From Blautia sp. (lineage in GTDB: Bacteria; Bacillota; Clostridia; Lachnospirales; Lachnospiraceae), in assembly GCA_017463155.1 (NCBI GenBank), contig JAFTPT010000053.1:87986-151985 (forward strand): a stretch of 64,000 nt of DNA, written 5' to 3'. How positions within the stretch are numbered: position 1 is the first letter of the stretch; every line of letters begins with the position of its first letter. Positions 1 through 64,000 of this stretch are shown in pieces. A program made the translations under genes and the position numbers. The notes under the pieces were generated by a model. That model made no database searches. It was not told the DNA's origin and worked only from the letters and a program-made list of their open reading frames with translations.

Positions 1-1509
1 ATCGAGAGGAACATCGACAAGCTGTTTCTGAGCTACAACGTCGTGTGTGCCCATCCGTACCGGATCATGCGGAACGCCGACCTTACCATCGATGAGGATG
101 AAGCCGAGGACCTGCTGGTGGAGATCAAAAAACAGCTCAAAAAACGCCAGTGGGGCGAGGTCATCCGACTGGAAGTGGAGAAGGACATCGATGAGAGGCT
201 GCTGTCCGTTCTGACGACGGAATTCAGCATCAAGGAGGAAGACCTGTTCAGCATCGACGGCCCGCTTGACCTGACCATGCTCATGAAGGTCTACGCGCAG
301 GAGGGCTATGACGAATACAAGGAGCCGAAATACACGCCGGCTCCGGTCCCTGCCTTCCAGAATGACAGGAACCTGTTCGACGTGATCAGGGAGAAGGATA
401 TCTTCCTGCATCACCCGTATATGAGCTTTGACCCGGTCGTCAATTTTATCCGGCAGTCGGCAAAGGATCCGGATGTGCTCGCCATCAAGCAGACGCTGTA
501 CCGCGTCAGCGGCAATTCGCCCATCATCGCGGCCCTTGCGCAGGCGGCCGAGAACGGCAAGCAGGTATCGGTGCTGGTGGAGCTGAAGGCCCGTTTTGAC
601 GAGGAGAACAACATCGTCTGGGCGCAGATGCTTGAAAAGGCAGGCTGCCACGTGATCTACGGCCTGGTCGGCCTGAAGACCCACAGCAAGATCACACTGG
701 TCGTCCGACGGGAGGAGTCCGGGATCCGCCGCTATGTCCACATGGCGACGGGCAATTACAATGATTCCACGGCCAAGCTGTATACGGACTGCGGGATCTT
801 TACGTGCGACGAGCGCATCGGTGAAGACGCGACCGCGGTCTTCAACATGCTTTCCGGCTATTCAGAGCCAAAACACTGGAATAAACTGATCGTGGCTCCG
901 ATCTGGATGAAGGATCGTTTCCTGAAGCTGATCGCGCGGGAGGCGGAGAATGCGCGTAAGGGCATTCCGGCCGCCATCACCGCCAAGATGAACTCCCTCT
1001 GCGACCCGGTGATCATGGCAGCGCTTTACCAGGCATCGGCCTGCGGCGTGACCATCAATCTTCTCGTGCGCGGCATCTGCTGCCTGAAGGTGGGGATCCC
1101 CGGCGTCAGCGAGAACATCCATGTGCGTTCCATCGTAGGCAACTTCCTCGAGCACAGCCGCATCTTCTACTTCCAGAACGGCGGAAGCGAGGAGATCTAC
1201 ATGGGCAGCGCGGACTGGATGCCCAGGAACCTCGACCGCCGTGTGGAGATCGTCTTCCCGGTAGAGGACGAGGACATCAAGGAAGAACTGAAGCATATCC
1301 TGGACCTGGAATTCAGGGATAACGTAAAAGCACATCTGCTCCAGCCGGACGGAAGCTATATCAAGCAGGACAAGCGGGGGAAGACTCTCGTCAATTCCCA
1401 GATGGAGTTCTGCCGGGAAGCCACGGAGCAGGCTGAAAAGATCAAAAAACAGCCGGAGCACAGCAGAGTGTTCATACCGGCGGAACCGATGGAAATGGAG
1501 GAGCCGTAA
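1..1509 (+). CDS. ppk1: Polyphosphate kinase 1, C-terminal part (5' end outside window)
   Basis: Makes and degrades long-chain polyphosphate with ATP/ADP. The frame is open from base 1, so the N-terminal part of the usual roughly 700-residue enzyme lies outside the window and 502 residues are visible. The fragment carries the segment VHMATGNYN near fragment residue 246, which holds the phosphorylated histidine in PPK1, and EHSRIFYF near residue 386, which holds the second conserved active-site histidine, plus the late motif MGSADWMPRNLDRR. The antiporter gene follows 35 bases after the stop codon, so the two may be co-transcribed. Identification is secure; the start and promoter cannot be judged. 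Confidence 0.95.
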   Translation: MERNIDKLFLSYNVVCAHPYRIMRNADLTIDEDEAEDLLVEIKKQLKKRQWGEVIRLEVEKDIDERLLSVLTTEFSIKEEDLFSIDGPLDLTMLMKVYAQEGYDEYKEPKYTPAPVPAFQNDRNLFDVIREKDIFLHHPYMSFDPVVNFIRQSAKDPDVLAIKQTLYRVSGNSPIIAALAQAAENGKQVSVLVELKARFDEENNIVWAQMLEKAGCHVIYGLVGLKTHSKITLVVRREESGIRRYVHMATGNYNDSTAKLYTDCGIFTCDERIGEDATAVFNMLSGYSEPKHWNKLIVAPIWMKDRFLKLIAREAENARKGIPAAITAKMNSLCDPVIMAALYQASACGVTINLLVRGICCLKVGIPGVSENIHVRSIVGNFLEHSRIFYFQNGGSEEIYMGSADWMPRNLDRRVEIVFPVEDEDIKEELKHILDLEFRDNVKAHLLQPDGSYIKQDKRGKTLVNSQMEFCREATEQAEKIKKQPEHSRVFIPAEPMEMEEP

Positions 1510-1544
1510 GCACGGCGGTATATGGATAGGAGGGAGTACAGCGG

Positions 1545-2525
1545 ATGCTTGTACCTGTTTTATTGTTTCTGGTGGGACTTGTATGCCTTATCAAGGGCGG
1601 CGACTGGTTTGTGGACGGCGCGGTAGAGATCGCGCGGAGATTCCGGCTTCCTGAGCTCCTGATCGGGGCTACGGTCGTATCCATCGGGACGACGCTTCCG
1701 GAGGTCATGGTCTCCGTTACCAGCGCCGTACAGGGACACGGCGAGATCGCATACGGAAACGCGATCGGGTCCGTGATCTGCAATACAGCCCTGATCGCAG
1801 CCATCACACTGACCGTACGGCCGGGTAAGGCGGACCGGAAATCGCTTCGGATGCCGGTGATCTTCTTCTTTATCGCGGCAGTCTTTTATGCAGGTGTTGC
1901 CTATATAAGAGGATATTTTTCACGCCCTGTGGGGATCATCCTGCTGGCGATCTTCGTGGTCTACATGATCATGACCGTGCGGGACATGAAAAAGGGACAG
2001 TCCCCGGCTTCCGATGCCAAAGAGAGCGGACAGACGGATGGAAAGGAACCGTCCATGGCCATGAATCTCGTTAAGCTGGTGGTCGGAGCTGCTCTCATTG
2101 CCGTGGGAGCGAGACTACTGGTGGATAACGGTACACTGATCGCGCAGGCATTGGGTGTTCCGGAATCCGTGATCGCACTGACATTTGTGGCACTCGGCAC
2201 ATCCCTGCCTGAACTGGTGACGGCCATCACCTCCCTGGCAAAGGGGCACAGCTCCTTGTCCCTCGGCAACGTGATCGGTGCGAACCTTTTCAACCTGGTG
2301 CTGGTGAGCGGTGCTTCCGTCACGCTGGCCCCGTTCCCCATCCCGCAGAATTCCATGATCCGGGGAATGAATTCCTCCCTGGTGCTGGAATTCCCGGTGA
2401 TGTTCGCGGTCATGCTGATCCTGACGGTACCGGCTCTTCTGAAAGAGAAGCTGTACCGTGCACAGGGAATTCTGCTTCTTGCGATCTACGCAGCCTTCTG
2501 CGTGATCCAGTTTGTCGTTGTATAA
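1545..2525 (+). CDS. Calcium/sodium antiporter (CaCA family, YrbG-like)
   Basis: A 326-residue integral membrane protein that should exchange Ca2+ for Na+ or H+ across the cytoplasmic membrane. It has the two inverted alpha repeats of the CaCA superfamily: GTTLPEVMVS with GNAIGSVICN near residues 48-85, and GTSLPELVTA with GNVIGANLFN near residues 218-253; the acidic residues of each repeat bind the cation. Between the halves is a short charged loop (about residues 145-170). An AGGAGG-type site (aggagg at 1529-1534) precedes the ATG. Ion specificity cannot be read from sequence. Confidence 0.9.
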   Translation: MLVPVLLFLVGLVCLIKGGDWFVDGAVEIARRFRLPELLIGATVVSIGTTLPEVMVSVTSAVQGHGEIAYGNAIGSVICNTALIAAITLTVRPGKADRKSLRMPVIFFFIAAVFYAGVAYIRGYFSRPVGIILLAIFVVYMIMTVRDMKKGQSPASDAKESGQTDGKEPSMAMNLVKLVVGAALIAVGARLLVDNGTLIAQALGVPESVIALTFVALGTSLPELVTAITSLAKGHSSLSLGNVIGANLFNLVLVSGASVTLAPFPIPQNSMIRGMNSSLVLEFPVMFAVMLILTVPALLKEKLYRAQGILLLAIYAAFCVIQFVVV

Positions 2526-2599
2526 GCAGTATAAAACGTTGCCATTATTCTTTTTGTCTGAAGATTATCGGAAAAACCATTGTTTGTCTATATTTCCTA

Positions 2600-2628
2600 T
2601 TGACATACTATGAAATATAGTGTATGAT
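2600..2628 (+). promoter_or_regulatory. Sigma-A promoter of the amino-acid ABC importer
   Basis: TTGACA at 2600-2605 and TATGAT at 2623-2628 are separated by exactly 17 bases. The predicted leader is about 68 bases and starts with a small hairpin (ACCGGA/TCCGGT, 2642-2656). The start codon at 2703 is preceded by GAGGAGG. Confidence 0.85.
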
Positions 2629-2702
2629 TGCTTGTAACAGTACCGGAAGATCCGGTCAAACAGGCAACGCAGTCATTTTCATGACAGAAGAGGAGGACAA
2701 CA

Positions 2703-3632
2703 ATGAAGGGATTAAAACGGATCAGAAAGACAGCAGGCATCCTTCTGGCTGCAGCGCTCGCGGCAGGGATGATCACTTCCTACTGCGCGGCGGAAGAGCC
2801 TGAGGGCGTTGCGATCGACAAGGAAGCCTTTGATGGACTTCTTGCTTCCGGGATCGTCGCGGACGATGCGGACATTGAAGCGAACGAATGGGCTTCGGCC
2901 GTGAAGGAAGCAGGTGTTCTTCGGGTAGGCGGGACCAGGACGTCGTTCCTGTTCAGCCAGCTTGATGAGACGGACGACGGCGTCCGGGGTTTTGATGCAG
3001 GGCTGTACCAGCTGCTGACACGCTATATCCTCGGAGACGAGTCAAAATTTGAATTGACGCAGGTGGATTCCAGCACCCGTGAGTCCGTCCTGCAGAGTGA
3101 CCAGGTCGATGCGGTTTTTGCCACGTATTCCATCACCGACGCCCGCAAGGAAGTCATCTCGTTTGCGGGTCCTTACTACACCTCCAGACAGGCCGTGCTC
3201 GTGAAGGCCGGCAACGAGGAGATCAACGGTGTTGACAGTCTGGCAGGCAGGACCGTGGCAACACAGTCCGGCTCCACCGGTCCGGATATCCTTGCGGAAT
3301 ACGCGCCGGAAGCCATCGTACAGGAGTTCGGCACGGACCAGGAGGCACGTGCGGCTCTTGAGCAGGGACGTGTTGACGCGTATGTCACGGACTATACGCT
3401 GCTCCTCAACGCGATCGTCAAGAATCCGGATACCTATGAGATCTCCGGAGATGTCTTCGGTCCGGAGGATAATTACGGGATCGGGCTTCCTCTTGACTCC
3501 GATGGTGTGGCTTTTGTCAATGAATTCCTCGGCAAGATCGAAGAGGACGGAACCTGGAGCAAGCTGTGGCAGATCAGCCTTGGCGACCGTACCGGTATCG
3601 ACACGGCACCGGAGGCACCGGCGATCGGCTGA
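2703..3632 (+). CDS. Amino-acid ABC transporter solute-binding protein
   Basis: A 309-residue exported family 3 solute-binding protein that should deliver a polar amino acid, most likely glutamate given its resemblance in layout to GluB-type systems. Residues 1-30 are a signal peptide with a basic start and hydrophobic core. The fold signatures are VLRVGGTRTSF, GFDAGLYQLL, the YSITDARKEVISFAGPYY segment and GRTVATQSGSTG. The only cysteine near the cleavage site sits in TSYC, where the residue before Cys is Tyr rather than Gly/Ala/Ser, so a normal lipobox is missing; cleavage after CAA by signal peptidase I is an alternative. It is the first gene of a four-gene importer operon, separated from the permeases by a terminator-like hairpin. 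Confidence 0.88.
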   Translation: MKGLKRIRKTAGILLAAALAAGMITSYCAAEEPEGVAIDKEAFDGLLASGIVADDADIEANEWASAVKEAGVLRVGGTRTSFLFSQLDETDDGVRGFDAGLYQLLTRYILGDESKFELTQVDSSTRESVLQSDQVDAVFATYSITDARKEVISFAGPYYTSRQAVLVKAGNEEINGVDSLAGRTVATQSGSTGPDILAEYAPEAIVQEFGTDQEARAALEQGRVDAYVTDYTLLLNAIVKNPDTYEISGDVFGPEDNYGIGLPLDSDGVAFVNEFLGKIEEDGTWSKLWQISLGDRTGIDTAPEAPAIG

Positions 3633-3671
3633 AGAGACTTCACCGGATCAACAGTATAAAGAAATGAACGG

Positions 3672-3705
3672 GGGCTTTGGGAGGATCTCTCCCGAAGCCC
3701 TTTTT
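3672..3705 (+). terminator. Intergenic terminator-like hairpin between binding protein and permease genes
   Basis: A 12-bp stem (3672-3683 with 3689-3700, one G-U pair) and a 5-base loop are followed by TTTTT at 3701-3705. The next gene's ribosome binding site (GGAG, 3706-3709) begins directly after the T tract. This fits partial termination, giving more binding protein than permease. Confidence 0.8.
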
Positions 3706-3710
3706 GGAGA

Positions 3711-4376
3711 ATGACCATGAATATACAGGAACTGCTTGCACAGTACGGGGACAAGTATATACAGGCCCTTTTTACAACCTGGAAACTGACAGCGCTGGCT
3801 TTTCTTGCGGCTCTCATCATCGGGACTGTGGTCACGGTCCTGCGCGTAAGCCCGGTCCGGCCGCTCAGGATCGCCGGCGATCTCTATGTGCAGATCTTCC
3901 GGAACATTCCCGGCGCCGCACTTCTGATCCTACTAGTGTATGCGCTGCCGTACCTGAACGTGATCCTGTCCTATTTTACCTGTGTGCTGATCGCGACGGC
4001 CCTGATCCCGGCGGCTTTCTGTTCGGAGTACCTGATGGCCGGTATGAATACCATCTCTCCGGGGCAGATCGAGGCGGCCAGATCCCTTGGCATGACCTTT
4101 ACGCAGATCATCAGGAGGATCGTGATCCCGCAGTCGGTACGCTCCAGCATCCTGCCGCTCACCAATCTTCTGGTGGCGACCATGCTGACGACGGCGCTCG
4201 CCTCACAGGTGCCTATGAATCCCATGGACCTGACGGGACTGGTGTCCCATATCAACACCCACGCCGTGGGCGGAGTCACGGCCTTTCTGATCTCGGCGGT
4301 CCTGTATTGCCTGACCGCTGTTGTGATCGGACAGGCAGGCAACTGGCTTGACAGGAAAGTGAGGATCCTTCGATGA
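3711..4376 (+). CDS. Amino-acid ABC transporter permease (first subunit)
   Basis: A 221-residue membrane subunit of the importer, of the GluC/HisM type. The EAA loop that contacts the ATPase is visible as the segment EAARSLGMTFTQIIRRIVIPQS near residues 119-140 (quoted as motif EAARSLGM). Four to five hydrophobic segments surround it. Two in-frame ATGs (3711 and 3717) lie after the GGAG at 3706-3709; the second has the better spacing, so the protein may be two residues shorter. The stop overlaps the next start (ATGA), implying translational coupling to the second permease. Confidence 0.88.
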   Translation: MTMNIQELLAQYGDKYIQALFTTWKLTALAFLAALIIGTVVTVLRVSPVRPLRIAGDLYVQIFRNIPGAALLILLVYALPYLNVILSYFTCVLIATALIPAAFCSEYLMAGMNTISPGQIEAARSLGMTFTQIIRRIVIPQSVRSSILPLTNLLVATMLTTALASQVPMNPMDLTGLVSHINTHAVGGVTAFLISAVLYCLTAVVIGQAGNWLDRKVRILR

Positions 4377-5215
4377 AAGATACACGGGGTTCGATCCGGG
4401 AGGCATTGTACGAGGCTCCCGGACCGAAGATGCAGAAAAAGATCCTGGCTGCGACGGTCCTCTCACTGGCCGCCCTTTCTGTCCTTCTTTTCCTGATCAT
4501 CCGGATGTTCTATGAAAACGGACAGCTGGAGGGGCGATACTGGTCGTTTTTTACCAGGGCGACAACGTGGCGTTTTCTTGGGCAGGGCCTTCTCGGAACG
4601 CTGGAGGCGGCCCTGATCTCGGGAGCGATGGCATTTGCGGCCGGATTTCTTCTCATGCTCGGAAGGATCAGCCGTCACAGGATATGGAGGGGGATCTGTA
4701 CCTGCCTGGTGGAATTCACAAGGGGTGTCCCGACCCTTCTGTTCATCTATTTTTTCTTCCTGGTCGTACCGCAGCTTGGTATCAGGCTGGATTCGATCTG
4801 GAAGATCACGATGCCGGTGGCCATCTCGGCCTGCGGCGTTGTCGCGGAGGTACTGCGCTCCGGCGTCAACGCGGTCCCGAAGGGGCAGACGGAGGCTGCG
4901 CTTTCCCTTGGCATGAGGGACGGGAGCGTCTTCTTAAAAGTCGTTTTTCCCCAGGCGATCCGGTTCGTGATACCGGCCCTGATCTCGGAGCTGGTGATCG
5001 TTGTGAAGGATACGACATTCGCGTACGTCGTCAATTTCCCGGATCTTATGCAGAACGCGAGGGTGCTGATCTCAAACTATGACGCGATGCTTTCCGTTTA
5101 TCTGGTGGTCGCCGTGATCTATATCCTGATCAATTTTCTGCTGAACAAAGCGTCCGCTTCCATCGCGCGGCGCAGGAACAATGTGATCACAGATCCGCTT
5201 GAACTGGTTGACTGA
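4373..5215 (+). CDS. Amino-acid ABC transporter permease (second subunit)
   Basis: A 280-residue inner-membrane permease of the GluD/HisQ type that pairs with the upstream permease. It has an N-terminal cytoplasmic tail of about 20 residues, a first helix near residues 23-42, and the EAA motif [12 protein letters not shown] near residues 175-190 followed by [14 protein letters not shown]. It begins inside the stop of the previous gene (ATGA at 4373-4376), so the two subunits are probably made in equal amounts. Confidence 0.88.
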
Positions 5216-5237
5216 ACAAAAGGAGCATACAGAAGTT

Positions 5238-6011
5238 ATGGCGACAAAACAAAATGCGGAGAACACAAATGGGCAGGTTCCTGTGATCGAATTAAGACAT
5301 GTGGACAAGCATTACGGAGAACTGCATGTCCTTAATAACATCGATCTCAAGGTGATGAAGGGGGAGGTCGTCGTGATCATCGGGCCGTCCGGCTCCGGAA
5401 AATCCACCCTCTGCAGGACCATCAACCGGCTCGAGACCATCGACTCCGGAGAGATCCTGATCGAGGGAAACCCGATCCCCAGGGAGGGAAAGGAACTGGC
5501 GCGTATGAGGGCGCAGATCGGGATGGTATTCCAGTCCTTCAACCTGTTCGCGCACAGATCCATACTCGACAATGTGACCATGGGACCGACAGATGTCCTG
5601 AAGATCTCAAAGAAGGAGGCCCGGGAGGAAGCCATGCGCCTTCTGAAAAGAGTGGGCGTGGATTCACAGGCGGCCAAGGTCCCTGCGCAGCTGTCCGGCG
5701 GGCAGCAGCAGCGGGTGGCGATCGCAAGGTCCCTGGCCATGCATCCGAAGGCGATGCTGTTTGATGAGCCGACGAGCGCGCTGGATCCGGAGATGATCGG
5801 GGAAGTGCTGGATGTCATGACGGAGCTCGCCGGGGAAGGCATGACCATGGTGATCGTGACGCACGAGATGAATTTTGCAAGAAGAGTTGCAGACCGCGTC
5901 ATTTTTATGGACGGCGGAAGCATTATCGAAGAGAACACGCCGGAGCAGTTTTTTACAAATCCGACTTCACAGAGAGCGAAGGATTTCCTGAGCTCGATCG
6001 AAAACCATTGA
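5238..6011 (+). CDS. Amino-acid ABC transporter ATP-binding protein
   Basis: The 257-residue ATPase that powers the importer. It has Walker [10 protein letters not shown], a Q-loop (MVFQSFNLF), the ABC signature [15 protein letters not shown], Walker [13 protein letters not shown] and the switch histidine in VTHEM. I chose ATG 5238 because AGGAG at 5221-5225 lies upstream; the frame is open to a TTG at 5199 that would overlap the permease gene and has no ribosome site. It closes a binding protein-permease-permease-ATPase operon. Substrate specificity is inferred from the operon type only. Confidence 0.92.
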
Positions 6012-6024
6012 CAGGGATGATCGA

Positions 6025-6786
6025 ATGAGTACAATACGAATCGCAATTCCAGAGATCGATCAGAGAATGGAAAATTACACGAGGGCAGTATCTGAGGCCG
6101 GGATGGAGCCGATCGTCATCTCTGTCCAGAGCGAACAGGCAAAGAACCGGTTTCAGCAGGAGTATCTGGACGTATCGGAGTTCAGGATCGGCACATACGA
6201 CGGCCTGCTGCTTCCGGGGGGCGGCGACATTGCCCCTGGAAGGTACGGGCAGGAGAACAACGGAAGCTTTATGATCATGGAAGATCTGGACGAACTCCAG
6301 CTGTCCCTGCTGGATCTTTTTGTACGGGCACGAAAGCCCGTGCTAGGAATCTGCCGGGGGCATCAGCTGATCAACGTGTATTTCGGAGGCACGTTGATCC
6401 AGCATCTGGCGACATCGGACCGGCATGCACGGCTGTCGCTCGAGGACAGCGACAAAGTCCATGCCTGCAAGGCCGAAAAAGGCAGCTGGCTGGCGCGGCT
6501 GTACGGGGAATCGTTCATGCACAACAGCGCCCATCACCAGGCTGCGGACCGTCTGGGAGAAGATCTCGTTATTGACGGTGTCTGTCCTTCGGACGGCGTG
6601 ATCGAAGCCCTTCATCACGAAAGCCTCCCCGTGTACGGGGTGCAGTTCCATCCGGAACGGATGTGCTGTTCCCTGGCAAGGGATGACACGGTCGACGGAC
6701 TCCGGGTCTTCCGGCTTTTTTATCAGGTGTGTTATGCGAACATGGAGCGCCGGGGACGGACAGAATCTGAATTCCACGCTCTGTAA
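6025..6786 (+). CDS. Gamma-glutamyl-GABA hydrolase-like class I amidotransferase (peptidase C26)
   Basis: A 253-residue cytoplasmic hydrolase of the PuuD/peptidase C26 group, which cleaves gamma-glutamyl amides. The nucleophile elbow GICRGHQ places the catalytic Cys near residue 110, and QFHPER near residue 209 supplies the catalytic His. The oxyanion segment LLPGGGDIAP is present. It starts 13 bases after the importer ATPase gene, so it is probably in the same transcript; this suggests that the transporter may handle glutamate or a gamma-glutamyl compound, which is inference. Confidence 0.88.
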   Translation: MSTIRIAIPEIDQRMENYTRAVSEAGMEPIVISVQSEQAKNRFQQEYLDVSEFRIGTYDGLLLPGGGDIAPGRYGQENNGSFMIMEDLDELQLSLLDLFVRARKPVLGICRGHQLINVYFGGTLIQHLATSDRHARLSLEDSDKVHACKAEKGSWLARLYGESFMHNSAHHQAADRLGEDLVIDGVCPSDGVIEALHHESLPVYGVQFHPERMCCSLARDDTVDGLRVFRLFYQVCYANMERRGRTESEFHAL

Positions 6787-6873
6787 GCACCTGCGAAAAG
6801 CGCGGAGGGGATCTTTGATCGGATCTATTACCCGGAAAGCTATATGGTATAAGCGCAAAGGAAGAGGTTTATC

Positions 6874-7440
6874 ATGAGGATCGATTATCGTACGGAACGG
6901 TATGAAGCGGAGGTTCCGGTTGAAGCATTTACGGAAGACTGCGTGGATGTGGAGAAGTTTGTCGCATTCTGCCGGGAATGCCACAACCATGACCGCCTGT
7001 GGTCATGTCCGGAGTTTTCTTTTGATGCGAATGAATACTGGAAAAAATACTCCCGGTTAAAGCTTTTCGGCATCAAGATCCTGATGCCGGAGGAGGTCAC
7101 GGCAAAGGAATGGACAAAAGAGGAACGCGGTGAGATCATCGAGCAGACATTGTGGATCGAAAAACAAAAGCTGACAGAAGAACTGTTCGCGATGGAAAAG
7201 GAATACCCGGGGAGTATATCCCTTAGTGCCGGGTCCTGCCAGGTGTGCGGGAAGGATCACTGTGCCCGGATCGAGGGGAAACCCTGCAGGCATCCGGAAC
7301 AGCTTCGCTATTCGATCGAAGCTCTCGGAGGGGACGTCGGCCTTACGGTGACAAAGTATCTCGGCCTGGAACTGAAATGGATCGAGGGGGACCGGATCCC
7401 TCCATGGTTCATTCTGGTCGGGGGGCTTCTGCTTCCCTGA
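6874..7440 (+). CDS. DUF2284 predicted metal-binding protein
   Basis: A 188-residue cysteine-rich protein of the DUF2284 family, of unknown function. Visible metal-ligand candidates are CRECHNHDRLWSCP near residues 31-46 and CQVCGKDHC with a further CRHPEQLRYSIEALG segment near residues 117-145, which is the family hallmark. The last segment (CRHPEQ..S.EA.G) resembles the C-terminal motif of other corrinoid- or iron-sulfur-associated proteins. GGAAGAGG at 6860-6867 serves as ribosome site. Family assignment is firm; function is not known. Confidence 0.85.
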   Translation: MRIDYRTERYEAEVPVEAFTEDCVDVEKFVAFCRECHNHDRLWSCPEFSFDANEYWKKYSRLKLFGIKILMPEEVTAKEWTKEERGEIIEQTLWIEKQKLTEELFAMEKEYPGSISLSAGSCQVCGKDHCARIEGKPCRHPEQLRYSIEALGGDVGLTVTKYLGLELKWIEGDRIPPWFILVGGLLLP

Positions 7441-7458
7441 AATAACTGAAAAAATATC

Positions 7459-7494
7459 TTGATTTTGTCATTCATCTGGGCTAGTATAATACTA
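7459..7494 (+). promoter_or_regulatory. Promoter with overlapping 13-bp palindrome before PNPOx-like gene
   Basis: TTGATT (7459-7464) and TAGTAT (7482-7487) have a 17-base spacer; TATAAT at 7485-7490 overlaps. The palindrome TAGTATAATACTA (7482-7494) covers the -10 box and could be an operator for an unknown regulator. Confidence 0.6.
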
Positions 7495-7556
7495 TATGTA
7501 GTAGTGTTATGGTAACAATTCGAATAGATACAGCAGAACAGCAGGAGGAATGACCT

Positions 7557-7952
7557 ATGAGCAAAGTAAATGATTTCCTGACAGAAGCAGGCGTTTTTTT
7601 TCTGGCGACCGTGGACGGTGACCAGCCAAAGCTCCGCCCCCTCGGCGCACATTTTGAGATCGATGGAAAGATCCTGTTCGGCGTGGGCGATTTCAAGGCC
7701 GTGTACCGTCAGATGCAGGCAAATCCCAAGGTAGAGATCGTAGCATGTAAAAAAGATTCTCACTGGCTCCGTTACACCGGAAAAGCTGTCTTTGAAACCG
7801 ATGAAAAATACGAGAAGGCAGCACTCGAAGCGGCACCGCATCTCAAGAAGATCTACAACGAGGAGACCGGGCATCACATGATGATGTTCCATCTGGAGGA
7901 TGCGACGGCTGTCGATATCGCACTTATGGGAGAGGGCGAAAACCTGCTGTAA
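7557..7952 (+). CDS. Pyridoxamine 5'-phosphate oxidase family protein
   Basis: A 131-residue member of the split-barrel flavin-binding superfamily. The start VNDFLTEAGVFFLATVDGDQPKLRPLG, of which FFLATVDGDQP and RPLG are the diagnostic pieces, is typical of small PNPOx-like proteins from Clostridia, which bind FMN or a related flavin; the true vitamin B6 oxidase is longer. GCAGGAGGAATGACC precedes the ATG. It has its own promoter and seems monocistronic or joined to the next gene, which begins 39 bases downstream. The substrate is unknown. Confidence 0.85.
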   Translation: MSKVNDFLTEAGVFFLATVDGDQPKLRPLGAHFEIDGKILFGVGDFKAVYRQMQANPKVEIVACKKDSHWLRYTGKAVFETDEKYEKAALEAAPHLKKIYNEETGHHMMMFHLEDATAVDIALMGEGENLL

Positions 7953-7991
7953 GGCTGAAGGCAGGTACTGGAATTACGGAGGAGCAGAGAA

Positions 7992-8891
7992 ATGCAGGAG
8001 AAAAGTCATAGCAGAAAAGGCATGCTGATCGCGTTTTTTGTCTTTGCTGTCATCATGCTGGCGGGAACATGGGCGGTCAGTGCCAGGGCTGACACGTCGA
8101 CCGCATCGACAACCGTGAAGAGCGGTATGGTCAAGACCAAGGAAGGCATCCGCTTCTACAAAAAGGGCGAATACCTTAAGAACCAGTGGTATTATTTCAA
8201 CAAGAAGAAGTACTATCTGAAGGCAGACGGGTACGCGATCCGCAACTGCTTTGCCAAGGTGGACGGAAAATACTGGCTGTTTGACAGCAACAGCACGCTG
8301 GTCCGGCCTTCCAAGACCTCGATCGTCAAGGTGGCCTCCAATTACTGCTATGTCAACAAGAACGGAAATCCGGCCGGCAAGGGCTGGGTGACCATCGGGA
8401 CCAAGACTTATTATGTCTATGCCTGCGGCTATTGCGCAAAGAACAAGACCATCGACGGCATCAAGCTCGGCTCCAACGGCGTGGCGGATATTCCGGCCGA
8501 CAAACTGACGGCCAGGAGGCTCTGTGAGAAGTTCATCAGCAAGCACGCCGGAAGCAAAAAGAGCAAGAGGGACAAGTTCCGTGCCTGCTTTAACTATGTA
8601 CTGGCCTACCAGCGTTATACGCCCGGCCGGGATCCGAGAGGATATCCGAACAAGGGATGGCAGTACAAGGCCGCCATCGATGCGTTCAAGAGCCTGAAGG
8701 GCAACTGCTATACCTTTGCGGCCGTCATCGCCTGCATCGCGGATACGCTCGGCTATAATCCGTATGTGGTTACGATCAAGGCCGGTCATGGCTTTGTCAT
8801 GATCGACGGCAAGTATTATGACAATATGGGAGCACTCTTCGGGTCAAGCTCTCATTTCTCTTACAAAGTCAAGACCAAATTCAGGTATTGA
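7992..8891 (+). CDS. Secreted transglutaminase-like protein with cell-wall-binding-type repeats
   Basis: A 299-residue exported protein. Residues 1-35 form a signal peptide or anchor (hydrophobic core near 12-30, then ARA/DTS). Residues 45-150 contain aromatic, lysine-rich repeats (FYKKGEYLKNQWYYF, KVDGKYWLF, TKTYYVYACGY) that resemble choline/glucan-binding repeats. Residues 170-299 carry a transglutaminase-like fold with Cys in KGNCYTFAAV (about 238), His in KAGHGFVMID (about 262) and Asp in KYYDNMG (about 275). Related proteins are peptidases or cross-linkers at the cell surface. GGAGGAG at 7979-7985 is the ribosome site. It converges on the polymerase gene with a 3-base gap and no visible terminator. 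Confidence 0.82.
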   Translation: MQEKSHSRKGMLIAFFVFAVIMLAGTWAVSARADTSTASTTVKSGMVKTKEGIRFYKKGEYLKNQWYYFNKKKYYLKADGYAIRNCFAKVDGKYWLFDSNSTLVRPSKTSIVKVASNYCYVNKNGNPAGKGWVTIGTKTYYVYACGYCAKNKTIDGIKLGSNGVADIPADKLTARRLCEKFISKHAGSKKSKRDKFRACFNYVLAYQRYTPGRDPRGYPNKGWQYKAAIDAFKSLKGNCYTFAAVIACIADTLGYNPYVVTIKAGHGFVMIDGKYYDNMGALFGSSSHFSYKVKTKFRY

Positions 8892-8894
8892 TGA

Positions 8895-10265
8895 TCAGGA
8901 CCCGGCGCTTCCCTTGTGGATCGCCTCTTTTCCGTACTGTGTACGGATCTGTTCCATCATACGTTCCAGCCGTCTGGCCTTTTCGGGGTCAGGCGGCGTT
9001 TCTTTTTTGGAAACTGGAGAGGGAAGGCTTTCGGCATACTCAAGGAGATTCAGCTGACGAAACTCTCCCCGGTCCAGGTTCGCGGCGGATATACCGATGA
9101 GCCGGATGGCTTCTCCCTTTTCAAAGAGGCCGTTCCGTGCGTAGAGAAGCTGCCGCAGCAGTTCCTCCGCCCGCTCGTAGATCTGATCACGGCTGTTGGT
9201 GGACTGCCGGAGTGTGACCTGCCGGCTGTGCCGGAGGAACCGGTCTGTTTTTACCATGATCCCGAGGGTCGAGGCGTAAAAACCATCCCGTTTGAGGCGG
9301 GAGGAGACCTTGTCGGCCAGATGCGCAAGGAGCGGGAGGGCTTCTTTTTCAAAATTGGAGGCATTGATATCGAGAGCCGTGGTCAGTTCGTTGGAATAGC
9401 TTTTGGCTTCCTCATGCTCGCTGTGCACGGTGGAACTGCCCAGACCGTTTGTGCTGTTGTGAATATACATGCCGCCCTTTTCGCCGAGATGAAGCCTGAG
9501 CATGGAAATGTCCGCGTTTGCGGCATCGCCGATGGTGTGGATCCCGAGATCCTGCAGCCTTCGTGCCGTAGAACTGCCGCAGCCGTGCAGCTCCTGTATG
9601 GGAAGCGGCCAGAATTTCTCCGGGATCTCCTCCGGGAACAGGGTGTGCGTTTTGTCCGGCTTGCCGAAATCGCTCGCCGTCTTTGCGAGAAGCTTGTTCG
9701 TGGAGATGCCGACGTTCACGGTAAAACCGAGCTCGGAACGGACCTGTTCCCGGATCCGGCCGGCCGCGAGTATCGCAAGGGCGGCGTAAGGATCGGAGAG
9801 GGAAAGAGAAGGATCCGAAAGGCCCCGGAGAGAAGTGTCAAGATCGTCCGTCCTGACAAGAAGGTCAGCGAGAAGACCCGTAAAGGAATCCAGCGACTCT
9901 GTCATGTCCATGTAGGCTTCATCGATCGAGACCTGCTGTACAAGGGGAGAGTATTCCTTCAGAATACGGATAAACGCGCGGGAATATTCCCTGTAGGTCT
10001 CAAAATCCGAACGGACAAGGACCAGGGAGGGACATTTCCGGAGAGCCTTGACGACCGGCTCGCCTGTTTTGACGCCGAAGGCTTTGGCCGGGATCGACTT
10101 GGCAGTGATCACACCGTGGCGCGTCTCCACATCACCGCCGACGGCGGAAGGGATCGTCCGGAGATCGACAGCGCCCGGATCCTCCTTAAGCCGTTTGACG
10201 GCCGACCATGACAGAAAAGCGGAATTGACATCCACATGAAAAATGATCTTTCTTACGTCTGCCAC
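8895..10265 (-). CDS. dinB: Y-family DNA polymerase (DinB/Pol IV-like)
   Basis: A 456-residue translesion polymerase. Motifs: FHVDVNSAFLSW with the first catalytic Asp, QQVSIDEAYMDMT with the catalytic Asp-Glu pair, and the helix-hairpin-helix-like region ELHGCGSSTARRLQDLGIHTIGDAA, followed by the little-finger domain. The start is the GTG at 10263-10265: AGGAGG (minus strand, 10273-10278) lies 7 bases upstream. A longer frame opening at ATG 10295 has no ribosome site and would put the ribosome site inside the gene. Transcription runs from a strong promoter that carries a LexA box, so the gene is probably SOS-induced. The name dinB is by family; a UmuC-like role is possible. Confidence 0.9.
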   Translation of the reverse strand: MADVRKIIFHVDVNSAFLSWSAVKRLKEDPGAVDLRTIPSAVGGDVETRHGVITAKSIPAKAFGVKTGEPVVKALRKCPSLVLVRSDFETYREYSRAFIRILKEYSPLVQQVSIDEAYMDMTESLDSFTGLLADLLVRTDDLDTSLRGLSDPSLSLSDPYAALAILAAGRIREQVRSELGFTVNVGISTNKLLAKTASDFGKPDKTHTLFPEEIPEKFWPLPIQELHGCGSSTARRLQDLGIHTIGDAANADISMLRLHLGEKGGMYIHNSTNGLGSSTVHSEHEEAKSYSNELTTALDINASNFEKEALPLLAHLADKVSSRLKRDGFYASTLGIMVKTDRFLRHSRQVTLRQSTNSRDQIYERAEELLRQLLYARNGLFEKGEAIRLIGISAANLDRGEFRQLNLLEYAESLPSPVSKKETPPDPEKARRLERMMEQIRTQYGKEAIHKGSAGS

Positions 10266-10288
10266 ACAGCTTCCTCCTTCCCTGGCAT

Positions 10289-10302
10289 CGAACATATGTT
10301 TT
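10289..10302 (-). promoter_or_regulatory. LexA (SOS) box of the Y-family polymerase gene
   Basis: The sequence CGAACATATGTTTT matches the Bacillus-type LexA consensus CGAACRNRYGTTYG at 13 of 14 positions. It lies just downstream of the polymerase -10 box, around the predicted transcription start, where bound LexA would block initiation. Confidence 0.85.
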
Positions 10303-10309
10303 CTTTTTT

Positions 10310-10338
10310 ATTATAACCCAGGTTCCGCGCCGTGTAAA
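10310..10338 (-). promoter_or_regulatory. Promoter of the Y-family polymerase gene
   Basis: On the minus strand TTTACA (10333-10338) and TATAAT (10310-10315) are 17 bases apart. The transcript would start near 10303, next to the LexA box, giving a leader of about 38 bases. Confidence 0.85.
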
Positions 10339-10383
10339 GCAGGATCATGAAAGACAGAAGACAGGATCGAACCATGATCCTGC
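10339..10383. repeat. 11-bp inverted repeat between divergent promoters
   Basis: GCAGGATCATG (10339-10349) and CATGATCCTGC (10373-10383) are perfect inverted repeats separated by 23 bases, between the -35 boxes of two divergent promoters. It abuts the polymerase -35 box. It may be a regulator site; it is badly placed for a terminator because nothing is transcribed into it. Confidence 0.6.
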
Positions 10384-10410
10384 TTTTCGGGCCGGAATCG
10401 TTATAGAAGG

Positions 10411-10439
10411 TTGAAGTCAGGCGGCAAATCGTTTACAAT
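10411..10439 (+). promoter_or_regulatory. Promoter of the HPrK-like / Hsp70-like gene unit
   Basis: TTGAAG (10411-10416) and TACAAT (10434-10439) with a 17-base spacer, about 27 bases before the first start codon. No other promoter is obvious before 14005, so it probably drives all three genes. Confidence 0.75.
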
Positions 10440-10465
10440 GAGTGCATAGAAACGGAGATGAGCCT

Positions 10466-11245
10466 ATGCTTTCAAGAGGATATACATTCTGTATGAGACT
10501 TGCGGATGTTCCGATCCGGGTAACCGTGGAAAACCTGGAAACGAAGATCAGCTGCCAGAACTATATGATCCTGGATGATGCTGCAACGCCGGCTTTTTCG
10601 GTGACGGTGACCGAACAGGACCGGATCCGGGAATGGAAGGAGCTTTTACAGACAGGCGTCCACGATCCTGCTTACGTCAACCAACTTCCCGGTCACTATT
10701 TCGAGACATGTGCACTCCACAGACTGATCGCGGAGCAGCTGCTGTACCATGACACGGTCATGTTCCACGGTTCCTGCGTGGTCATGGAGGGAAGAGCCTA
10801 TATCTTTACCGGGAAGAGCGGATCGGGAAAGAGCACCCACACGTCGCTCTGGTGCCGTGCCTTCAAAGAAAAAGCGTTTATCCTGAACGATGATAAACCG
10901 TTCCTGAAGCTTGACGGCTCCCGCGTGATGGCTTTCGGATCACCCTGGGACGGAAAAAGCCGGAAAAACAGGAATACCAGCGCTCCGGTGCAGGGGATCT
11001 GCATCCTGGAGAAGGACACCTCTGACCATATCCGGAGAACGTCTCTTTCGGAAGAGTTTACGGCTTTGACATACCAGACCTTCCGCCCTCTGGAGGAGCG
11101 GAACTTTGACAGGTCTGTCACGCTTTTCAGGAAGATCATGAGCTGTATTCCTCTTTACAGAATGGGGAGCACGATCTCCCTGAACGCTCCGGTGGTATCC
11201 TGGAAGGCTATGCAAAATGGAGAGAACGGTCATGTCAATGCTTGA
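10466..11245 (+). CDS. HPr-kinase/PEPCK-like P-loop protein of unknown function
   Basis: A 259-residue protein with a P-loop of the HPr kinase/PEP carboxykinase type: GSCVVMEGRAYIFTGKSGSGKST near residues 102-124 (Walker A TGKSGSGKST at 115-124), then NDDKPFL at 141-147, where HPrK-like enzymes bind Mg2+. The N-terminal 90 residues have no recognised domain. I chose ATG 10466 because GGAG at 10455-10458 precedes it; a GTG at 10442 would overlap the promoter. Proteins of this kind phosphorylate Ser on proteins or small molecules, but the substrate is unknown. The gene overlaps the next one by 14 bases and so belongs to the same unit as the membrane protein and the Hsp70-like ATPase. Confidence 0.75.
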   Translation: MLSRGYTFCMRLADVPIRVTVENLETKISCQNYMILDDAATPAFSVTVTEQDRIREWKELLQTGVHDPAYVNQLPGHYFETCALHRLIAEQLLYHDTVMFHGSCVVMEGRAYIFTGKSGSGKSTHTSLWCRAFKEKAFILNDDKPFLKLDGSRVMAFGSPWDGKSRKNRNTSAPVQGICILEKDTSDHIRRTSLSEEFTALTYQTFRPLEERNFDRSVTLFRKIMSCIPLYRMGSTISLNAPVVSWKAMQNGENGHVNA

Positions 11246-12098
11246 ATTACTGGAACAGGACAAGGAGCGTCTGCTGGAAGAACTGAAGGCAGCCCGGATG
11301 CCCACCGACGCCGTCAAAGCGCTGGAAAATGAGTCCGATCGTCTTCTTTACCGGTATAATGAAGACTGCAGAAGCGACCGGGGGCGGGAAGCGGCCTCCG
11401 GGATGATGCAGACGGCGAGGATGGCGGCGCCTTTTTGCGACTCCGTCATGGACGCCCGGGTGTGGAACAGGCATATGCCGGACAAAAAACACGGCATCCT
11501 GCCAACGGGGAAAGGGCTGGCCCTTTTCATAGCCGGTATCGTGTGCCTGGCTGCGGGCGCGCTGCTTCCCTGGCTGCGGGAGGTCCCGGGCAGCATGATG
11601 CTCTGGTGCATCCTGCTGTGCGCAGCCGGCGGCGTTCTCCTGTATATTGCCGGCCATCTGACCGGAAAACCGGAGAGGAAACAGAATGAGGATATCATGA
11701 CCGAGATCGTGCTCGATCCGCAGCGCCTGTACAGGGTCTACCGGGCCATGATCCTGAATGTCGACCAGAATCTGGAAAGACAGCTCTCCCAGAGCCGCTT
11801 TGAGGAAAAGAACAAGCTTTTCCAGGGTCCGGGGGAGGAGATCCCGGAGGATGAAATAAGCCTTTTTTCAGAGCTTCTTGAAGCAGCTTACAGTGAGGAC
11901 GGGGCCTATGCCCTTGAAAAACTGCAGGATATCCGCTACTATCTGCACTGCCATCAGATCGAGACCGTCGAATACTCCCAGGAGACGAAAGAGTGGTTCG
12001 ACCTGATGCCGGCGGAGCATACAGGGACGATCCGGCCGGCCCTGGTTAAAAACGGCCGGCTTCTGCAAAGAGGCCGGGCCTCGGGAGGAATTTCATGA
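11232..12098 (+). CDS. Unknown two-helix membrane protein
   Basis: A 288-residue protein I do not recognise. The first 45 residues are strongly charged and probably helical (LELLEQDKERLLEEL). Two transmembrane segments lie near residues 95-113 and 121-140, with only a short loop, so both ends should face the cytoplasm. The C-terminal 145 residues are soluble and rich in Leu/Glu/Gln. GGAG at 11219-11222 sets the start at ATG 11232, inside the end of the kinase-like gene; the stop overlaps the start of the Hsp70-like gene by four bases. The context suggests a membrane partner for those two proteins. Confidence 0.7.
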   Translation: MSMLELLEQDKERLLEELKAARMPTDAVKALENESDRLLYRYNEDCRSDRGREAASGMMQTARMAAPFCDSVMDARVWNRHMPDKKHGILPTGKGLALFIAGIVCLAAGALLPWLREVPGSMMLWCILLCAAGGVLLYIAGHLTGKPERKQNEDIMTEIVLDPQRLYRVYRAMILNVDQNLERQLSQSRFEEKNKLFQGPGEEIPEDEISLFSELLEAAYSEDGAYALEKLQDIRYYLHCHQIETVEYSQETKEWFDLMPAEHTGTIRPALVKNGRLLQRGRASGGIS

Positions 12099-14005
12099 AC
12101 CGATTCTTTGGATTTGATCTGGGAGACGCGGAAAGCGCGGTCTCCCGGCTTGAAAAAGAGGAGCAGATGATCCCGGAGATCGTTCCGGTCAAAGGGGCCG
12201 GAAGCTTTGTGACCGCCTATGCCGCCCTTGCATCCGGAGAACTTCTGATCGGGGAGAACGCATGCTACCAGACAGAGGTGATCCGGCGGAGAGTGAGATT
12301 TAAGAGCCGGTTTCTCACGGATCCGGAGGCTGAACAGGATATACGCTCATTTGCGTCGGGCGTCCTGGGAGAACTGTATGCCGACGGCAACCTTCTGGGA
12401 AATGAAGACTGCTGCTTTTATGTGGGATGTCCCGCCGGCTGGGACAAGAACGCCCGGGAAACGTACCGGTTCCTGTTTGAACAGGCAGGCTACCCGCCGG
12501 TGCGGATCATCTCGGAATCGCGGGCAGCACTTGTCAGCGCATGCCAGTCCAAGCATCTGCAGGTAGGATATGACATCCTCAGCAGGCCGGTCCTTGTGGT
12601 GGATATCGGATCCTCCACCACGGATTTCGCCTATATCATGAACGGGCACGAGGTGGAGATGCAGACGGCCGGCGAAGTGTCTCTCGGCGGCGGGATCATG
12701 GATGAGCTGCTTCTCGACATGGCTGTGGAAGCGTCTCCTGACCGTGACCGCATCAGGGAGATCTTTGCAAAGAGTGAGCCCTGGCGGAGCTACTGCGAAT
12801 TCAGTGCCAGACGTTTAAAAGAAAAATATTACTCCGACGAAGCCTACTGGAAGGACCACGAATGTGTGCAGACCGTGCTGATCCGGTATGACCGTCCGCT
12901 GCGGCTGACGCTTACGATGAACGCGAAGACAGCCGAAGACCTGACCGGGAAAAAGACGGACCGGCTGGGCGGCTCTTCCTTCCGGGAGGTTTTTGAGGAG
13001 AGCCTCCGGTCTGTCCGTGAAAAGATCTCCGGGGAGCTTCCGGAGCTTCTGTTCCTGACAGGCGGGGTATCCAAGCTGCCGGCTGTCAAGGTCTGGTGCC
13101 GGGAATTGTTCCCGGAGGCGGTGGTGATCACCGGAACGGAGCCGGAGTTCTCCGTTTCGCGGGGGCTTGCGTGGAGCGGGCGTATCGATGAGGAGCTTCG
13201 CGAGTTCCGCGAAGAGCTGGATCTTCTGATGGCATCCAGTACCGTGGAGGACGTGGTCCGGAAGCACATTGGCGAGCTTTATGTGGCGGCGGTCGAAGCA
13301 TTGGTGGAGCCGTTGATCGAGCATGCGGCGATCCCGGTGTTCGAGAGATGGCGTTCGGGTGAGATCAGCCGCCTGTCGGATACCAACCAGGAGATGGAGA
13401 AGGAGATCGCGGCGTTCCTGCGGACGGAGGAAGCACATAAGATCCTCACAAAAGAGATTACGACATGGCTGAAGCCGGTCGCCGACGAGCTGGAGGAATA
13501 TACCGTGCCGATCTGTATACGGCACCATGTGCCCTACACCGCGCTCAGCCTCAGCTCCTATCTGTCGGTCTCGGATATCGATATCCGCATCGATGCCAAA
13601 AATGTGTTTGCGGTCGAGGAGATCACCTGGCTGATCGACTCGATCATCTCGATCCTGGTGGGCCTTCTCTGCGGCGGAAGCGGCATGGCGCTGATCTCCA
13701 GCGGTCCGGCAGGGATCATCGCAGGAGCCATGATCTCCCTGATCGTGTTGATCCTGGGCAAGGAGCGGATGGAGAATGCGCTTCTGGACGTGAATCTGCC
13801 GAAGGCCATGCGAAAGCTGATCCCGCGGCACTCCATGCGTTCCAGAATGAAGACAGTCAGCCAGACGGTCAGAAAGAACCTGATCGAAAGCCTGGAGAAG
13901 GAGAAGAATGAGGAGATCACGGGCCGGATGGTGGAGGAGATCTCCGAGCAGATCGAGCTTTGCCTGACCAGAATGGCTGCTGTTGTGGAGATCCCGCTGG
14001 GATGA
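12095..14005 (+). CDS. Hsp70/actin-like ATPase with C-terminal membrane segment
   Basis: A 636-residue protein with an Hsp70-type nucleotide-binding fold: phosphate-1 loop GFDLGDAES (residues 6-14), VGCPAGW (110-116), phosphate-2 loop VVDIGSSTTDFAY (168-180), LGGGIMDELLL (197-207) and the adenosine motif FLTGGVSKLPAV (320-331). Instead of a DnaK peptide-binding domain it continues with a helical region (380-505), a long Gly-rich hydrophobic stretch (about 512-555) that could form a membrane hairpin, and a basic/helical tail. It is translationally coupled to the two-helix protein. A chaperone or a polymerising filament are both possible; I cannot choose. Confidence 0.8.
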   Translation: MNRFFGFDLGDAESAVSRLEKEEQMIPEIVPVKGAGSFVTAYAALASGELLIGENACYQTEVIRRRVRFKSRFLTDPEAEQDIRSFASGVLGELYADGNLLGNEDCCFYVGCPAGWDKNARETYRFLFEQAGYPPVRIISESRAALVSACQSKHLQVGYDILSRPVLVVDIGSSTTDFAYIMNGHEVEMQTAGEVSLGGGIMDELLLDMAVEASPDRDRIREIFAKSEPWRSYCEFSARRLKEKYYSDEAYWKDHECVQTVLIRYDRPLRLTLTMNAKTAEDLTGKKTDRLGGSSFREVFEESLRSVREKISGELPELLFLTGGVSKLPAVKVWCRELFPEAVVITGTEPEFSVSRGLAWSGRIDEELREFREELDLLMASSTVEDVVRKHIGELYVAAVEALVEPLIEHAAIPVFERWRSGEISRLSDTNQEMEKEIAAFLRTEEAHKILTKEITTWLKPVADELEEYTVPICIRHHVPYTALSLSSYLSVSDIDIRIDAKNVFAVEEITWLIDSIISILVGLLCGGSGMALISSGPAGIIAGAMISLIVLILGKERMENALLDVNLPKAMRKLIPRHSMRSRMKTVSQTVRKNLIESLEKEKNEEITGRMVEEISEQIELCLTRMAAVVEIPLG

Positions 14006-14034
14006 GAACAGAACGGAATTCTTTTTGGTGAAAC

Positions 14035-14070
14035 GAACAGAGGAGACCCCGTCAGGGATCTCCTCTGTTC
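14035..14070. terminator. Hairpin between convergent genes, probable terminator
   Basis: A 12-bp perfect stem (14035-14046 with 14059-14070) with an inner CCC/GGG extension lies between the convergent Hsp70-like and small-protein genes. The T tract is poor on both sides, so function as a terminator is likely but not typical. Confidence 0.6.
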
Positions 14071-14103
14071 AGTCGATCATCGTATGATGGTCAGATGCAG
14101 GCC

Positions 14104-14364
14104 TCACACCTCGGGTGCCCAGGTCATCCCGTACAGGATCTCCATCATCTTGCGGATCTCGTTCTTCATGGTGGCACAGGCCGCTTCCTCGGTCTCAAAA
14201 CGCATCAGTCCTACTTTATCCTTGCGTTCACTGAAGAAAAGCTCCCATCCGTCCTCCGTCTGCTGCAGGCAGATGCGGTTGTTGTGCTTGCCGCCGATCT
14301 TGTAAAGTCTGGAAGGAACCAGATGTGTTTTGAAGTATTCTTTTAATTCTTTTCCTGTCATCAT
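14104..14364 (-). CDS. Small conserved-looking protein of unknown function
   Basis: An 86-residue cytoplasmic protein, not recognised. It has no signal peptide or membrane segment and reads as a mixed alpha/beta domain with GKELKEYF near the start and a helix ETEEAACATMKNEIRKMME near the end. GGAGG (minus strand, 14370-14374) precedes two consecutive ATGs at 14362-14364 and 14359-14361; the second has the better spacing. A longer open frame up to 14484 has no ribosome site and is hydrophobic and unlikely. It is divergent from the ComEC-like lipoprotein gene. Confidence 0.6.
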   Translation of the reverse strand: MMTGKELKEYFKTHLVPSRLYKIGGKHNNRICLQQTEDGWELFFSERKDKVGLMRFETEEAACATMKNEIRKMMEILYGMTWAPEV

Positions 14365-14446
14365 TCCCGCCTCCATATACAGATAGTAAAAACTCCGATA
14401 GACGATCTGCAAAAACGCAGAATGTATTAATCCAAAACCAAACATG

Positions 14447-14461
14447 TAGTTTTTAAAACTA
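14447..14461. promoter_or_regulatory. 15-bp palindrome in divergent intergenic region
   Basis: TAGTTTTTAAAACTA has perfect 7-bp arms around one base. It lies between the small minus-strand gene and the ComEC-like gene, just before a TATACT at 14464-14469, and could be an operator. Confidence 0.45.
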
Positions 14462-14489
14462 TGTATACTATAACACAGGATCACAAGGA

Positions 14490-15677
14490 ATGCAATACGT
14501 ATTTATGAAAAAGACAAAAATTATTCTTCTGCTGACCGTCGTTCTACTGCTTGGTACGCTCACCGGCTGCGAAGGGCTGCTTCCTTTCGGCATGCCTGCT
14601 CTTCCGATGGACGATGGCAGGACAAAAGCCGCCGAGATCCCGGTCCGGGAGGACGAAGGCGGCGCAGCCCCGTTTCTTGTGCGGGTACTGGATGTAGGGC
14701 AGGGCCTGGCCGTACTTGTCCGCGCGGATGGCGGGAATGCGCTGTTTGATGCAGGGAGCCGGATCTCCGGAGCGGGAGTCGTTCGTGCTCTGAAAAAGGA
14801 GGGGATCCGGACGCTGGACTTTGTATCGGCCAGTCATTATGACGACGATCATGCCGGCGGTGTTCCGGGAGTCCTGCACGGGATCGAATGCCGGAAGCTT
14901 CTGCTGCCGGATTATACGGCAAGAGGAGCGACATATACATCCTGCCTGGAGGCGGCCGAGGACACGGATACGGAGATCGTGTATCCGAAGGTTGGAGATT
15001 CTTTTCTTCTGGGAGGGGCTTCTGTGCAGGTGATCGGGCCGGAACGGTTTGACATGGAAGAAGAGAATGACCGGTGCCTGGCGTACAGGATCGATTACGG
15101 GGACTGCCATGTGCTGGTCTGCGGCGACGCCGAAGAGCGGGAGGAGTCATTTATCAGCCGGTCGCTGCAGCCGGGCGGCCATGTGATCTACGTCGTCGAT
15201 CACCATGGAAGCTATACGTCAAGCACGGAGGCGTTTCTGTCTGCGGCAGGACCGGAGGCAGCCATCCTGAGCTGCGGAACCTTTAATGAATTCGCCCATC
15301 CCCACAGGCAGGCGCTGGAACGGATCCGGAGAAGCGGTGCTGCCCTCTACAGAACGGATCTGCAGGGAACGGTCACGGTCTGTTCGGACGGGAACGGGAT
15401 CTGGACGGAGCTCACGCCGTGTCAGGATTTTTCGGAAGGAAAGTACCCGGAGGAAGCCCCGGAAGAAGAGAACAAACCGGAAGAGGATGTGATCACGGGA
15501 GAAACGATCGATCCTTCCGAGGCCTCCTTTGTGTGCAACAGAGGATCGTTTGTTTTTCATTACCCGGACTGCGAGAATGTGCCGAAGATCCACAGTTGGA
15601 ACCTTGGATATACCTCGGCGGAAAGGGAAAAAGTCCTTGAATATGGATACAAGGCCTGCAGAAACTGCAGACCTTGA
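14490..15677 (+). CDS. ComEC/Rec2-like metallo-beta-lactamase-fold lipoprotein with Ada-like zinc tail
   Basis: A 395-residue exported hydrolase. A signal peptide ends in the lipobox LTGC (Cys near residue 27), so it should be a surface lipoprotein. Residues 60-310 are a metallo-beta-lactamase domain with SHYDDDHAGG (the HxDxDH metal motif) near residue 115, CGDAEE and DHHGSYTSS; this resembles the soluble part of ComEC. Residues 350-395 contain FHYPDC, SWNLGY and ACRNCRP, a Cys/His cluster like the Ada zinc fold often fused to secreted nucleases. It may therefore act on extracellular DNA or nucleotides. ATG 14490 is used; ATG 14505 is possible. Confidence 0.85.
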   Translation: MQYVFMKKTKIILLLTVVLLLGTLTGCEGLLPFGMPALPMDDGRTKAAEIPVREDEGGAAPFLVRVLDVGQGLAVLVRADGGNALFDAGSRISGAGVVRALKKEGIRTLDFVSASHYDDDHAGGVPGVLHGIECRKLLLPDYTARGATYTSCLEAAEDTDTEIVYPKVGDSFLLGGASVQVIGPERFDMEEENDRCLAYRIDYGDCHVLVCGDAEEREESFISRSLQPGGHVIYVVDHHGSYTSSTEAFLSAAGPEAAILSCGTFNEFAHPHRQALERIRRSGAALYRTDLQGTVTVCSDGNGIWTELTPCQDFSEGKYPEEAPEEENKPEEDVITGETIDPSEASFVCNRGSFVFHYPDCENVPKIHSWNLGYTSAEREKVLEYGYKACRNCRP

Positions 15678-15683
15678 CCACAA

Positions 15684-17420
15684 TTACCCTATGGAGGGTG
15701 CCACCATATTTTCCAGCGCGATCCGGAATTTCGGATGACGCACCACAAAATGGATAGCCGGTTTGGAAGTGCGGGTGACGATGGCGTATCTTCCTTCGTG
15801 GATCAGGACCTCCACCCGCCTGAGTGCCCGCCGCCCCGTCAGCTTGAAACTGTAATTGGGGTGTGCGGCCTGAAAAGCCTTCAGCATTTCAAAATAGTAC
15901 AGGTATTCCTGGTAGGTAAGTTTAAGCGGCTCCTTGAGGAGAAGATCTGTCATGGAAAGGCTTACCGGCGCTTCCCGGAATTCTTCCTCCGTGAGGAACG
16001 GGATCTCCGAATGATAATGGCCATGCGTGAGGACCGTACCGGTAAGGATCTTGCGTCTGGCCACGTATTCCTGGATCATTTCCCGCTGATGGCCTTCGAT
16101 CCCGAGCCGGGTCAGGACGGAGGAAAGAAAATCATCGTCCAGGACATAGACCGGAAGATGTGTGGCGATCTCGCGGCGGTTCCCGGTCAGACGTGCGTCC
16201 GATTCCAGAAACTGCTGAAATTCATCCAGATGGTCTTTCGCGTAGATATCCATCAGCGGCTCCGCCTTGCGGAGCAGGTATTCGGCACGTTTCCGGTAAT
16301 AGCGGATCTCCAGCGGATCCGTGGTCAGATAGTACTTGCCGTCCGCATGGAATCCGGTGACACACTCGCCGCTCAGGGCAGCGCCTCCGGAAACATAGTC
16401 AAGATGACTGTAGATCGAATTGGCAGACTCCTTGAGGTAACAGGAGCGTACCAGGCCGGTGGTATAGATCGGAAGCCAGACCTCTGTGCCATGCCTCAGC
16501 TCGTTGGAGGGAAGGCTCATGTTGTGGATGATATCCAGCCGGATCCCTTTGGAGACCAGGGTGGTCAGGCTCCGGATGTAGCGTGTATGGAATTCCTGGT
16601 CACTCCGGAAGGCATTGACCGGAATATCGCTGCACATAAAAAGCGTTTCTTCGGAACCGGACTGCAGCGTGGCTTCAAAAAAGTCGAGTTCGCCAAGCTT
16701 CATCTGTTCAAGCCCGTAATAGACCCGGGGAAAGGGGCCCGAGGAAAGACTCTTGCCGGTATCGTCGGAGGCAAGGGAATTCTCGGCGAGATACGCATCA
16801 AGATCCAGGCTGTCCAGCTGCAGCAGATGCGTGCTCACGATGTCGGTATTCTCGGGCAGGATATTCTGTGTGCCGAACCATCCCAGCAGAAGGTTCTGGT
16901 AGGAGTAATCATCCATCAGGACATCGGAGGAGCAGCCGATCAGGTCGGCCACGGCTTTTTTGTCCGATTCCCGGCTGAACCGGCGGACCACAAAACGGCA
17001 TACATCCAGGATGAACTTGTCCGTGTTGGACGGTGTACGCTGTCCGGAGCAGATCCTTGACAGATAGGAAGGATCATAATTCAGAAAGCGGGAGAGTTCA
17101 GCCTTGTTGATCTCCAGCACGGAGATCAGGGTGTTCAGATTGTCAGCCAGGATACGGGGATTCGCCTTGCGGGAGGCCAGTATTTCCAGAAAAGCGGTCT
17201 GGACGGACTCCGGTGTAAGCCCGCTCCGGCCGGACTGCGCGGCCAGGTCTGCGATGCCGTGGCAGAGCTTTTCGAACTGAATGCTTCCCGGCATGGGAAT
17301 GCGTTCGCCGCTCCGGTAACGGCTGATCACTGTCGGAGAAAGGTCGGAGGCCATGGCAAGTGTTTTGGCCGTACAGTTGAACATACGCATGTAATCATTC
17401 AGCATTTCACGGAATTCCAT
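15684..17420 (-). CDS. Large HTH (XRE-type) transcriptional regulator
   Basis: A 578-residue protein with two helix-turn-helix regions near the N-terminus: residues about 10-50 (TAKTLAMASDLSPTVISRYR) and about 95-130 (INKAELSRFLNYDPSYLSRI), both Cro/C1-like. The remaining 430 residues are a large alpha/beta region of unknown role, possibly a sensor. GGGAGG on the minus strand (17429-17434) sets the start at ATG 17418-17420. It converges on the ComEC-like gene with a 6-base gap and is divergent from the aminopeptidase gene; palindromes in the divergent gap could be its own sites. Confidence 0.75.
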   Translation of the reverse strand: MEFREMLNDYMRMFNCTAKTLAMASDLSPTVISRYRSGERIPMPGSIQFEKLCHGIADLAAQSGRSGLTPESVQTAFLEILASRKANPRILADNLNTLISVLEINKAELSRFLNYDPSYLSRICSGQRTPSNTDKFILDVCRFVVRRFSRESDKKAVADLIGCSSDVLMDDYSYQNLLLGWFGTQNILPENTDIVSTHLLQLDSLDLDAYLAENSLASDDTGKSLSSGPFPRVYYGLEQMKLGELDFFEATLQSGSEETLFMCSDIPVNAFRSDQEFHTRYIRSLTTLVSKGIRLDIIHNMSLPSNELRHGTEVWLPIYTTGLVRSCYLKESANSIYSHLDYVSGGAALSGECVTGFHADGKYYLTTDPLEIRYYRKRAEYLLRKAEPLMDIYAKDHLDEFQQFLESDARLTGNRREIATHLPVYVLDDDFLSSVLTRLGIEGHQREMIQEYVARRKILTGTVLTHGHYHSEIPFLTEEEFREAPVSLSMTDLLLKEPLKLTYQEYLYYFEMLKAFQAAHPNYSFKLTGRRALRRVEVLIHEGRYAIVTRTSKPAIHFVVRHPKFRIALENMVAPSIG

Positions 17421-17458
17421 ATGCCACACCTCCCTTTCTTCTTATTTTATGGCGTTTC

Positions 17459-17523
17459 TACTTCAAAAATACATTATTTCCACCGGAATTTGAAGTGGCT
17501 TACCGCAAAAGTCAATGACTTTT
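17459..17523. promoter_or_regulatory. Two palindromes upstream of the large HTH regulator gene
   Basis: ACTTCAAA (17459-17466) and TTTGAAGT (17490-17497) are inverted repeats, and AAAAGTCAATGACTTTT (17507-17523) is a near-continuous palindrome. Both lie in the gap between the regulator gene and the divergent aminopeptidase gene, the expected place for autoregulatory operators. Confidence 0.5.
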
Positions 17524-17600
17524 TCTAGTAAAAACTTTTACCCCTGTTCCCGATTTTCCATACGGATGTATGGACCTGCCTTTTCTTTTTCTGCTCCATG

Positions 17601-17609
17601 TGCTATGAT
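17601..17609 (+). promoter_or_regulatory. Extended -10 promoter of the aminopeptidase gene
   Basis: TGCTATGAT gives an extended -10 element (TGN plus TATGAT at 17604-17609). The -35 region at 17581-17586 (TTTTCT) is weak. The leader would be about 40 bases. Confidence 0.6.
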
Positions 17610-17655
17610 AACAGGGTCGGCACATAGAGTGCACATATCTGAAAAAGGAGAAGCT

Positions 17656-19455
17656 ATGGACAACAGGATCAAGGACAGGCTTGCAGCACTCAGAAAAAGA
17701 ATGGAGGAGGAGCGGATCGATGCGTGGCTCGTTCCGACGGACGACTTTCATTCCTCTGAGTATGTGGGCGATCATTTTAAATGCAGGAGTTATATAACAG
17801 GATTTACCGGTTCGGCCGGAACGGCCCTGATCCGGCCTGATTCAGCCGGCCTCTGGACAGACGGCCGGTACTTTATCCAGGCTGAAAAACAGCTTGCGGG
17901 CAGCGGGATCACCCTGTTCCGTATGGATGAGCCCGGCGTTCCGTCGCTGCACGAATATCTGCAGAACGAGCTGCCGGAAGGTGCGTGTCTCGGATTCGAC
18001 GGCCGGTGCGTGGGGGCCAGGGAAGCAGCAAAGCTCCGGGAGGAACTGTCCGGAAAGAGGATCTGTTTCAGGACGGACCTCGATCTGGTCGGGGATATCT
18101 GGGAGGACCGGCCGGCCATGTCGCAGGAGCCTGTGGAGATGCTTGCGGATATCTGGACCGGCGAGGCACGGATCAAAAAGCTTGAAAGGGTCAGGCAGAA
18201 GATGGCAGAGCTCGGCGCAGACAGCTTTCTGCTGGCATCGCTGGACGACATCGCGTGGCTTTTGAATCTCCGCGGCAACGATGTGGAATGCACGCCGGTA
18301 TTTCTTGGCTACCTGCTTCTCGAAAAAAAGAAGGGTCTGCTTTTTGCAAATGAAGCGGCTTTTCCGGAGGAGATCCGCGAGGCTCTTGCGAAGGACGGGA
18401 TCCTGCTGCAGCCCTATATGGCGATCTACCAGCGTGCCGGGGAGCTGACCGCGGGAAAGAAGGTCCTTCTGTCGGGGGATTCCGTGAATAGCCTGCTCTA
18501 CGAAAAGATAAGCAGCGGTGCGGATATCCTGGATGAGGAAAAACCGACCATGCTCTTCAAGGCTGTCAAGAATCCCGTGGAGATCCGGAACATGCGTACA
18601 GCCCATATCCGGGACGGCGTTGCCGTTACAAAGTTTATCTACTGGCTGAAGACCCATGTGGCCGAAGAGGAGATCACGGAGATCAGCGCCGCCGAAAAGC
18701 TGCTGTCCCTTCGCGAGGAGCAGGAACACTTCCGGGGCAACAGCTTCAGTCCGATCATCTCCTACGGCGCCCACGGCGCGATCGTCCACTATTCCGCGAC
18801 AGAGGAGACGGACTGCCGGATCCTTCCGAAGGGGCTTGTGCTCGCGGATACGGGCGGACATTATCTGGAGGGAACGACCGACATCACGAGAACGATCGCG
18901 GTCGGCCCCGTGACGGAGGAGGAAAAGCTGTATTTTACGGAGGTCCTGCGGGGACACCTGAATCTTGCGGATGCCTGCTTCCGGTATGGCTGTACGGGGC
19001 TGAACCTGGATTACCTGGCCAGGGAGCCGCTCTGGAAGATGGGGAAGGATTACAGGCACGGAACCGGTCACGGCGTCGGTTATTATCTGAATGTCCACGA
19101 GGGGCCCAACGGATTCCGGTGGAAGCAGGTGCCGGAGCGAAAGGACTGTGTACGGTTCGAGGAGGGAATGATCACCTCCGATGAACCGGGGTACTACGAG
19201 GAAGGACAATTCGGGATCCGCCATGAAAGCCTGCTCCTCTGCCGGAAAAAGGAAGAGACAGAGGCAGGAACGTTCATGAAGTTTGAGATCCTGACGATGG
19301 TCCCTATTGATCTCGAAGGGGTGGATCCGGACAGGATGAGCCTTCATGAAAAAGGGATCCTGAACCGCTATCACGAGACCGTCTATCAGACGATTTCCCC
19401 GTATCTTACGGAGGAAGAAAGCATATGGCTCCGGGAGGCGACAAGGCCTCTCTGA
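17656..19455 (+). CDS. Xaa-Pro aminopeptidase (M24B, aminopeptidase P family)
   Basis: A 599-residue cytoplasmic metallopeptidase that removes N-terminal residues before proline. The long form has two creatinase-like N-terminal domains (for example DFHSSEYVGDHF, TGSAGT and DGRYFIQAEKQL) and a C-terminal pita-bread domain with the metal ligands in LADTGGHYLEGTTDITRT, HGTGHGVGYYLNVHE and EPGYYEEGQFGIRHE. AAGGAG at 17645-17650 precedes ATG 17656; an upstream extension to 17515 reads through the promoter and is rejected. A terminator follows, so it is monocistronic. Confidence 0.95.
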   Translation: MDNRIKDRLAALRKRMEEERIDAWLVPTDDFHSSEYVGDHFKCRSYITGFTGSAGTALIRPDSAGLWTDGRYFIQAEKQLAGSGITLFRMDEPGVPSLHEYLQNELPEGACLGFDGRCVGAREAAKLREELSGKRICFRTDLDLVGDIWEDRPAMSQEPVEMLADIWTGEARIKKLERVRQKMAELGADSFLLASLDDIAWLLNLRGNDVECTPVFLGYLLLEKKKGLLFANEAAFPEEIREALAKDGILLQPYMAIYQRAGELTAGKKVLLSGDSVNSLLYEKISSGADILDEEKPTMLFKAVKNPVEIRNMRTAHIRDGVAVTKFIYWLKTHVAEEEITEISAAEKLLSLREEQEHFRGNSFSPIISYGAHGAIVHYSATEETDCRILPKGLVLADTGGHYLEGTTDITRTIAVGPVTEEEKLYFTEVLRGHLNLADACFRYGCTGLNLDYLAREPLWKMGKDYRHGTGHGVGYYLNVHEGPNGFRWKQVPERKDCVRFEEGMITSDEPGYYEEGQFGIRHESLLLCRKKEETEAGTFMKFEILTMVPIDLEGVDPDRMSLHEKGILNRYHETVYQTISPYLTEEESIWLREATRPL

Positions 19456-19462
19456 GCAGCAA

Positions 19463-19491
19463 AAAGGGCAGGGATAACCTGTCCTTTTTTT
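19463..19491 (+). terminator. Terminator of the aminopeptidase gene
   Basis: AAAGGGCAGG and CCTGTCCTTT form a 10-bp stem (one G-U pair) around GATAA, followed by a T run to 19491. Confidence 0.88.
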
Positions 19492-19588
19492 GTCGAAAAA
19501 GGGCGGAACTGATAGATTTTTGTCGAACGATTTTCCTTGTCAGCATCCGGATGCCGTGCTAGGGTATAGGCAGAAAGGAGAGAGGAAA

Positions 19589-20347
19589 ATGCGTTTGCTC
19601 ATCTATATGGCCTGGGAGGACCTGCGGATCCGGTACAGCCGGTCCTGGCTGGGAGCCCTGTGGGCTTTTCTGTCCCCGCTTCTGACGGTCCTGATCCTCT
19701 GTTATGTCTTCTGGGCCGGATACAGGAATCCGCCGGTCGGGGAGATCCCCTTCGTCCTGTGGTTCACGGCCGGATATGTTCCCTGGCTTTTCATCTCGGA
19801 CGGCATTGCCGGAGGGACCCGCTGTTTTACCGAATACGCGGTCCTGATCTGCAAGCAGAGATTTCCGGCTCAGGTTCTGCCGAAGGTAAGGCTTCTTTCG
19901 TCTTTCATCATCCACTGCTTTTTTCTTCTGATCCTGCTGATCGTTCGATACGCACTTCTGCCGGATACTCCGGTCCGATTTTTCCATCTGCTTTATTTTG
20001 AGACCGCGGTCTTTTTGTATCTGCTGGGTGCCGGTTATCTGCTCGGAACGCTGCAGATCTTTCTGCCTGACCTCTCGGACATGGTCGGGATCCTTCTTCA
20101 GCTGCTGTTCTGGATCACACCTGTTTTGTGGCAGGAATCCGGAGAGATGAGGGAAAGGATCGGCTGGATGCTGGCCGGCAATCCGGTACGATATCTGGTA
20201 CAGGGATTCCGGATGAGCCTGCTGCCGGGAGATGGACGGCTGCCGGTTCGTTCAACGCTCCTGTTCTGGAGCTTCACAGGCATGCAGCTGCTGGCAGGGT
20301 CTTTTCTGTTCAGCCGTTTTTCGCCGTCCTTTGCGGACGAGATGTGA
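19589..20347 (+). CDS. ABC-2 type polysaccharide export permease
   Basis: A 252-residue membrane protein with six likely helices, of the TagG/Wzm type that moves lipid-linked glycans outward. The start LIYMAWEDLRIRYSRSWLGALWAF is typical: an interface helix with RIRYSRS followed by LGALWAFLSPL. AGGAG plus AGAGG at 19577-19585 precede ATG 19589; an upstream extension to 19490 would begin in the terminator. It is the first gene of a glycan operon whose next gene is the partner ATPase. Confidence 0.88.
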   Translation: MRLLIYMAWEDLRIRYSRSWLGALWAFLSPLLTVLILCYVFWAGYRNPPVGEIPFVLWFTAGYVPWLFISDGIAGGTRCFTEYAVLICKQRFPAQVLPKVRLLSSFIIHCFFLLILLIVRYALLPDTPVRFFHLLYFETAVFLYLLGAGYLLGTLQIFLPDLSDMVGILLQLLFWITPVLWQESGEMRERIGWMLAGNPVRYLVQGFRMSLLPGDGRLPVRSTLLFWSFTGMQLLAGSFLFSRFSPSFADEM

Positions 20348-20362
20348 GCAGGAGAAGCGGGA

Positions 20363-21637
20363 ATGGACAACAGGATAGAAGTACAGGGCCTTACGAAGAC
20401 CTATCATCTGTACCGGAAAAAAAGTCACAGGATCCGCGGACTGCTCCTGCGGGAGGAATACCTCGCCAGGGAATTCGAAGCACTCCGGGGGATCAGCTTT
20501 ACCGTGGCGGAGGGAGAATGCGTGGGGATCATCGGACTGAACGGTTCCGGTAAATCTACGCTCCTTAAGATCCTGTCGGGGGTCACGTCCCCCACGGAGG
20601 GGAGCGTCCGGATCCGGGGCGAGGTGGAAGCACTTCTGGAGCTGGGAGCCGGCTTCCGCCCGGAAGACACAGGTATAAAAAATGTGGAACGGCAGCTGAT
20701 GCTGCGGGGCCTCCAAAAAGAAGAGAGAAGGCGCAGAATGTCCGGGATCCTGGCTTTTGCCGAGATCGGAGATTTTGCTTTCCAGCCTGTCAGGACCTAT
20801 TCGACGGGTATGTTTGTCAGGCTGGCCTTTGCGGCAGCCCTTTCCATAGAGCCCGAGATCCTGCTGATCGATGAAGCCCTGAGTGTCGGAGACGTCTTCT
20901 TCCAGGAAAAATGCTTCCGGAGGATCCGCGCCTTGAGCGGAAAAGCAACAGTCCTGATGGTTTCCCATGATCTGGCGTCGATCAGCCGATTCTGTTCCCG
21001 TACGCTGCTGCTGAATGGAGGCGTGCTGGTCTATGACGGAGACACAAAGGATGCGATCGCGGAGTATTACAGGATCCGGCAGGGAACAATGCCCTGCACA
21101 GAGAGGAAGAACAAAGTGGAAATGCCTGTATGGGACGAACCAATGCGGATACCGGAGGCCGGATCCTTAAGCGGCGCCGGGCAGATCCGGATCACGGCCT
21201 ACAGCTGGCAGGTGAACGGAGCAGCCTTCCGGGAGGAGGTTATGCAGGACGACCGGATCCGTGTCACCCTGTCCGTACAGACGGAGGAACCGACAGACTG
21301 CCTGATCACCGGCTTCCAGGTGCTCGATAAGCGGGGGATGGAAGTGTTTGGAGAGACAAATCTGACTTCGGGAAACGGTAGGTTTTCCACTCAGCTCAGG
21401 AAGGGAGAGAGCCTGATCAGCTTCTGCTTTTCCTGGCCGGAGCTCCGGGAAGGAGACTACTTTATGACATTGGGCATTGGTACCGGGCCGGAGGTCCTGT
21501 GCCAGATCGAACAATGCTGGGTGAACCAGGCCGTGCATTTTGTGAACAGTACATCCGGGCGATTGATCTATGGCCTGTTCAACCGGAAAATGGAGGAATT
21601 TCAGATCATTTCGATGGAGGCGGATAAAAATGAATGA
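20363..21637 (+). CDS. Wzt/TagH-like polysaccharide ABC exporter ATPase with C-terminal sugar-binding domain
   Basis: A 424-residue ATPase. Residues 1-235 carry Walker A GLNGSGKST, a TSPTEG loop typical of glycan exporters, the signature YSTGMFVRLAFAAAL and Walker B EILLIDEALSVGD. Residues about 260-420 form a separate beta-rich domain like the C-terminus of Wzt, which recognises the modified non-reducing end of a finished glycan and so couples capping to export. That fits the methyltransferase gene directly downstream. It overlaps that gene by 8 bases. Substrate structure is unknown. Confidence 0.9.
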   Translation: MDNRIEVQGLTKTYHLYRKKSHRIRGLLLREEYLAREFEALRGISFTVAEGECVGIIGLNGSGKSTLLKILSGVTSPTEGSVRIRGEVEALLELGAGFRPEDTGIKNVERQLMLRGLQKEERRRRMSGILAFAEIGDFAFQPVRTYSTGMFVRLAFAAALSIEPEILLIDEALSVGDVFFQEKCFRRIRALSGKATVLMVSHDLASISRFCSRTLLLNGGVLVYDGDTKDAIAEYYRIRQGTMPCTERKNKVEMPVWDEPMRIPEAGSLSGAGQIRITAYSWQVNGAAFREEVMQDDRIRVTLSVQTEEPTDCLITGFQVLDKRGMEVFGETNLTSGNGRFSTQLRKGESLISFCFSWPELREGDYFMTLGIGTGPEVLCQIEQCWVNQAVHFVNSTSGRLIYGLFNRKMEEFQIISMEADKNE

Positions 21638-22412
21638 ATGGATCTGCTACGAGCCGGTCTTTGCCTGCGACAGGTATCAGCCCTGCCTGCTGCCCTACGG
21701 GCCCTTTGCGGGACTCAGGGACTTTGTCTATGACCTGGTACGGTGGCAAAGACCCAAAAAACTGGTGGAATTGGGCTGCCATTACGGATGCTCGTCCTTT
21801 GCCTTCCTGCAGGCGGTCAGGGACGGAAACCTTGATACCGGCTACTGGGGGATCGATACATGGCGGGGCGATCTGTTTACACGGAATGATTACAGGGACG
21901 ATGTGTACGGGGAATTCTGCCGTGTCCTGTCCCTGTGCTACGATCACATGGATACGCATCTTCTGCGCTGCAGCTTTCAGGAGGCGGCTCCAGGATTTGC
22001 GGATGAGAGCATAGACCTGCTGCATATAGACGGAAGTCATATGTATGAGGATGTCCGGAGGGATTTTGACATGTGGCTTCCCAAGATGAAGAAGGACGGA
22101 GTGATCCTGCTGCACGATGTGGCGGACTACCTGTTCTACGAAGGCGAGCATCTCGGCTCCTGGCGGTTCTTTTCGGAACTGTGCTGCCGGTTTCCTCATG
22201 TGCGGCGGCTTCCGGTCAGCTGCGGGCTGGGACTTGTGTTCCTGTCGGAGGAGATGTGTAGAGGCTTCGATGAACAGGCCCCGCTTGAGATCTACATCAA
22301 GGAAGAGAGCCGCAGGTATGAAGATGCGAAAGCCCGTCTCCGGGAGATGAGCTTCCGGATGAGGGATCTTGAAGAAGTCCTGCGGATGAGGAGCGGAACA
22401 GGAAATGGATAA
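21630..22412 (+). CDS. Class I SAM-dependent methyltransferase (glycan operon)
   Basis: A 260-residue protein with a Rossmann methyltransferase core: VELGCHYGCSS near residues 38-48 is the SAM-binding motif I, YWGIDTW is the acidic motif II, and DLLHIDGSHMYEDVRRDF matches the cephalosporin hydroxylase/rhamnosyl O-methyltransferase-like group. The C-terminus has a charged helical stretch near residues 215-255. GGAGG at 21615-21619 precedes ATG 21630, which lies inside the end of the ATPase gene. I infer that it modifies the exported glycan, perhaps as the chain-ending cap read by the Wzt-like domain. Confidence 0.8.
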   Translation: MNEWICYEPVFACDRYQPCLLPYGPFAGLRDFVYDLVRWQRPKKLVELGCHYGCSSFAFLQAVRDGNLDTGYWGIDTWRGDLFTRNDYRDDVYGEFCRVLSLCYDHMDTHLLRCSFQEAAPGFADESIDLLHIDGSHMYEDVRRDFDMWLPKMKKDGVILLHDVADYLFYEGEHLGSWRFFSELCCRFPHVRRLPVSCGLGLVFLSEEMCRGFDEQAPLEIYIKEESRRYEDAKARLREMSFRMRDLEEVLRMRSGTGNG

Positions 22413-25400
22413 TACCGGCAAGGGCAGGATATCGGTGATCATACCGGTATACAATACAGAAAAATACGTGGAGCGCTGTATCGAAAGCGTGATGCGGCAG
22501 ACCTGGGAGGATCTGGAGATCCTTGTCGTGAACGACGGATCGGAAGGAAACATCGGGACACTTCTCAGACGGTACATGGAAGAGGATCCGAGGATCCGGC
22601 TTCTTTCGCATGACCGGAATCAGGGACTGTACAGGGCGAGACTCACCGGCGTGCAGGCGGCGGCAGGAGACTATATCGGATTTGTGGACAGTGATGACTA
22701 TGTTTCGGAGGATTACTTCCGGACGCTTCTTCTGAAGGCCGGGGACACCGGCGCCGACATCGTCATCGGACGGACGGTCCGGGAAGAGAACGGACAGAGG
22801 TTCGTTTACAATCTCCATGAGGCCTGCCTTCCAAAAGAAACCCTTCAGGTAAACGAAATACAAGACCTGTTTTTTGGACAGGAATTCCGGTGTTATGCGT
22901 GGCATACCATGTGGAACAAGCTTTACACCAGAAAACTCTGGGAACGCTGCCTGCCTTTTCTGTCGGAATGCAGGTCCCACATCGTCATGGGGGAGGATAT
23001 CTTATTTTCCACCGTACTTCTTGACGAGGCGGACCGGCTGGCGGCCGTGTTTGAAGAAGCTTATTTTTATTGTGCCAATGAGGATGCCTGTACGGCGGGA
23101 AACGGCCTTACGCCAGCACGGATCCGCAAGATCGCTTCGGACCTGTCCGAGGTGTTCCGTACGGGGGAAAGGTATCTGGAGGAAAGGGGAGCAGGGCCGG
23201 AGATCCGGGAGCATTTCCGGAACGGGCAACGGTTTTACTCTTCCATGTGGAGGCAGACCGTCCGGGAATGTCTGAGCGAAAGAGAGCAGAAGGAATGCCG
23301 GAAAAGCCTTGCCCTCCTCGGGAGCCCTCTTCCGGATCCTGTGTACTGCGGATACATGGAGTCCCTGCGGACGCCCTGGGAGGGACGGCTTTCGTATCTG
23401 AAGAAAAAGATCGATGATCCGAGGTACAGCTGTATCAGCTTTGACCTTTTTGATACGCTGCTTGTGCGGCCCTTCGGAAGACCGGAGGATCTGTTTCTTC
23501 TGCTGGATGAGCCGTACCGCAGGATCAGCGGGGGCCACGCCAGGTTTTCGGATCTTCGGAAGCGGGGAGAAGCTGAGGCAAGAGCTTCGCTTATCAAGGA
23601 ACATCCGGACCGGGAGGACGTGACCCTCGACGAGATCTACGAAGTGATCTGCCGGGACTACGCGGTCACACAGCAGACGGCGGAGCGGATGAAGGGGCTT
23701 GAAAAAGAGCTTGAGATCCGTTATACGGAAGCACGCGAGGCGGGGAGGAGCCTCTACCGCCGGGCCGTTTTCAGAGGGAAAAGGATCCTTTTTACGACGG
23801 ATATGTATCTAACGGCGGACACGATCAGAAAGATCCTTGCCCGCTGCGGGTACAACGGTCCGGACGGTCTGTATATCTCCTCCGGTGAGAGAAAATGCAA
23901 GAAGACAGGCGGCCTTTTCCTAAGGATCCTGGAAAAGGAAAAGCTTAAGCCGGAACAGATCCTGCATATCGGGGATGACTGGGAGAAGGATGTTGAGGGA
24001 GCTGCCATGGCCGGGATCACGGCTGTGTTTTTTCCGAAGGCATCAGAGGTCTTTTCGGGCCGTATCACAGGCTGCGTGACGAATCGCTGCGGGAGCCTCG
24101 GACTTACGCTGAAGGGAAGCCGGTGGGACCCCGGACAGGCATTTTCACCGGGAGCCGCGGCGATGCGCGGCCTTGCCGCACAGCAGTATTTTGACGACCC
24201 TTACCGCCTGTTTCACCCGGGCAGTGACTTGAACATGGATCCCTCCTTTCTTGGCTGGTATGCCGTGGGCATGCATCTTCTGGGGCTCTGCCGGTGGCTG
24301 CTTGGAGAAGCAGAAAAGGACGGGATCAGGAACCTGTATTTTTGCGGGAGAGACGGATATCTTCTGCATAAGGCTTTTCTTGTCTGTACGGAAGGCCGCG
24401 TCACAGGAATCAGGACCGGATATCTTCCGGTTTCCAGGCGCGCACTTCTGCCGGTCATGGTGAAGACGCGGACGGATTTCTACCAGCTTCCGGTCGATCC
24501 CCTGGCACAGACACCTGAGGGAATGCTGCGCCTTCTTTCCTTCTGCAGCAGGGTCTACGCACCGGAAACAAGGCGGAGGGAGCTTTGCCGGGCCGGGATC
24601 CCGCCGAAGGAACCCTTTCCGGACAGAAGCAGCTATGAGGCTTTTATCGGCTTTTTCCTGGATCACTGGTACGATGAAAAAAAGCATGAGGACGCCCGGG
24701 CGCTCGTCAAGCGGTTCTACAGCCGGATCCGGGAGAACAGCGGGATCTTTGACATGGGCTACAGCGGACGGATCCCGGAGGCTCTGTGCGAGGCCTCCGG
24801 GCAAAGACTCAAGGTTTACTATGTCCACGAGGAGCCTGCGGATACAGGCTTCCGGAAGATGGACGGCAGGATGGAGATCAGCAGCTTTTATCCCTTCCGG
24901 CCTGCCGTGACGGGACTTCTCCGGGAGTATCTGCTGTCCGAACCATCCGGCAGCTGCGTCGGGTTTGCCGAAAGAGAGAACGAGGTGGTTCCTGTCTTTG
25001 AAAGGATGTCCGAGGATGCGGGAGAGACAGTGATGCTTCGCTGTATGCAGAGGAACGCGCTGCTGTTTGTCAGAAGGTATATGGAGCTGCTCGGCGATGC
25101 CGGGGAGGCGATGAGCTTTCTGCCCGAGGAAGTGTCGCTCCCCTTCGAAGGGGTCCTCTCGGGATTGTCCGCCGCAGATACGCGTATGTACGGAAAGGCG
25201 GTTTTTGAAGATCTGCTCTACGGGGGCAGCAGGAGGATCCGGGTGGAGGCTTTTGCCAGGGAGAAGCCCGGACCCGGGGAAAAGGAACAGGCAGCCGCGC
25301 CGGATACTAGAAGCAGCTATGAGATCATGCTGCCGGTGCTGAACCGGCGCCCGAAGGCTGTCCGGGCGCTCCTGATCCTTCTCGGAGCACCGGAGATCTT

Positions 25401-25506
25401 CGGGCAGAAGGTCCGGAAAAACATCGGATTGTCCGGACGCGCCGGAAGGGAAGAGGATAAAACCGGAAAATACCTGCAGCCGGATGGAAAGGGGAGATCA
25501 GAGTGA
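22405..25506 (+). CDS. Fusion of GT2 glycosyltransferase, HAD-like domain and a large C-terminal region
   Basis: A 1033-residue cytoplasmic protein. Residues 8-230 are a GT-A family 2 glycosyltransferase (VIIPVYNTEKYVERC, VNDGSEG, GFVDSDDY with the metal-binding DxD-like segment). Residues about 343-545 are a HAD-like hydrolase (FDLFDTLL, LFTTDMYL, HIGDDWEKDVEGA). The remaining 490 residues (DLNMDPSFLGWYAVG onwards, with YFCGRDGYLLHK and FDMGYSGRIPEAL) resemble the C-terminal region of other HAD proteins found in glycan clusters; function unknown. It overlaps the methyltransferase gene by 8 bases and the kinase gene by 4 bases. It could both add and trim or dephosphorylate a glycan building block. 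Confidence 0.85.
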   Translation: MDNTGKGRISVIIPVYNTEKYVERCIESVMRQTWEDLEILVVNDGSEGNIGTLLRRYMEEDPRIRLLSHDRNQGLYRARLTGVQAAAGDYIGFVDSDDYVSEDYFRTLLLKAGDTGADIVIGRTVREENGQRFVYNLHEACLPKETLQVNEIQDLFFGQEFRCYAWHTMWNKLYTRKLWERCLPFLSECRSHIVMGEDILFSTVLLDEADRLAAVFEEAYFYCANEDACTAGNGLTPARIRKIASDLSEVFRTGERYLEERGAGPEIREHFRNGQRFYSSMWRQTVRECLSEREQKECRKSLALLGSPLPDPVYCGYMESLRTPWEGRLSYLKKKIDDPRYSCISFDLFDTLLVRPFGRPEDLFLLLDEPYRRISGGHARFSDLRKRGEAEARASLIKEHPDREDVTLDEIYEVICRDYAVTQQTAERMKGLEKELEIRYTEAREAGRSLYRRAVFRGKRILFTTDMYLTADTIRKILARCGYNGPDGLYISSGERKCKKTGGLFLRILEKEKLKPEQILHIGDDWEKDVEGAAMAGITAVFFPKASEVFSGRITGCVTNRCGSLGLTLKGSRWDPGQAFSPGAAAMRGLAAQQYFDDPYRLFHPGSDLNMDPSFLGWYAVGMHLLGLCRWLLGEAEKDGIRNLYFCGRDGYLLHKAFLVCTEGRVTGIRTGYLPVSRRALLPVMVKTRTDFYQLPVDPLAQTPEGMLRLLSFCSRVYAPETRRRELCRAGIPPKEPFPDRSSYEAFIGFFLDHWYDEKKHEDARALVKRFYSRIRENSGIFDMGYSGRIPEALCEASGQRLKVYYVHEEPADTGFRKMDGRMEISSFYPFRPAVTGLLREYLLSEPSGSCVGFAERENEVVPVFERMSEDAGETVMLRCMQRNALLFVRRYMELLGDAGEAMSFLPEEVSLPFEGVLSGLSAADTRMYGKAVFEDLLYGGSRRIRVEAFAREKPGPGEKEQAAAPDTRSSYEIMLPVLNRRPKAVRALLILLGAPEIFGQKVRKNIGLSGRAGREEDKTGKYLQPDGKGRSE

Positions 25507-27152
25507 GACAGACGAATACCGGCCTGTGCCTTGCCTGCATGCGGGAACTTCCCGAGGGCACGACGATCTGTCCGTCCTGCGGGTATGACAGCCGGAAATA
25601 TGTACCAAAGCAGGAATACCTGCGGCCGCTGGAGCTGCTGCACGGGAAATACAGGATCGGCCGCTGTCTCGGACAGGGAGGCTTCGGGATCACATATACC
25701 GCGCTGGACGAGGACCTGATGATCCGGACAGCGGTCAAGGAGCTCTTTATCCGGGAGGTAAGCTTCCGGGAGGAGGACAGGCGGACGGTCGGCTGCGTGG
25801 CCAAGGACCGGGCTTTGTTTGAAGAAAACCGGAAGAGATTCCTGCAGGAGGCCAGGATCCTGGCCATGATCCGGCAGCATGAGGAGGAAGGGATCGTAGG
25901 AGTCAGGGAGCACTTTGAGGAGAACGGGACGGCATACCTGGTCATGGAATTCCTGGACGGGACCACCGTAAAGGAAATCTGCCGGCAGAAGCAGCCGGAC
26001 CCTGAGACGATCTGCCGGTGGATGAAGCCGGTCGCCCGTGCACTGACAAGGCTGCATCAGTTCGGCGTGGTACACGGGGACATCAGCCCGGACAATATCA
26101 TGCTTTTACGGGACGGAAGAGTCAGGCTGCTGGATTTCGGAGGCGCGTATGTGAAGGGAGAAAGGATGGAACCGATCGTCTCCTTCAAGCGGGGCTACAC
26201 CGCGGAGGAACAGTACGGGGACAGGGGAAACATCGGTCCCTGGACGGACGTCTACGCCTTCGCCGCGACCTTGTACTATTGCCTGATGGGCAATCCGCCG
26301 CCGGACGCGATCCAGCGGAAAAGGGGGCTTGGCATGCCCTCCCTTCCAAGACGCACGCTGAAGATCCGGAAAAGTGAGGAGGCGGCTCTTTTTAAGGGGC
26401 TGGCGGTAGAGCCGGAGGACCGGTACCAGACGATCGAGGACTTCTGGAATGCCTTTGACAGGCGGAGAAAACGCCCTTACGGGAAAGCGCTCCTGTTGAC
26501 CGTGGCTGCCCTGCTGGCTTTTTCGGCAGGATATCCGCCGGCCAGGGAAAAGATCGTCGAGAGAGTACAGATAATAACGAGAGCGGAAGACATCCGGGAG
26601 GAAAGCATGGCAGAAACTCCGGCAGAGCCGTCAGAAGAGAAGGCAGAGGATGTGAAGGAGCAGAGGCAGGATCTGTCCATGTACCGGGAAGGTGATCCGA
26701 TCACGGATCTCGGGGGCACAGCCACGCTCGTATCTGCCATGGACGGCAGCCTCGTGTGGGCGGTCTCCCAGGATCCTTCCCTTGCGGAACCGGAGATGAT
26801 CCTCTGGACGCAGGTCTGGGATGAGACCCAGCAGTTCGACATTGTCCCTCAGGAGGACGGAAGCTGCCGGATCCGGCAGCACGGGGAGACAGAACGCTGG
26901 CTAGAACTGGAGCCGGATTACGGCCGTCTCCTTCTTCGGGAGGCGGAGGATAACGAGAGACAGCATTTCCGCATCTTTTACGGAGGATACGGACTATGCC
27001 TGCTCCAGTGCACGGACGGACGGATCATCGGATACAGCCCCGGGGAAAACGAAGCCCTGGGGATCAGCCTGACCGCCAGGGCGTACGAGGATTTCGAGGA
27101 CAGCCGTCTGGAAAAATGGCGGATCGACTTTGCGGGGGAAAATCTGAAATAA
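25503..27152 (+). CDS. Ser/Thr protein kinase with zinc ribbon, one TM helix and beta-trefoil-like tail
   Basis: A 549-residue membrane kinase. Residues 9-30 hold CLACM and CPSCG, a zinc-ribbon-like start. The kinase domain (about 48-320) has GQGGFGITY, the ATP-binding Lys in TAVKEL, HGDISPDNIML as catalytic loop (HGD instead of HRD) and LLDFGGAY. A single helix lies near residues 328-346. The outside part (about 400-549) shows repeated aromatic motifs (QQFDI, QHFRI, KWRID) of a ricin-type beta-trefoil, not PASTA domains. It starts with GTG in the overlap GTGA. It may sense a glycan and control the export operon; that is inference. Confidence 0.88.
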   Translation: MRQTNTGLCLACMRELPEGTTICPSCGYDSRKYVPKQEYLRPLELLHGKYRIGRCLGQGGFGITYTALDEDLMIRTAVKELFIREVSFREEDRRTVGCVAKDRALFEENRKRFLQEARILAMIRQHEEEGIVGVREHFEENGTAYLVMEFLDGTTVKEICRQKQPDPETICRWMKPVARALTRLHQFGVVHGDISPDNIMLLRDGRVRLLDFGGAYVKGERMEPIVSFKRGYTAEEQYGDRGNIGPWTDVYAFAATLYYCLMGNPPPDAIQRKRGLGMPSLPRRTLKIRKSEEAALFKGLAVEPEDRYQTIEDFWNAFDRRRKRPYGKALLLTVAALLAFSAGYPPAREKIVERVQIITRAEDIREESMAETPAEPSEEKAEDVKEQRQDLSMYREGDPITDLGGTATLVSAMDGSLVWAVSQDPSLAEPEMILWTQVWDETQQFDIVPQEDGSCRIRQHGETERWLELEPDYGRLLLREAEDNERQHFRIFYGGYGLCLLQCTDGRIIGYSPGENEALGISLTARAYEDFEDSRLEKWRIDFAGENLK

Positions 27153-27196
27153 TTCTAAACAATCTTAAATATCCATAGCAGGACTTGCGTTTTCAA

Positions 27197-27249
27197 TATG
27201 CCTGTGCTATCTTACGTATAACATGATTACGGAGGATGGCACAGGCATG
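27197..27249 (+). promoter_or_regulatory. Long hairpin that covers the ftsH ribosome site and start codon
   Basis: Bases 27197-27218 pair with 27228-27249 at 21 of 22 positions (three G-U pairs, one A-G mismatch) around a 9-base loop. The 3' arm contains the ribosome site GGAGG (27231-27235) and the ATG (27247-27249). A weak promoter, TTGCGT (27185-27190) and TATCTT (27209-27214), would start RNA near 27221 and leave out the 5' arm, so only read-through mRNA from the kinase gene or an upstream start would form the block. Confidence 0.8.
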
Positions 27250-29094
27250 AGATTTAATGAACAAAAACCGAAAAAGCCGCTTTATGTGTACTACCTGATC
27301 GCCCTGGTGGCGGTCGTCCTGATCAATCTGCTTATCATGCCGAACCTGTTCGGAAAGCAGGTGGAGACGACGAACTACAGTGCTTTTCTGGATGCGGTGG
27401 ATGATAGGGATGTGATCCGCGCGGAGGTGCAGGACACCTATATCTTCTACGTCGTGGAGGATGAAAACGGCGGGGAGAAGGTCTGCCGGACCGTACGGAT
27501 GGATGATCCCAACCTGGTGGAACGGCTGCATAAGACCGGGACGGCCATGGAGGCGGTGAACACCCAGAAGCAGAACCTGCTGCTGAGCCTGATCGCCGGC
27601 TATGTAATCCCCATCGGCATCTTTCTGCTGATCGGCCACTGGCTCAGCAAAAAGATGATGAACTCCATGGGCGGGGCCGGCGGAATGATGTCCTTCGGAA
27701 AGAGCAATGCGAAGGTCTACGTCAAGTCCACCACCGGGATCAAATTCAGCGATGTGGCCGGTGAAGACGAAGCCAAGGAGCTGCTGACGGAGATCGTCGA
27801 CTACCTGCACAATCCCCGCAAGTATTCGGAGATCGGGGCTTCGATGCCCAAGGGCGCTTTGCTTGTAGGCCCTCCGGGAACCGGCAAGACGCTCCTTGCG
27901 AAGGCAGTCGCCGGTGAGGCGGACGTGCCGTTCTTCTCGATCTCCGGTTCGGAATTTGTGGAGATGTTCGTGGGCATGGGCGCGGCCAAGGTGCGTGATC
28001 TCTTTAAACAGGCCAATGAAAAGGCACCCTGCATCGTGTTTATCGACGAGATCGATACCGTCGGGAAAAAGCGTGACGGCAGCGGACTGGCCGGAAACGA
28101 TGAGAGGGAGCAGACCCTGAACCAGCTTCTGGCGGAGATGGACGGCTTTGACGGTTCCAAGGGCGTCGTGATCCTGGCAGCGACCAACCGTCCGGACTCC
28201 CTGGATCCGGCACTGCTTCGTCCGGGCCGTTTTGACCGGAGGATCCCCGTGGAGCTTCCTGACCTGAAGGGCCGGGAGGAGATCCTGAAAGTCCATGCCA
28301 AAAAGATCAAGGTCTCGGATACCGTCCGGTTCGAGGATATCGCCAAGGCGGCGGCCGGGGCTTCCGGCGCGGAGCTTGCGAACATCGTCAACGAGGCTGC
28401 CCTCCGGGCGGTCAGAGACGGCCGGAAATTTGCGACCCAGGCCGACTTCGAGGAGAGCATCGAGGTGGTCATTGCCGGATATCAGAAAAAGAGCCGCGTT
28501 CTTTCCAACAAGGAGAAGCTGATCGTGGCCTACCACGAGATCGGGCACGCCCTGGTGGCGGCCAGACAGACCGATTCCGCGCCGGTCCACAAGATCACCA
28601 TCATCCCGAGGACCTCCGGCGCTCTCGGCTATACCATGCAGGTGGATGAACAGGAGCATTATCTGATGACCCGGGAGGAACTGGAGAACAAGATCGCCAC
28701 GTTTACGGGCGGCCGTGCGGCGGAGGAGCTGATCTTCCATTCGATCACGACCGGGGCGGCCAATGACATCGAGCAGGCGACCAGGCTCGCCCGCGCCATG
28801 ATCTCGCGGTACGGCATGAGCGATGAGTTCGATATGGTGGCCATGGAGAACGTTACGAACCAGTACCTGGGCGGCGATGCTTCCCTCAGCTGTTCGTTCG
28901 AGACCCAGACGCTCCTGGACCGGAAGGTGGTCGAGCTTGTCCGCACCCAGCACGAAAAGGCATACAAAATCCTGGAGGAGAATATCGGAAAGCTCCACGA
29001 GCTCGCCAAATACCTCTACGAGCATGAGACGATCACGGGTGAAGAATTCATGGACATCCTCGCAAAGCCCGCCGAAATCCCGGCCCAGGCCTGA
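27247..29094 (+). CDS. ftsH: ATP-dependent zinc metalloprotease FtsH
   Basis: A 615-residue membrane AAA protease that degrades damaged or short-lived proteins. Two transmembrane helices (about residues 12-32 and 112-132) flank a small outside domain. The AAA module has Walker A GPPGTGKT, Walker [12 protein letters not shown], the pore loop [16 protein letters not shown] and the second region with RPGRFDRR. The protease has HEIGH as the zinc site. I chose ATG 27247 because GGAGG lies 11 bases upstream; ATG 27223 has none. Its translation start lies in a long hairpin. It follows the glycan operon kinase by 94 bases. Confidence 0.95.
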
Positions 29095-29102
29095 CAAAGA
29101 GG

Positions 29103-29131
29103 TTGTTTCACCCCGCAAGTTATGCTAAAAT
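29103..29131 (+). promoter_or_regulatory. Promoter before the HerA-like gene
   Basis: TTGTTT (29103-29108) and TAAAAT (29126-29131) with a 17-base spacer and an extended TGC before the -10. The RNA would pass through the hairpin at 29143-29188 before reaching the gene. Confidence 0.6.
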
Positions 29132-29142
29132 ATGGATAAATG

Positions 29143-29188
29143 GAAGGTAACAGAGATTTCTCCGGAACTCTCCGCTGCCTTCTTTTTT
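29143..29188 (+). terminator. Terminator-like hairpin after ftsH / in HerA-like leader
   Basis: A 14-base stem (29143-29156 with 29169-29182, one G-U and two mismatches) is followed by TTTTTT (29183-29188). It ends the ftsH transcript and, since a promoter lies upstream of it, may also act as a leader attenuator of the next gene. Confidence 0.7.
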
Positions 29189-29218
29189 CGAATGGAAAGC
29201 TAAGATGGAGGAAAAGAT

Positions 29219-30844
29219 ATGTATCGAGACGGAATGCTCTGGATCGGCCAGGCACAGAATGAAACCAAGGACAGAGTGTGCATCATACCGAAAATGGCGA
29301 ATCGCCACGGGCTTATCTCGGGCGCTACGGGTACCGGCAAGACCATCACCCTGAAGGTGCTCGCCGAGTCCTTCAGCGACTGCGGTGTGCCGGTGTTTCT
29401 GGCGGATGTGAAGGGAGATCTGGCCAGTATGTGCCAGCCCGGCGTTGACACGGAGGATATGCAGAAAAGGATCGCGAAATTCGGACTGGATCCTTTTGTC
29501 TATACATCCTACCCGACCTGTATCTGGGATGTGCTGGGTGAATCCGGACATCCGCTGCGGACGACGATCTCGGAGATGGGGCCGCTTCTTCTTGCGTCTC
29601 TCCTCGAACTGAACGATACGCAGACCGACGTGCTGACGATCGTGTTCAAGATCGCGGATGACAACGGCCTGCTGCTCCTCGACATCAAAGACCTCCGTCT
29701 GATGCTGGAGTATGTCGGCCAGAATCTGAAGGATTATACACTGACCTACGGAAATATCACCAGGCAGACGCTGGGGGCCATCTCCAGAAGCCTGATCTCC
29801 CTGGAGGAGCAGGGCGGAGACCGGTTCTTCGGGGAGCCCGCCCTCGATATCCGTGACTGGATGCGAAACGACGTGCAGGGGCGCGGCTACATCAATGTGC
29901 TGCACTGCGCCAAGCTGATCAACACGCCGAAGCTCTATGCGACCTTCATGCTCTGGATGCTTTCGGAGCTTTTTGAGGAAATGCCGGAAGCCGGCGATCT
30001 CGATAAGCCGAGGATGGTCTTTTTCTTTGATGAGGCGCATCTGTTCTTCAACAATGCTTCCCGGCCGCTGCTTGAGAAGATCGAACAGGTCGTCAAGCTG
30101 ATCCGTTCAAAGGGCATCGGCATCTACTTTATCACTCAGACGCCCTCCGATGTGCCCGACGGGGTGCTGAGCCAGCTGAGCAACCGCGTACAGCATGCGC
30201 TCCGTGCCTATACGCCGGCCGATATGAAGGCGGTCCGGGCCGCGGCCCAGACCTTCCGGGCCAATCCCGCATTCAGTACGGAGGAGGTCATCACCCAGCT
30301 GGGCGTCGGCGAGGCATTGATCTCTTTCCTTGATGAGGAAGGAAGGCCCTCCGTGGTGGAACAGTGCAAGGTGCTGCCGCCGCAGAGCCGTATGGGAGCT
30401 ATCGAGGACGCGGAGCGCTATACCTGCCTGCTTCAGGACGGGATGGCGGCCAGGTATGACACCGCCGTGGACAGGGAATCCGCCTACGAGATCCTGAAGG
30501 CCCGCTTCGATGAAGCCGAAGAGGAAGCCAGGAGGATCGAGGAGGAGAAGATCCGCGAGGCGGAAGAGAAGGAACGTCAGAAGGAAGAAGAACGCCTGCG
30601 CAAGGAACAGGAAAAAGAAGAACGCGAGCGTAAACGGGAAGAGGAACGCCTGGAACGGGAGCGCAGAAGGGAAGAGGAAAGGCTCGAACGGGAGCGCAGA
30701 CGCGAGGAAGAGCGGGAAGCCCGGGAACAGGCAAAGAAGACGGCGGCTCTCCAGAAGGGGATCAGCACGGCGGTCAATACCTTTGCGAGGGAGGCGACCA
30801 AGTCCATCGTGCGCGGACTTTTCGGGAACCGTAAAAGAAGATAA
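29219..30844 (+). CDS. HerA-like ATPase, DUF853/YjgR family
   Basis: A 541-residue protein related to the HerA helicase C-terminal part. It has Walker A GATGTGKT (residues about 38-45), Walker B FFFDEAHLFF, and an arginine-rich segment ITQTPSDVPDGVLSQLSNRVQHALRA (sensor-like motif SNRVQHALRA). Residues 425-505 are a very charged coiled coil of Glu/Arg/Lys. The family is widespread but its role in DNA handling is poorly known. GGAGG at 29207-29211 precedes the start. The zf-HC2 protein gene follows 18 bases later, so co-transcription is likely. Confidence 0.88.
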   Translation: MYRDGMLWIGQAQNETKDRVCIIPKMANRHGLISGATGTGKTITLKVLAESFSDCGVPVFLADVKGDLASMCQPGVDTEDMQKRIAKFGLDPFVYTSYPTCIWDVLGESGHPLRTTISEMGPLLLASLLELNDTQTDVLTIVFKIADDNGLLLLDIKDLRLMLEYVGQNLKDYTLTYGNITRQTLGAISRSLISLEEQGGDRFFGEPALDIRDWMRNDVQGRGYINVLHCAKLINTPKLYATFMLWMLSELFEEMPEAGDLDKPRMVFFFDEAHLFFNNASRPLLEKIEQVVKLIRSKGIGIYFITQTPSDVPDGVLSQLSNRVQHALRAYTPADMKAVRAAAQTFRANPAFSTEEVITQLGVGEALISFLDEEGRPSVVEQCKVLPPQSRMGAIEDAERYTCLLQDGMAARYDTAVDRESAYEILKARFDEAEEEARRIEEEKIREAEEKERQKEEERLRKEQEKEERERKREEERLERERRREEERLERERRREEEREAREQAKKTAALQKGISTAVNTFAREATKSIVRGLFGNRKRR

Positions 30845-30862
30845 ACAAAGAGAGGGCATTTC

Positions 30863-31207
30863 ATGGATTGTCAGAATGCAGAGGGACTGGTCGACAGATA
30901 CATAGCCAAGACGCTCGATACGCAGACGATGGCGGAGTTCCTGGAGCATATCGAGTCCTGTCCGTCCTGCTACCAGGAGCTGGAGACCAGCTTTATGGTC
31001 ACTGCCGCCATGCAGCACCTGTCCGACGAGGAGGATACGGACCTGGATTTCCGCAGGCTTCTTGAGCAGGACCTGAAACGGGCGCGATACCATATCATTC
31101 TTTCGCAGGTTCTGCGTTTCCTGCGGATTTGCCTGTACCTTCTGCTGGCGGCAGGTCTTACGCAGGTCATCCTGATGCTGATCGTGGAGGTGAATAAACT
31201 GCTATGA
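30863..31207 (+). CDS. zf-HC2 (anti-sigma-factor-type) membrane protein
   Basis: A 114-residue protein with the zinc-binding anti-sigma fold (CQNAEG near residue 3, HIESCPSC at about 29-36) and a single transmembrane helix near residues 89-108. Such proteins usually hold an ECF sigma factor at the membrane, but no sigma factor gene is next to it here; upstream is a HerA-like ATPase and downstream polA, which it overlaps by four bases. It may act on a distant sigma factor or have another partner. Confidence 0.75.
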   Translation: MDCQNAEGLVDRYIAKTLDTQTMAEFLEHIESCPSCYQELETSFMVTAAMQHLSDEEDTDLDFRRLLEQDLKRARYHIILSQVLRFLRICLYLLLAAGLTQVILMLIVEVNKLL

Positions 31208-33843
31208 ACCGGAAAATACTACTGATCGACGGGCACAGTATCATCAACAGGGCATTTTACGGTCTGCCGGATCTGACAAACGGGGAGGGGGTCCACACAG
31301 GGGCCGTCTACGGGTTCCTTACGATCCTTTTCCGCATTCTCGAGGAGGAAAAGCCGGACTATCTGGCGGTGGCCTTTGATGTGCATGCGCCGACCTTCCG
31401 CCATAAGATGTATGAGGCCTACAAGGGTACGCGTCACGCGATGCCGGAGGAACTGCGCTCGCAGGTACCGCTGATGCAGGAGATGCTGCGGAGCATGGGC
31501 GTATCCATCGCGACCCTGGAGGGATACGAGGCGGACGATGTGATCGGGACACTGGCCAGACGGTCGGAGGCGCAGGGGATCGATGTGACGATCCTTTCCG
31601 GAGACCGGGATCTGCTCCAGCTGGTGACGGACCATGTCATGGTACGGCTCCCGAAGACCGTAAAGGGACAGACGACGATCGAGGATTATCATCCGCAGCA
31701 GGTACTGGACAGATTCCAGGTGACGCCGCCGCAGATCATCGACCTGAAAGCCCTGATGGGGGACTCCTCCGACAATATTCCGGGTATTCCCGGAGTCGGG
31801 GAGAAGACCGCCACGAAGATCATCGTGGAATACGGTACGATCGAGAACGCCCACGACCATCTTGAAGAGATAAAGCCCAACCGGGCCATGGAGTCCCTCA
31901 GGGATCATTATGATCTGGCCGTGCTCAGCAAGACGCTGGCCACGATCATGACCGACAGCCCGGTGGAATTCGATTATGAAAAAGCAAAGCTCGGCAGCCT
32001 GTTCACACCGGAAGCCTACGAGCTGTGCAAACGCCTCGAGTTCAAGAACCTGCTCGGCAGGTTCGGGGAGGAGGCGGCCAGAAACACACTGGAGGAGCTG
32101 GAGTTTTTTGTCTGTGAGGATCTGAACGGCTGCGAAGCTCTGTTCGAAAAGGCCGCGGCGTGCCCGCATGTGGGTACGGCTCTTCTGGCGGATGAGAGCG
32201 GGGTCTATGAGGCGGCCGTCTGCCTCGGCGAGAAGGAAGTCTACGGGATCCCGGTGCAGGGCTTCCTGACCGGAGAATACCTGTCCGGTAAGCTGGCCGG
32301 CCTGTCCGGGCGTACGATCCTTTCGTCCATGGACGTCAAGAGCATGCTGAAACATGCCGATCTGTCCGGGCCCTCGGGCGTGTTTGACTGCGGCGTGGCG
32401 GCCTATCTTCTGAATCCGCTGAAGTCCGCCTACACATACGACGATATCGCCAAGGAGTATCTGAACGGAAGGCTCCTGCCCTCGAGGGAGGACCTGCTCG
32501 GAAAGATGACATACGAAAGGGCGGCGGAGGAAAACCCGGAGGGCCTTCACCGGCTTGGCTGCCACATGGCCTACGTGGCCTTTGCGGCGAGGGAACCGCT
32601 TGCGGCCGCACTTCGCGAAACGGGCATGTACCCGGTCTATGAGGAGATCGAAAACCCGCTGATCTTTACGCTTGATTCCATGGAAAAGGCAGGGATCCGC
32701 GTAAAAGGGGAAGAACTGAAGGAATACGGCAGCAGGCTGCAGGTACGGATCAAGGAACTCGAAAAAGAGATCTGCGCGAAGGCCGGTGAAGAATTCAATA
32801 TCAATTCGCCGAAGCAGCTCGGCGTGATCCTCTTTGAAAAGATGGGGATCAAGGGCGGCAAGAAGACGAAGACCGGCTACTCGACGGCAGCGGATATCCT
32901 CGAAAAGCTGGCTCCCGAGCAGCCGATCATCCGGGATATCCTGGAGTACCGGCAGCTGACCAAGCTGAAATCCACCTACGCGGACGGACTGGCGGATGTG
33001 ATCGCGGAGGACGGAAGGATCCATTCCACCTTCAACCAGACGATCACGGCGACCGGCCGGATCAGCAGTACGGAGCCGAATCTGCAGAATATCCCCGTGC
33101 GGATGGAGCTCGGCCGGGAGATCCGCAAGGTGTTTGTGCCTGACGACGGATGTGTTTTCCTGGATGCGGATTATTCGCAGATCGAACTGCGCGTCCTGGC
33201 GCATATGTCCGGTGATGAGAACCTGATCCAGGCCTACAGGGAGGCACAGGACATACACAGGCTGACGGCTTCCCAGGTATTCCACGTGCCCTTTGACGAG
33301 GTCACATCCCTGCAGAGGCGGAACGCGAAGGCTGTCAATTTCGGGATCGTGTACGGGATCAGCTCCTTCGGGCTGAGCCAGGACCTGAGTATTACCCGGA
33401 AGGAAGCAGCGGAATACATCGAAAAGTACTTTGAGACCTACCCGAAGATCAAGGAATTCCTTGACAGATCCGTGGAGGACGCGAAGGAGAAGGGATATGC
33501 CGTCACCATGTTCGGGCGGAGACGCCCCGTACCGGAGCTTTCCTCCAGCAATTTCATGCAGCGGTCCTTCGGAGAGAGGGTCGCGATGAATTCCCCGATC
33601 CAGGGGACGGCGGCGGACATCATCAAGATCGCCATGAACCGTGTTTATGAGCGGCTTAAGAAAGAAGGCCTCCGTTCAAGGCTTGTGCTGCAGGTCCATG
33701 ATGAACTGCTGATCGAGACATACAGGGACGAGCAGGAACGCGTGGCGGCGATCCTGACGGAAGAGATGACCGGCGCGGCCAGCCTGAAGGTGGAACTGGA
33801 AGTGGATATGCATGCCGGGGAGACCTGGTATGATGCCAAATAA
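31204..33843 (+). CDS. polA: DNA polymerase I
   Basis: An 879-residue polymerase for Okazaki-fragment maturation and repair. Residues 1-290 are the 5'-3' exonuclease (DGHSIINRAFYG, GYEADDVIGTLAR, LMGDSSDNIPG). The middle domain lacks the Asp-Glu pair of the 3'-5' exonuclease (the matching strand reads TALLADESGVYEA), so proofreading is probably lost as in Bacillus and Taq enzymes. The polymerase domain has motif A DADYSQIELR, motif B RRNAKAVNFGIVYG and motif C QVHDELL. The start overlaps the zf-HC2 gene stop (ATGA). Confidence 0.97.
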   Translation: MNRKILLIDGHSIINRAFYGLPDLTNGEGVHTGAVYGFLTILFRILEEEKPDYLAVAFDVHAPTFRHKMYEAYKGTRHAMPEELRSQVPLMQEMLRSMGVSIATLEGYEADDVIGTLARRSEAQGIDVTILSGDRDLLQLVTDHVMVRLPKTVKGQTTIEDYHPQQVLDRFQVTPPQIIDLKALMGDSSDNIPGIPGVGEKTATKIIVEYGTIENAHDHLEEIKPNRAMESLRDHYDLAVLSKTLATIMTDSPVEFDYEKAKLGSLFTPEAYELCKRLEFKNLLGRFGEEAARNTLEELEFFVCEDLNGCEALFEKAAACPHVGTALLADESGVYEAAVCLGEKEVYGIPVQGFLTGEYLSGKLAGLSGRTILSSMDVKSMLKHADLSGPSGVFDCGVAAYLLNPLKSAYTYDDIAKEYLNGRLLPSREDLLGKMTYERAAEENPEGLHRLGCHMAYVAFAAREPLAAALRETGMYPVYEEIENPLIFTLDSMEKAGIRVKGEELKEYGSRLQVRIKELEKEICAKAGEEFNINSPKQLGVILFEKMGIKGGKKTKTGYSTAADILEKLAPEQPIIRDILEYRQLTKLKSTYADGLADVIAEDGRIHSTFNQTITATGRISSTEPNLQNIPVRMELGREIRKVFVPDDGCVFLDADYSQIELRVLAHMSGDENLIQAYREAQDIHRLTASQVFHVPFDEVTSLQRRNAKAVNFGIVYGISSFGLSQDLSITRKEAAEYIEKYFETYPKIKEFLDRSVEDAKEKGYAVTMFGRRRPVPELSSSNFMQRSFGERVAMNSPIQGTAADIIKIAMNRVYERLKKEGLRSRLVLQVHDELLIETYRDEQERVAAILTEEMTGAASLKVELEVDMHAGETWYDAK

Positions 33844-33868
33844 GACAAAGTCTTCATGGAGTGACAGG

Positions 33869-34468
33869 ATGAAAACGATTGGCGTTACCGGAGGGATCGG
33901 GGCCGGCAAGAGCACCGTGCTCTCGATCCTTGAACAGGAACACGGCGCCTGCGTGATGCAGGCGGATCTGATCGGCCACGAGGTGATGATGCCGGGCGGG
34001 AGCTGCTACGAGGCAGTTCTTGCCCTTTTCGGTCCGGATGTTCTGAAAGAAGATAAAACTATTGACCGGAAGAAGGTTTCGGATGTAGTATTTCATGTGG
34101 CGGAAATGCGGGAAAAGCTGAACAGCATCATACATCCGGCCGTAAAGAAGGAGATACTGCGGCGCCTTTTTGAAGAACGGAGCCGGGGACGGCTTCTGTG
34201 CGTGGTGGAGGCGGCGCTTCTTCTGGAGGACAATTACCAGGATTTTCTGGATGAGGTCTGGTATGTGTATGCGGAGACGGAGATACGGATCCTGCGCCTG
34301 ATGGAAAGCCGGGGCTACACAAGGGAGAAATGTGAGTCCGTGATCCGAAGCCAGGCGGATGAAAGCTTTTACAGAGCCCATGCGGATCTGGTGATCGACA
34401 ATGGGCGGTCGCTCGCATTTACCCGAAGTCAGATCACAGAAAGGCTGAATCACCATGAGACTATGTAG
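33869..34468 (+). CDS. coaE: Dephospho-CoA kinase
   Basis: A 199-residue enzyme for the last step of coenzyme A synthesis. Walker A GGIGAGKST is at residues 8-16, followed by DLIGHEVM; the lid and adenine region include HPAVKKEI and ESRGYTREKCE. GGAG at 33858-33861 precedes ATG 33869; a start at 33812 would overlap polA deeply and has no ribosome site. It overlaps yycJ by 14 bases; polA-coaE-yycJ is a common order in this group. Confidence 0.94.
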   Translation: MKTIGVTGGIGAGKSTVLSILEQEHGACVMQADLIGHEVMMPGGSCYEAVLALFGPDVLKEDKTIDRKKVSDVVFHVAEMREKLNSIIHPAVKKEILRRLFEERSRGRLLCVVEAALLLEDNYQDFLDEVWYVYAETEIRILRLMESRGYTREKCESVIRSQADESFYRAHADLVIDNGRSLAFTRSQITERLNHHETM

Positions 34469-35252
34469 TATAGCCAGCGGGAGCAGCGGCAACTGCATCT
34501 ATGTCGGCTCCGACGATACGCACATCCTGGTCGATGCAGGGATCAGCGGCCGGCGGATCGAACAGGGGCTGAATGAACTGGAGCTCACAGGAAAAGACAT
34601 CGACGCGATCCTGGTGACCCACGAGCATTCGGATCATATCCAGGGCCTGGGCGTCCTGGCCCGGAAATACGGGATCCCGGTCTACACGACCGGCGGCACC
34701 GTGGATGCGCTGGAACGGGCGGGCTCCCTGGGAAGGATCCCGGAAGGCATTTTTCATGAGATCCGGGAGGACGAACCGTTCCGGATCAAGGATCTGTCGG
34801 TGATCCCGTTCCAGATCCCCCACGACGCGGCACAGCCGGTCGGCTTCCGCGTGGAGAACGGATCCGCTTCCGTGGGGATCGCGACGGACCTGGGACGATA
34901 CAATGAGTATATCATCGACCATCTGCAGAAACTGGACGCACTTCTTCTGGAGTCGAACCATGATGTCAATATGCTGCAGGTGGGACGGTATCCATATATC
35001 CTGAAGCAGAGGATCCTGGGGGACAGAGGGCATCTTTCCAACGAGAATGCGGGAAAGCTGCTGTGTTCCCTTCTGCACGACAGCATGAAGGCGATCCTGC
35101 TCGGGCATCTCAGCAAGGAGAACAATTACGAAGCGCTGGCCTATGAGACGGTCTGCGCGGAGGTGACGATGGGGGACAATCCCTACCGGTCTTCGGATTT
35201 TTATATCCGGGTCGCGGGCAGGGAGAAGAGGTCCGAGATCATTACGGTCTGA
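34455..35252 (+). CDS. yycJ: Metallo-beta-lactamase fold hydrolase, YycJ/WalJ type
   Basis: A 265-residue cytoplasmic protein. The start SIASGSSGNCIYVGS and the motif THEHSDHIQGL near residues 55-65 are typical of YycJ/WalJ exonuclease-like proteins, linked to cell-wall and DNA functions in Firmicutes. Further metal ligands are in SNHDVNML and HLSKENN. It starts inside coaE and is followed after 34 bases by the ACT gene. The exact substrate in this organism is unknown. Confidence 0.9.
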   Translation: MRLCSIASGSSGNCIYVGSDDTHILVDAGISGRRIEQGLNELELTGKDIDAILVTHEHSDHIQGLGVLARKYGIPVYTTGGTVDALERAGSLGRIPEGIFHEIREDEPFRIKDLSVIPFQIPHDAAQPVGFRVENGSASVGIATDLGRYNEYIIDHLQKLDALLLESNHDVNMLQVGRYPYILKQRILGDRGHLSNENAGKLLCSLLHDSMKAILLGHLSKENNYEALAYETVCAEVTMGDNPYRSSDFYIRVAGREKRSEIITV

Positions 35253-35286
35253 AGAGCCGTTCAAAACCGGCCGGAAAGGGAAAAGT

Positions 35287-35559
35287 ATGAAAAAAACGAT
35301 CATTACGGTGGTGGGAAACGATACTGTCGGTATCATCGCAAAGGTCTGCACCTATCTTGCAGACAACAATGTCAACATTCTTGACATCTCCCAGACTATC
35401 GTGCAGGGATATTTTAATATGATGATGGTGGCGGACACCAGCGCTTCCGACAAGGACCACGGGACCCTGGCCAAAGAGCTTCAGGAGCTCGGCGACCGGA
35501 TCGGGGTCGTGATCCACTGCCAGCACGAGGACATCTTTAACAGAATGCACAGGATCTAA
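35287..35559 (+). CDS. ACT domain protein, UPF0237 family
   Basis: A 90-residue single ACT domain (VVGNDTVGIIAKVCTYL, then NVNILDISQTIVQGYFNM). It is regularly found just upstream of the UPF0210 gene, as here with a 15-base gap, so it is probably its regulatory partner. ACT domains bind amino acids; the ligand is not known. Confidence 0.93.
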   Translation: MKKTIITVVGNDTVGIIAKVCTYLADNNVNILDISQTIVQGYFNMMMVADTSASDKDHGTLAKELQELGDRIGVVIHCQHEDIFNRMHRI

Positions 35560-35574
35560 GGAGTTCGGAGAAGA

Positions 35575-36939
35575 ATGATCAACATATTTGAAGTGAATGA
35601 GACCAACAAGATGATCGAGCAGGAGAATCTCGATGTCCGTACCATCACCATGGGCATCAGCCTTCTCGACTGCATCGACAGTGATCTTGACGTCCTGAAT
35701 GACAGGATCTACAGGAAGATCACGGAAAAAGCGCGCGATCTTGTCGAGACCGGGGAGAAGATCTCCATGGAATACGGGATCCCGATCGTCAACAAGCGGA
35801 TCTCCGTGACGCCGATCGCGCTTGTAGGCGGGGCTGCCTGCAAAAGCAGCCACGATTTTGCTTCCATCGCACGGACCCTGGACCGGGCCGCCAAGGAAGT
35901 AGGCGTGAATTTTATCGGCGGCTTTTCGGCGCTGGTCGCAAAGGGAATGACGCCGGCCGACGAAATGCTGATCCGGTCGATCCCGGAGGCACTTTCGGGA
36001 ACGGAACGCGTGTGCAGCTCCGTCAACCTCGGCTCCACCAAAACGGGCATCGACATGGACGCGGTCAAGCTGATGGGCGAGATCATCCTGGAGACGGCCA
36101 AGGCTACGAGGGACCAGGATTCCCTCGGCTGTGCCAAGCTGGTGGTATTCTGCAATGCCCCGGACGACAACCCGTTCATGGCGGGCGCGTTCCACGGTGT
36201 TACGGAGGGCGACTGTGTGATCAACGTGGGCGTCAGCGGCCCGGGCGTGGTGAAGCATGCCCTGGAGTCGGTGCGCGGCGCTGATTTTGAGACCCTCTGT
36301 GAGATGATCAAGCGTACAGCCTTCAAGGTGACGAGAGTCGGGCAGCTGGTGGCCCAGGAGGCGTCGAAGCGTCTTCATGTTCCCTTCGGGATCGTGGACC
36401 TTTCCCTGGCGCCTACGCCGGCCGTCGGCGACAGCGTGGCGGAGATCCTGCAGGAGATCGGCGTTGAAAGGGCCGGTGCTCCCGGAACGACCGCGGCGCT
36501 TGCCCTTTTGAATGACCAGGTCAAAAAAGGCGGCGTCATGGCATCGACCGCGGTCGGCGGCTTAAGCGGCGCGTTCATCCCGGTCAGTGAGGACCAGGGG
36601 ATGATCGACGCGGTCAAGGACGGAGCCCTTACGATCGAAAAGCTGGAAGCCATGACCTGCGTCTGTTCCGTGGGCCTGGACATGATCGCCATCCCGGGAG
36701 ATACGCCCGCGGCGACGATCTCGGGCATCATCGCGGACGAGGCGGCGATCGGCATGGTCAACCAGAAGACGACGGCAGTCCGTGTGATCCCGGTGATCGG
36801 AAAAGGCGTCGGCGAGATGGTGGAATTCGGAGGCCTTCTCGGCTATGCGCCGATCATGCCCGTCAATCGTTTTTCCTGCGAGGCTTTCGTGGAGAGAGGC
36901 GGCCGGATCCCGGCCCCGATCCACAGCTTCAAGAATTAA
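35575..36939 (+). CDS. UPF0210 (PFL/DUF711) family protein
   Basis: A 454-residue cytoplasmic protein of the UPF0210 family, whose fold is related to glycyl-radical enzymes but which lacks a glycyl-radical loop. Signature segments are [23 protein letters not shown] and [20 protein letters not shown]. Function is unknown. It forms a two-gene unit with the ACT protein. The ribosome site is weak (GGAG at 35560-35563 then ATG 35575). A T-box leader begins just after its stop. Confidence 0.93.
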
Positions 36940-36949
36940 AAAAGCACTC

Positions 36950-36978
36950 TTGACAATCACACATAAAAGTAGTAAAGT
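36950..36978 (+). promoter_or_regulatory. Promoter of the TrpXYZ transporter
   Basis: TTGACA (36950-36955) and TAAAGT (36973-36978) are 17 bases apart. The RNA starts near 36985 and reads into the T-box leader. Confidence 0.85.
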
Positions 36979-36984
36979 GTTACA

Positions 36985-37254
36985 CAGTTAAACCGATGAG
37001 GAAGAATAGTAGGAGAACAGGCAATGTGACAGAGAGCGGACGATGGTGGGAAGTCCGTACGGCGCGGTTCTTTGAATGGGCTTTCGAGGGCGGCCCCAAA
37101 TGCATGGCAGAGTAGGCACCGACGGATTCCGGATCCGTTACCAGACCGGGGTGTATGATTGTACACGGAAGAGTGGGCCGTAGGCCAAATTGAGTGGTAC
37201 CGCGATAATAGTTACTATTACCGTCTCAAGCATCAGCTTGGGACGGTTTTTTTT
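36985..37254 (+). promoter_or_regulatory. T-box riboswitch, probable tryptophan (UGG specifier)
   Basis: This fills most of the 348-base gap before trpX. The 5' part has the Stem I elements GATGAGGAAGA and AGAGAG (37031-37036), then GGTGGGAAG. The segment GAATGGGC at 37074-37081 puts a UGG codon (37077-37079) at the specifier position, and GAGTAGG follows at 37104-37110. The T-box itself, TGGTACCGCG, is at 37195-37204, followed by the terminator. Uncharged tRNA should stabilise the antiterminator and switch on the transporter. The acceptor-binding UGGU would pair with ACCA, or by a G-U pair with the GCCA end of tRNA-Trp. Confidence 0.9.
37221..37254 (+). terminator. Terminator of the T-box leader
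   Basis: CCGTCTCAAGC (37221-37231) and GCTTGGGACGG (37236-37246) form an 11-bp stem with an ATCA loop, followed by eight T. Confidence 0.93.
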
Positions 37255-37287
37255 CATTCATTTCTAACCCATGAAAGGAGAAACACC

Positions 37288-38325
37288 ATGAGAAAATCAA
37301 CCATCATTCTTGCAGCTTCTGTCTTTGCCGCTTCCATGGCATTCTCGGCTTCCACCTTTGCGGAGGAAGCAAAAACGGAGTTCACCGTCGGGATCTGCAA
37401 TTACGTCGATGACGCGTCGCTGAACCAGATCGTCGACAATATCGAAAGCCGGCTTGAGGAGCTGGGAGAAGAAAAAGGCGTGACCTTTACGGTCGACTAT
37501 GACAACTGCAACGCGGACGCGGCGGTCATGGACCAGATCATTACCCAGTTTCAGGCTGACAATGTGGATCTGATGGTCGGCGTTGCGACTCCTGTGGCCA
37601 TGGCCATGCAGGCCGCGACGGAGGATACCGGGATCCCGGTCGTCTTCTCGGCGGTCTCTGATCCGGTGGGTGCCCAGATCGTGGAATCCATGGACGCCCC
37701 CGGCGCAAACCTGACAGGTACGTCGGATGCTCTTGACACGGAAGCTATCTTCAACCTGATCCTTGCACAGAACCCCGAGGCCAAAAAGATCGGTCTTCTG
37801 TATGATCTTGGGCAGGATGCTTCCACGGCCGCCATCGAGTCCGCAAAGGCTTTCTGTGAGGAGAAGGGCCTGGAGGTCGTCGAAGCGACAGGTACGACCA
37901 ACGATGAAGTGCTGCTGGCGGCCCAGAGCCTGGCGGCTGACGGGGTTGACGCCGTGTTCACCCCCTCCGACAATACCATCATGACCGCGGAGCTTTCCAT
38001 CTACGAGACCTTCATCGACGCAGGCATCCCGCACTATACCGGCGCGGATTCCTTTGCGCTGAACGGCGCGTTTGTGGGATACGGCGTGGATTATGCGAAC
38101 CTTGGCAGAGAGACGGCGGACATGATCGCGGAGATCCTTGTGGACGGCGCGGATCCGGCATCCACAAAGGTCAGGACCTTTGACAACGGAATCGCGACCG
38201 TGAATACCGAGACATGCGAAGCCCTCGGCTTTGATCTTGAGGAAACCAAGACTGCTTTTGAGCCGCTCTGCACGCAGGTCGTGGAGATCGTAACGGCGGA
38301 GAGCTTTGGCGAGCTGGCTGAATAA
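37288..38325 (+). CDS. trpX: TrpX-type ABC transporter solute-binding protein
   Basis: A 345-residue exported protein of the ABC_sub_bind family (VGICNYVDDASLNQI, VAMAMQAATEDTGIPVVFSAVSDP, FTPSDNTIM), which in Firmicutes imports tryptophan or other aromatic amino acids. Signal peptide residues 1-25 end with TFAEE and contain no cysteine, so it is not a lipoprotein. AAAGGAG at 37274-37280 precedes ATG 37288. The UGG-type T-box upstream supports tryptophan. A hairpin (CGGGCAGGG with CCCTGCCCG, 38339-38367) separates it from the permease gene and may stabilise its mRNA. Confidence 0.88.
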   Translation: MRKSTIILAASVFAASMAFSASTFAEEAKTEFTVGICNYVDDASLNQIVDNIESRLEELGEEKGVTFTVDYDNCNADAAVMDQIITQFQADNVDLMVGVATPVAMAMQAATEDTGIPVVFSAVSDPVGAQIVESMDAPGANLTGTSDALDTEAIFNLILAQNPEAKKIGLLYDLGQDASTAAIESAKAFCEEKGLEVVEATGTTNDEVLLAAQSLAADGVDAVFTPSDNTIMTAELSIYETFIDAGIPHYTGADSFALNGAFVGYGVDYANLGRETADMIAEILVDGADPASTKVRTFDNGIATVNTETCEALGFDLEETKTAFEPLCTQVVEIVTAESFGELAE

Positions 38326-38338
38326 AAAGGAGAGAAAA

Positions 38339-38367
38339 CGGGCAGGGGAGGTGTTTTTCCCTGCCCG
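38339..38367 (+). other. Stem-loop between trpX and trpY
   Basis: Nine-base perfect arms around an 11-base loop with no T tract after it. Probably an mRNA-stabilising or partial-termination element that raises binding-protein levels. Confidence 0.6.
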
Positions 38368-38395
38368 GAAAGAATAAGATCCGGAGGTATCTGAC

Positions 38396-39331
38396 GTGAC
38401 ACTGGGAAGCGTTCTTCTGCTTGGGCAGACGGCCCTGAAGCTGGGGCTGATCTGTTCGCTGACAGTGCTGGCTCTGTTTCTGAGCTACAGCATGCTGAAT
38501 GTGTGTGACCTGTCTACGGACGGCTGTTTTACGCTGGGCGCGGCGGTGGGAGCCGCCGTGGCGATCAGCGGACATCCGTTCCTGTCCATCATTGCGGCGA
38601 TGGCGGCCGGCGTCTGCTCGGGCTTTGTAACGGCGCTGCTGCAGACAAAGCTCGGTGTGGAAAGCCTGCTGGCGGGCATTATCGTAAACACAGGGCTTTA
38701 TTCCATCAATATCGCCGTCATGGGAGGGTCCTCCCTCCTCAACATGAACAAGACAGAGACGGTCTTTACCATGATGAAGAGCGTGCTTTCCGGTACGCCG
38801 CTTTCCGGCCAGTTCGATCTGGTGGTGGCCGGCATCGCGGTGGTGCTGGTGATCGCGGTCCTTGTGCTTTTTCTGAAGACAAGGCTGGGGCTTGCGATCC
38901 GGGCAACGGGAAACAATGCGGATATGGTCAGATCCTCCTCCATCAACCCTGTATTTACCACGATCGTGGGACTTTGCGTGTCCAATTCCTTTACCGCGCT
39001 TTCCGGCTGCCTTCTGGCCCAGTCCCAGAAATCCGTGGATATCAACATCGGCACGGGCATGGTGACGATCGCGCTGGCGTCGCTTCTGATCGGAGGAACG
39101 GTCATGGGGCGGGGCGGGATCCTCATCCGGGCTGTCGGCATGGTCGTCGGTGCTTTTATTTTCCGCCTCGTCTACACCGTGGCTCTTCGTCTTAACATGC
39201 CGGCCTTTATGCTTAAGCTGGTCTCCTCCATCATCGTCGTGATCGCCATCTCCGGTCCCTATCTCAAAAAGCAGTGGCCGCAGCTGAAACGGCGTCTTTC
39301 ACACAGGAAAGGAGGAGATGCGGCATGCTGA
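38396..39331 (+). CDS. trpY: TrpY-type ABC transporter permease
   Basis: A 311-residue membrane permease of the branched-chain/sugar-like BPD_transp_2 group with eight to nine helices; YSMLNVCDLSTDGCFTLGAAVGA is the family start, of which DLSTDGCFTLGA is most telling, and GLAIRATGNNADM is the cytoplasmic loop. The start is GTG 38396, seven bases after GGAGGT (38383-38388). It overlaps the ATPase gene by 7 bases. Confidence 0.87.
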   Translation: MTLGSVLLLGQTALKLGLICSLTVLALFLSYSMLNVCDLSTDGCFTLGAAVGAAVAISGHPFLSIIAAMAAGVCSGFVTALLQTKLGVESLLAGIIVNTGLYSINIAVMGGSSLLNMNKTETVFTMMKSVLSGTPLSGQFDLVVAGIAVVLVIAVLVLFLKTRLGLAIRATGNNADMVRSSSINPVFTTIVGLCVSNSFTALSGCLLAQSQKSVDINIGTGMVTIALASLLIGGTVMGRGGILIRAVGMVVGAFIFRLVYTVALRLNMPAFMLKLVSSIIVVIAISGPYLKKQWPQLKRRLSHRKGGDAAC

Positions 39332-40110
39332 AGCTGAACCATATCTCCAAGACCTTCAACAGAGGGACCGTCAATGAGAAGGTGGCGATCACGGATCTTA
39401 CTCTTCATCTGAAAAAGGGTGATTTTGCCACGATCATCGGTTCCAACGGGGCCGGGAAATCAACACTTTTCAATGCGATCTGCGGGGATTTCCTGACGGA
39501 TACGGGATCCGTGGTCCTCGATAACGAAGATGTCACCTTCAAACCGCAGCACCAGCGTGCTCGGAGCATCGGGAGACTGTACCAGGATCCCATGCGGGGG
39601 AGCGCTCCCGGAATGACCATTCTGGAAAACCTGGCTCTTGCAGCCGGCTCCGGCGGCTGGTTCTCCCATATCCGTAAAGCGGACAAGGAACGATTCCGTG
39701 AGCAGCTCCGGCTTCTGGATATCGGGCTGGAGGAAAGGATGAGCCAGCCGGTCGGCCTTCTGTCCGGCGGACAGAGACAGGCCCTGACCCTTCTGATGGC
39801 CACCATGAATCCGCCGAAGCTCCTGCTTCTGGATGAGCATACGGCGGCCCTGGATCCGGCTACGGCGGACAAGGTACTGGAACTGACAAAAAAGATCGTA
39901 GAGGAAAATCATCTGACATGCCTGATGATCACCCACAATATGCACTCGGCCCTCGAACTCGGGAACCGGGTGCTGATGATGGACTCCGGCAGGATCGTGC
40001 TGGATATCGAGGGTGAAGAGAGAGACGGCCTGACGGTCGAGGATCTGCTCGCAAGGTTCTCTTCCGGAGCAGGAAAGGAGCTTGACAATGACCGGATCCT
40101 GCTGTCATAG
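39325..40110 (+). CDS. trpZ: TrpZ-type ABC transporter ATP-binding protein
   Basis: A 261-residue ATPase with Walker A GSNGAGKST, signature LLSGGQRQALTLLMA and Walker B KLLLLDEHTAALDP (note DEH rather than DEP, usual in this family). AGGAGGAG before ATG 39325 fixes the start inside trpY; a frame opening at 39274 has no site. It ends the three-gene T-box operon and converges on tmcAL with a 32-base gap. Confidence 0.9.
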   Translation: MLKLNHISKTFNRGTVNEKVAITDLTLHLKKGDFATIIGSNGAGKSTLFNAICGDFLTDTGSVVLDNEDVTFKPQHQRARSIGRLYQDPMRGSAPGMTILENLALAAGSGGWFSHIRKADKERFREQLRLLDIGLEERMSQPVGLLSGGQRQALTLLMATMNPPKLLLLDEHTAALDPATADKVLELTKKIVEENHLTCLMITHNMHSALELGNRVLMMDSGRIVLDIEGEERDGLTVEDLLARFSSGAGKELDNDRILLS

Positions 40111-40142
40111 AGGATCTCTCCGGTCCGGAATAAACGGATGCT

Positions 40143-41399
40143 TCAAAGAGCATCCGTACGGATGATCTCCAGCGGGCGGCTGTATTCGCTTATTGCGTTC
40201 CGGCCCGCCTGACGGGCAAGGATCGCGTCATAGAGATCGGAAGCCCGGACGGTTTCAAGGAGACAGGACAGACTGTCTTCATCAAGAATAGAAGCAGCAT
40301 CGGAAAGCTTTGTGAGAAGCAGGGTTTCCGGTGCTTTTTCTTTTATCGCGGTAAATAAGGAGCGGGCCCGTTCCCGGAATCCGAGTACGCGTGCAAAGCG
40401 CATTTCCCCCGGTATGGCCGTGATCCCGAGCAAAATGTGAAGAAGGGCGCGCTGCACGTGGGTGAGCGCCAGATTCCTGGTCTTGATAAGCTGCGCAAAA
40501 GCAGAAAAACCCGTATATCCGGCGCGAAGATGAAGGATCCGCCCGGCAAGGGCTTCATCCACATCGAGAAAACGGACAAGGGAGGAACGGTCCTCCATAA
40601 ACAGCCTGTAAAGAAGCGCTTCATCAAGGCCGGTCCGCGGGAAAAGGCCGCGGGTGGAGATGGCTTCCCGAAGGATCAGGGCAGCGCTTTCCGGCATGCA
40701 GGCGGAAAGACGCAGAAAAATCTCTTCCGTATGCAGGCCGGATGCCGGCCCTTCAAGGATCATCTTCCGGATGGCCGTGGCAGAAGGAAGACTTCCTGTA
40801 AGCGATTCGCTGTGGTAAGGGGCGCCCTTCCTTTGAAGAAGCTGCGGCTGCAGGGATGAACCGGTTCGTTTTACAGCCTTCAGGTATTCGAGCGCAAGGA
40901 TGTTGTTGGGGGAGGAAAGGACCATGCTGAGCTGCGTTTCCTCCGGCATGGTTTCCCGAAGGGCCTGTTCGCGGGCTTCGGCAAAGGAATGCCCGCAGGA
41001 AAGCTCCCGGAGAAGGACGGTACGGTATTCCTCCGGCTCCCGTAGGAGCACGCAAGCGATCCTGGAGAGGAGAGGAAGATCCTCTGTTTCCGCTCCGAAG
41101 CACAATGTATCCACGATCCCGAGGGAGGAGAGAAGCTGCACACCGCCGGATGCAAAGCCCTCCGCCGAGGCGGTGCTCACACTGACGGGCAGTTCAAGGA
41201 CCAGATCAGCGCCGGAAAGAAGGGCCATACGGGCTCGGGCGTACTTTTCCAGAAGGGCCGGTTCGCCCCGCTGGACAAAATCCCCGCTCATGGCGACCAC
41301 GATGTAATCGGCCTTCAGTACCTCCCTGACATAGTGCAGCTGCCGCAGATGTCCGTTATGAAATGGATTGTATTCAGCAATGATCCCGCATACACGCAT
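40143..41399 (-). CDS. tmcAL: tRNA(Met) cytidine acetate ligase
   Basis: A 418-residue nucleotidyltransferase-fold enzyme that makes N4-acetylcytidine at the wobble base of elongator tRNA-Met from acetate and ATP. The start GIIAEYNPFHNGHLRQL holds the HxGH motif (HNGH), followed by MSGDFVQRGEP and SSPNNILALEY. GGGAGG on the minus strand, nine bases upstream, sets the start at 41397-41399; the longer open frame to 41801 crosses the promoters. It is divergent from pta, whose pathway makes acetate, an apt neighbour. Confidence 0.94.
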   Translation of the reverse strand: MRVCGIIAEYNPFHNGHLRQLHYVREVLKADYIVVAMSGDFVQRGEPALLEKYARARMALLSGADLVLELPVSVSTASAEGFASGGVQLLSSLGIVDTLCFGAETEDLPLLSRIACVLLREPEEYRTVLLRELSCGHSFAEAREQALRETMPEETQLSMVLSSPNNILALEYLKAVKRTGSSLQPQLLQRKGAPYHSESLTGSLPSATAIRKMILEGPASGLHTEEIFLRLSACMPESAALILREAISTRGLFPRTGLDEALLYRLFMEDRSSLVRFLDVDEALAGRILHLRAGYTGFSAFAQLIKTRNLALTHVQRALLHILLGITAIPGEMRFARVLGFRERARSLFTAIKEKAPETLLLTKLSDAASILDEDSLSCLLETVRASDLYDAILARQAGRNAISEYSRPLEIIRTDAL

Positions 41400-41426
41400 G
41401 AGAAACGTCCTCCCTGATCTGTGGAA

Positions 41427-41456
41427 ATTGTAGCATCCGGGTGAGTGCGGTGTCAA
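41427..41456 (-). promoter_or_regulatory. Promoter of tmcAL
   Basis: Minus-strand TTGACA (41451-41456) and TACAAT (41427-41432) with an 18-base spacer, close to the tmcAL start. Confidence 0.8.
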
Positions 41457-41543
41457 TGACGACGGAACCTCGTGGTGGGAACGGGTTTCTTTGGAATGCG
41501 TCCGAAAAACGTGCAGGAACCGGCCAAAAACCCCGAAATGCGC

Positions 41544-41572
41544 TTGAAATACGAAAAACTCCGCGTTATAAT
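41544..41572 (+). promoter_or_regulatory. Promoter of pta-ackA
   Basis: TTGAAA (41544-41549) and a perfect TATAAT (41567-41572) with a 17-base spacer, about 70 bases before pta. Confidence 0.85.
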
Positions 41573-41586
41573 GGAAAAAGCGATGA

Positions 41587-42651
<1,065 letters not shown>

Positions 42652-42672
42652 ATCGAAAAGGAGAACGATATC

Positions 42673-43875
42673 ATGAATGTACTGGTTATTAACTGCGGAA
42701 GCTCTTCACTGAAATATCAGCTGATCGACTCTGACACCGAAGCCGTTCTGGCCAAGGGTCTCTGCGAGAGGATCGGCATCGACGGAAGACTGGTCTATCA
42801 GAAGGCCGGCCTTGACAAGGAGATCACCGAGGCACCCATGCCCACACATAAAGAAGCCATCCAGATGGTCCTGGATGCCCTGACCAACGAGAAGACCGGT
42901 GCCATCAGGAGCCTTAAGGAAGTAGACGCCGTCGGACACCGCGTCGTGCACGGCGGTGAGAAGTTTGCCGCTTCCACCATCATCACCGACGAAGTCATCA
43001 AGGCCGTGGAGGAGTGCAATGACCTGGCTCCGCTTCACAACCCCGCAAACCTGATCGGTATCCGTGTCTGCCAGGAGCTGATGCCGGGCGTACCGCAGGT
43101 TGCCGTATTTGATACGGCTTTCCATCAGACGATGCCGCCGAAGGCGTTCCTGTATGGTCTGCCCATCAAATTCTACCATGATTACAAGGTCCGCCGTTAC
43201 GGCTTCCACGGAACCTCCCACAGCTTTGTTTCCAAGCGCGCCGTGGAGTTCCTGGGCCTTGACAAGGATAATTCCAAAGTCATCGTCTGCCATCTGGGCA
43301 ACGGTTCCTCGATCAGCGCTGTCGTGAACGGTAAGTGCATCGATACCACGATGGGCCTGACTCCGCTGGAGGGCACCGTGATGGGAACCCGTTCCGGAAA
43401 CATCGACCCTGCCATCATGGAGTATGTCGCCAAGAAGGAAAACCTGGACATCCCGGGCGTCATGAACGTACTGAACAAGAAGTCCGGCCTGTTCGGCCTT
43501 TCCGGCGGTGTATCCAGCGATATGCGTGACCTGGAAGCAGCAGCGGCCGACGGCAATATGAACGCGCAGAATGCACTGGACGTACTGATCTATTCCGTGA
43601 CCAAGTTCGTGGGCGGCTTCGTAGCAGCCATGAACGGTGTTGATGCGATCGTGTTCACCGCCGGTATCGGCGAGAACGACGGCAAGGTCCGCGCGGGCGT
43701 CGTTAAGAACCTGGGCTATCTCGGCATCACCCTCGACGAGGAGGCCAACAAGCAGAGAGGCGAGGAGATCGTGATCTCCACACCGGATTCCAAGGTCAAG
43801 GTCGCTGTGATCCCGACCAACGAAGAGCTGGCGATCTGCCGCGATACCGTCGCGCTTGTGAAGGCGGCGAACTGA
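42673..43875 (+). CDS. ackA: Acetate kinase
   Basis: A 400-residue enzyme converting acetyl phosphate and ADP to acetate and ATP. Motifs: VINCGSSSLKYQL at the start, GHRVVHGGE, FDTAFHQTMP, RRYGFHGTSH, CHLGNGSSI and FTAGIGEN. It is the standard length. It shows strongly biased codon use, as expected for a highly expressed fermentation gene. No clear terminator is seen in the 78 bases before the next promoter. Confidence 0.98.
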   Translation: MNVLVINCGSSSLKYQLIDSDTEAVLAKGLCERIGIDGRLVYQKAGLDKEITEAPMPTHKEAIQMVLDALTNEKTGAIRSLKEVDAVGHRVVHGGEKFAASTIITDEVIKAVEECNDLAPLHNPANLIGIRVCQELMPGVPQVAVFDTAFHQTMPPKAFLYGLPIKFYHDYKVRRYGFHGTSHSFVSKRAVEFLGLDKDNSKVIVCHLGNGSSISAVVNGKCIDTTMGLTPLEGTVMGTRSGNIDPAIMEYVAKKENLDIPGVMNVLNKKSGLFGLSGGVSSDMRDLEAAAADGNMNAQNALDVLIYSVTKFVGGFVAAMNGVDAIVFTAGIGENDGKVRAGVVKNLGYLGITLDEEANKQRGEEIVISTPDSKVKVAVIPTNEELAICRDTVALVKAAN

Positions 43876-43953
43876 GTTTTTTACGGTTTGCTCTGTCGAA
43901 TTGTTTCGCTCTTTGGGACCCTGCAATTTTTGCACAAAAAGAACAAAAAATAT

Positions 43954-43982
43954 TTGACAACCTGCTGCCTGCTATGTATAAT
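43954..43982 (+). promoter_or_regulatory. Promoter of yceD-rpmF
   Basis: TTGACA (43954-43959) and TATAAT (43977-43982) with a 17-base spacer: both boxes match the consensus exactly, fitting a ribosomal protein operon. Confidence 0.92.
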
Positions 43983-44007
43983 TGTTTGAGTGTGGATAGG
44001 AGAAGCT

Positions 44008-44535
44008 ATGCAGATTCATTTATCGAAGATCTCTTCCCTCGAGGGAGAACATATGCAGGTGGCGGTGCCACTGGAGATGGATGACATCACCTTTCAGGCG
44101 GGAAGCTTTCCGATCCTCTCGAAAGAACCACTGTCGCTCGAGATCGACAATATCGGCGACAAGGTGCTTGACCTCGTGGGGACGGGCAGCATCACGGTCG
44201 GTATACCCTGTGACCGGTGCCTTGAGGAGGTATCCACGGACATTCCGCTCGAGATCCGACGGAGGCTTGACATGAAGCTGACAGAGGAGGACCGGGTGAA
44301 GGATCTGGATGAGAGCAGCTATCTCACAGGTACGGATCTGGATGTAGACCGTATGGTCTATCTTGAGGTGATCATGAACTGGCCTCAGAAGGTTCTCTGC
44401 AGAGAAGACTGCAAGGGGATCTGCAGCCAGTGCGGCAAGAATCTCAATTCCGGTTCCTGCGGATGCGACTCCGGACCAAAGGATCCCCGCATGGCAGCTA
44501 TCAGAGATATATTCAGTAAATTTAAGGAGGTGTAA
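44008..44535 (+). CDS. yceD: YceD/DUF177 family protein
   Basis: A 175-residue protein usually found upstream of rpmF and needed for 23S rRNA or L32 homeostasis in other organisms. It has the middle CDRCLEEVSTDI motif and a C-terminal Cys cluster (CREDCKGICSQCGKN, then CGCD). AGGAG at 43999-44003 precedes ATG 44008; an ATG-like start at 43990 lies too close to the promoter. L32 follows after three bases. Confidence 0.9.
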   Translation: MQIHLSKISSLEGEHMQVAVPLEMDDITFQAGSFPILSKEPLSLEIDNIGDKVLDLVGTGSITVGIPCDRCLEEVSTDIPLEIRRRLDMKLTEEDRVKDLDESSYLTGTDLDVDRMVYLEVIMNWPQKVLCREDCKGICSQCGKNLNSGSCGCDSGPKDPRMAAIRDIFSKFKEV

Positions 44536-44538
44536 CAT

Positions 44539-44721
44539 ATGTCCATCTGTCCAAAAAATAAATCTTCAAAAGCAAGACGCGATAAGAGAAGAGCAAACTG
44601 GAAAATGGCTGCGCCGAACCTGGTGAAGTGCAGCAAATGCGGTGCTCTTATGATGCCGCACAGAGTTTGCAAGGTATGCGGAAGCTACAACAAAAAAGAG
44701 ATCGTCAAGGTTGAAGAATAA
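44539..44721 (+). CDS. rpmF: 50S ribosomal protein L32
   Basis: A 60-residue ribosomal protein of the zinc-binding type: CSKCG at about 34-38 and CKVCG at 49-53. AAGGAGGTG directly precedes the start. A strong terminator follows, whereas in many Firmicutes plsX comes next. Confidence 0.97.
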   Translation: MSICPKNKSSKARRDKRRANWKMAAPNLVKCSKCGALMMPHRVCKVCGSYNKKEIVKVEE

Positions 44722-44730
44722 TCAGATGAG

Positions 44731-44758
44731 AGGGTTCTGCATGGGCAGAACCCTTTTT
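44731..44758 (+). terminator. Terminator after rpmF
   Basis: AGGGTTCTGC and GCAGAACCCT form a perfect 10-bp stem with an ATGG loop, followed by TTTT. The next start codon is only 4 bases downstream. Confidence 0.92.
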
Positions 44759-44762
44759 CCTT

Positions 44763-45248
44763 ATGAAAAAAATGAACAAACAGAATATTACGACATTATG
44801 CTATATAGAAAAAGAGGATGCCTACCTGATGCTGCACCGCGTCTCCAAGGAGAATGACGTCAATAAGGACAAGTGGATCGGCGTCGGCGGGCATCTGGAG
44901 GAAGGCGAAAGCCCGGAGGAATGCCTTGTCCGTGAAGTCATGGAGGAGACCGGGCTCACACTTCGATCGTTCCGGTTCCGGGGACTAGTGACCTTTACGC
45001 AGGACGGATATGGGACAGAGTATATGTGCCTCTACACGGCGGAGGCCTTTCCCGGGGAACTGAATCCCTGCGATGAGGGCGTGCTCGAGTGGGTCCCGAA
45101 GGACCGGATCAGTGAGCTTTCCCTGTGGGAAGGCGACCATGTGTTCCTGAAGCTGCTTCGTGAAGACGCACCGTTCTTTTCCCTCAAGCTGACCTATCAC
45201 GGCGACGAACTGGTGGAGGCCTGTCTGAATGGACAAAGACTCCGGTAG
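44763..45248 (+). CDS. Nudix hydrolase, 8-oxo-dGTP diphosphatase type
   Basis: A 161-residue protein with a full Nudix box: GGHLEEGESPEECL followed by REVMEETGL near residues 44-67. The start CYIEKEDAYLMLHRV is typical of small Nudix enzymes that hydrolyse oxidised nucleotides. Two ATGs (44763 and 44772) are possible; neither has a ribosome binding site, and both follow immediately after the rpmF terminator, so translation must be inefficient, leaderless or dependent on read-through. No promoter is visible. Confidence 0.85.
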   Translation: MKKMNKQNITTLCYIEKEDAYLMLHRVSKENDVNKDKWIGVGGHLEEGESPEECLVREVMEETGLTLRSFRFRGLVTFTQDGYGTEYMCLYTAEAFPGELNPCDEGVLEWVPKDRISELSLWEGDHVFLKLLREDAPFFSLKLTYHGDELVEACLNGQRLR

Positions 45249-45250
45249 TC

Positions 45251-45279
45251 TTGCGAAGGAAAGACACCTCTGCTATAAT
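45251..45279 (+). promoter_or_regulatory. Promoter of the exported HD-like gene
   Basis: TTGCGA (45251-45256) and TATAAT (45274-45279) with a 17-base spacer and a TGC before the -10. A hairpin GTGCCG/CGGCAC (45289-45305) starts the leader. Confidence 0.85.
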
Positions 45280-45356
45280 AGGATTGCAGTGCCGGAAAAC
45301 GGCACATACGATGTGTTTTCAGTACACAGGGATCATATAAACATGGAGGAAACAGG

Positions 45357-46709
45357 ATGAATTTCAGGAAAAGGAACAGGATATTCTTGCAGGCGCTTTC
45401 ACTTGCGGCAGTATCGGTTGTCCTTTCGTCGTCCGCAGTTTTTTCAGAACAGGCGGCGGAGAACGAAATTTATGAAAGTCCGAATCCGGCAATGGCGGAA
45501 GCCGTCAGGGAGATCACATGGCCCTACTATGAGACGTCGAGGGAAGTTGCCATCAACAGCCCTGAGCTTGGCAGGCTGTTTACCGACCATAAGACGGCGC
45601 ATGCGCTTTTGACGACCGCGAAGACACTGGAGGCCGTACAGGTACTGAAGGAAGCGGTGGAGAAAGGTTCTCTTCCCGGCACGGCAAAGCAGGGCCATGT
45701 CGCCTTCGGTACGAGCATCGACATGGCCGTGGTGGAAGGAGCCGCCCTCAGCCATGATACCGGTATGAGCGGCAGCGGTTATGCATTGACGGAAGCCGTG
45801 GATGAGGCCGGAAATACCGTAAAGGACGAGAACGGCAGCACGGTTTATGAGTATCTTGAGAACGGGCTGTACGCCCTTCATCATGAGGATAACAGCCAGT
45901 TTACGGAGCTTCGCAGCAATCATTCGTTCAATTCCGCGCTGATCGTTCTCATAAACCGGGAGAGATATAAGGCGGCCGGGTACTCAGATGAGCAGGTGGA
46001 CCATATGGCGATCTTGTGTATGGCACATTCCAAGAGTACCTCCGGCGTGCGGGACCTGAACAGCAGAGAGGACTGGCTGCTTTGCTTTGACCGGATGGAT
46101 TCTCTTGTGTATGCCTATAACCAGGACCATCCGGATGCCCCGATCTCCTTTGAACGGACTCCCTTTGAGCAGGACGAAGATCTTCTCGCCGCAGTGGTGA
46201 CAGAGTCGCTGGCCATCCGTGTCGGGGATGTGAGCAGGGATTCTCATCCGGACGCGGAGGCTCAGTCCGGAGAGCTTGTACACATTGACCGCAGCACGAT
46301 CGATGACCACGGCGGCAGCATTGAGGCCGAGATCGAGCCGATGACGGCCGTGATCGGGGAAGAGGGCGATGAGCTCCTTCACCTGAAAGACCGGCAGGTA
46401 CATGCAGGAGAACAGAATATCACAATGAACCGTATGTATCTGGGTGACGACGGTGTGGTGACCCATGAGATCACCGTGGCGGACGGCTGTTCGGCGCCGC
46501 TGTGTACCCAGAGCTCGATCGGAGACCATCTGGGAGAGCTGTACAGCGCACGGGACGGGCAGTTTGCCGTTTCCATCGTTTTCGAGAGCTTTGAGGATGA
46601 CGAGGACGGCTTCTTCAGGGAATCCTACGAGGACTTCCGCATGATGGCGGCCCAGGATTATCCCAATGTCACGATCCATCTGCCGTTTGATGAGGAGGAA
46701 GAGTCATGA
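45357..46709 (+). CDS. Exported protein with HD-phosphohydrolase-like metal pattern
   Basis: A 450-residue secreted protein. Residues 1-30 form a signal peptide (basic start, hydrophobic core, VFSEQ). Residues 75-260 have the ordered histidines of the HD superfamily: TDHKTAHA (His 78 and 82), LSHDTG (His133-Asp134), SNHSFN (189), MAHSKS (224) and an Asp in CFDRMDS. This suggests a phosphodiesterase-type metal site outside the membrane, which is unusual. The C-terminal 190 residues are acidic and not recognised. The stop overlaps the next start. AGGAAACAGG precedes the ATG. Confidence 0.65.
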   Translation: MNFRKRNRIFLQALSLAAVSVVLSSSAVFSEQAAENEIYESPNPAMAEAVREITWPYYETSREVAINSPELGRLFTDHKTAHALLTTAKTLEAVQVLKEAVEKGSLPGTAKQGHVAFGTSIDMAVVEGAALSHDTGMSGSGYALTEAVDEAGNTVKDENGSTVYEYLENGLYALHHEDNSQFTELRSNHSFNSALIVLINRERYKAAGYSDEQVDHMAILCMAHSKSTSGVRDLNSREDWLLCFDRMDSLVYAYNQDHPDAPISFERTPFEQDEDLLAAVVTESLAIRVGDVSRDSHPDAEAQSGELVHIDRSTIDDHGGSIEAEIEPMTAVIGEEGDELLHLKDRQVHAGEQNITMNRMYLGDDGVVTHEITVADGCSAPLCTQSSIGDHLGELYSARDGQFAVSIVFESFEDDEDGFFRESYEDFRMMAAQDYPNVTIHLPFDEEEES

Positions 46710-47089
46710 TCCGGACAAAGGAAGCGAAGGATGCAAGTGTCAGCACCTTTTATTATGAAGATCCGTCTGTAAACAGCAGGGAGACCGCCGCGGCCTGGAT
46801 CGTGAAGGCGGCTTCGCTTGCGGAAATGCAGCCGGGCTATATCATGCTCCGGGATCTTGAGAACCGGAGTGAGGAGGGAAACCAGAGCTGCCGTCTTACA
46901 GGGACTGCCAAAGCGGAGGAGATTCTCGAGGCTCTGGAAGGAAAGAGCATCGGCAGGATCTTTCTGATCGGCAGGTATAAGGGCGGCAAGGCCGGATTCG
47001 GGGTGGACCTTACGGCTTTTGAACTTGCTGTCACGCTGCGGAACGGGGATCTTGCGCTTCTTTCAGACATCGAACGGGATCTCGCATAA
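46706..47089 (+). CDS. Unknown protein coupled to the exported HD-like gene
   Basis: A 127-residue cytoplasmic protein I do not recognise. It has no signal or membrane segment. It looks like an alpha/beta domain with IGRIFLIGRYKGGKAGFGVDL near the end (motif LIGRYKGGKAG). GAGGAGGAAGAG precedes ATG 46706, which overlaps the upstream stop by four bases, so the two are co-translated. Confidence 0.6.
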   Translation: MIRTKEAKDASVSTFYYEDPSVNSRETAAAWIVKAASLAEMQPGYIMLRDLENRSEEGNQSCRLTGTAKAEEILEALEGKSIGRIFLIGRYKGGKAGFGVDLTAFELAVTLRNGDLALLSDIERDLA

Positions 47090-47127
47090 GAGGACCGCGT
47101 TGTGACAGCGCAGATTCCTGCGGATGC

Positions 47128-47157
47128 TTGACTTATATGGTTGTTGTTTAGTATGAT
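47128..47157 (+). promoter_or_regulatory. Promoter of plsX-rnc-smc-ftsY
   Basis: TTGACT (47128-47133) and TATGAT (47152-47157) with an 18-base spacer. A GC-rich hairpin (GCGCCTCGACAGGCGC, around 47185-47200) lies in the leader. Confidence 0.75.
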
Positions 47158-47255
47158 AGTGGTACAGAGTGTGCCAAAGAACGGCGCCTCGACAGGCGCA
47201 GCGCGAGGGATGAGAAGGGACGGTGTTTCTTCTGTCCGCGCAGGGAGGATTCGGT

Positions 47256-48311
47256 ATGGCTGATATGGTTAGAGTCGTGGTAGACGCGATGGGCGGCGAC
47301 AATGCCCCCCGGGAGCCCGTGAAGGCTGCGGTGGAGGCGGTTACGGAGAGACAGGACATCCATGTTTTCCTGGCAGGTCCGGAGGATGTGATCAAAAAAG
47401 AACTGGCGCTCTATCAGGGGTATCCGAAAGACCGCATCACGATCGTTCATGCACCCGAAGTCATCGAGACCGCTGAACCTCCGGTAAAAGCAATACGCGC
47501 AAAACGGCATTCATCGATCGTCGAAGGACTCGGCCTGCTCCGGAGGGGGGAGGCCGATGCGTTTGTGTCTTCGGGAAGCACCGGGGCTGTCCTGGTGGGA
47601 GGACAGACGATCGTCGGCAGGATCAAGGGCATCCAGAGGCCGCCTCTGGCCCCGCTGGTACCCACGACCAGGGGGCACGCTCTCGTCATCGACTGCGGTG
47701 CCAATGTGGATGCCAGGGCTTCACATCTGGTCCAGTTCGCACGGATGGGTTCTCTATACATGGAGAATGTGATGGGCGTCAAGAATCCGAGGGTCGCCAT
47801 CGCGAACATCGGCGCCGAGGAGGAAAAGGGAAATGCCCTCGTAAAGGAGACCTTCCCGCTTCTCAAGGCATGCAAAGGCATCAACTTCATCGGCAGTGTT
47901 GAAGCACGCGATATCCCCCTGGGAGGCGCGGACGTGGTAGTCTGTGAAGCCTTTGTGGGGAATGTGATCATCAAGATGTACGAGGGCGTGGCGAAAGCGC
48001 TCATGCAGGAGATCAAAAAGGGACTGATGTCCAGCCTTAGGAGTAAGATCGGCGCTCTTTTGATCAAGCCTGCGCTCAAAAACACGTTAAAAGCATTTGA
48101 TTCGAGCGAGTACGGAGGAGCTCCGCTGCTCGGCCTGAAAGGACTGGTGGTGAAGACGCACGGGTCGGCCATGGCCAAGGAGATCCGCCATGGGATTTAT
48201 CAGTGTGTCACCTTCCGTCAGCAGAAGATCAATGACAAGATTGCTTCCTTCCTTGCGGAGGAGGCAGAAGGCGATCAGCCAGAAGAGGGCGGGGACACCC
48301 GCGCCGACTGA
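47256..48311 (+). CDS. plsX: Phosphate acyltransferase PlsX
   Basis: A 351-residue peripheral membrane enzyme making acyl phosphate from acyl-ACP for phospholipid synthesis. The start VVVDAMGGDNAPREPV and SSGSTGAVLVGG are diagnostic, as is GANVDARASHLVQFARMG. GGAGG at 47244-47248 precedes ATG 47256. In most Firmicutes acpP lies between plsX and rnc; it is missing here. Confidence 0.96.
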   Translation: MADMVRVVVDAMGGDNAPREPVKAAVEAVTERQDIHVFLAGPEDVIKKELALYQGYPKDRITIVHAPEVIETAEPPVKAIRAKRHSSIVEGLGLLRRGEADAFVSSGSTGAVLVGGQTIVGRIKGIQRPPLAPLVPTTRGHALVIDCGANVDARASHLVQFARMGSLYMENVMGVKNPRVAIANIGAEEEKGNALVKETFPLLKACKGINFIGSVEARDIPLGGADVVVCEAFVGNVIIKMYEGVAKALMQEIKKGLMSSLRSKIGALLIKPALKNTLKAFDSSEYGGAPLLGLKGLVVKTHGSAMAKEIRHGIYQCVTFRQQKINDKIASFLAEEAEGDQPEEGGDTRAD

Positions 48312-48362
48312 CCGGCCTTACAATGAAAGGCCAAACAGCCTGGAAAGAAGGCATGTAGTAGA

Positions 48363-49055
48363 ATGAAAAGGCAGCTTGAAAGCCTGGAAAACACGATCGG
48401 GTACCGGTTCCGGAACAAGAAACTGCTGGAGCAGGCCATGACCCACAGCTCCTACGCAAATGAAAAGCGCCTCGGCAAGACCGGCTGCAATGAGAGACTG
48501 GAATTCCTGGGGGACGCCGTACTGGAACTGGTAAGCAGCGAATTTCTCTATGGACGTTATCCTTCCATACCCGAAGGTGAACTGACAAAGAAGCGGGCCG
48601 CCATGGTATGTGAGCCGAGTCTCGCATTCTGTGCCCGGGAATTTGTCCTGCCGGAGTACCTGCTCCTGGGAAAAGGCGAGGAGCAGACGGGCGGAAGAGA
48701 CAGGGATTCCATCGTATCCGACGCGACGGAGGCGCTGATCGGCGCCATCTATCTGGATGGCGGATTTGAAGCCGCGAGGCGTTTCATACGGCTGTTTATT
48801 CTCAAGGATATGGAGAACAAGCAGATCTTTAAAGACAGTAAGACCAGCCTGCAGGAGATCGTGCAGGAAAACGGCTCCCGGACACTGGAGTATCATCTTG
48901 TCAAAGAGGAAGGCCCCGACCACGACAAGCGGTTCACGGTACAGGTGACGGTGAACGGCAGAGTCCTGGGAGAGGGGACCGGACACACAAAGAAGGCTGC
49001 CGAACAGGCGGCCGCGTCCGAGGCAGTCAGAGGCATAAAAGAAAGCGAAAAGTGA
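48363..49055 (+). CDS. rnc: Ribonuclease III
   Basis: A 230-residue double-strand-specific RNase for rRNA processing. The catalytic signature ERLEFLGDAVLELV is at about residues 39-52 and the second acidic site in DATEALIGAIYLD. Residues 155-225 form the dsRNA-binding domain (SLQEIVQENG, GHTKKAAEQAAA). The ribosome site is weak (AAGAAGG about ten bases upstream). A small hairpin GGCCTT/AAGGCC lies before it. Confidence 0.96.
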   Translation: MKRQLESLENTIGYRFRNKKLLEQAMTHSSYANEKRLGKTGCNERLEFLGDAVLELVSSEFLYGRYPSIPEGELTKKRAAMVCEPSLAFCAREFVLPEYLLLGKGEEQTGGRDRDSIVSDATEALIGAIYLDGGFEAARRFIRLFILKDMENKQIFKDSKTSLQEIVQENGSRTLEYHLVKEEGPDHDKRFTVQVTVNGRVLGEGTGHTKKAAEQAAASEAVRGIKESEK

Positions 49056-49086
49056 TCCCGCGGACGGGACTGCATGCAGGTGATAT

Positions 49087-52000
49087 ATGTATCTGAAGAA
49101 TATCGAGGTGCACGGATTTAAATCCTTTGCCCAGAAGATCAATTTTGAATTTCATAACGGGATAACAGGGATCGTCGGACCCAACGGAAGCGGCAAGAGT
49201 AACGTAGCTGACGCTGTTCGTTGGGTTCTTGGCGAACAGAGCGCAAAACAGCTCCGCGGCGGCAATATGCAGGATGTCATTTTCTCCGGTACGGAGCTTC
49301 GGAAACCGCTGAGCTACGCATCGGTCGCCATCACCCTTGACAACGCCGACCACCGCCTTCCCATCGATTACAACGAGGTGACGGTGACCCGGCGCCTGTA
49401 CCGTTCCGGTGAGAGTGAGTATCTGATCAACGGCAGCATCTGCCGCCTGAAGGACATCAACGAGATGTTCTATGACACGGGGATCGGCAAGGAAGGCTAT
49501 TCCATCATCGGGCAGGGACAGATCGACCGGATCCTGAGCAGCAAGCCGGAGGACCGGCGGGAGCTGTTCGACGAGGCTGTCGGGATCGTCAAGTTCAAGA
49601 GACGCAAGAACCAGGCGCTCAAAAAGCTGGCCGAAGAGCAGCAGAACATGGTCCGTGTGACGGATATCCTGAGTGAACTGAACCGGCAGCTGGGACCTTT
49701 GGAGCGGCAGAGCCAGGCAGCGCGCATCTACCTTGGCAAGAGGGACGAGCTGCGGCTTCTGGACGTAAACCTGTTCCTGCAGGAAAGCGCCTATACGGCT
49801 GAACAGCTGCGGGACCTGAACGACAAACACGCCCGCTCTTCGGAGGAGCTGTCGGAGGCCAGGGACCAGTATGACCGCACGAGGGAGGAATATGACCGCA
49901 TCGAGCAGGAACTGGAGCAGCTGAACGCTTCGATCGACGCTCTTCGCGAGGAGAATAAACAGGACGCCATCCGCAAGCAGGAACTGGACGGACGGATCCA
50001 TGTGCTGCAGGAGCAGATCCTCGCCGGCGCCCAGACCGATGAGCATTATAAATCCAGACTCTCCGCGATCGCCCAGGATCTCGAAAAAAGAGAGAACGAG
50101 AAGGATGAGCTCGAGGAGGAAAAGGCGGAGCTTACCTTCCACATCCGGACGATCCGCAAGGAACTGAAGGAACAGGAGATCGGGCTCTTTAACGTCCAGA
50201 CCGAGATCGAAGAATGCTCTTCTTCGGTGGAGGACAGTAAGACCGAGATCATCGAACTGCTGAACACCCGCGCGACTACCAAGGGGAAAGCGCAGAGGTT
50301 TGACACCCTGATGGAGCAGATCGATATCCGCAAAGCCGAGATCAGCAAACGGATCCTTCGTTTAAAAGGCGAAGAGGAGGAGCAGAAAAAAGAACTCGCT
50401 GAGGCGGAAAAACGCTTCGAGGAGGTCAGCCGGATCATCCGGGAAAAGAATGAGGAGGCTGCCGGGCTCGAGCAGAAGATCCGGGCGGTCCAGGACGAGC
50501 TCAAAAAACAGAATGAAAAGATGGAGATCGGGCAGAGGGCTTACCACAGGGAGGCTTCAAGACTCGAATCTCTTAAGAATATCACCGAACGGTATGACGG
50601 CTATGGAAGTGCCATCCGCCGTGTCATGGAACAGAAAAAGAAGTATCCCGGCATCAAGGGCGTTGTCGCGGACCTGGTGCAGGTGGACAAGGATTACGAG
50701 ATCGCCATCGAGACGGCTCTCGGCGGGAACATCCAGAATATTGTGACCGATACGGATGAGACGGCCAAGGCTATGATCGCCTTCCTCAAAAAGGAGCGGG
50801 CCGGCCGGGCGACCTTCCTGCCCCTCGGGAGCATAAGGGCCCGTACGGAGGAACGGATCAAGGACGCCCTCCGGGAGCCCGGCGTCATCGGTATGGCGGA
50901 CACACTGGTCAAAACGGAGCCTGCCTATCAGGAGCTTGCAAGGTATCTGCTCGGTCGGATCCTTGTCGTTGATACGATCGACCACGCCATTGCCATTGCG
51001 AGGAAGTTCCGGCACAGCTTCCGCATGGTCACCCTGGAGGGAGAATCTCTGAATCCGGGCGGCTCCATGACGGGCGGCGCTTTCAGGAACAACAGCAATC
51101 TTCTGGGACGGAGACGTGAGATCGAGGAGCTTGAAAGCAGTGTCAAGGCGCTGAAGTCCGATATGGATGCCATGCAGAAGGCCATCGACGAAAACCGCGA
51201 AGAGCGGAACCGTATGCGCGACAGGGTCCAGGAGCTGCAGGATGAACTTCGTTCCCACTATGTGGAACAGAACACGGCCCGCATGAACCGGGAACAGCTT
51301 GAGGAAAAGGGCCGGGAGCTGCGCGACGGCTATGCCCGCATCGAGCGGGACCAGGAGGAAGTCAGCCGCCAGATGAGCGAGATCCGCGAGGATCACGACA
51401 AGATCCAGAAGGAACTGAACGCATCCCAGAAGGATGAGAAGGAGCTCGAGAACTACATCGAGGACCGGCAGAATGAGCTTGATGATCTCCGGGAGCAGGA
51501 GAATTCCATCCAGGAAGCGCTGGGGAAGATCCGCCTGGAGGCACAGGCGCAGGAGCAGCGGCTTTCCTTTACGGAGGAGAACCTGGCCAGGATCCAGTCC
51601 GAGATGGACGTACTGAAAACGGAGAACGAGGAGCTTGAGAACAGCCTGTCCGGCAGCCGCAAGGAAGCAGAACAGCGGAAGGCCGAGATCGAGACCATCC
51701 GGCTCGCGGTGCAGGATTTCGTCCGCAAGGAACAGGAGGACAAGCAGAAGCTTGATTCGATGCTGGAGCAGAAGGAGCAGCGGAACAAGAGCCATCGCGC
51801 GTTCTTTGAGCAGCGGGATGAGCTGGCCGGCCGCATCGGCCTTCTGGATAAAGAAGTATTCCGTCTGCAGAGCCAGATCACGCGGATTGAGGAAAACAGG
51901 GAATCCCAGATCAATTATCTCTGGGAGGAATACGAGATCACACCGGCGAACGCCAGACAGTATCTCAGGGAGGACATGCCGGACCGGAACGCCATGCGCC

Positions 52001-52656
52001 GGCAGGTCAGCAAATTAAAGGAGGAGATCCGTGCGCTTGGCCCCGTGAACGTGAACGCGATCGAGGAGTACAAGGAGCAGCTGGAACGCCACACCTTCCT
52101 TTCCGGACAGTATGAGGACCTGAAGCAGGCGGAGGCGACGCTGCAGAATGTGGTCAGTGAACTGGACGAAGGCATGCGGAGGCAGTTCGCCGAAAAGTTT
52201 GCCGATATCCAGGTGGAATTTGACAAAGCGTTCAAGGAACTGTTCGGAGGCGGAAAAGGGACCCTGGAGCTCGCTCTTGACGAGGAGAACAAGGACATCC
52301 TCGAAGCCGGCGTCCGGATCATCGCGCAGCCTCCGGGCAAAAAGCTGCAGAACATGATGCAGCTTTCCGGCGGCGAGAAGGCCCTCACGGCCATCGCGCT
52401 TTTGTTCGCGATCCAGAACCTGAAACCATCGCCCTTCTGTCTCCTGGACGAGATCGAGGCGGCGCTCGACGATCCCAACGTGGGGCGGTTTGCTTCGTAT
52501 CTGCAGAAGCTGACCAGGAACACGCAGTTTATCGTGATCACCCACAGGCGTGGTACGATGAATGCCGCCGACAGACTCTATGGCATCACGATGCAGGAAA
52601 AGGGCGTTTCTACGCTGGTATCCGTCGACCTGGTGGAGAACCAGCTGACACAGTAG
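49087..52656 (+). CDS. smc: Chromosome segregation protein SMC
   Basis: An 1189-residue condensin subunit. Walker [10 protein letters not shown] lies at about residues 32-40, the hinge at about 500-670 between two long coiled coils, the signature [15 protein letters not shown] near 1092 and Walker [14 protein letters not shown] near 1117. Length is normal for the family. It follows rnc by 31 bases and precedes ftsY by 22 bases, the standard Firmicute order. Confidence 0.98.
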
Positions 52657-52678
52657 TCTTCCGGGACGGGAGGAGCAT

Positions 52679-53653
52679 ATGGCAGAAGAGAAAAAAGGCT
52701 TTTTTAAGCGGCTGGTCAGCGGACTGCAGAAGACCAGGGACAACATCGTGGCAGGGTTTGATTCCCTGTTCATGGGGTATGACGTCATCGATGACGATTT
52801 TTACGAGGAGCTCGAGGAGATCCTCATCATGGGCGATATCGGGATCAATGCCACCACGGCGATCCTGGACAATCTGAAGGAGCAGGTGGCGGAAAAGCAC
52901 ATCCGCCGGCCGGTGGAGTGCAAACAGCTGCTGATCGATTCCATCAAGGAGCAGATGCACGTGGACAGCACGGAGTACGCCTTTGAGGGACAGAAATCCG
53001 TGATCCTGGTGATCGGCGTCAACGGCGTGGGCAAGACCACGTCCGTGGGAAAGCTGGCAAGCCTTCTGAAGGGCCAGGGAAAGCGCGTGATCATGGCGGC
53101 GGCGGACACGTTCCGGGCGGCCGCTGGCGAGCAGCTGACGGAGTGGGCGAACAGAGCCGGCGTCGAGATCATCGGCGGCCAGTCCGGCGCAGATCCTGCT
53201 TCGGTCGTCTATGACGCGGTGGCGGCCGCGAAGGCGCGGAACGCGGACATCCTGATCTGTGATACGGCCGGAAGGCTTCACAACAAGAAGAACCTCATGG
53301 CCGAGCTCCACAAGATCTACCGGATCCTTGAAAACGAGTATTCGGACGCGTATCTGGAGACACTGGTGGTCCTGGACGGAACCACGGGCCAGAATGCGCT
53401 CGTACAGGCGAGGGAGTTCGCGGAGGTGGCCAACGTGAACGGGATCATTCTCACAAAGCTTGACGGAACAGCCAAGGGCGGGATCGCGGTGGCGATCCAG
53501 TCGGAGCTGGGGGTCCCGGTCAAATACATCGGCGTCGGAGAGAAGATCGACGATCTGCAGAAATTTGACGCGGATACGTTCGTGAACGCACTGTTTGAGA
53601 TCGGAGATACGAAGCAGGAGGATGTACAGGATGCTGACACTGGAGAATTTTGA
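52679..53653 (+). CDS. ftsY: Signal recognition particle receptor FtsY
   Basis: A 324-residue SRP GTPase that docks ribosomes at the membrane. It has GVNGVGKTTSVGKLA (G1, near residue 113), DTFRAAAGEQL, DTAGRLHNKKNLM and TKLDGTAKGG. The acidic N-terminal A domain is very short, as is common in Clostridia. Its end overlaps the next gene by 23 bases. Confidence 0.97.
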   Translation: MAEEKKGFFKRLVSGLQKTRDNIVAGFDSLFMGYDVIDDDFYEELEEILIMGDIGINATTAILDNLKEQVAEKHIRRPVECKQLLIDSIKEQMHVDSTEYAFEGQKSVILVIGVNGVGKTTSVGKLASLLKGQGKRVIMAAADTFRAAAGEQLTEWANRAGVEIIGGQSGADPASVVYDAVAAAKARNADILICDTAGRLHNKKNLMAELHKIYRILENEYSDAYLETLVVLDGTTGQNALVQAREFAEVANVNGIILTKLDGTAKGGIAVAIQSELGVPVKYIGVGEKIDDLQKFDADTFVNALFEIGDTKQEDVQDADTGEF

Positions 53654-54842
53654 GAAGGCTTCCGAGATCGTCAGGAAGGTGACGCAGGAGACAAAGCTCA
53701 TCGAAAGCCCGTATTTTTCGGAACTTACCGGAAACAAAGTCTATTTCAAACCGGAGAACATGCAGCGGACGGGTTCCTTTAAGGTCCGCGGCGCCTATTA
53801 CAAGATCAGTACACTGACGGACGACGAGAGAAGCCGCGGAGTCATTGCGGCCTCCTCGGGCAATCACGCACTGGGGGCGGCCTACGCGGCTCATAAATAT
53901 GTGGTCAAAGCCGTCGTGGTCATGCCGAACACCACGCCGCTCATCAAGGTGGAAAGGGCCAAGGACTATGGCGCCGAAGTCATTCTGTACGGCGATACCA
54001 TCGAGCAGGCGAATGAATATGCCATGCAGCAGGCGGAGGAGAAGGGCTATACCTTTATCCATTCCTATGATGATCCGGCGGTGGCGACAGGCCAGGGGAC
54101 GATCGCGATGGAGATCATCCAGGAGCTTCCCCTGGTGGACTATATTCTGGTACCGGTAGGCGGAGGCGGACTGGCAGCAGGCGTCGCGGCACTGGCCGGG
54201 ATGCTGAATCCGCATATCAAGGTCATCGGGGTCGAACCGGCGGGAGCGGCCTGCCTGGCACTCTCCAGGATGAAGGGGGAGAGGACGCGCCTGGATTCCG
54301 TGAACACCATCGCGGACGGCGCCGCGGCCGCATGCCCGGGCGAATCGATCTATCAGGAGCTGACAGAGAATCTGGACAGCGTGATCACGATCGAGGATGA
54401 TGAGCTGATCGTGGCATTCCTTGACATGGTCGAGAATCACCGTATGATCGTCGAGAATGCAGGCCTTCTTACGACGGCTGCGCTCCGGCATCTTGATTTT
54501 ACCGGAAAAAAGGTGGTTTCCGTGCTCTCCGGCGGCAACATGGACGTGATCACCATGTCCTCCGTGGTGCAGCACGGCCTGATCCAGCGCGACAGGATCT
54601 TCACGGTTTCCGTGCTGATCCCGGACAAGGCCGGTGAGCTGGTACGCGTGGCGACCATCATTGCGGAAAATAAAGGAAACGTCATCAAGCTTGACCATAA
54701 CCAGTTCGTCAGCACCAACCGTAACGCGGCCGTGGAGCTGAAGATCACCATGGAAGCCTACGGCACCGACCATAAACGCCAGATCGTGCGGGCGCTCGAG
54801 GAGGCCGGATGCCGGCCGAAGGTGATCCGTCCGAGCCTGTAA
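53631..54842 (+). CDS. ilvA: Threonine ammonia-lyase
   Basis: A 403-residue PLP enzyme that turns threonine into 2-oxobutanoate, the first step to isoleucine or a catabolic route. The PLP lysine is K51 in RTGSFKVRGA, the phosphate-binding loop VGGGGLAAG is present, and residues about 325-403 form an ACT domain. This medium form occurs in many anaerobes. AGGAGG at 53617-53622 precedes ATG 53631, which lies inside ftsY. Confidence 0.94.
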   Translation: MLTLENFEKASEIVRKVTQETKLIESPYFSELTGNKVYFKPENMQRTGSFKVRGAYYKISTLTDDERSRGVIAASSGNHALGAAYAAHKYVVKAVVVMPNTTPLIKVERAKDYGAEVILYGDTIEQANEYAMQQAEEKGYTFIHSYDDPAVATGQGTIAMEIIQELPLVDYILVPVGGGGLAAGVAALAGMLNPHIKVIGVEPAGAACLALSRMKGERTRLDSVNTIADGAAAACPGESIYQELTENLDSVITIEDDELIVAFLDMVENHRMIVENAGLLTTAALRHLDFTGKKVVSVLSGGNMDVITMSSVVQHGLIQRDRIFTVSVLIPDKAGELVRVATIIAENKGNVIKLDHNQFVSTNRNAAVELKITMEAYGTDHKRQIVRALEEAGCRPKVIRPSL

Positions 54843-54876
54843 GTGTCATTCTCCGATCCGGGTACTGCGTTTTATC

Positions 54877-54895
54877 GAAAAAGCGATGCTTTTTC
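54877..54895 (+). terminator. Short hairpin after ilvA
   Basis: GAAAAAGC and GCTTTTTC pair around GAT. The U-rich 3' arm may act as a weak terminator; it lies directly before the integrase -10 box. Confidence 0.4.
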
Positions 54896-54904
54896 TGTTA
54901 AAAT
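54896..54904 (+). promoter_or_regulatory. Extended -10 promoter of the integrase gene
   Basis: TGTTAAAAT: TGN followed by TAAAAT at 54899-54904, with no clear -35 box. The leader would be under 25 bases. Confidence 0.5.
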
Positions 54905-54929
54905 GAGTACATGGAGAGGAGGGATACCC

Positions 54930-56111
54930 ATGGCAAGAAAGGGAGAAAACATTCACAAAAGAAAAGACGGCAGATGGGAAGCCAGATACCGGAGAGGCAG
55001 AGACGCGGAGGGCAGGATCATCTACGGATACGTGTACGGCAGATCCTACCGGGAGGCCAGGTTCCTTCGGAACCAGAGGCTCGGCATACGGCCCGGCCCG
55101 GGTGAGGCAAAACCGGAGACGGCCGGAGTACCCGCCGATGCGACCTTCACGGAGATCATTCCCCTGTGGCAGAAGGAAATCCGCTATACCGTCAAGGACA
55201 GTACCTGGAGCTGCTATGAGACCATGGTACAGAGGCATATCATTCCTGTATTGGGAGGATATGCGGTCCGGCAGTTTACAAACCAGATGCTCCATGAATT
55301 TATTGAGGAATTATACAGATGCGGCCTGGGAGCGGGAACCGTGAATCTGATCGAAACGGTGCTTCGGCAGATCATCCGTTATGCAGAGGGAATCGGCATA
55401 CGGACTGCCGAGGCACTTTCATTTCCCAAAGTAAAAAATGCCCGGAATGATATCAGGCTCCTCGATGAAGAACAGTACCGGACGCTGTACCGGTATCTGG
55501 AGGAGCATATGGATCTGTTCAACCTGGGATTGATGGTCTGTTTTCATACAGGACTCCGGGTCGGCGAGCTGAGCGGGTTGCGCTGGGAAGACTTTGATCT
55601 GGAAAAGGACAGGGTGTTTATCCGGCGTACGGTGAGCAGGATCCGGAATATCGACAGGATCCCGGATCCGGTCACAAACCGGGTCAATCGTACCGTCGTG
55701 AGCGTAAGGTCGCCGAAATCCGTGAACTCGATCCGGGAGATCCCTCTTCCGGACCGCCTGGCAGGACTTCTCCGGGAGATGAAGGGAAACGATCCCGATT
55801 ATCTGGTGACCGGGAGTCAGGAGGTCATGGAACCGCGGATCATCCAGCGGAAATACGGGGAGCTTCTGCAGCAGCTCTCGATCACTCCGGTCAAGATCCA
55901 CGGCCTGCGCCATCAGTTTTCCTGCCGCTGGATGGAGCAGGGATACGACGCGAAAAGCCTGTCGGAGATCCTGGGGCACCGGTCGGTCAGGACCACGCTT
56001 GACGTATATGTGCACAGCCGCGACGAAAAGAAACGCAGCTACATGAATCAGATGAACCGGATGATGGATGGATCACAGGATACGGGTATTGCGGGAACAA
56101 ATGGGATATGA
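54930..56111 (+). CDS. Tyrosine recombinase/integrase (Tn916-like layout)
   Basis: A 393-residue site-specific recombinase. Residues 8-50 are an AP2-like arm-binding domain (KDGRWEARYRRGRDAEG), residues about 65-160 the SAM-like core-binding domain, and the catalytic part shows Arg in HTGLRVGELSGLRW (about 210), HGLRHQF (about 324-329), ILGHRS (about 350) and the nucleophile Tyr in LDVYVHS (about 359). All key residues are intact. GGAGGG at 54917-54922 sets ATG 54930; longer starts overlap the promoter. No excisionase, cargo or att repeat was found next to it. Confidence 0.92.
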   Translation: MARKGENIHKRKDGRWEARYRRGRDAEGRIIYGYVYGRSYREARFLRNQRLGIRPGPGEAKPETAGVPADATFTEIIPLWQKEIRYTVKDSTWSCYETMVQRHIIPVLGGYAVRQFTNQMLHEFIEELYRCGLGAGTVNLIETVLRQIIRYAEGIGIRTAEALSFPKVKNARNDIRLLDEEQYRTLYRYLEEHMDLFNLGLMVCFHTGLRVGELSGLRWEDFDLEKDRVFIRRTVSRIRNIDRIPDPVTNRVNRTVVSVRSPKSVNSIREIPLPDRLAGLLREMKGNDPDYLVTGSQEVMEPRIIQRKYGELLQQLSITPVKIHGLRHQFSCRWMEQGYDAKSLSEILGHRSVRTTLDVYVHSRDEKKRSYMNQMNRMMDGSQDTGIAGTNGI

Positions 56112-56146
56112 TATCCTGTTTGAAAGATCTTTGAAAGGAGCAGTTT

Positions 56147-57097
56147 ATGAAGAAGATTTCACGCCTGATGTCCTTATTGCTTGTGATCATCCTGGTACTC
56201 CCGGCAGCGACCCTTCTGCAGGCTGAGGAGAACATGGCCGGAGGGCTTGTCGAGATGGTCAGTGACGGAGCACAGGAGGCGCCTTCGGGGGCAGAGCCCA
56301 CGATAGGTTCCGCCAAGACAAATACGACATATACCGTCTATATCAGCGGGATCGACAACCGGGGCGACCTGATCGAGAAGTCGCGGAGCGACGTGAATAT
56401 CATCGCGACGCTGAATTCCGATACAAAGCAATGCCTGCTGGTCAATACGCCGAGAGATTACTTTGTGCCGCTGTCGATCTCGGGCGGCGTCCCGGATAAG
56501 CTCACCCACGCCGGGATCTACGGTGTACAGGTGTCGATGGATACGCTGGGCATGCTCTATGACCGGGACATCATCTACTATTTCCGGATCAATTTCGGCG
56601 GATTCCAGGACCTGATCGATTCTCTGGGAGGGATCACGGTGTGGTCGGATTTCACCTTCGATGCAAGGGGCTGTACCTTCTACGAGGGCTGGAACGACCT
56701 GGACGGAGAGGCGGCCCTTGTTTTTGCCAGGGAGAGGTACTCGTTTGCCTCCGGGGACAGGCAGAGAGGGAAGAACCAGATGGCTGTGATCAAAGCCGTG
56801 GTCAAAAAGCTGATGGAAGGGAACACCGCCGCAAACCTGACGAACGTCCTTGGCATGATGGGAACGCTCTTTGAGACCAATATCCCGCTGACGGATATCC
56901 TGGCTTTTGCGTCCGGAGCCCTGTCCGATCCGGATGAATGGAACATCGTAAGCTACAGCGTGGACGGAACGGGGGATACGCAGGTGCCGTATTCCATGAG
57001 CCAGGCGGCCTATGTCATGGTGCCGGATATGAGTACGGTCGAACATGCGAAGGAGCTGATGGACCAGGTCCTTCGCGGGGAAGTCCCGGAGGCATAA
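56147..57097 (+). CDS. LytR-CpsA-Psr (LCP) family protein
   Basis: A 316-residue exported enzyme of the family that attaches teichoic acid or capsule glycans to peptidoglycan. A signal peptide or anchor covers residues 1-26. The LCP core has SGIDNRGD, SRSDVNIIATLN, LLVNTPRDYFVPL and a late ARERYSFASGDRQRGKNQM, with Arg and Asp residues that bind the pyrophosphate lipid. AAAGGAG at 56132-56138 precedes the start. It is short for the family, with no long C-terminal tail. Confidence 0.92.
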   Translation: MKKISRLMSLLLVIILVLPAATLLQAEENMAGGLVEMVSDGAQEAPSGAEPTIGSAKTNTTYTVYISGIDNRGDLIEKSRSDVNIIATLNSDTKQCLLVNTPRDYFVPLSISGGVPDKLTHAGIYGVQVSMDTLGMLYDRDIIYYFRINFGGFQDLIDSLGGITVWSDFTFDARGCTFYEGWNDLDGEAALVFARERYSFASGDRQRGKNQMAVIKAVVKKLMEGNTAANLTNVLGMMGTLFETNIPLTDILAFASGALSDPDEWNIVSYSVDGTGDTQVPYSMSQAAYVMVPDMSTVEHAKELMDQVLRGEVPEA

Positions 57098-57099
57098 CT

Positions 57100-57145
57100 T
57101 TGTCAAGAAAAAATACTTGACAAGACTTTCCGGATACGATATGAT
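57100..57145 (+). promoter_or_regulatory. Promoter of ylxM-ffh with palindrome over the -35 box
   Basis: TTGACA (57117-57122) and TATGAT (57140-57145) with a 17-base spacer. TTGTCAAG (57100-57107) and CTTGACAA (57116-57123) form an inverted repeat that includes the -35 box and could be an operator or a hairpin in upstream RNA. Confidence 0.8.
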
Positions 57146-57153
57146 AGGCAAGG

Positions 57154-57186
57154 TGCACCGCGGGAGGATGGTCTTTCTGCGGTGCA
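57154..57186 (+). other. Stem-loop in the ylxM leader
   Basis: TGCACCGC (57154-57161) and GCGGTGCA (57179-57186) pair perfectly around 17 bases, directly upstream of the ylxM ribosome site; the loop holds a GGGAGG decoy. Function unknown. Confidence 0.5.
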
Positions 57187-57202
57187 GGACAGGAGAATCC
57201 CG

Positions 57203-57526
57203 ATGGAAAGTTTTGTGAAGCAGACCCTTCTGTATGACTTCTATGGCGAGCTTCTGACCGACAGGCAGAAGCAGGTATACGAGAGCGTGGTCCTTGAGGA
57301 TTATTCTCTCAGCGAGGTCGCCGAGGATCTGGGGATCAGCCGCCAGGGTGTGCATGACATGATCAGGCGCTGCAACAAGATCCTGGAGGAATACGAGGAA
57401 AAGCTTCATCTGGTCGAAAAATTCGTCCGGATACGGAGTCAGGTCCAGAGGATCCGCGAACTCGCGGACGCCGTGGGGCAGACGGAGATCGCGGGACTTT
57501 CCGGTGAGATACTTGAGGAGCTGTAG
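57203..57526 (+). CDS. ylxM: YlxM-type HTH protein
   Basis: A 107-residue protein with a sigma-70 region 4-like HTH (LTDRQKQVYESVVLEDYSLSEVAEDLGISRQGVHD, of which LSEVAEDLGISRQGVHD is the recognition part). It occurs upstream of ffh in Firmicutes and is thought to assist the SRP pathway. AGGAG at 57190-57194 precedes ATG 57203. Ffh begins 5 bases later. Confidence 0.9.
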   Translation: MESFVKQTLLYDFYGELLTDRQKQVYESVVLEDYSLSEVAEDLGISRQGVHDMIRRCNKILEEYEEKLHLVEKFVRIRSQVQRIRELADAVGQTEIAGLSGEILEEL

Positions 57527-57531
57527 ACAGG

Positions 57532-58887
57532 ATGGCATTTGAGAGCTTAACAGACAAACTGCAGAATGTATTCAAAAGGCTGAGAGGCAAGGGACGGCTC
57601 ACCGAGGAAGATGTCAAGGTCGCCTTAAAGGAGGTCAAGATGGCCCTCCTCGAGGCGGATGTCAACTTTAAGGTCGTTCGCCAGTTCACCAAGGCCGTGC
57701 AGGAAAGGGCTGTCGGACAGGATGTCATGAACGGCCTGAATCCGGGGCAGATGGTCATCAAGATCGTCAATGAGGAGCTCATCTCCCTGATGGGCAGCGA
57801 GACCACGGAGCTTCCGCTAAAGCAGGGCAATGACATCACGGTGATCATGATGACAGGCCTTCAGGGAGCCGGTAAGACGACGACGGCCGGCAAACTTGCG
57901 GGCAGGCTCAAATCCAAAGGCAGACGTCCGCTCCTGGTCGCCTGTGACGTGTACCGGCCGGCGGCCGTGACACAGCTGCAGGTCAACGGTGAAAAGCAGG
58001 GTGTGGAAGTCTTCTCGATGGGAGAGAAACAGAACCCTGTGGATATCGCCAGGGCCTCCATCGAACACGCCAGGAACAACCAGCAGAATGTGGTCATCAT
58101 TGATACGGCCGGACGGCTCCATGTGGATGAAGACATGATGCAGGAACTGGTCAACATCAAGGAGGCTGTCCATGTGGACACGACACTCCTGGTGGTCGAC
58201 GCCATGACCGGACAGGACGCCGTCAATGTGGCGACGACCTTTTCCGAAAAGGTGGGGATCGACGGAGTGATCCTGACCAAGCTCGACGGCGATACGAGAG
58301 GCGGTGCGGCGCTTTCCATCAAGGCGGTCACCGGTAAGCCGATCCTGTACGCCGGCATGGGTGAGAAGCTCAGCGATCTGGAGCAGTTCTATCCGGAGCG
58401 CATGGCCTCACGGATCCTCGGCATGGGGGATGTGATGAGCCTGATCGAAAAGGTCGAGCAGACCGTAGACCAGGAAAAAGCCGCCGAGATGCAGAAAAAG
58501 TTAAAGAAGATGGATTTCGACTTTAACGATTATCTGACCAGCATGGACCAGATGAACAAGATGGGCGGCATCGGCAGTATCCTGAGCATGCTTCCGGGGA
58601 TCGGGAACAAGTCCAGGGAACTGGAAGGCATGATCGACGAGAAGATGATGAACAGGACAAAATCCATCATCCTCAGCATGACGCCGCAGGAGAGGAGCAA
58701 TCCTTCCATCCTGAATGTGTCCCGCAAGAACCGGATCGCAAAGGGTGCGGGCGTGGACATCACCGAGGTCAACCGGCTGGTCAAGCAGTTCGAACAGAGC
58801 CGCAAGATGATGAAGCAGATGCCGGGCCTCATGGGAGGCAAAGGCGGAAGGGGCGGACTGCCCGGAGGCTTCAAGCTACCGTTCTGA
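57532..58887 (+). CDS. ffh: Signal recognition particle protein Ffh
   Basis: A 451-residue GTPase that binds signal peptides and SRP RNA. NG domain: [15 protein letters not shown] near residue 108, [40 protein letters not shown] domain from about 300: Met-rich helices and the RNA-binding SILSMLPG and STP-like [10 protein letters not shown]. It follows ylxM and precedes rpsP. Confidence 0.98.
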
Positions 58888-58952
58888 GAATGCAAAGCAG
58901 CATGCTGCATGCAAGATATATTATTCAATTATATAATGGAGGAAAAGAAGAA

Positions 58953-59198
58953 ATGGCAGTAAAGATCAGACTGAGAAGAATGGGAAAGAAGAAAGCACCT
59001 TTTTATAGAATCGTTGTGGCGGATTCCCGCGACAAGCGTGACGGCAGATTCATCGAGGAGATCGGCACCTATGATCCCAACAGTGATCCCAGCACCTTTA
59101 AGGTAAACGAAGAATCAGCCAAAAAGTGGCTGTCTGTCGGCGCTCAGCCCACAGATACTGTTGCCAAGATCTTCAAGCTTGCCGGAATCGAGAAATAA
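58953..59198 (+). CDS. rpsP: 30S ribosomal protein S16
   Basis: An 81-residue ribosomal protein. The start [20 protein letters not shown] is diagnostic (motif IRLRRMGKK). GGAGGAAAAG precedes ATG 58953; an upstream in-frame start at 58890 lacks a ribosome site. Part of rpsP-khpA-rimM-trmD. Confidence 0.98.
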
Positions 59199-59258
59199 CT
59201 GGAATTGCGGCAGCAGTTCCGTGATAGTCCAAAAACGGACTGATCAGGGAGGTATGTA

Positions 59259-59489
59259 ATGAAGAAACTGGTAGAAGTAATTGCAAAATCTCTTGTTGAT
59301 AATCCGGATGAGGTAGTTGTCACAGAAACAGAAAATGAAGACGAGATCCTGATCGAACTGAAGGTCGGCGCTGCCGATATGGGAAAGGTGATCGGACGTC
59401 AGGGCCGGATCGCAAAAGCGCTCCGTACTGTTGTCAAGGCAGCTTCTTCAAAGAGCAACAAAAAAGTGATCGTAGATATACTTCAATAA
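59259..59489 (+). CDS. khpA: KH-domain RNA-binding protein KhpA (YlqC)
   Basis: A 76-residue single KH domain (VGAADMGKVIGRQGRIAKALR with the GXXG loop GRQG). It works with KhpB in RNA regulation and cell-size control in other Firmicutes. GGGAGG precedes the start. A hairpin follows. Confidence 0.95.
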   Translation: MKKLVEVIAKSLVDNPDEVVVTETENEDEILIELKVGAADMGKVIGRQGRIAKALRTVVKAASSKSNKKVIVDILQ

Positions 59490-59496
59490 AATGGAT

Positions 59497-59525
59497 CAGG
59501 AGCCCCGCATAAAGGCTCCTGTTTC
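59497..59525 (+). terminator. Hairpin after khpA, partial terminator
   Basis: CAGGAGCC (59497-59504) and GGCTCCTG (59514-59521) pair around nine bases, followed by TTTCGTTT. It lies between khpA and rimM and may reduce rimM-trmD expression relative to S16. Confidence 0.7.
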
Positions 59526-59549
59526 GTTTCCGGGGGAAGCATAGGACAT

Positions 59550-60059
59550 ATGGAAGATTTTCTGAAGGTGGGCGTTATCACCACGACGCACGGCGTACGG
59601 GGAGAAGTCAAGGTCTATCCGACGACCGACGATCCGGAGCGTTTTCTGGAGCTTGACTATGTGCTGCTCCGGGACAAAAACGGAGAAAAACGCCTGGAGA
59701 TCGAAAATGTCAGGTTTTTTAAGAACCTGGTCATCCTCAAATTCGAGGATATCGACAACATCAACGATGTCATGGCTTATAAAGGCAGGGAACTGTGGAT
59801 CCCGCGCGAGGAGGGACAGCCTCTCGAAGAGGACGAGTACTATATCGCGGATCTTCTGGGTATGGAGGTATACCTGGAGGACGGGACACGCTACGGGACG
59901 CTGAAGGACGTTCTGGAGACCGGCGCCAACGATGTGTACGTGGTGACACGCACAGATGGCGTGGAGATCCTTCTTCCTGCCATTCACGAATGCATCAGAG
60001 AGGTGGATCCTGCCGCCGGGCGGATGACCATCCACCTGATGAAGGGACTGGAATCATGA
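59550..60059 (+). CDS. rimM: 16S rRNA processing protein RimM
   Basis: A 169-residue 30S maturation factor that binds S19. The start LKVGVITTTHGVRGEVKVYPTTDDPERF is typical (motif TTHGVRGEVKV), and the C-terminal PRC-barrel has YYIADLLGMEVY. GGGGGAAG precedes the start. The stop overlaps trmD (ATGA). Confidence 0.96.
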   Translation: MEDFLKVGVITTTHGVRGEVKVYPTTDDPERFLELDYVLLRDKNGEKRLEIENVRFFKNLVILKFEDIDNINDVMAYKGRELWIPREEGQPLEEDEYYIADLLGMEVYLEDGTRYGTLKDVLETGANDVYVVTRTDGVEILLPAIHECIREVDPAAGRMTIHLMKGLES

Positions 60060-60859
60060 GATACCACGTAATGACTTTGTTTCCGGAGATCATCGAGAGC
60101 TGCATGAAAAGCAGCATCACGGGACGGGCCATCGACGCCGGGATCCTGTCGCTCTCGGCGGTCAATATCCGGGATTATGCATTCAACAAGCACCAGAAGG
60201 TGGATGATTATACCTATGGCGGAGGTGCCGGCATGCTGATGCAGGCGGAGCCTGTCTACCTGTGCTGGGAATCCATCGCAGGGAACCTGCCCCGAAAGCC
60301 GCGGACGATCTATCTGACGCCGCAGGGACGCCTGTTCGATCAGCAGATGGCCCGGGAGCTGGCACAGGAGGAGGATCTTATTTTTCTGTGCGGTCATTAC
60401 GAGGGGATTGACGAACGCGTGCTGGAGGAGGTCGTGACCGACCAGGTATCCATCGGGGATTACGTGCTGACAGGCGGGGAACTGCCTGCCCTAGTCATGA
60501 TGGACGCAATCTCGCGGATGGTGCCGGGGGTCCTCGGCAACGAAGAATCCGGTGAGACCGAATCCTTTTCGGGAGGGCTCCTCGAGTATCCGCAGTATTC
60601 AAGACCCATGGTCTGGCATGGACGGGAGGTGCCGGAGGTTCTCATGTCCGGGCACCACGCCAATGTCGACAAATGGCGAAGGGAACGCTCGATCGAGCGG
60701 ACCGTCAGAAACCGTCCGGATCTTCTCAAAAAGGCGGAGCTTACCAATCAGGAGTGGGCCTATGTGCGCGAGCTGAAAAGGCGTCTGAAGGAAGAGCAGC
60801 AGACCGCCAAAGAGGAAGAGATACCGGAGGAAAGAGGACAGGCAGATGAAGACATCTGA
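60056..60859 (+). CDS. trmD: tRNA (guanine37-N1)-methyltransferase TrmD
   Basis: A 267-residue SPOUT methyltransferase that makes m1G37 and prevents frameshifting. Motifs: [44 protein letters not shown] and [19 protein letters not shown] (motif GDYVLTGGE). It begins in the rimM stop and overlaps queA by 14 bases. In most Firmicutes rplS (L19) comes next; here it does not. Confidence 0.97.
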
Positions 60860-61871
60860 TTTTTATTATGAGCTGCCGCAGGAGCTGATCGCGCAGGATC
60901 CCCTCGAGGACCGCAGCGCATCCAGGCTTCTGGTGCTCGGAAGATCTGACGGCAGCATCGCACATCGCCATTTCAGGGATATCCTGGAGTATCTGAAGCC
61001 CGGCGACTGTCTGGTGATCAATGATACCAAGGTGATCCCGGCCAGACTCTACGGGCACCGGGAGGCGACCGGCGGAGCCGTGGAGATACTGCTCCTTAAG
61101 CGGCGGGAGAATGATATATGGGAATGCCTCGTAAAGCCGGGAAAAAAAGCCCGGACAGGCACCCGGCTTTTGTTCGGCGACGGACGCCTTAAGGGGGAGA
61201 TCCTCGATGTGATCGAGGAGGGAAGCCGGCTGATCCGGTTTGAGTACGACGGGATCTTTGAGGAGGTTCTGGACGCGCTTGGCGAGATGCCGCTTCCGCC
61301 TTACATTACCCACAAGCTGAAGGACAAGGACCGCTATCAGACGGTCTATGCAAAGCACGAGGGCTCCGCCGCCGCACCGACGGCAGGCCTGCATTTTACA
61401 AAGGAACTGCTATCCGAGGTGGAGAACCTGGGAATCCGGATCGCCCATGTGACGCTGCACGTCGGCCTCGGCACGTTCCGCCCGGTCAAGGTGTCCGACG
61501 TGGAAAACCACCATATGCATACAGAGTATTATATGGTGGAGGATGAACAGGCGGAACTCATCAACCGCACAAAAAAGGAAGGCGGCCGTGTGATCGCGGT
61601 CGGAACCACCAGCTGCCGGACGCTGGAGTCTGCTTCTGATGAAAACGGCGTTCTGAAGGCCGGAAGCGGCTGGACGGACATCTTTATCTATCCGGGATAC
61701 CGGTTCAAGGTCATCGACGGACTGATCACCAATTTCCATCTCCCGGAATCCACGCTGGTCATGCTGGTCAGCGCCTTTGCCGGGAAGGAGCATGTGCTGC
61801 ACGCCTATGAGGAGGCGGTCGGGCTTTCCTACCGGTTCTTCTCGTTCGGCGACGCCATGCTGATCCTGTAG
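60846..61871 (+). CDS. queA: S-adenosylmethionine:tRNA ribosyltransferase-isomerase QueA
   Basis: A 341-residue enzyme of queuosine synthesis. The start [25 protein letters not shown] is diagnostic (motif [10 protein letters not shown]), with [18 protein letters not shown] and [10 protein letters not shown] later. GGAAAGAGGACAGG upstream inside trmD supplies the ribosome site. A bidirectional terminator follows. Confidence 0.97.
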
Positions 61872-61886
61872 ACGGAATGGCAATAA

Positions 61887-61942
61887 AAGAGGGCATTCAC
61901 AGGGAATGTGATCCTTTTGGATCATCCTTGTGAATGCCCTTT
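61887..61942. terminator. Bidirectional terminator between queA and the CapA-like gene
   Basis: A long imperfect hairpin: GGGCATTCACA (61891-61901) pairs with TGTGAATGCCC near 61929-61939, with an inner GATCC/GGATC stem around TTTT. A-rich and T-rich flanks suit both directions. Confidence 0.88.
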
Positions 61943-61969
61943 CGTTTATTAAATTTTGTTGCTGATCTG

Positions 61970-63571
61970 TCAACGAAGCAGCTTTGACGCGAGGACGATG
62001 TGCGCATCCTCGGGAAGGAGCGGCAGATTCGTCTCCCCGGCATTACCGGAAGGACCACTGAACGGGAATCCTTCGTTGGAGGCGGTATTCTGCGGCTCCG
62101 CGGTCTCGATCCAGGAGGAACGCTCGTTGATCTTGTTCATGATCCGGGTCGCCTCGTCGCCCTCCGCCGGCGTGGGCTGGTAATTGTTGTAGCCGTAGTC
62201 AGAGGAGATGGAGGTGGGGATCACATTGGTCACGTTGTCCATCGCGACCTCGTCTCCGGTCACGGTAAAGGTCTGCTGGAAGATCATCGTATCCATATCG
62301 CTGGGATACTGGTTGCCGCCAAAGCAGAAGTTCGCCAGGCTGTAGACGATGTTCCGGCCCTTGTAGACCTCAATGCCCTGCAGCACATGCGGATGATGGC
62401 CGCAGACCAGATCGGCGCCTTCATCGATGGCCAGCCGTCCGAGGGTCATCTGGTTGGTGTCCGGCACCTGCTCCTTCTCATTGCCCCAGTGGAAGATGAC
62501 GATGATCAGCTGTGCGCCGTCGGCCTTGACCTTGGCAATGTTGTCCTTCAGCTGCTGGGTGCGCTCCAGGTGGTCCTTCAGCTCGTAGATACCGACCAGG
62601 CCTACCTTGACGCCCTTGACATCCACGACAGCCGTCTCATCGTATCCGAAGTGGACGATGTTTTCGGCGTCGAGAGCATCCATCGTATCCTGGAAGCCCT
62701 GATCGCCGTAATCATGGCTGTGGTTGTTGGCTGTGTTGACGGTCTCGATCGATCCGTCCGTCAGGATCTTGGCAAAGGAGGCCGGTGCCTTGAAGGCAAA
62801 CTCCTTATCCTCACGCTCGTTGGATTCGGTCAGAACGCCTTCGAAATTGGCGATGGTGAGATCATCGGCTTCAAAGATGCTCTTTACGTTCTGCATAAAG
62901 TAGGCGCTGCCGTACATCTCAAAGTAGGCGTTCAGGCTGTTATCGTAATCGAAATAGGCATCCGTACCAAGCGTACAGTCGCCGACGACGGAAACGGTCA
63001 GGGTAACGGGCTTTGGCGCCTCCGTCGGAGCGGCGGGTTCCTGTTCACCCTCCTCATCGGAGGATGCGCTTCCTTCCGCAGTGTCATTCCCGGAAGTCCG
63101 GGATGAAGAGGAAGAGGAAGAAACGCGGCTCGAAGAAGTCCCCTTAGCACAGGAGACGATCGAGGATACAAGCAGGATGAAGATCACGATGGCTGCGACC
63201 AGCGCGATGGTGAGCGCCAGATTCCGCTTGAAATCCGGAGACAGTGTAAAACCGCCGGAACGGGAAGACCGCGGCCGGACTTCCTCTTCACGCGGGGCGG
63301 TGCGGCGCTGACGTGTCCGCTCAGCCGCCGGTTCCGGCTCCTGGTAAACGGAAGCTCGTTCCCTGCGGATCCGTTCCCTGCGGGACTCCGGATCATTGGC
63401 TTGTGTGTCTGTGTATTGTTTTTGACGACGTACAGAACGGGAACGGGATTCCTGCGGGGGAATACCGGCCCTCTGCCGTTCTTTTTCATGCAGTTTCCGA
63501 AGCTCGGCTGCCCGCTTTGCTCGAGCGGCAGCCGCCCGCCTTTCTTCGTCCGTGCGAGGTGGCTGAGGCAT
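61970..63571 (-). CDS. CapA-like (PGA_cap) membrane-anchored metallophosphatase-fold protein
   Basis: A 533-residue protein. Residues 1-115 are very basic/acidic and cytoplasmic (DEERRAAAARAKRAAELRK start), a single helix lies near 117-140, then a Ser-rich spacer. Residues about 195-460 are the PGA_cap domain: SVVGDCTLG, NFEGVLTE, NTANNHSHDYG, IVIFHWGNE and GHHPHVLQG carry the metal ligands. The family includes poly-gamma-glutamate synthesis protein CapA, but no cap operon is nearby, so the substrate is open. AGGAG (minus, 63580-63584) sets the start. Confidence 0.88.
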   Translation of the reverse strand: MPQPPRTDEERRAAAARAKRAAELRKLHEKERQRAGIPPQESRSRSVRRQKQYTDTQANDPESRRERIRRERASVYQEPEPAAERTRQRRTAPREEEVRPRSSRSGGFTLSPDFKRNLALTIALVAAIVIFILLVSSIVSCAKGTSSSRVSSSSSSSRTSGNDTAEGSASSDEEGEQEPAAPTEAPKPVTLTVSVVGDCTLGTDAYFDYDNSLNAYFEMYGSAYFMQNVKSIFEADDLTIANFEGVLTESNEREDKEFAFKAPASFAKILTDGSIETVNTANNHSHDYGDQGFQDTMDALDAENIVHFGYDETAVVDVKGVKVGLVGIYELKDHLERTQQLKDNIAKVKADGAQLIIVIFHWGNEKEQVPDTNQMTLGRLAIDEGADLVCGHHPHVLQGIEVYKGRNIVYSLANFCFGGNQYPSDMDTMIFQQTFTVTGDEVAMDNVTNVIPTSISSDYGYNNYQPTPAEGDEATRIMNKINERSSWIETAEPQNTASNEGFPFSGPSGNAGETNLPLLPEDAHIVLASKLLR

Positions 63572-63621
63572 GGGACTGTCTCCTTACTCTTAACATAACT
63601 TGGAAAATTAACTCCTATGTT

Positions 63622-63650
63622 AGTATATAGATTTTTTTATCTTTCGTCAA
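63622..63650 (-). promoter_or_regulatory. Promoter of the CapA-like gene
   Basis: Minus-strand TTGACG (63645-63650) and TATACT (63622-63627) with a 17-base spacer. Confidence 0.82.
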
Positions 63651-63679
63651 TATAAAGACTACCAAGATTTTGGATATTT

Positions 63680-63688
63680 TGTTATAAT
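63680..63688 (+). promoter_or_regulatory. Extended -10 promoter of the last gene
   Basis: TGTTATAAT at 63680-63688 is a perfect TATAAT with the TGN extension, without a clear -35. The leader of about 150 bases is rich in CCGG repeats that can form several small hairpins; no gene is seen in it. Confidence 0.6.
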
Positions 63689-63845
63689 AACGAAGGAATT
63701 GACACAAGATATTGTTTCGGGGGCCGGAACTGCCGGACCGGATGATCCGGGGCGTACGTAAAAAGCTCCGGAAACGGCCGGAAAACAGGGATGTTACGGA
63801 AACCGGAGCACACCGGTTCCGCGAAAAGAAAGGGGAAAACCTGAA

Positions 63846-64000
63846 ATGAAAAAGATTCGTACGATTCTGGCATTTTTTGTTTTGATCCTGGTGCTGTCAC
63901 TGGGCGTTTTTCAGGGGGTACGGCTGATCCGCGGCACAGGACAGAAAACGATCCGGATCGAGAAGCGCATCTCCGAAAAGAAAAAGAAGAACAAAAAGAA
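63846..64000 (+). CDS. Unknown protein with N-terminal membrane segment (3' end outside window)
   Basis: The frame is open from ATG 63846 to the window end (51 codons) with no stop. Residues 1-25 have a basic start and a hydrophobic core (ILAFFVLILVLSLGVF), then a strongly basic stretch rich in Lys (EKRISEKKKKNKK). It is either exported or anchored by this helix. AAAGGGGA precedes the start. The product cannot be identified from this fragment. Confidence 0.75.
   Translation, partial: MKKIRTILAFFVLILVLSLGVFQGVRLIRGTGQKTIRIEKRISEKKKKNKK

Follow-up and report, generated by a model that had tools for sequence, protein, structure and literature searches.

A hairpin over the ftsH start codon in one Blautia genome overlaps the gene's promoter and may filter read-through RNA

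Introduction

In the fold-back inhibition of IS10, an inverted repeat silences read-through transposase mRNA that comes from outside the element. RNA thermometers such as ROSE and FourU also keep a start site paired. The closest described system is gene e of phage T4, where early read-through RNA forms an inhibitory structure that cuts lysozyme synthesis 100-fold, and the late promoters, which lie just upstream, give RNA that lacks the 5' portion of the structure (PMC3014915). The available parts of that paper report the structure in several related phages, while others have gene e but no apparent structure. Likewise, the available parts of a second study describe read-through RNA that sequesters the ribosome site of I-TevI, segB, and Aeh1 mobE, and late-promoter RNA without the 5' part (PMC2988022). 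As far as these sources go, the mechanism itself is already known, with T4 gene e presented as a well-documented case and I-TevI as a reported one. In the literature searched, which took in a minority of subscription journals, neither an ftsH example nor any chromosomal example of the mechanism was recognised. The available part of an Enterococcus study (PMC7724050) has ftsH only as an example of start-site mapping and makes no thermometer claim for it.

The locus described here lies in the window, by which we mean the whole stretch of 64,000 nucleotides that was analysed. The host genome, a draft of 3.07 Mb from the Blautia group, has three FtsH-like genes, the hairpin-bearing ftsH among them. 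As in T4 gene e, upstream RNA is computed to fold over the start site, and a promoter in the DNA of the 5' strand would, judged from sequence only, give a shorter, translated RNA that lacks the 5' arm. In contrast, gene e as presented in the available text is a phage late gene with a temporal switch, is found with its structure in several phages, and was tested by experiment, whereas ftsH is a chromosomal housekeeping gene with a hairpin in one genome and a computed structure. I-TevI, segB, and mobE, to the extent that the available text covers them, share with ftsH a ribosome site hidden in read-through RNA and a local-promoter RNA without the 5' part, but they are mobile elements inside host transcription units and ftsH is non-mobile. 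The IS10 repeat sits at the end of an insertion sequence, whereas the ftsH repeat is single-copy in its genome. Unlike the ROSE and FourU elements, the ftsH stem is too stable to serve as a thermometer, and the predicted mRNA from the gene's own promoter would lack the 5' arm.

Results and discussion

The hairpin at the ftsH start is real. Its match is far beyond chance on the local scale, the mechanism it suggests is coherent, and within the sample it is specific to the window genome. It was confirmed to have the geometry given in the first-pass annotation, which was made from the letters of the window alone: two 22-base arms around a 9-base loop, with pairing at 21 of 22 positions, three of them G-U. 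The one mismatch is A.G. The GGAGG and the ATG both lie in the 3' arm, as had been claimed (Table 1). In the predicted RNA fold, a 2x2 internal loop separates 16 pairs from 4 more, and the hairpin alone has an energy of -31.6 kcal/mol. Since the internal loop takes in two of the five GGAGG bases, the Shine-Dalgarno is predicted to be partly, not fully, paired. At 37 °C, the computed pairing is about 94% for the AUG and about 66% for GGAGG.

Table 1. Features around the ftsH start, in window coordinates
Feature	Position	Strand	Remarks
Serine/threonine kinase gene 5' of ftsH	25503-27152	+	may supply read-through RNA; its end is 32 bases 5' of the -35
Degenerate A/T-rich box	27151-27172	+	upstream of the -35; counterpart in many relatives, roughly AATTCTAAAAaGTTTATGAAATTT
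-35 TTGCGT	27185-27190	+	relatives often TTGAAA
Inverted-repeat 5' arm	27197-27218	+	overlaps the extended -10 with its hexamer and some of the promoter spacer
Extended -10 TGC-TATCTT	27205-27213	+	17 bases from the -35
9-base loop	27219-27227	+	predicted ftsH transcription start near 27220, about 7 bases past the -10
Inverted-repeat 3' arm	27228-27249	+	contains the Shine-Dalgarno and start codon
Shine-Dalgarno GGAGG	27231-27235	+	11 bases 5' of the ATG
ftsH start codon ATG	27247-27249	+	
ftsH, membrane AAA+ protease, 615 aa	27247-29094	+	Peptidase_M41, AAA, and FtsH_ext domains

The fold of the 91-base region around the hairpin has a z-score of -6.57, with none of 200 shuffles as good. Its best-stem score is 22.5; when the start region was shuffled 3000 times with dinucleotides preserved, the highest score was 17.5, which extrapolates to a p of about 1e-5. 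The hairpin is less extreme genome-wide than locally because 15 stems, itself included, score at least 22.5 anywhere in 464 kb, made up of the window plus 400 kb from the same genome; a Markov control of equal length had two of at least 22. The claim that the match is far beyond chance was kept for the start region and softened for the genome. Within the 464 kb, stems of this strength turn up less often at start codons than in the sequence at large. We calculated an opening cost, defined as the energy to open -18 to +12 around the ATG, with or without 100 bases of upstream RNA. Among 223 other gene starts in the 464 kb, which were picked automatically, one has a higher computed cost than ftsH (29.7 compared to 27.7 kcal/mol) and the next is 26.8; ftsH, which is overlapped by a longer reverse-strand frame, was added by hand. 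The sole sampled start above ftsH, at 16872 on the minus strand of L100, belongs to a gene judged tyrosine-recombinase-like by inspecting its translation by eye, and its Shine-Dalgarno lies within a 13-base stem, CTTTACAGGAGGG.

A nucleotide search of 145 relatives gave matches in four other genomes, all inside the coding region. Because only coding stretches were matched, ftsH orthologs were sought by protein in 64 genomes of the genus, the window's own included. This provided 49 leaders (29 loci and 20 further ones), leaving out genomes without a near-full best match, G043, G026, G011, and the second G012 copy. The ATG start is supported by these orthologs, since the alignment starts at residue 1, on an ATG, in 43 of the 49. 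No stem in the 49 leaders is comparable, the best scoring 14.0, or 14.5 when loops of up to 150 bases were allowed, compared to 22.5 for the window; conservation among related leaders, which would support a mechanism of the T4 gene e type without being part of its definition, is absent here. A scan of 397 family genomes with a strict hairpin pattern hit the genome of the window and no other; only one of the others belongs to the same genus. A contig search with an N-terminal query, which reached named Blautia records, gave nothing closer than 58% over that query, and an Rfam scan of the window found nothing at the gathering threshold at the hairpin. By the standard set in the first-pass annotation itself, homologous ftsH leaders that lack conserved pairing count against its reading, and the 49 leaders do lack it. 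On this result a conserved ftsH element was dropped and a lineage-specific element is still allowed. Judged by sequence comparison, the hairpin is specific to the window genome among those examined, and conserved control of ftsH is not supported within the sample.

The stem could also be a processing site, where a double-strand RNase would cut read-through RNA and free the ftsH mRNA. A near-perfect duplex of about two helical turns would suit such an enzyme, but the predicted fold has only 16 continuous pairs plus the internal loop, and there is no sign of conservation. We consider this reading quite unlikely.

Two observations touch on these searches. The window's one Rfam match is a T-box leader (RF00230, 36987-37231, 100.3 bits). 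Also, some relatives have an extra ftsH copy that is 64-69% identical, with one in-frame stop in each of G027:C37:1796-3616, G020:C155:40357-42177, and G006:C17:3857-5173.

Overlapping the 5' arm of the hairpin is a candidate promoter, TTGCGT-17-TATCTT at 27185-27213, with a TG before the -10. Promoters of the same type, with a score of at least 14 and always a 17-base spacer, were found in 42 of the 49 orthologous leaders, and the end of their -10 lies between 22 and 93 bases ahead of the start codon. Among the 48 leaders with 150 bases upstream, 41 score at least 14 where plain shuffles predict 2.4, and the window's promoter scores 15.5, equalled by 2 of 2000 shuffles; these figures are flattering since the sigma-A-like scale was built after viewing the relatives' leaders and the control was a plain base shuffle. 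The window's -35 is weaker than the common TTGAAA. Its distance of 33 from -10 to ATG equals that of five relatives (L026, L036, L037, L038, and L048). The A/T-rich box is in register with the relatives, and across box, spacer, and promoter together the window carries the consensus base at 28 of 50 positions. By eye the box contains an 11-base direct repeat and is perhaps a response-regulator box or UP element; a strict pattern for it matched only the ftsH leaders of 3 of the 64 genomes, which leaves a regulon undefined. From its sequence, the 5' arm forms part of the putative promoter of ftsH itself. RNA from this promoter would lack the 5' arm, since transcription is expected to start about 7 bases after the -10, near 27220. 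The local promoter proposed in the first-pass annotation is therefore upheld as a promoter of the genus type with a predicted start that excludes the arm.

A palindrome in this position might instead act as DNA, with a dimeric regulator bound over the -10 and the start region. The dyad spans the -10, a usual place for a repressor. However, the half-site is not enriched genome-wide, with 9 matches (both hairpin arms counted) compared to 11 for the reversed control, the dyad was not seen in the relatives, and the three G-U positions and one mismatch break it as a DNA dyad. The half-site counts speak against the operator idea of the first-pass annotation in its multi-site form, and we regard an operator of any kind as very unlikely.

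The opening cost of the start site was computed as 27.7 kcal/mol in upstream RNA compared to 10.0 in own-promoter RNA. The same difference in 42 relatives has a mean of 1.2 (sd 2.7, maximum 9.6). When the 5' end was moved along the region, the cost was 25.7-29.8 up to 27200, dropped at 27204-27208, and was 3.2-13.4 from 27212 on; in folds that include 60 coding bases, a 5' end at or past 27212 brings it down to about 10 kcal/mol, from about 28. Because this switch is sharp, the result is independent of the exact transcription start. The own-promoter RNA pairs in the computed fold with its own G+C-rich coding region, and its cost of 10.0 is above that of 38 of the 42 relatives. The predicted unpaired fraction of GGAGG is 0.20 in two of three local fragments compared to 0.34 in the hairpin, with the coding-region pairing being the weaker. 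In this model, the read-through and local RNAs differ in pairing strength and not as a simple on/off. The earlier statement that the gene's own mRNA is free was right in that the cost drops to about 10, but too strong in that opening still takes 3-13 kcal/mol depending on the coding length included. The companion statement that read-through mRNA is silent agrees with the computed pairing of the start site at 27.7 kcal/mol, and poor translation would be the consequence that we infer from it.

Another suggestion was that the hairpin acts as an RNA thermometer, with heat opening the start site of ftsH. In its favour, the start site is paired, and in other bacteria FtsH serves as a quality-control protease. 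In folds at several temperatures, the unpaired share of the AUG in the fragment 27100-27330 was 5-6% between 25 and 42 °C and 12% at 60 °C; in the fragment 27153-27290 it went from 8% (42 °C) to 14% (60 °C). Across these two read-through fragments, this comes to 6-8% at 42 °C and 12-14% at 60 °C, so the AUG is still 86-88% paired at 60 °C. The bare hairpin reached 20% at 42 °C and 31% at 60 °C. GGAGG is about one third unpaired at all temperatures in the read-through fragments and is not opened by heat, and the predicted own-promoter transcript lacks the 5' arm altogether. The thermosensor claim was abandoned on these folds, and we consider it extremely improbable.

We propose that the inverted repeat links the ftsH promoter to the gene's ribosome-binding site. 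Polymerase at the local promoter would start near 27220 and make a translatable mRNA without the 5' arm. Read-through RNA from the kinase gene would carry both arms, forming a stem of about 30 kcal/mol over the start codon and part of the Shine-Dalgarno. Such RNA would be poorly translated, tying ftsH output to its own promoter. We lean slightly towards this reading, in which the hairpin makes read-through RNA poorly translated and leaves own-promoter RNA translated. It rests directly on the sequence, a promoter type common with the relatives, the computed folding, and the lack of a detected terminator; the transcription start, the existence of read-through, and the translational block are what we infer from these. 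Against it, none of the 49 leaders has the hairpin, even though some have a close same-strand upstream frame with no terminator found (e.g. L014, L037, L048, and L049). A selected role is no more than possible, and the hairpin may be local insulation or an accident.

No terminator-like site was found in a scan between the kinase stop and ftsH. The hairpin itself was considered as an intrinsic terminator and rejected: it is followed by AGATTTAATGAA, without a U-run, and the terminator scan did not call it. Kinase matches at E 1e-40 were found in 24 of the 64 genus genomes, own included, the best other being 38% identical. Among the matches listed, none is on the contig of an ftsH ortholog except in G043, about 94 kb off, in a comparison made by eye with many assemblies fragmented. 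From these matches, the kinase neighbour of ftsH is not shared in the genus. A separate observation is that contig C13 of G047 has eleven kinase relatives among the matches listed (16335-48809), apparently an array of serine/threonine kinase genes.

If the hairpin works as computed, it is a chromosomal, non-mobile read-through filter of a kind familiar mainly from phages and insertion sequences, which suggests that such a filter can arise in a single lineage. Operon predictions from gene spacing could then mislead, since the kinase gene and ftsH look co-transcribed and would not be co-expressed.

The origin of the repeat is a related question. Template switching has been reported, in the available part of one paper, to make stems in single events (PMC8794818). 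A template switch or similar mutation could have placed a reverse-complement copy of promoter sequence in the start region, or of the start region in the promoter. The palindrome could then persist as a neutral by-product with no selected function if read-through is slight and own-promoter mRNA is unaffected. Besides the route by which one event can create a stem, several data agree with this. The hairpin is missing from the 49 leaders and from the other 396 family genomes scanned (one of the same genus). The bases from GGAGG to ATG, ATGGCACAGGC, are 64% G+C, where 40 relatives average 25% and reach at most 57%, and apart from one G-U position they match the extended -10 stretch, GCCTGTGCTAT, read in reverse complement; the -10 region of relatives is often GTGnTAT. 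A reverse-complement copy like that of a template switch fits because these G+C-rich bases mirror the extended -10. On the other side, the stem falls on the start codon and Shine-Dalgarno, the GGAGG-ATG length is ordinary, and no near sister genome with the pre-event state was found, so that the copying event and its direction would be reconstructions. The 11-base Shine-Dalgarno spacing had been taken as unusual and was dropped, since the same spacing occurs in 10 of the 40 relatives whose leader has an exact GGAGG. We give a neutral by-product close to an even chance, though short of it. On sequence grounds, the repeat is perhaps a recent product of template switching, and an origin as a by-product is compatible with the read-through-filter mechanism, not exclusive of it. 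The two could be combined, so that a template switch made a housekeeping gene deaf to its upstream neighbour in one mutational step, with only own-promoter RNA translated; we hold this rather unlikely. If true, genes not separated by a terminator would have a general and fast way to become independent of their neighbours in expression, namely short reverse-complement copying between promoter and start site.

The hairpin repeat occurs once in the genome, with matches of only 14-20 bases elsewhere, and membership in a repeat or insertion-sequence family was rejected for that reason. Other palindromes were seen in the same genome. Those with a GGGACGGTTC core (L099 12813-12902, L101 2189-2262, L102 9894-9943, and L111 12599-12671) are apparently a repeat family, and two alike hairpins with AAGAATTATCGCGAACGATAAGA in common lie about 2 kb apart (L102 17578-17636 and 19694-19764).
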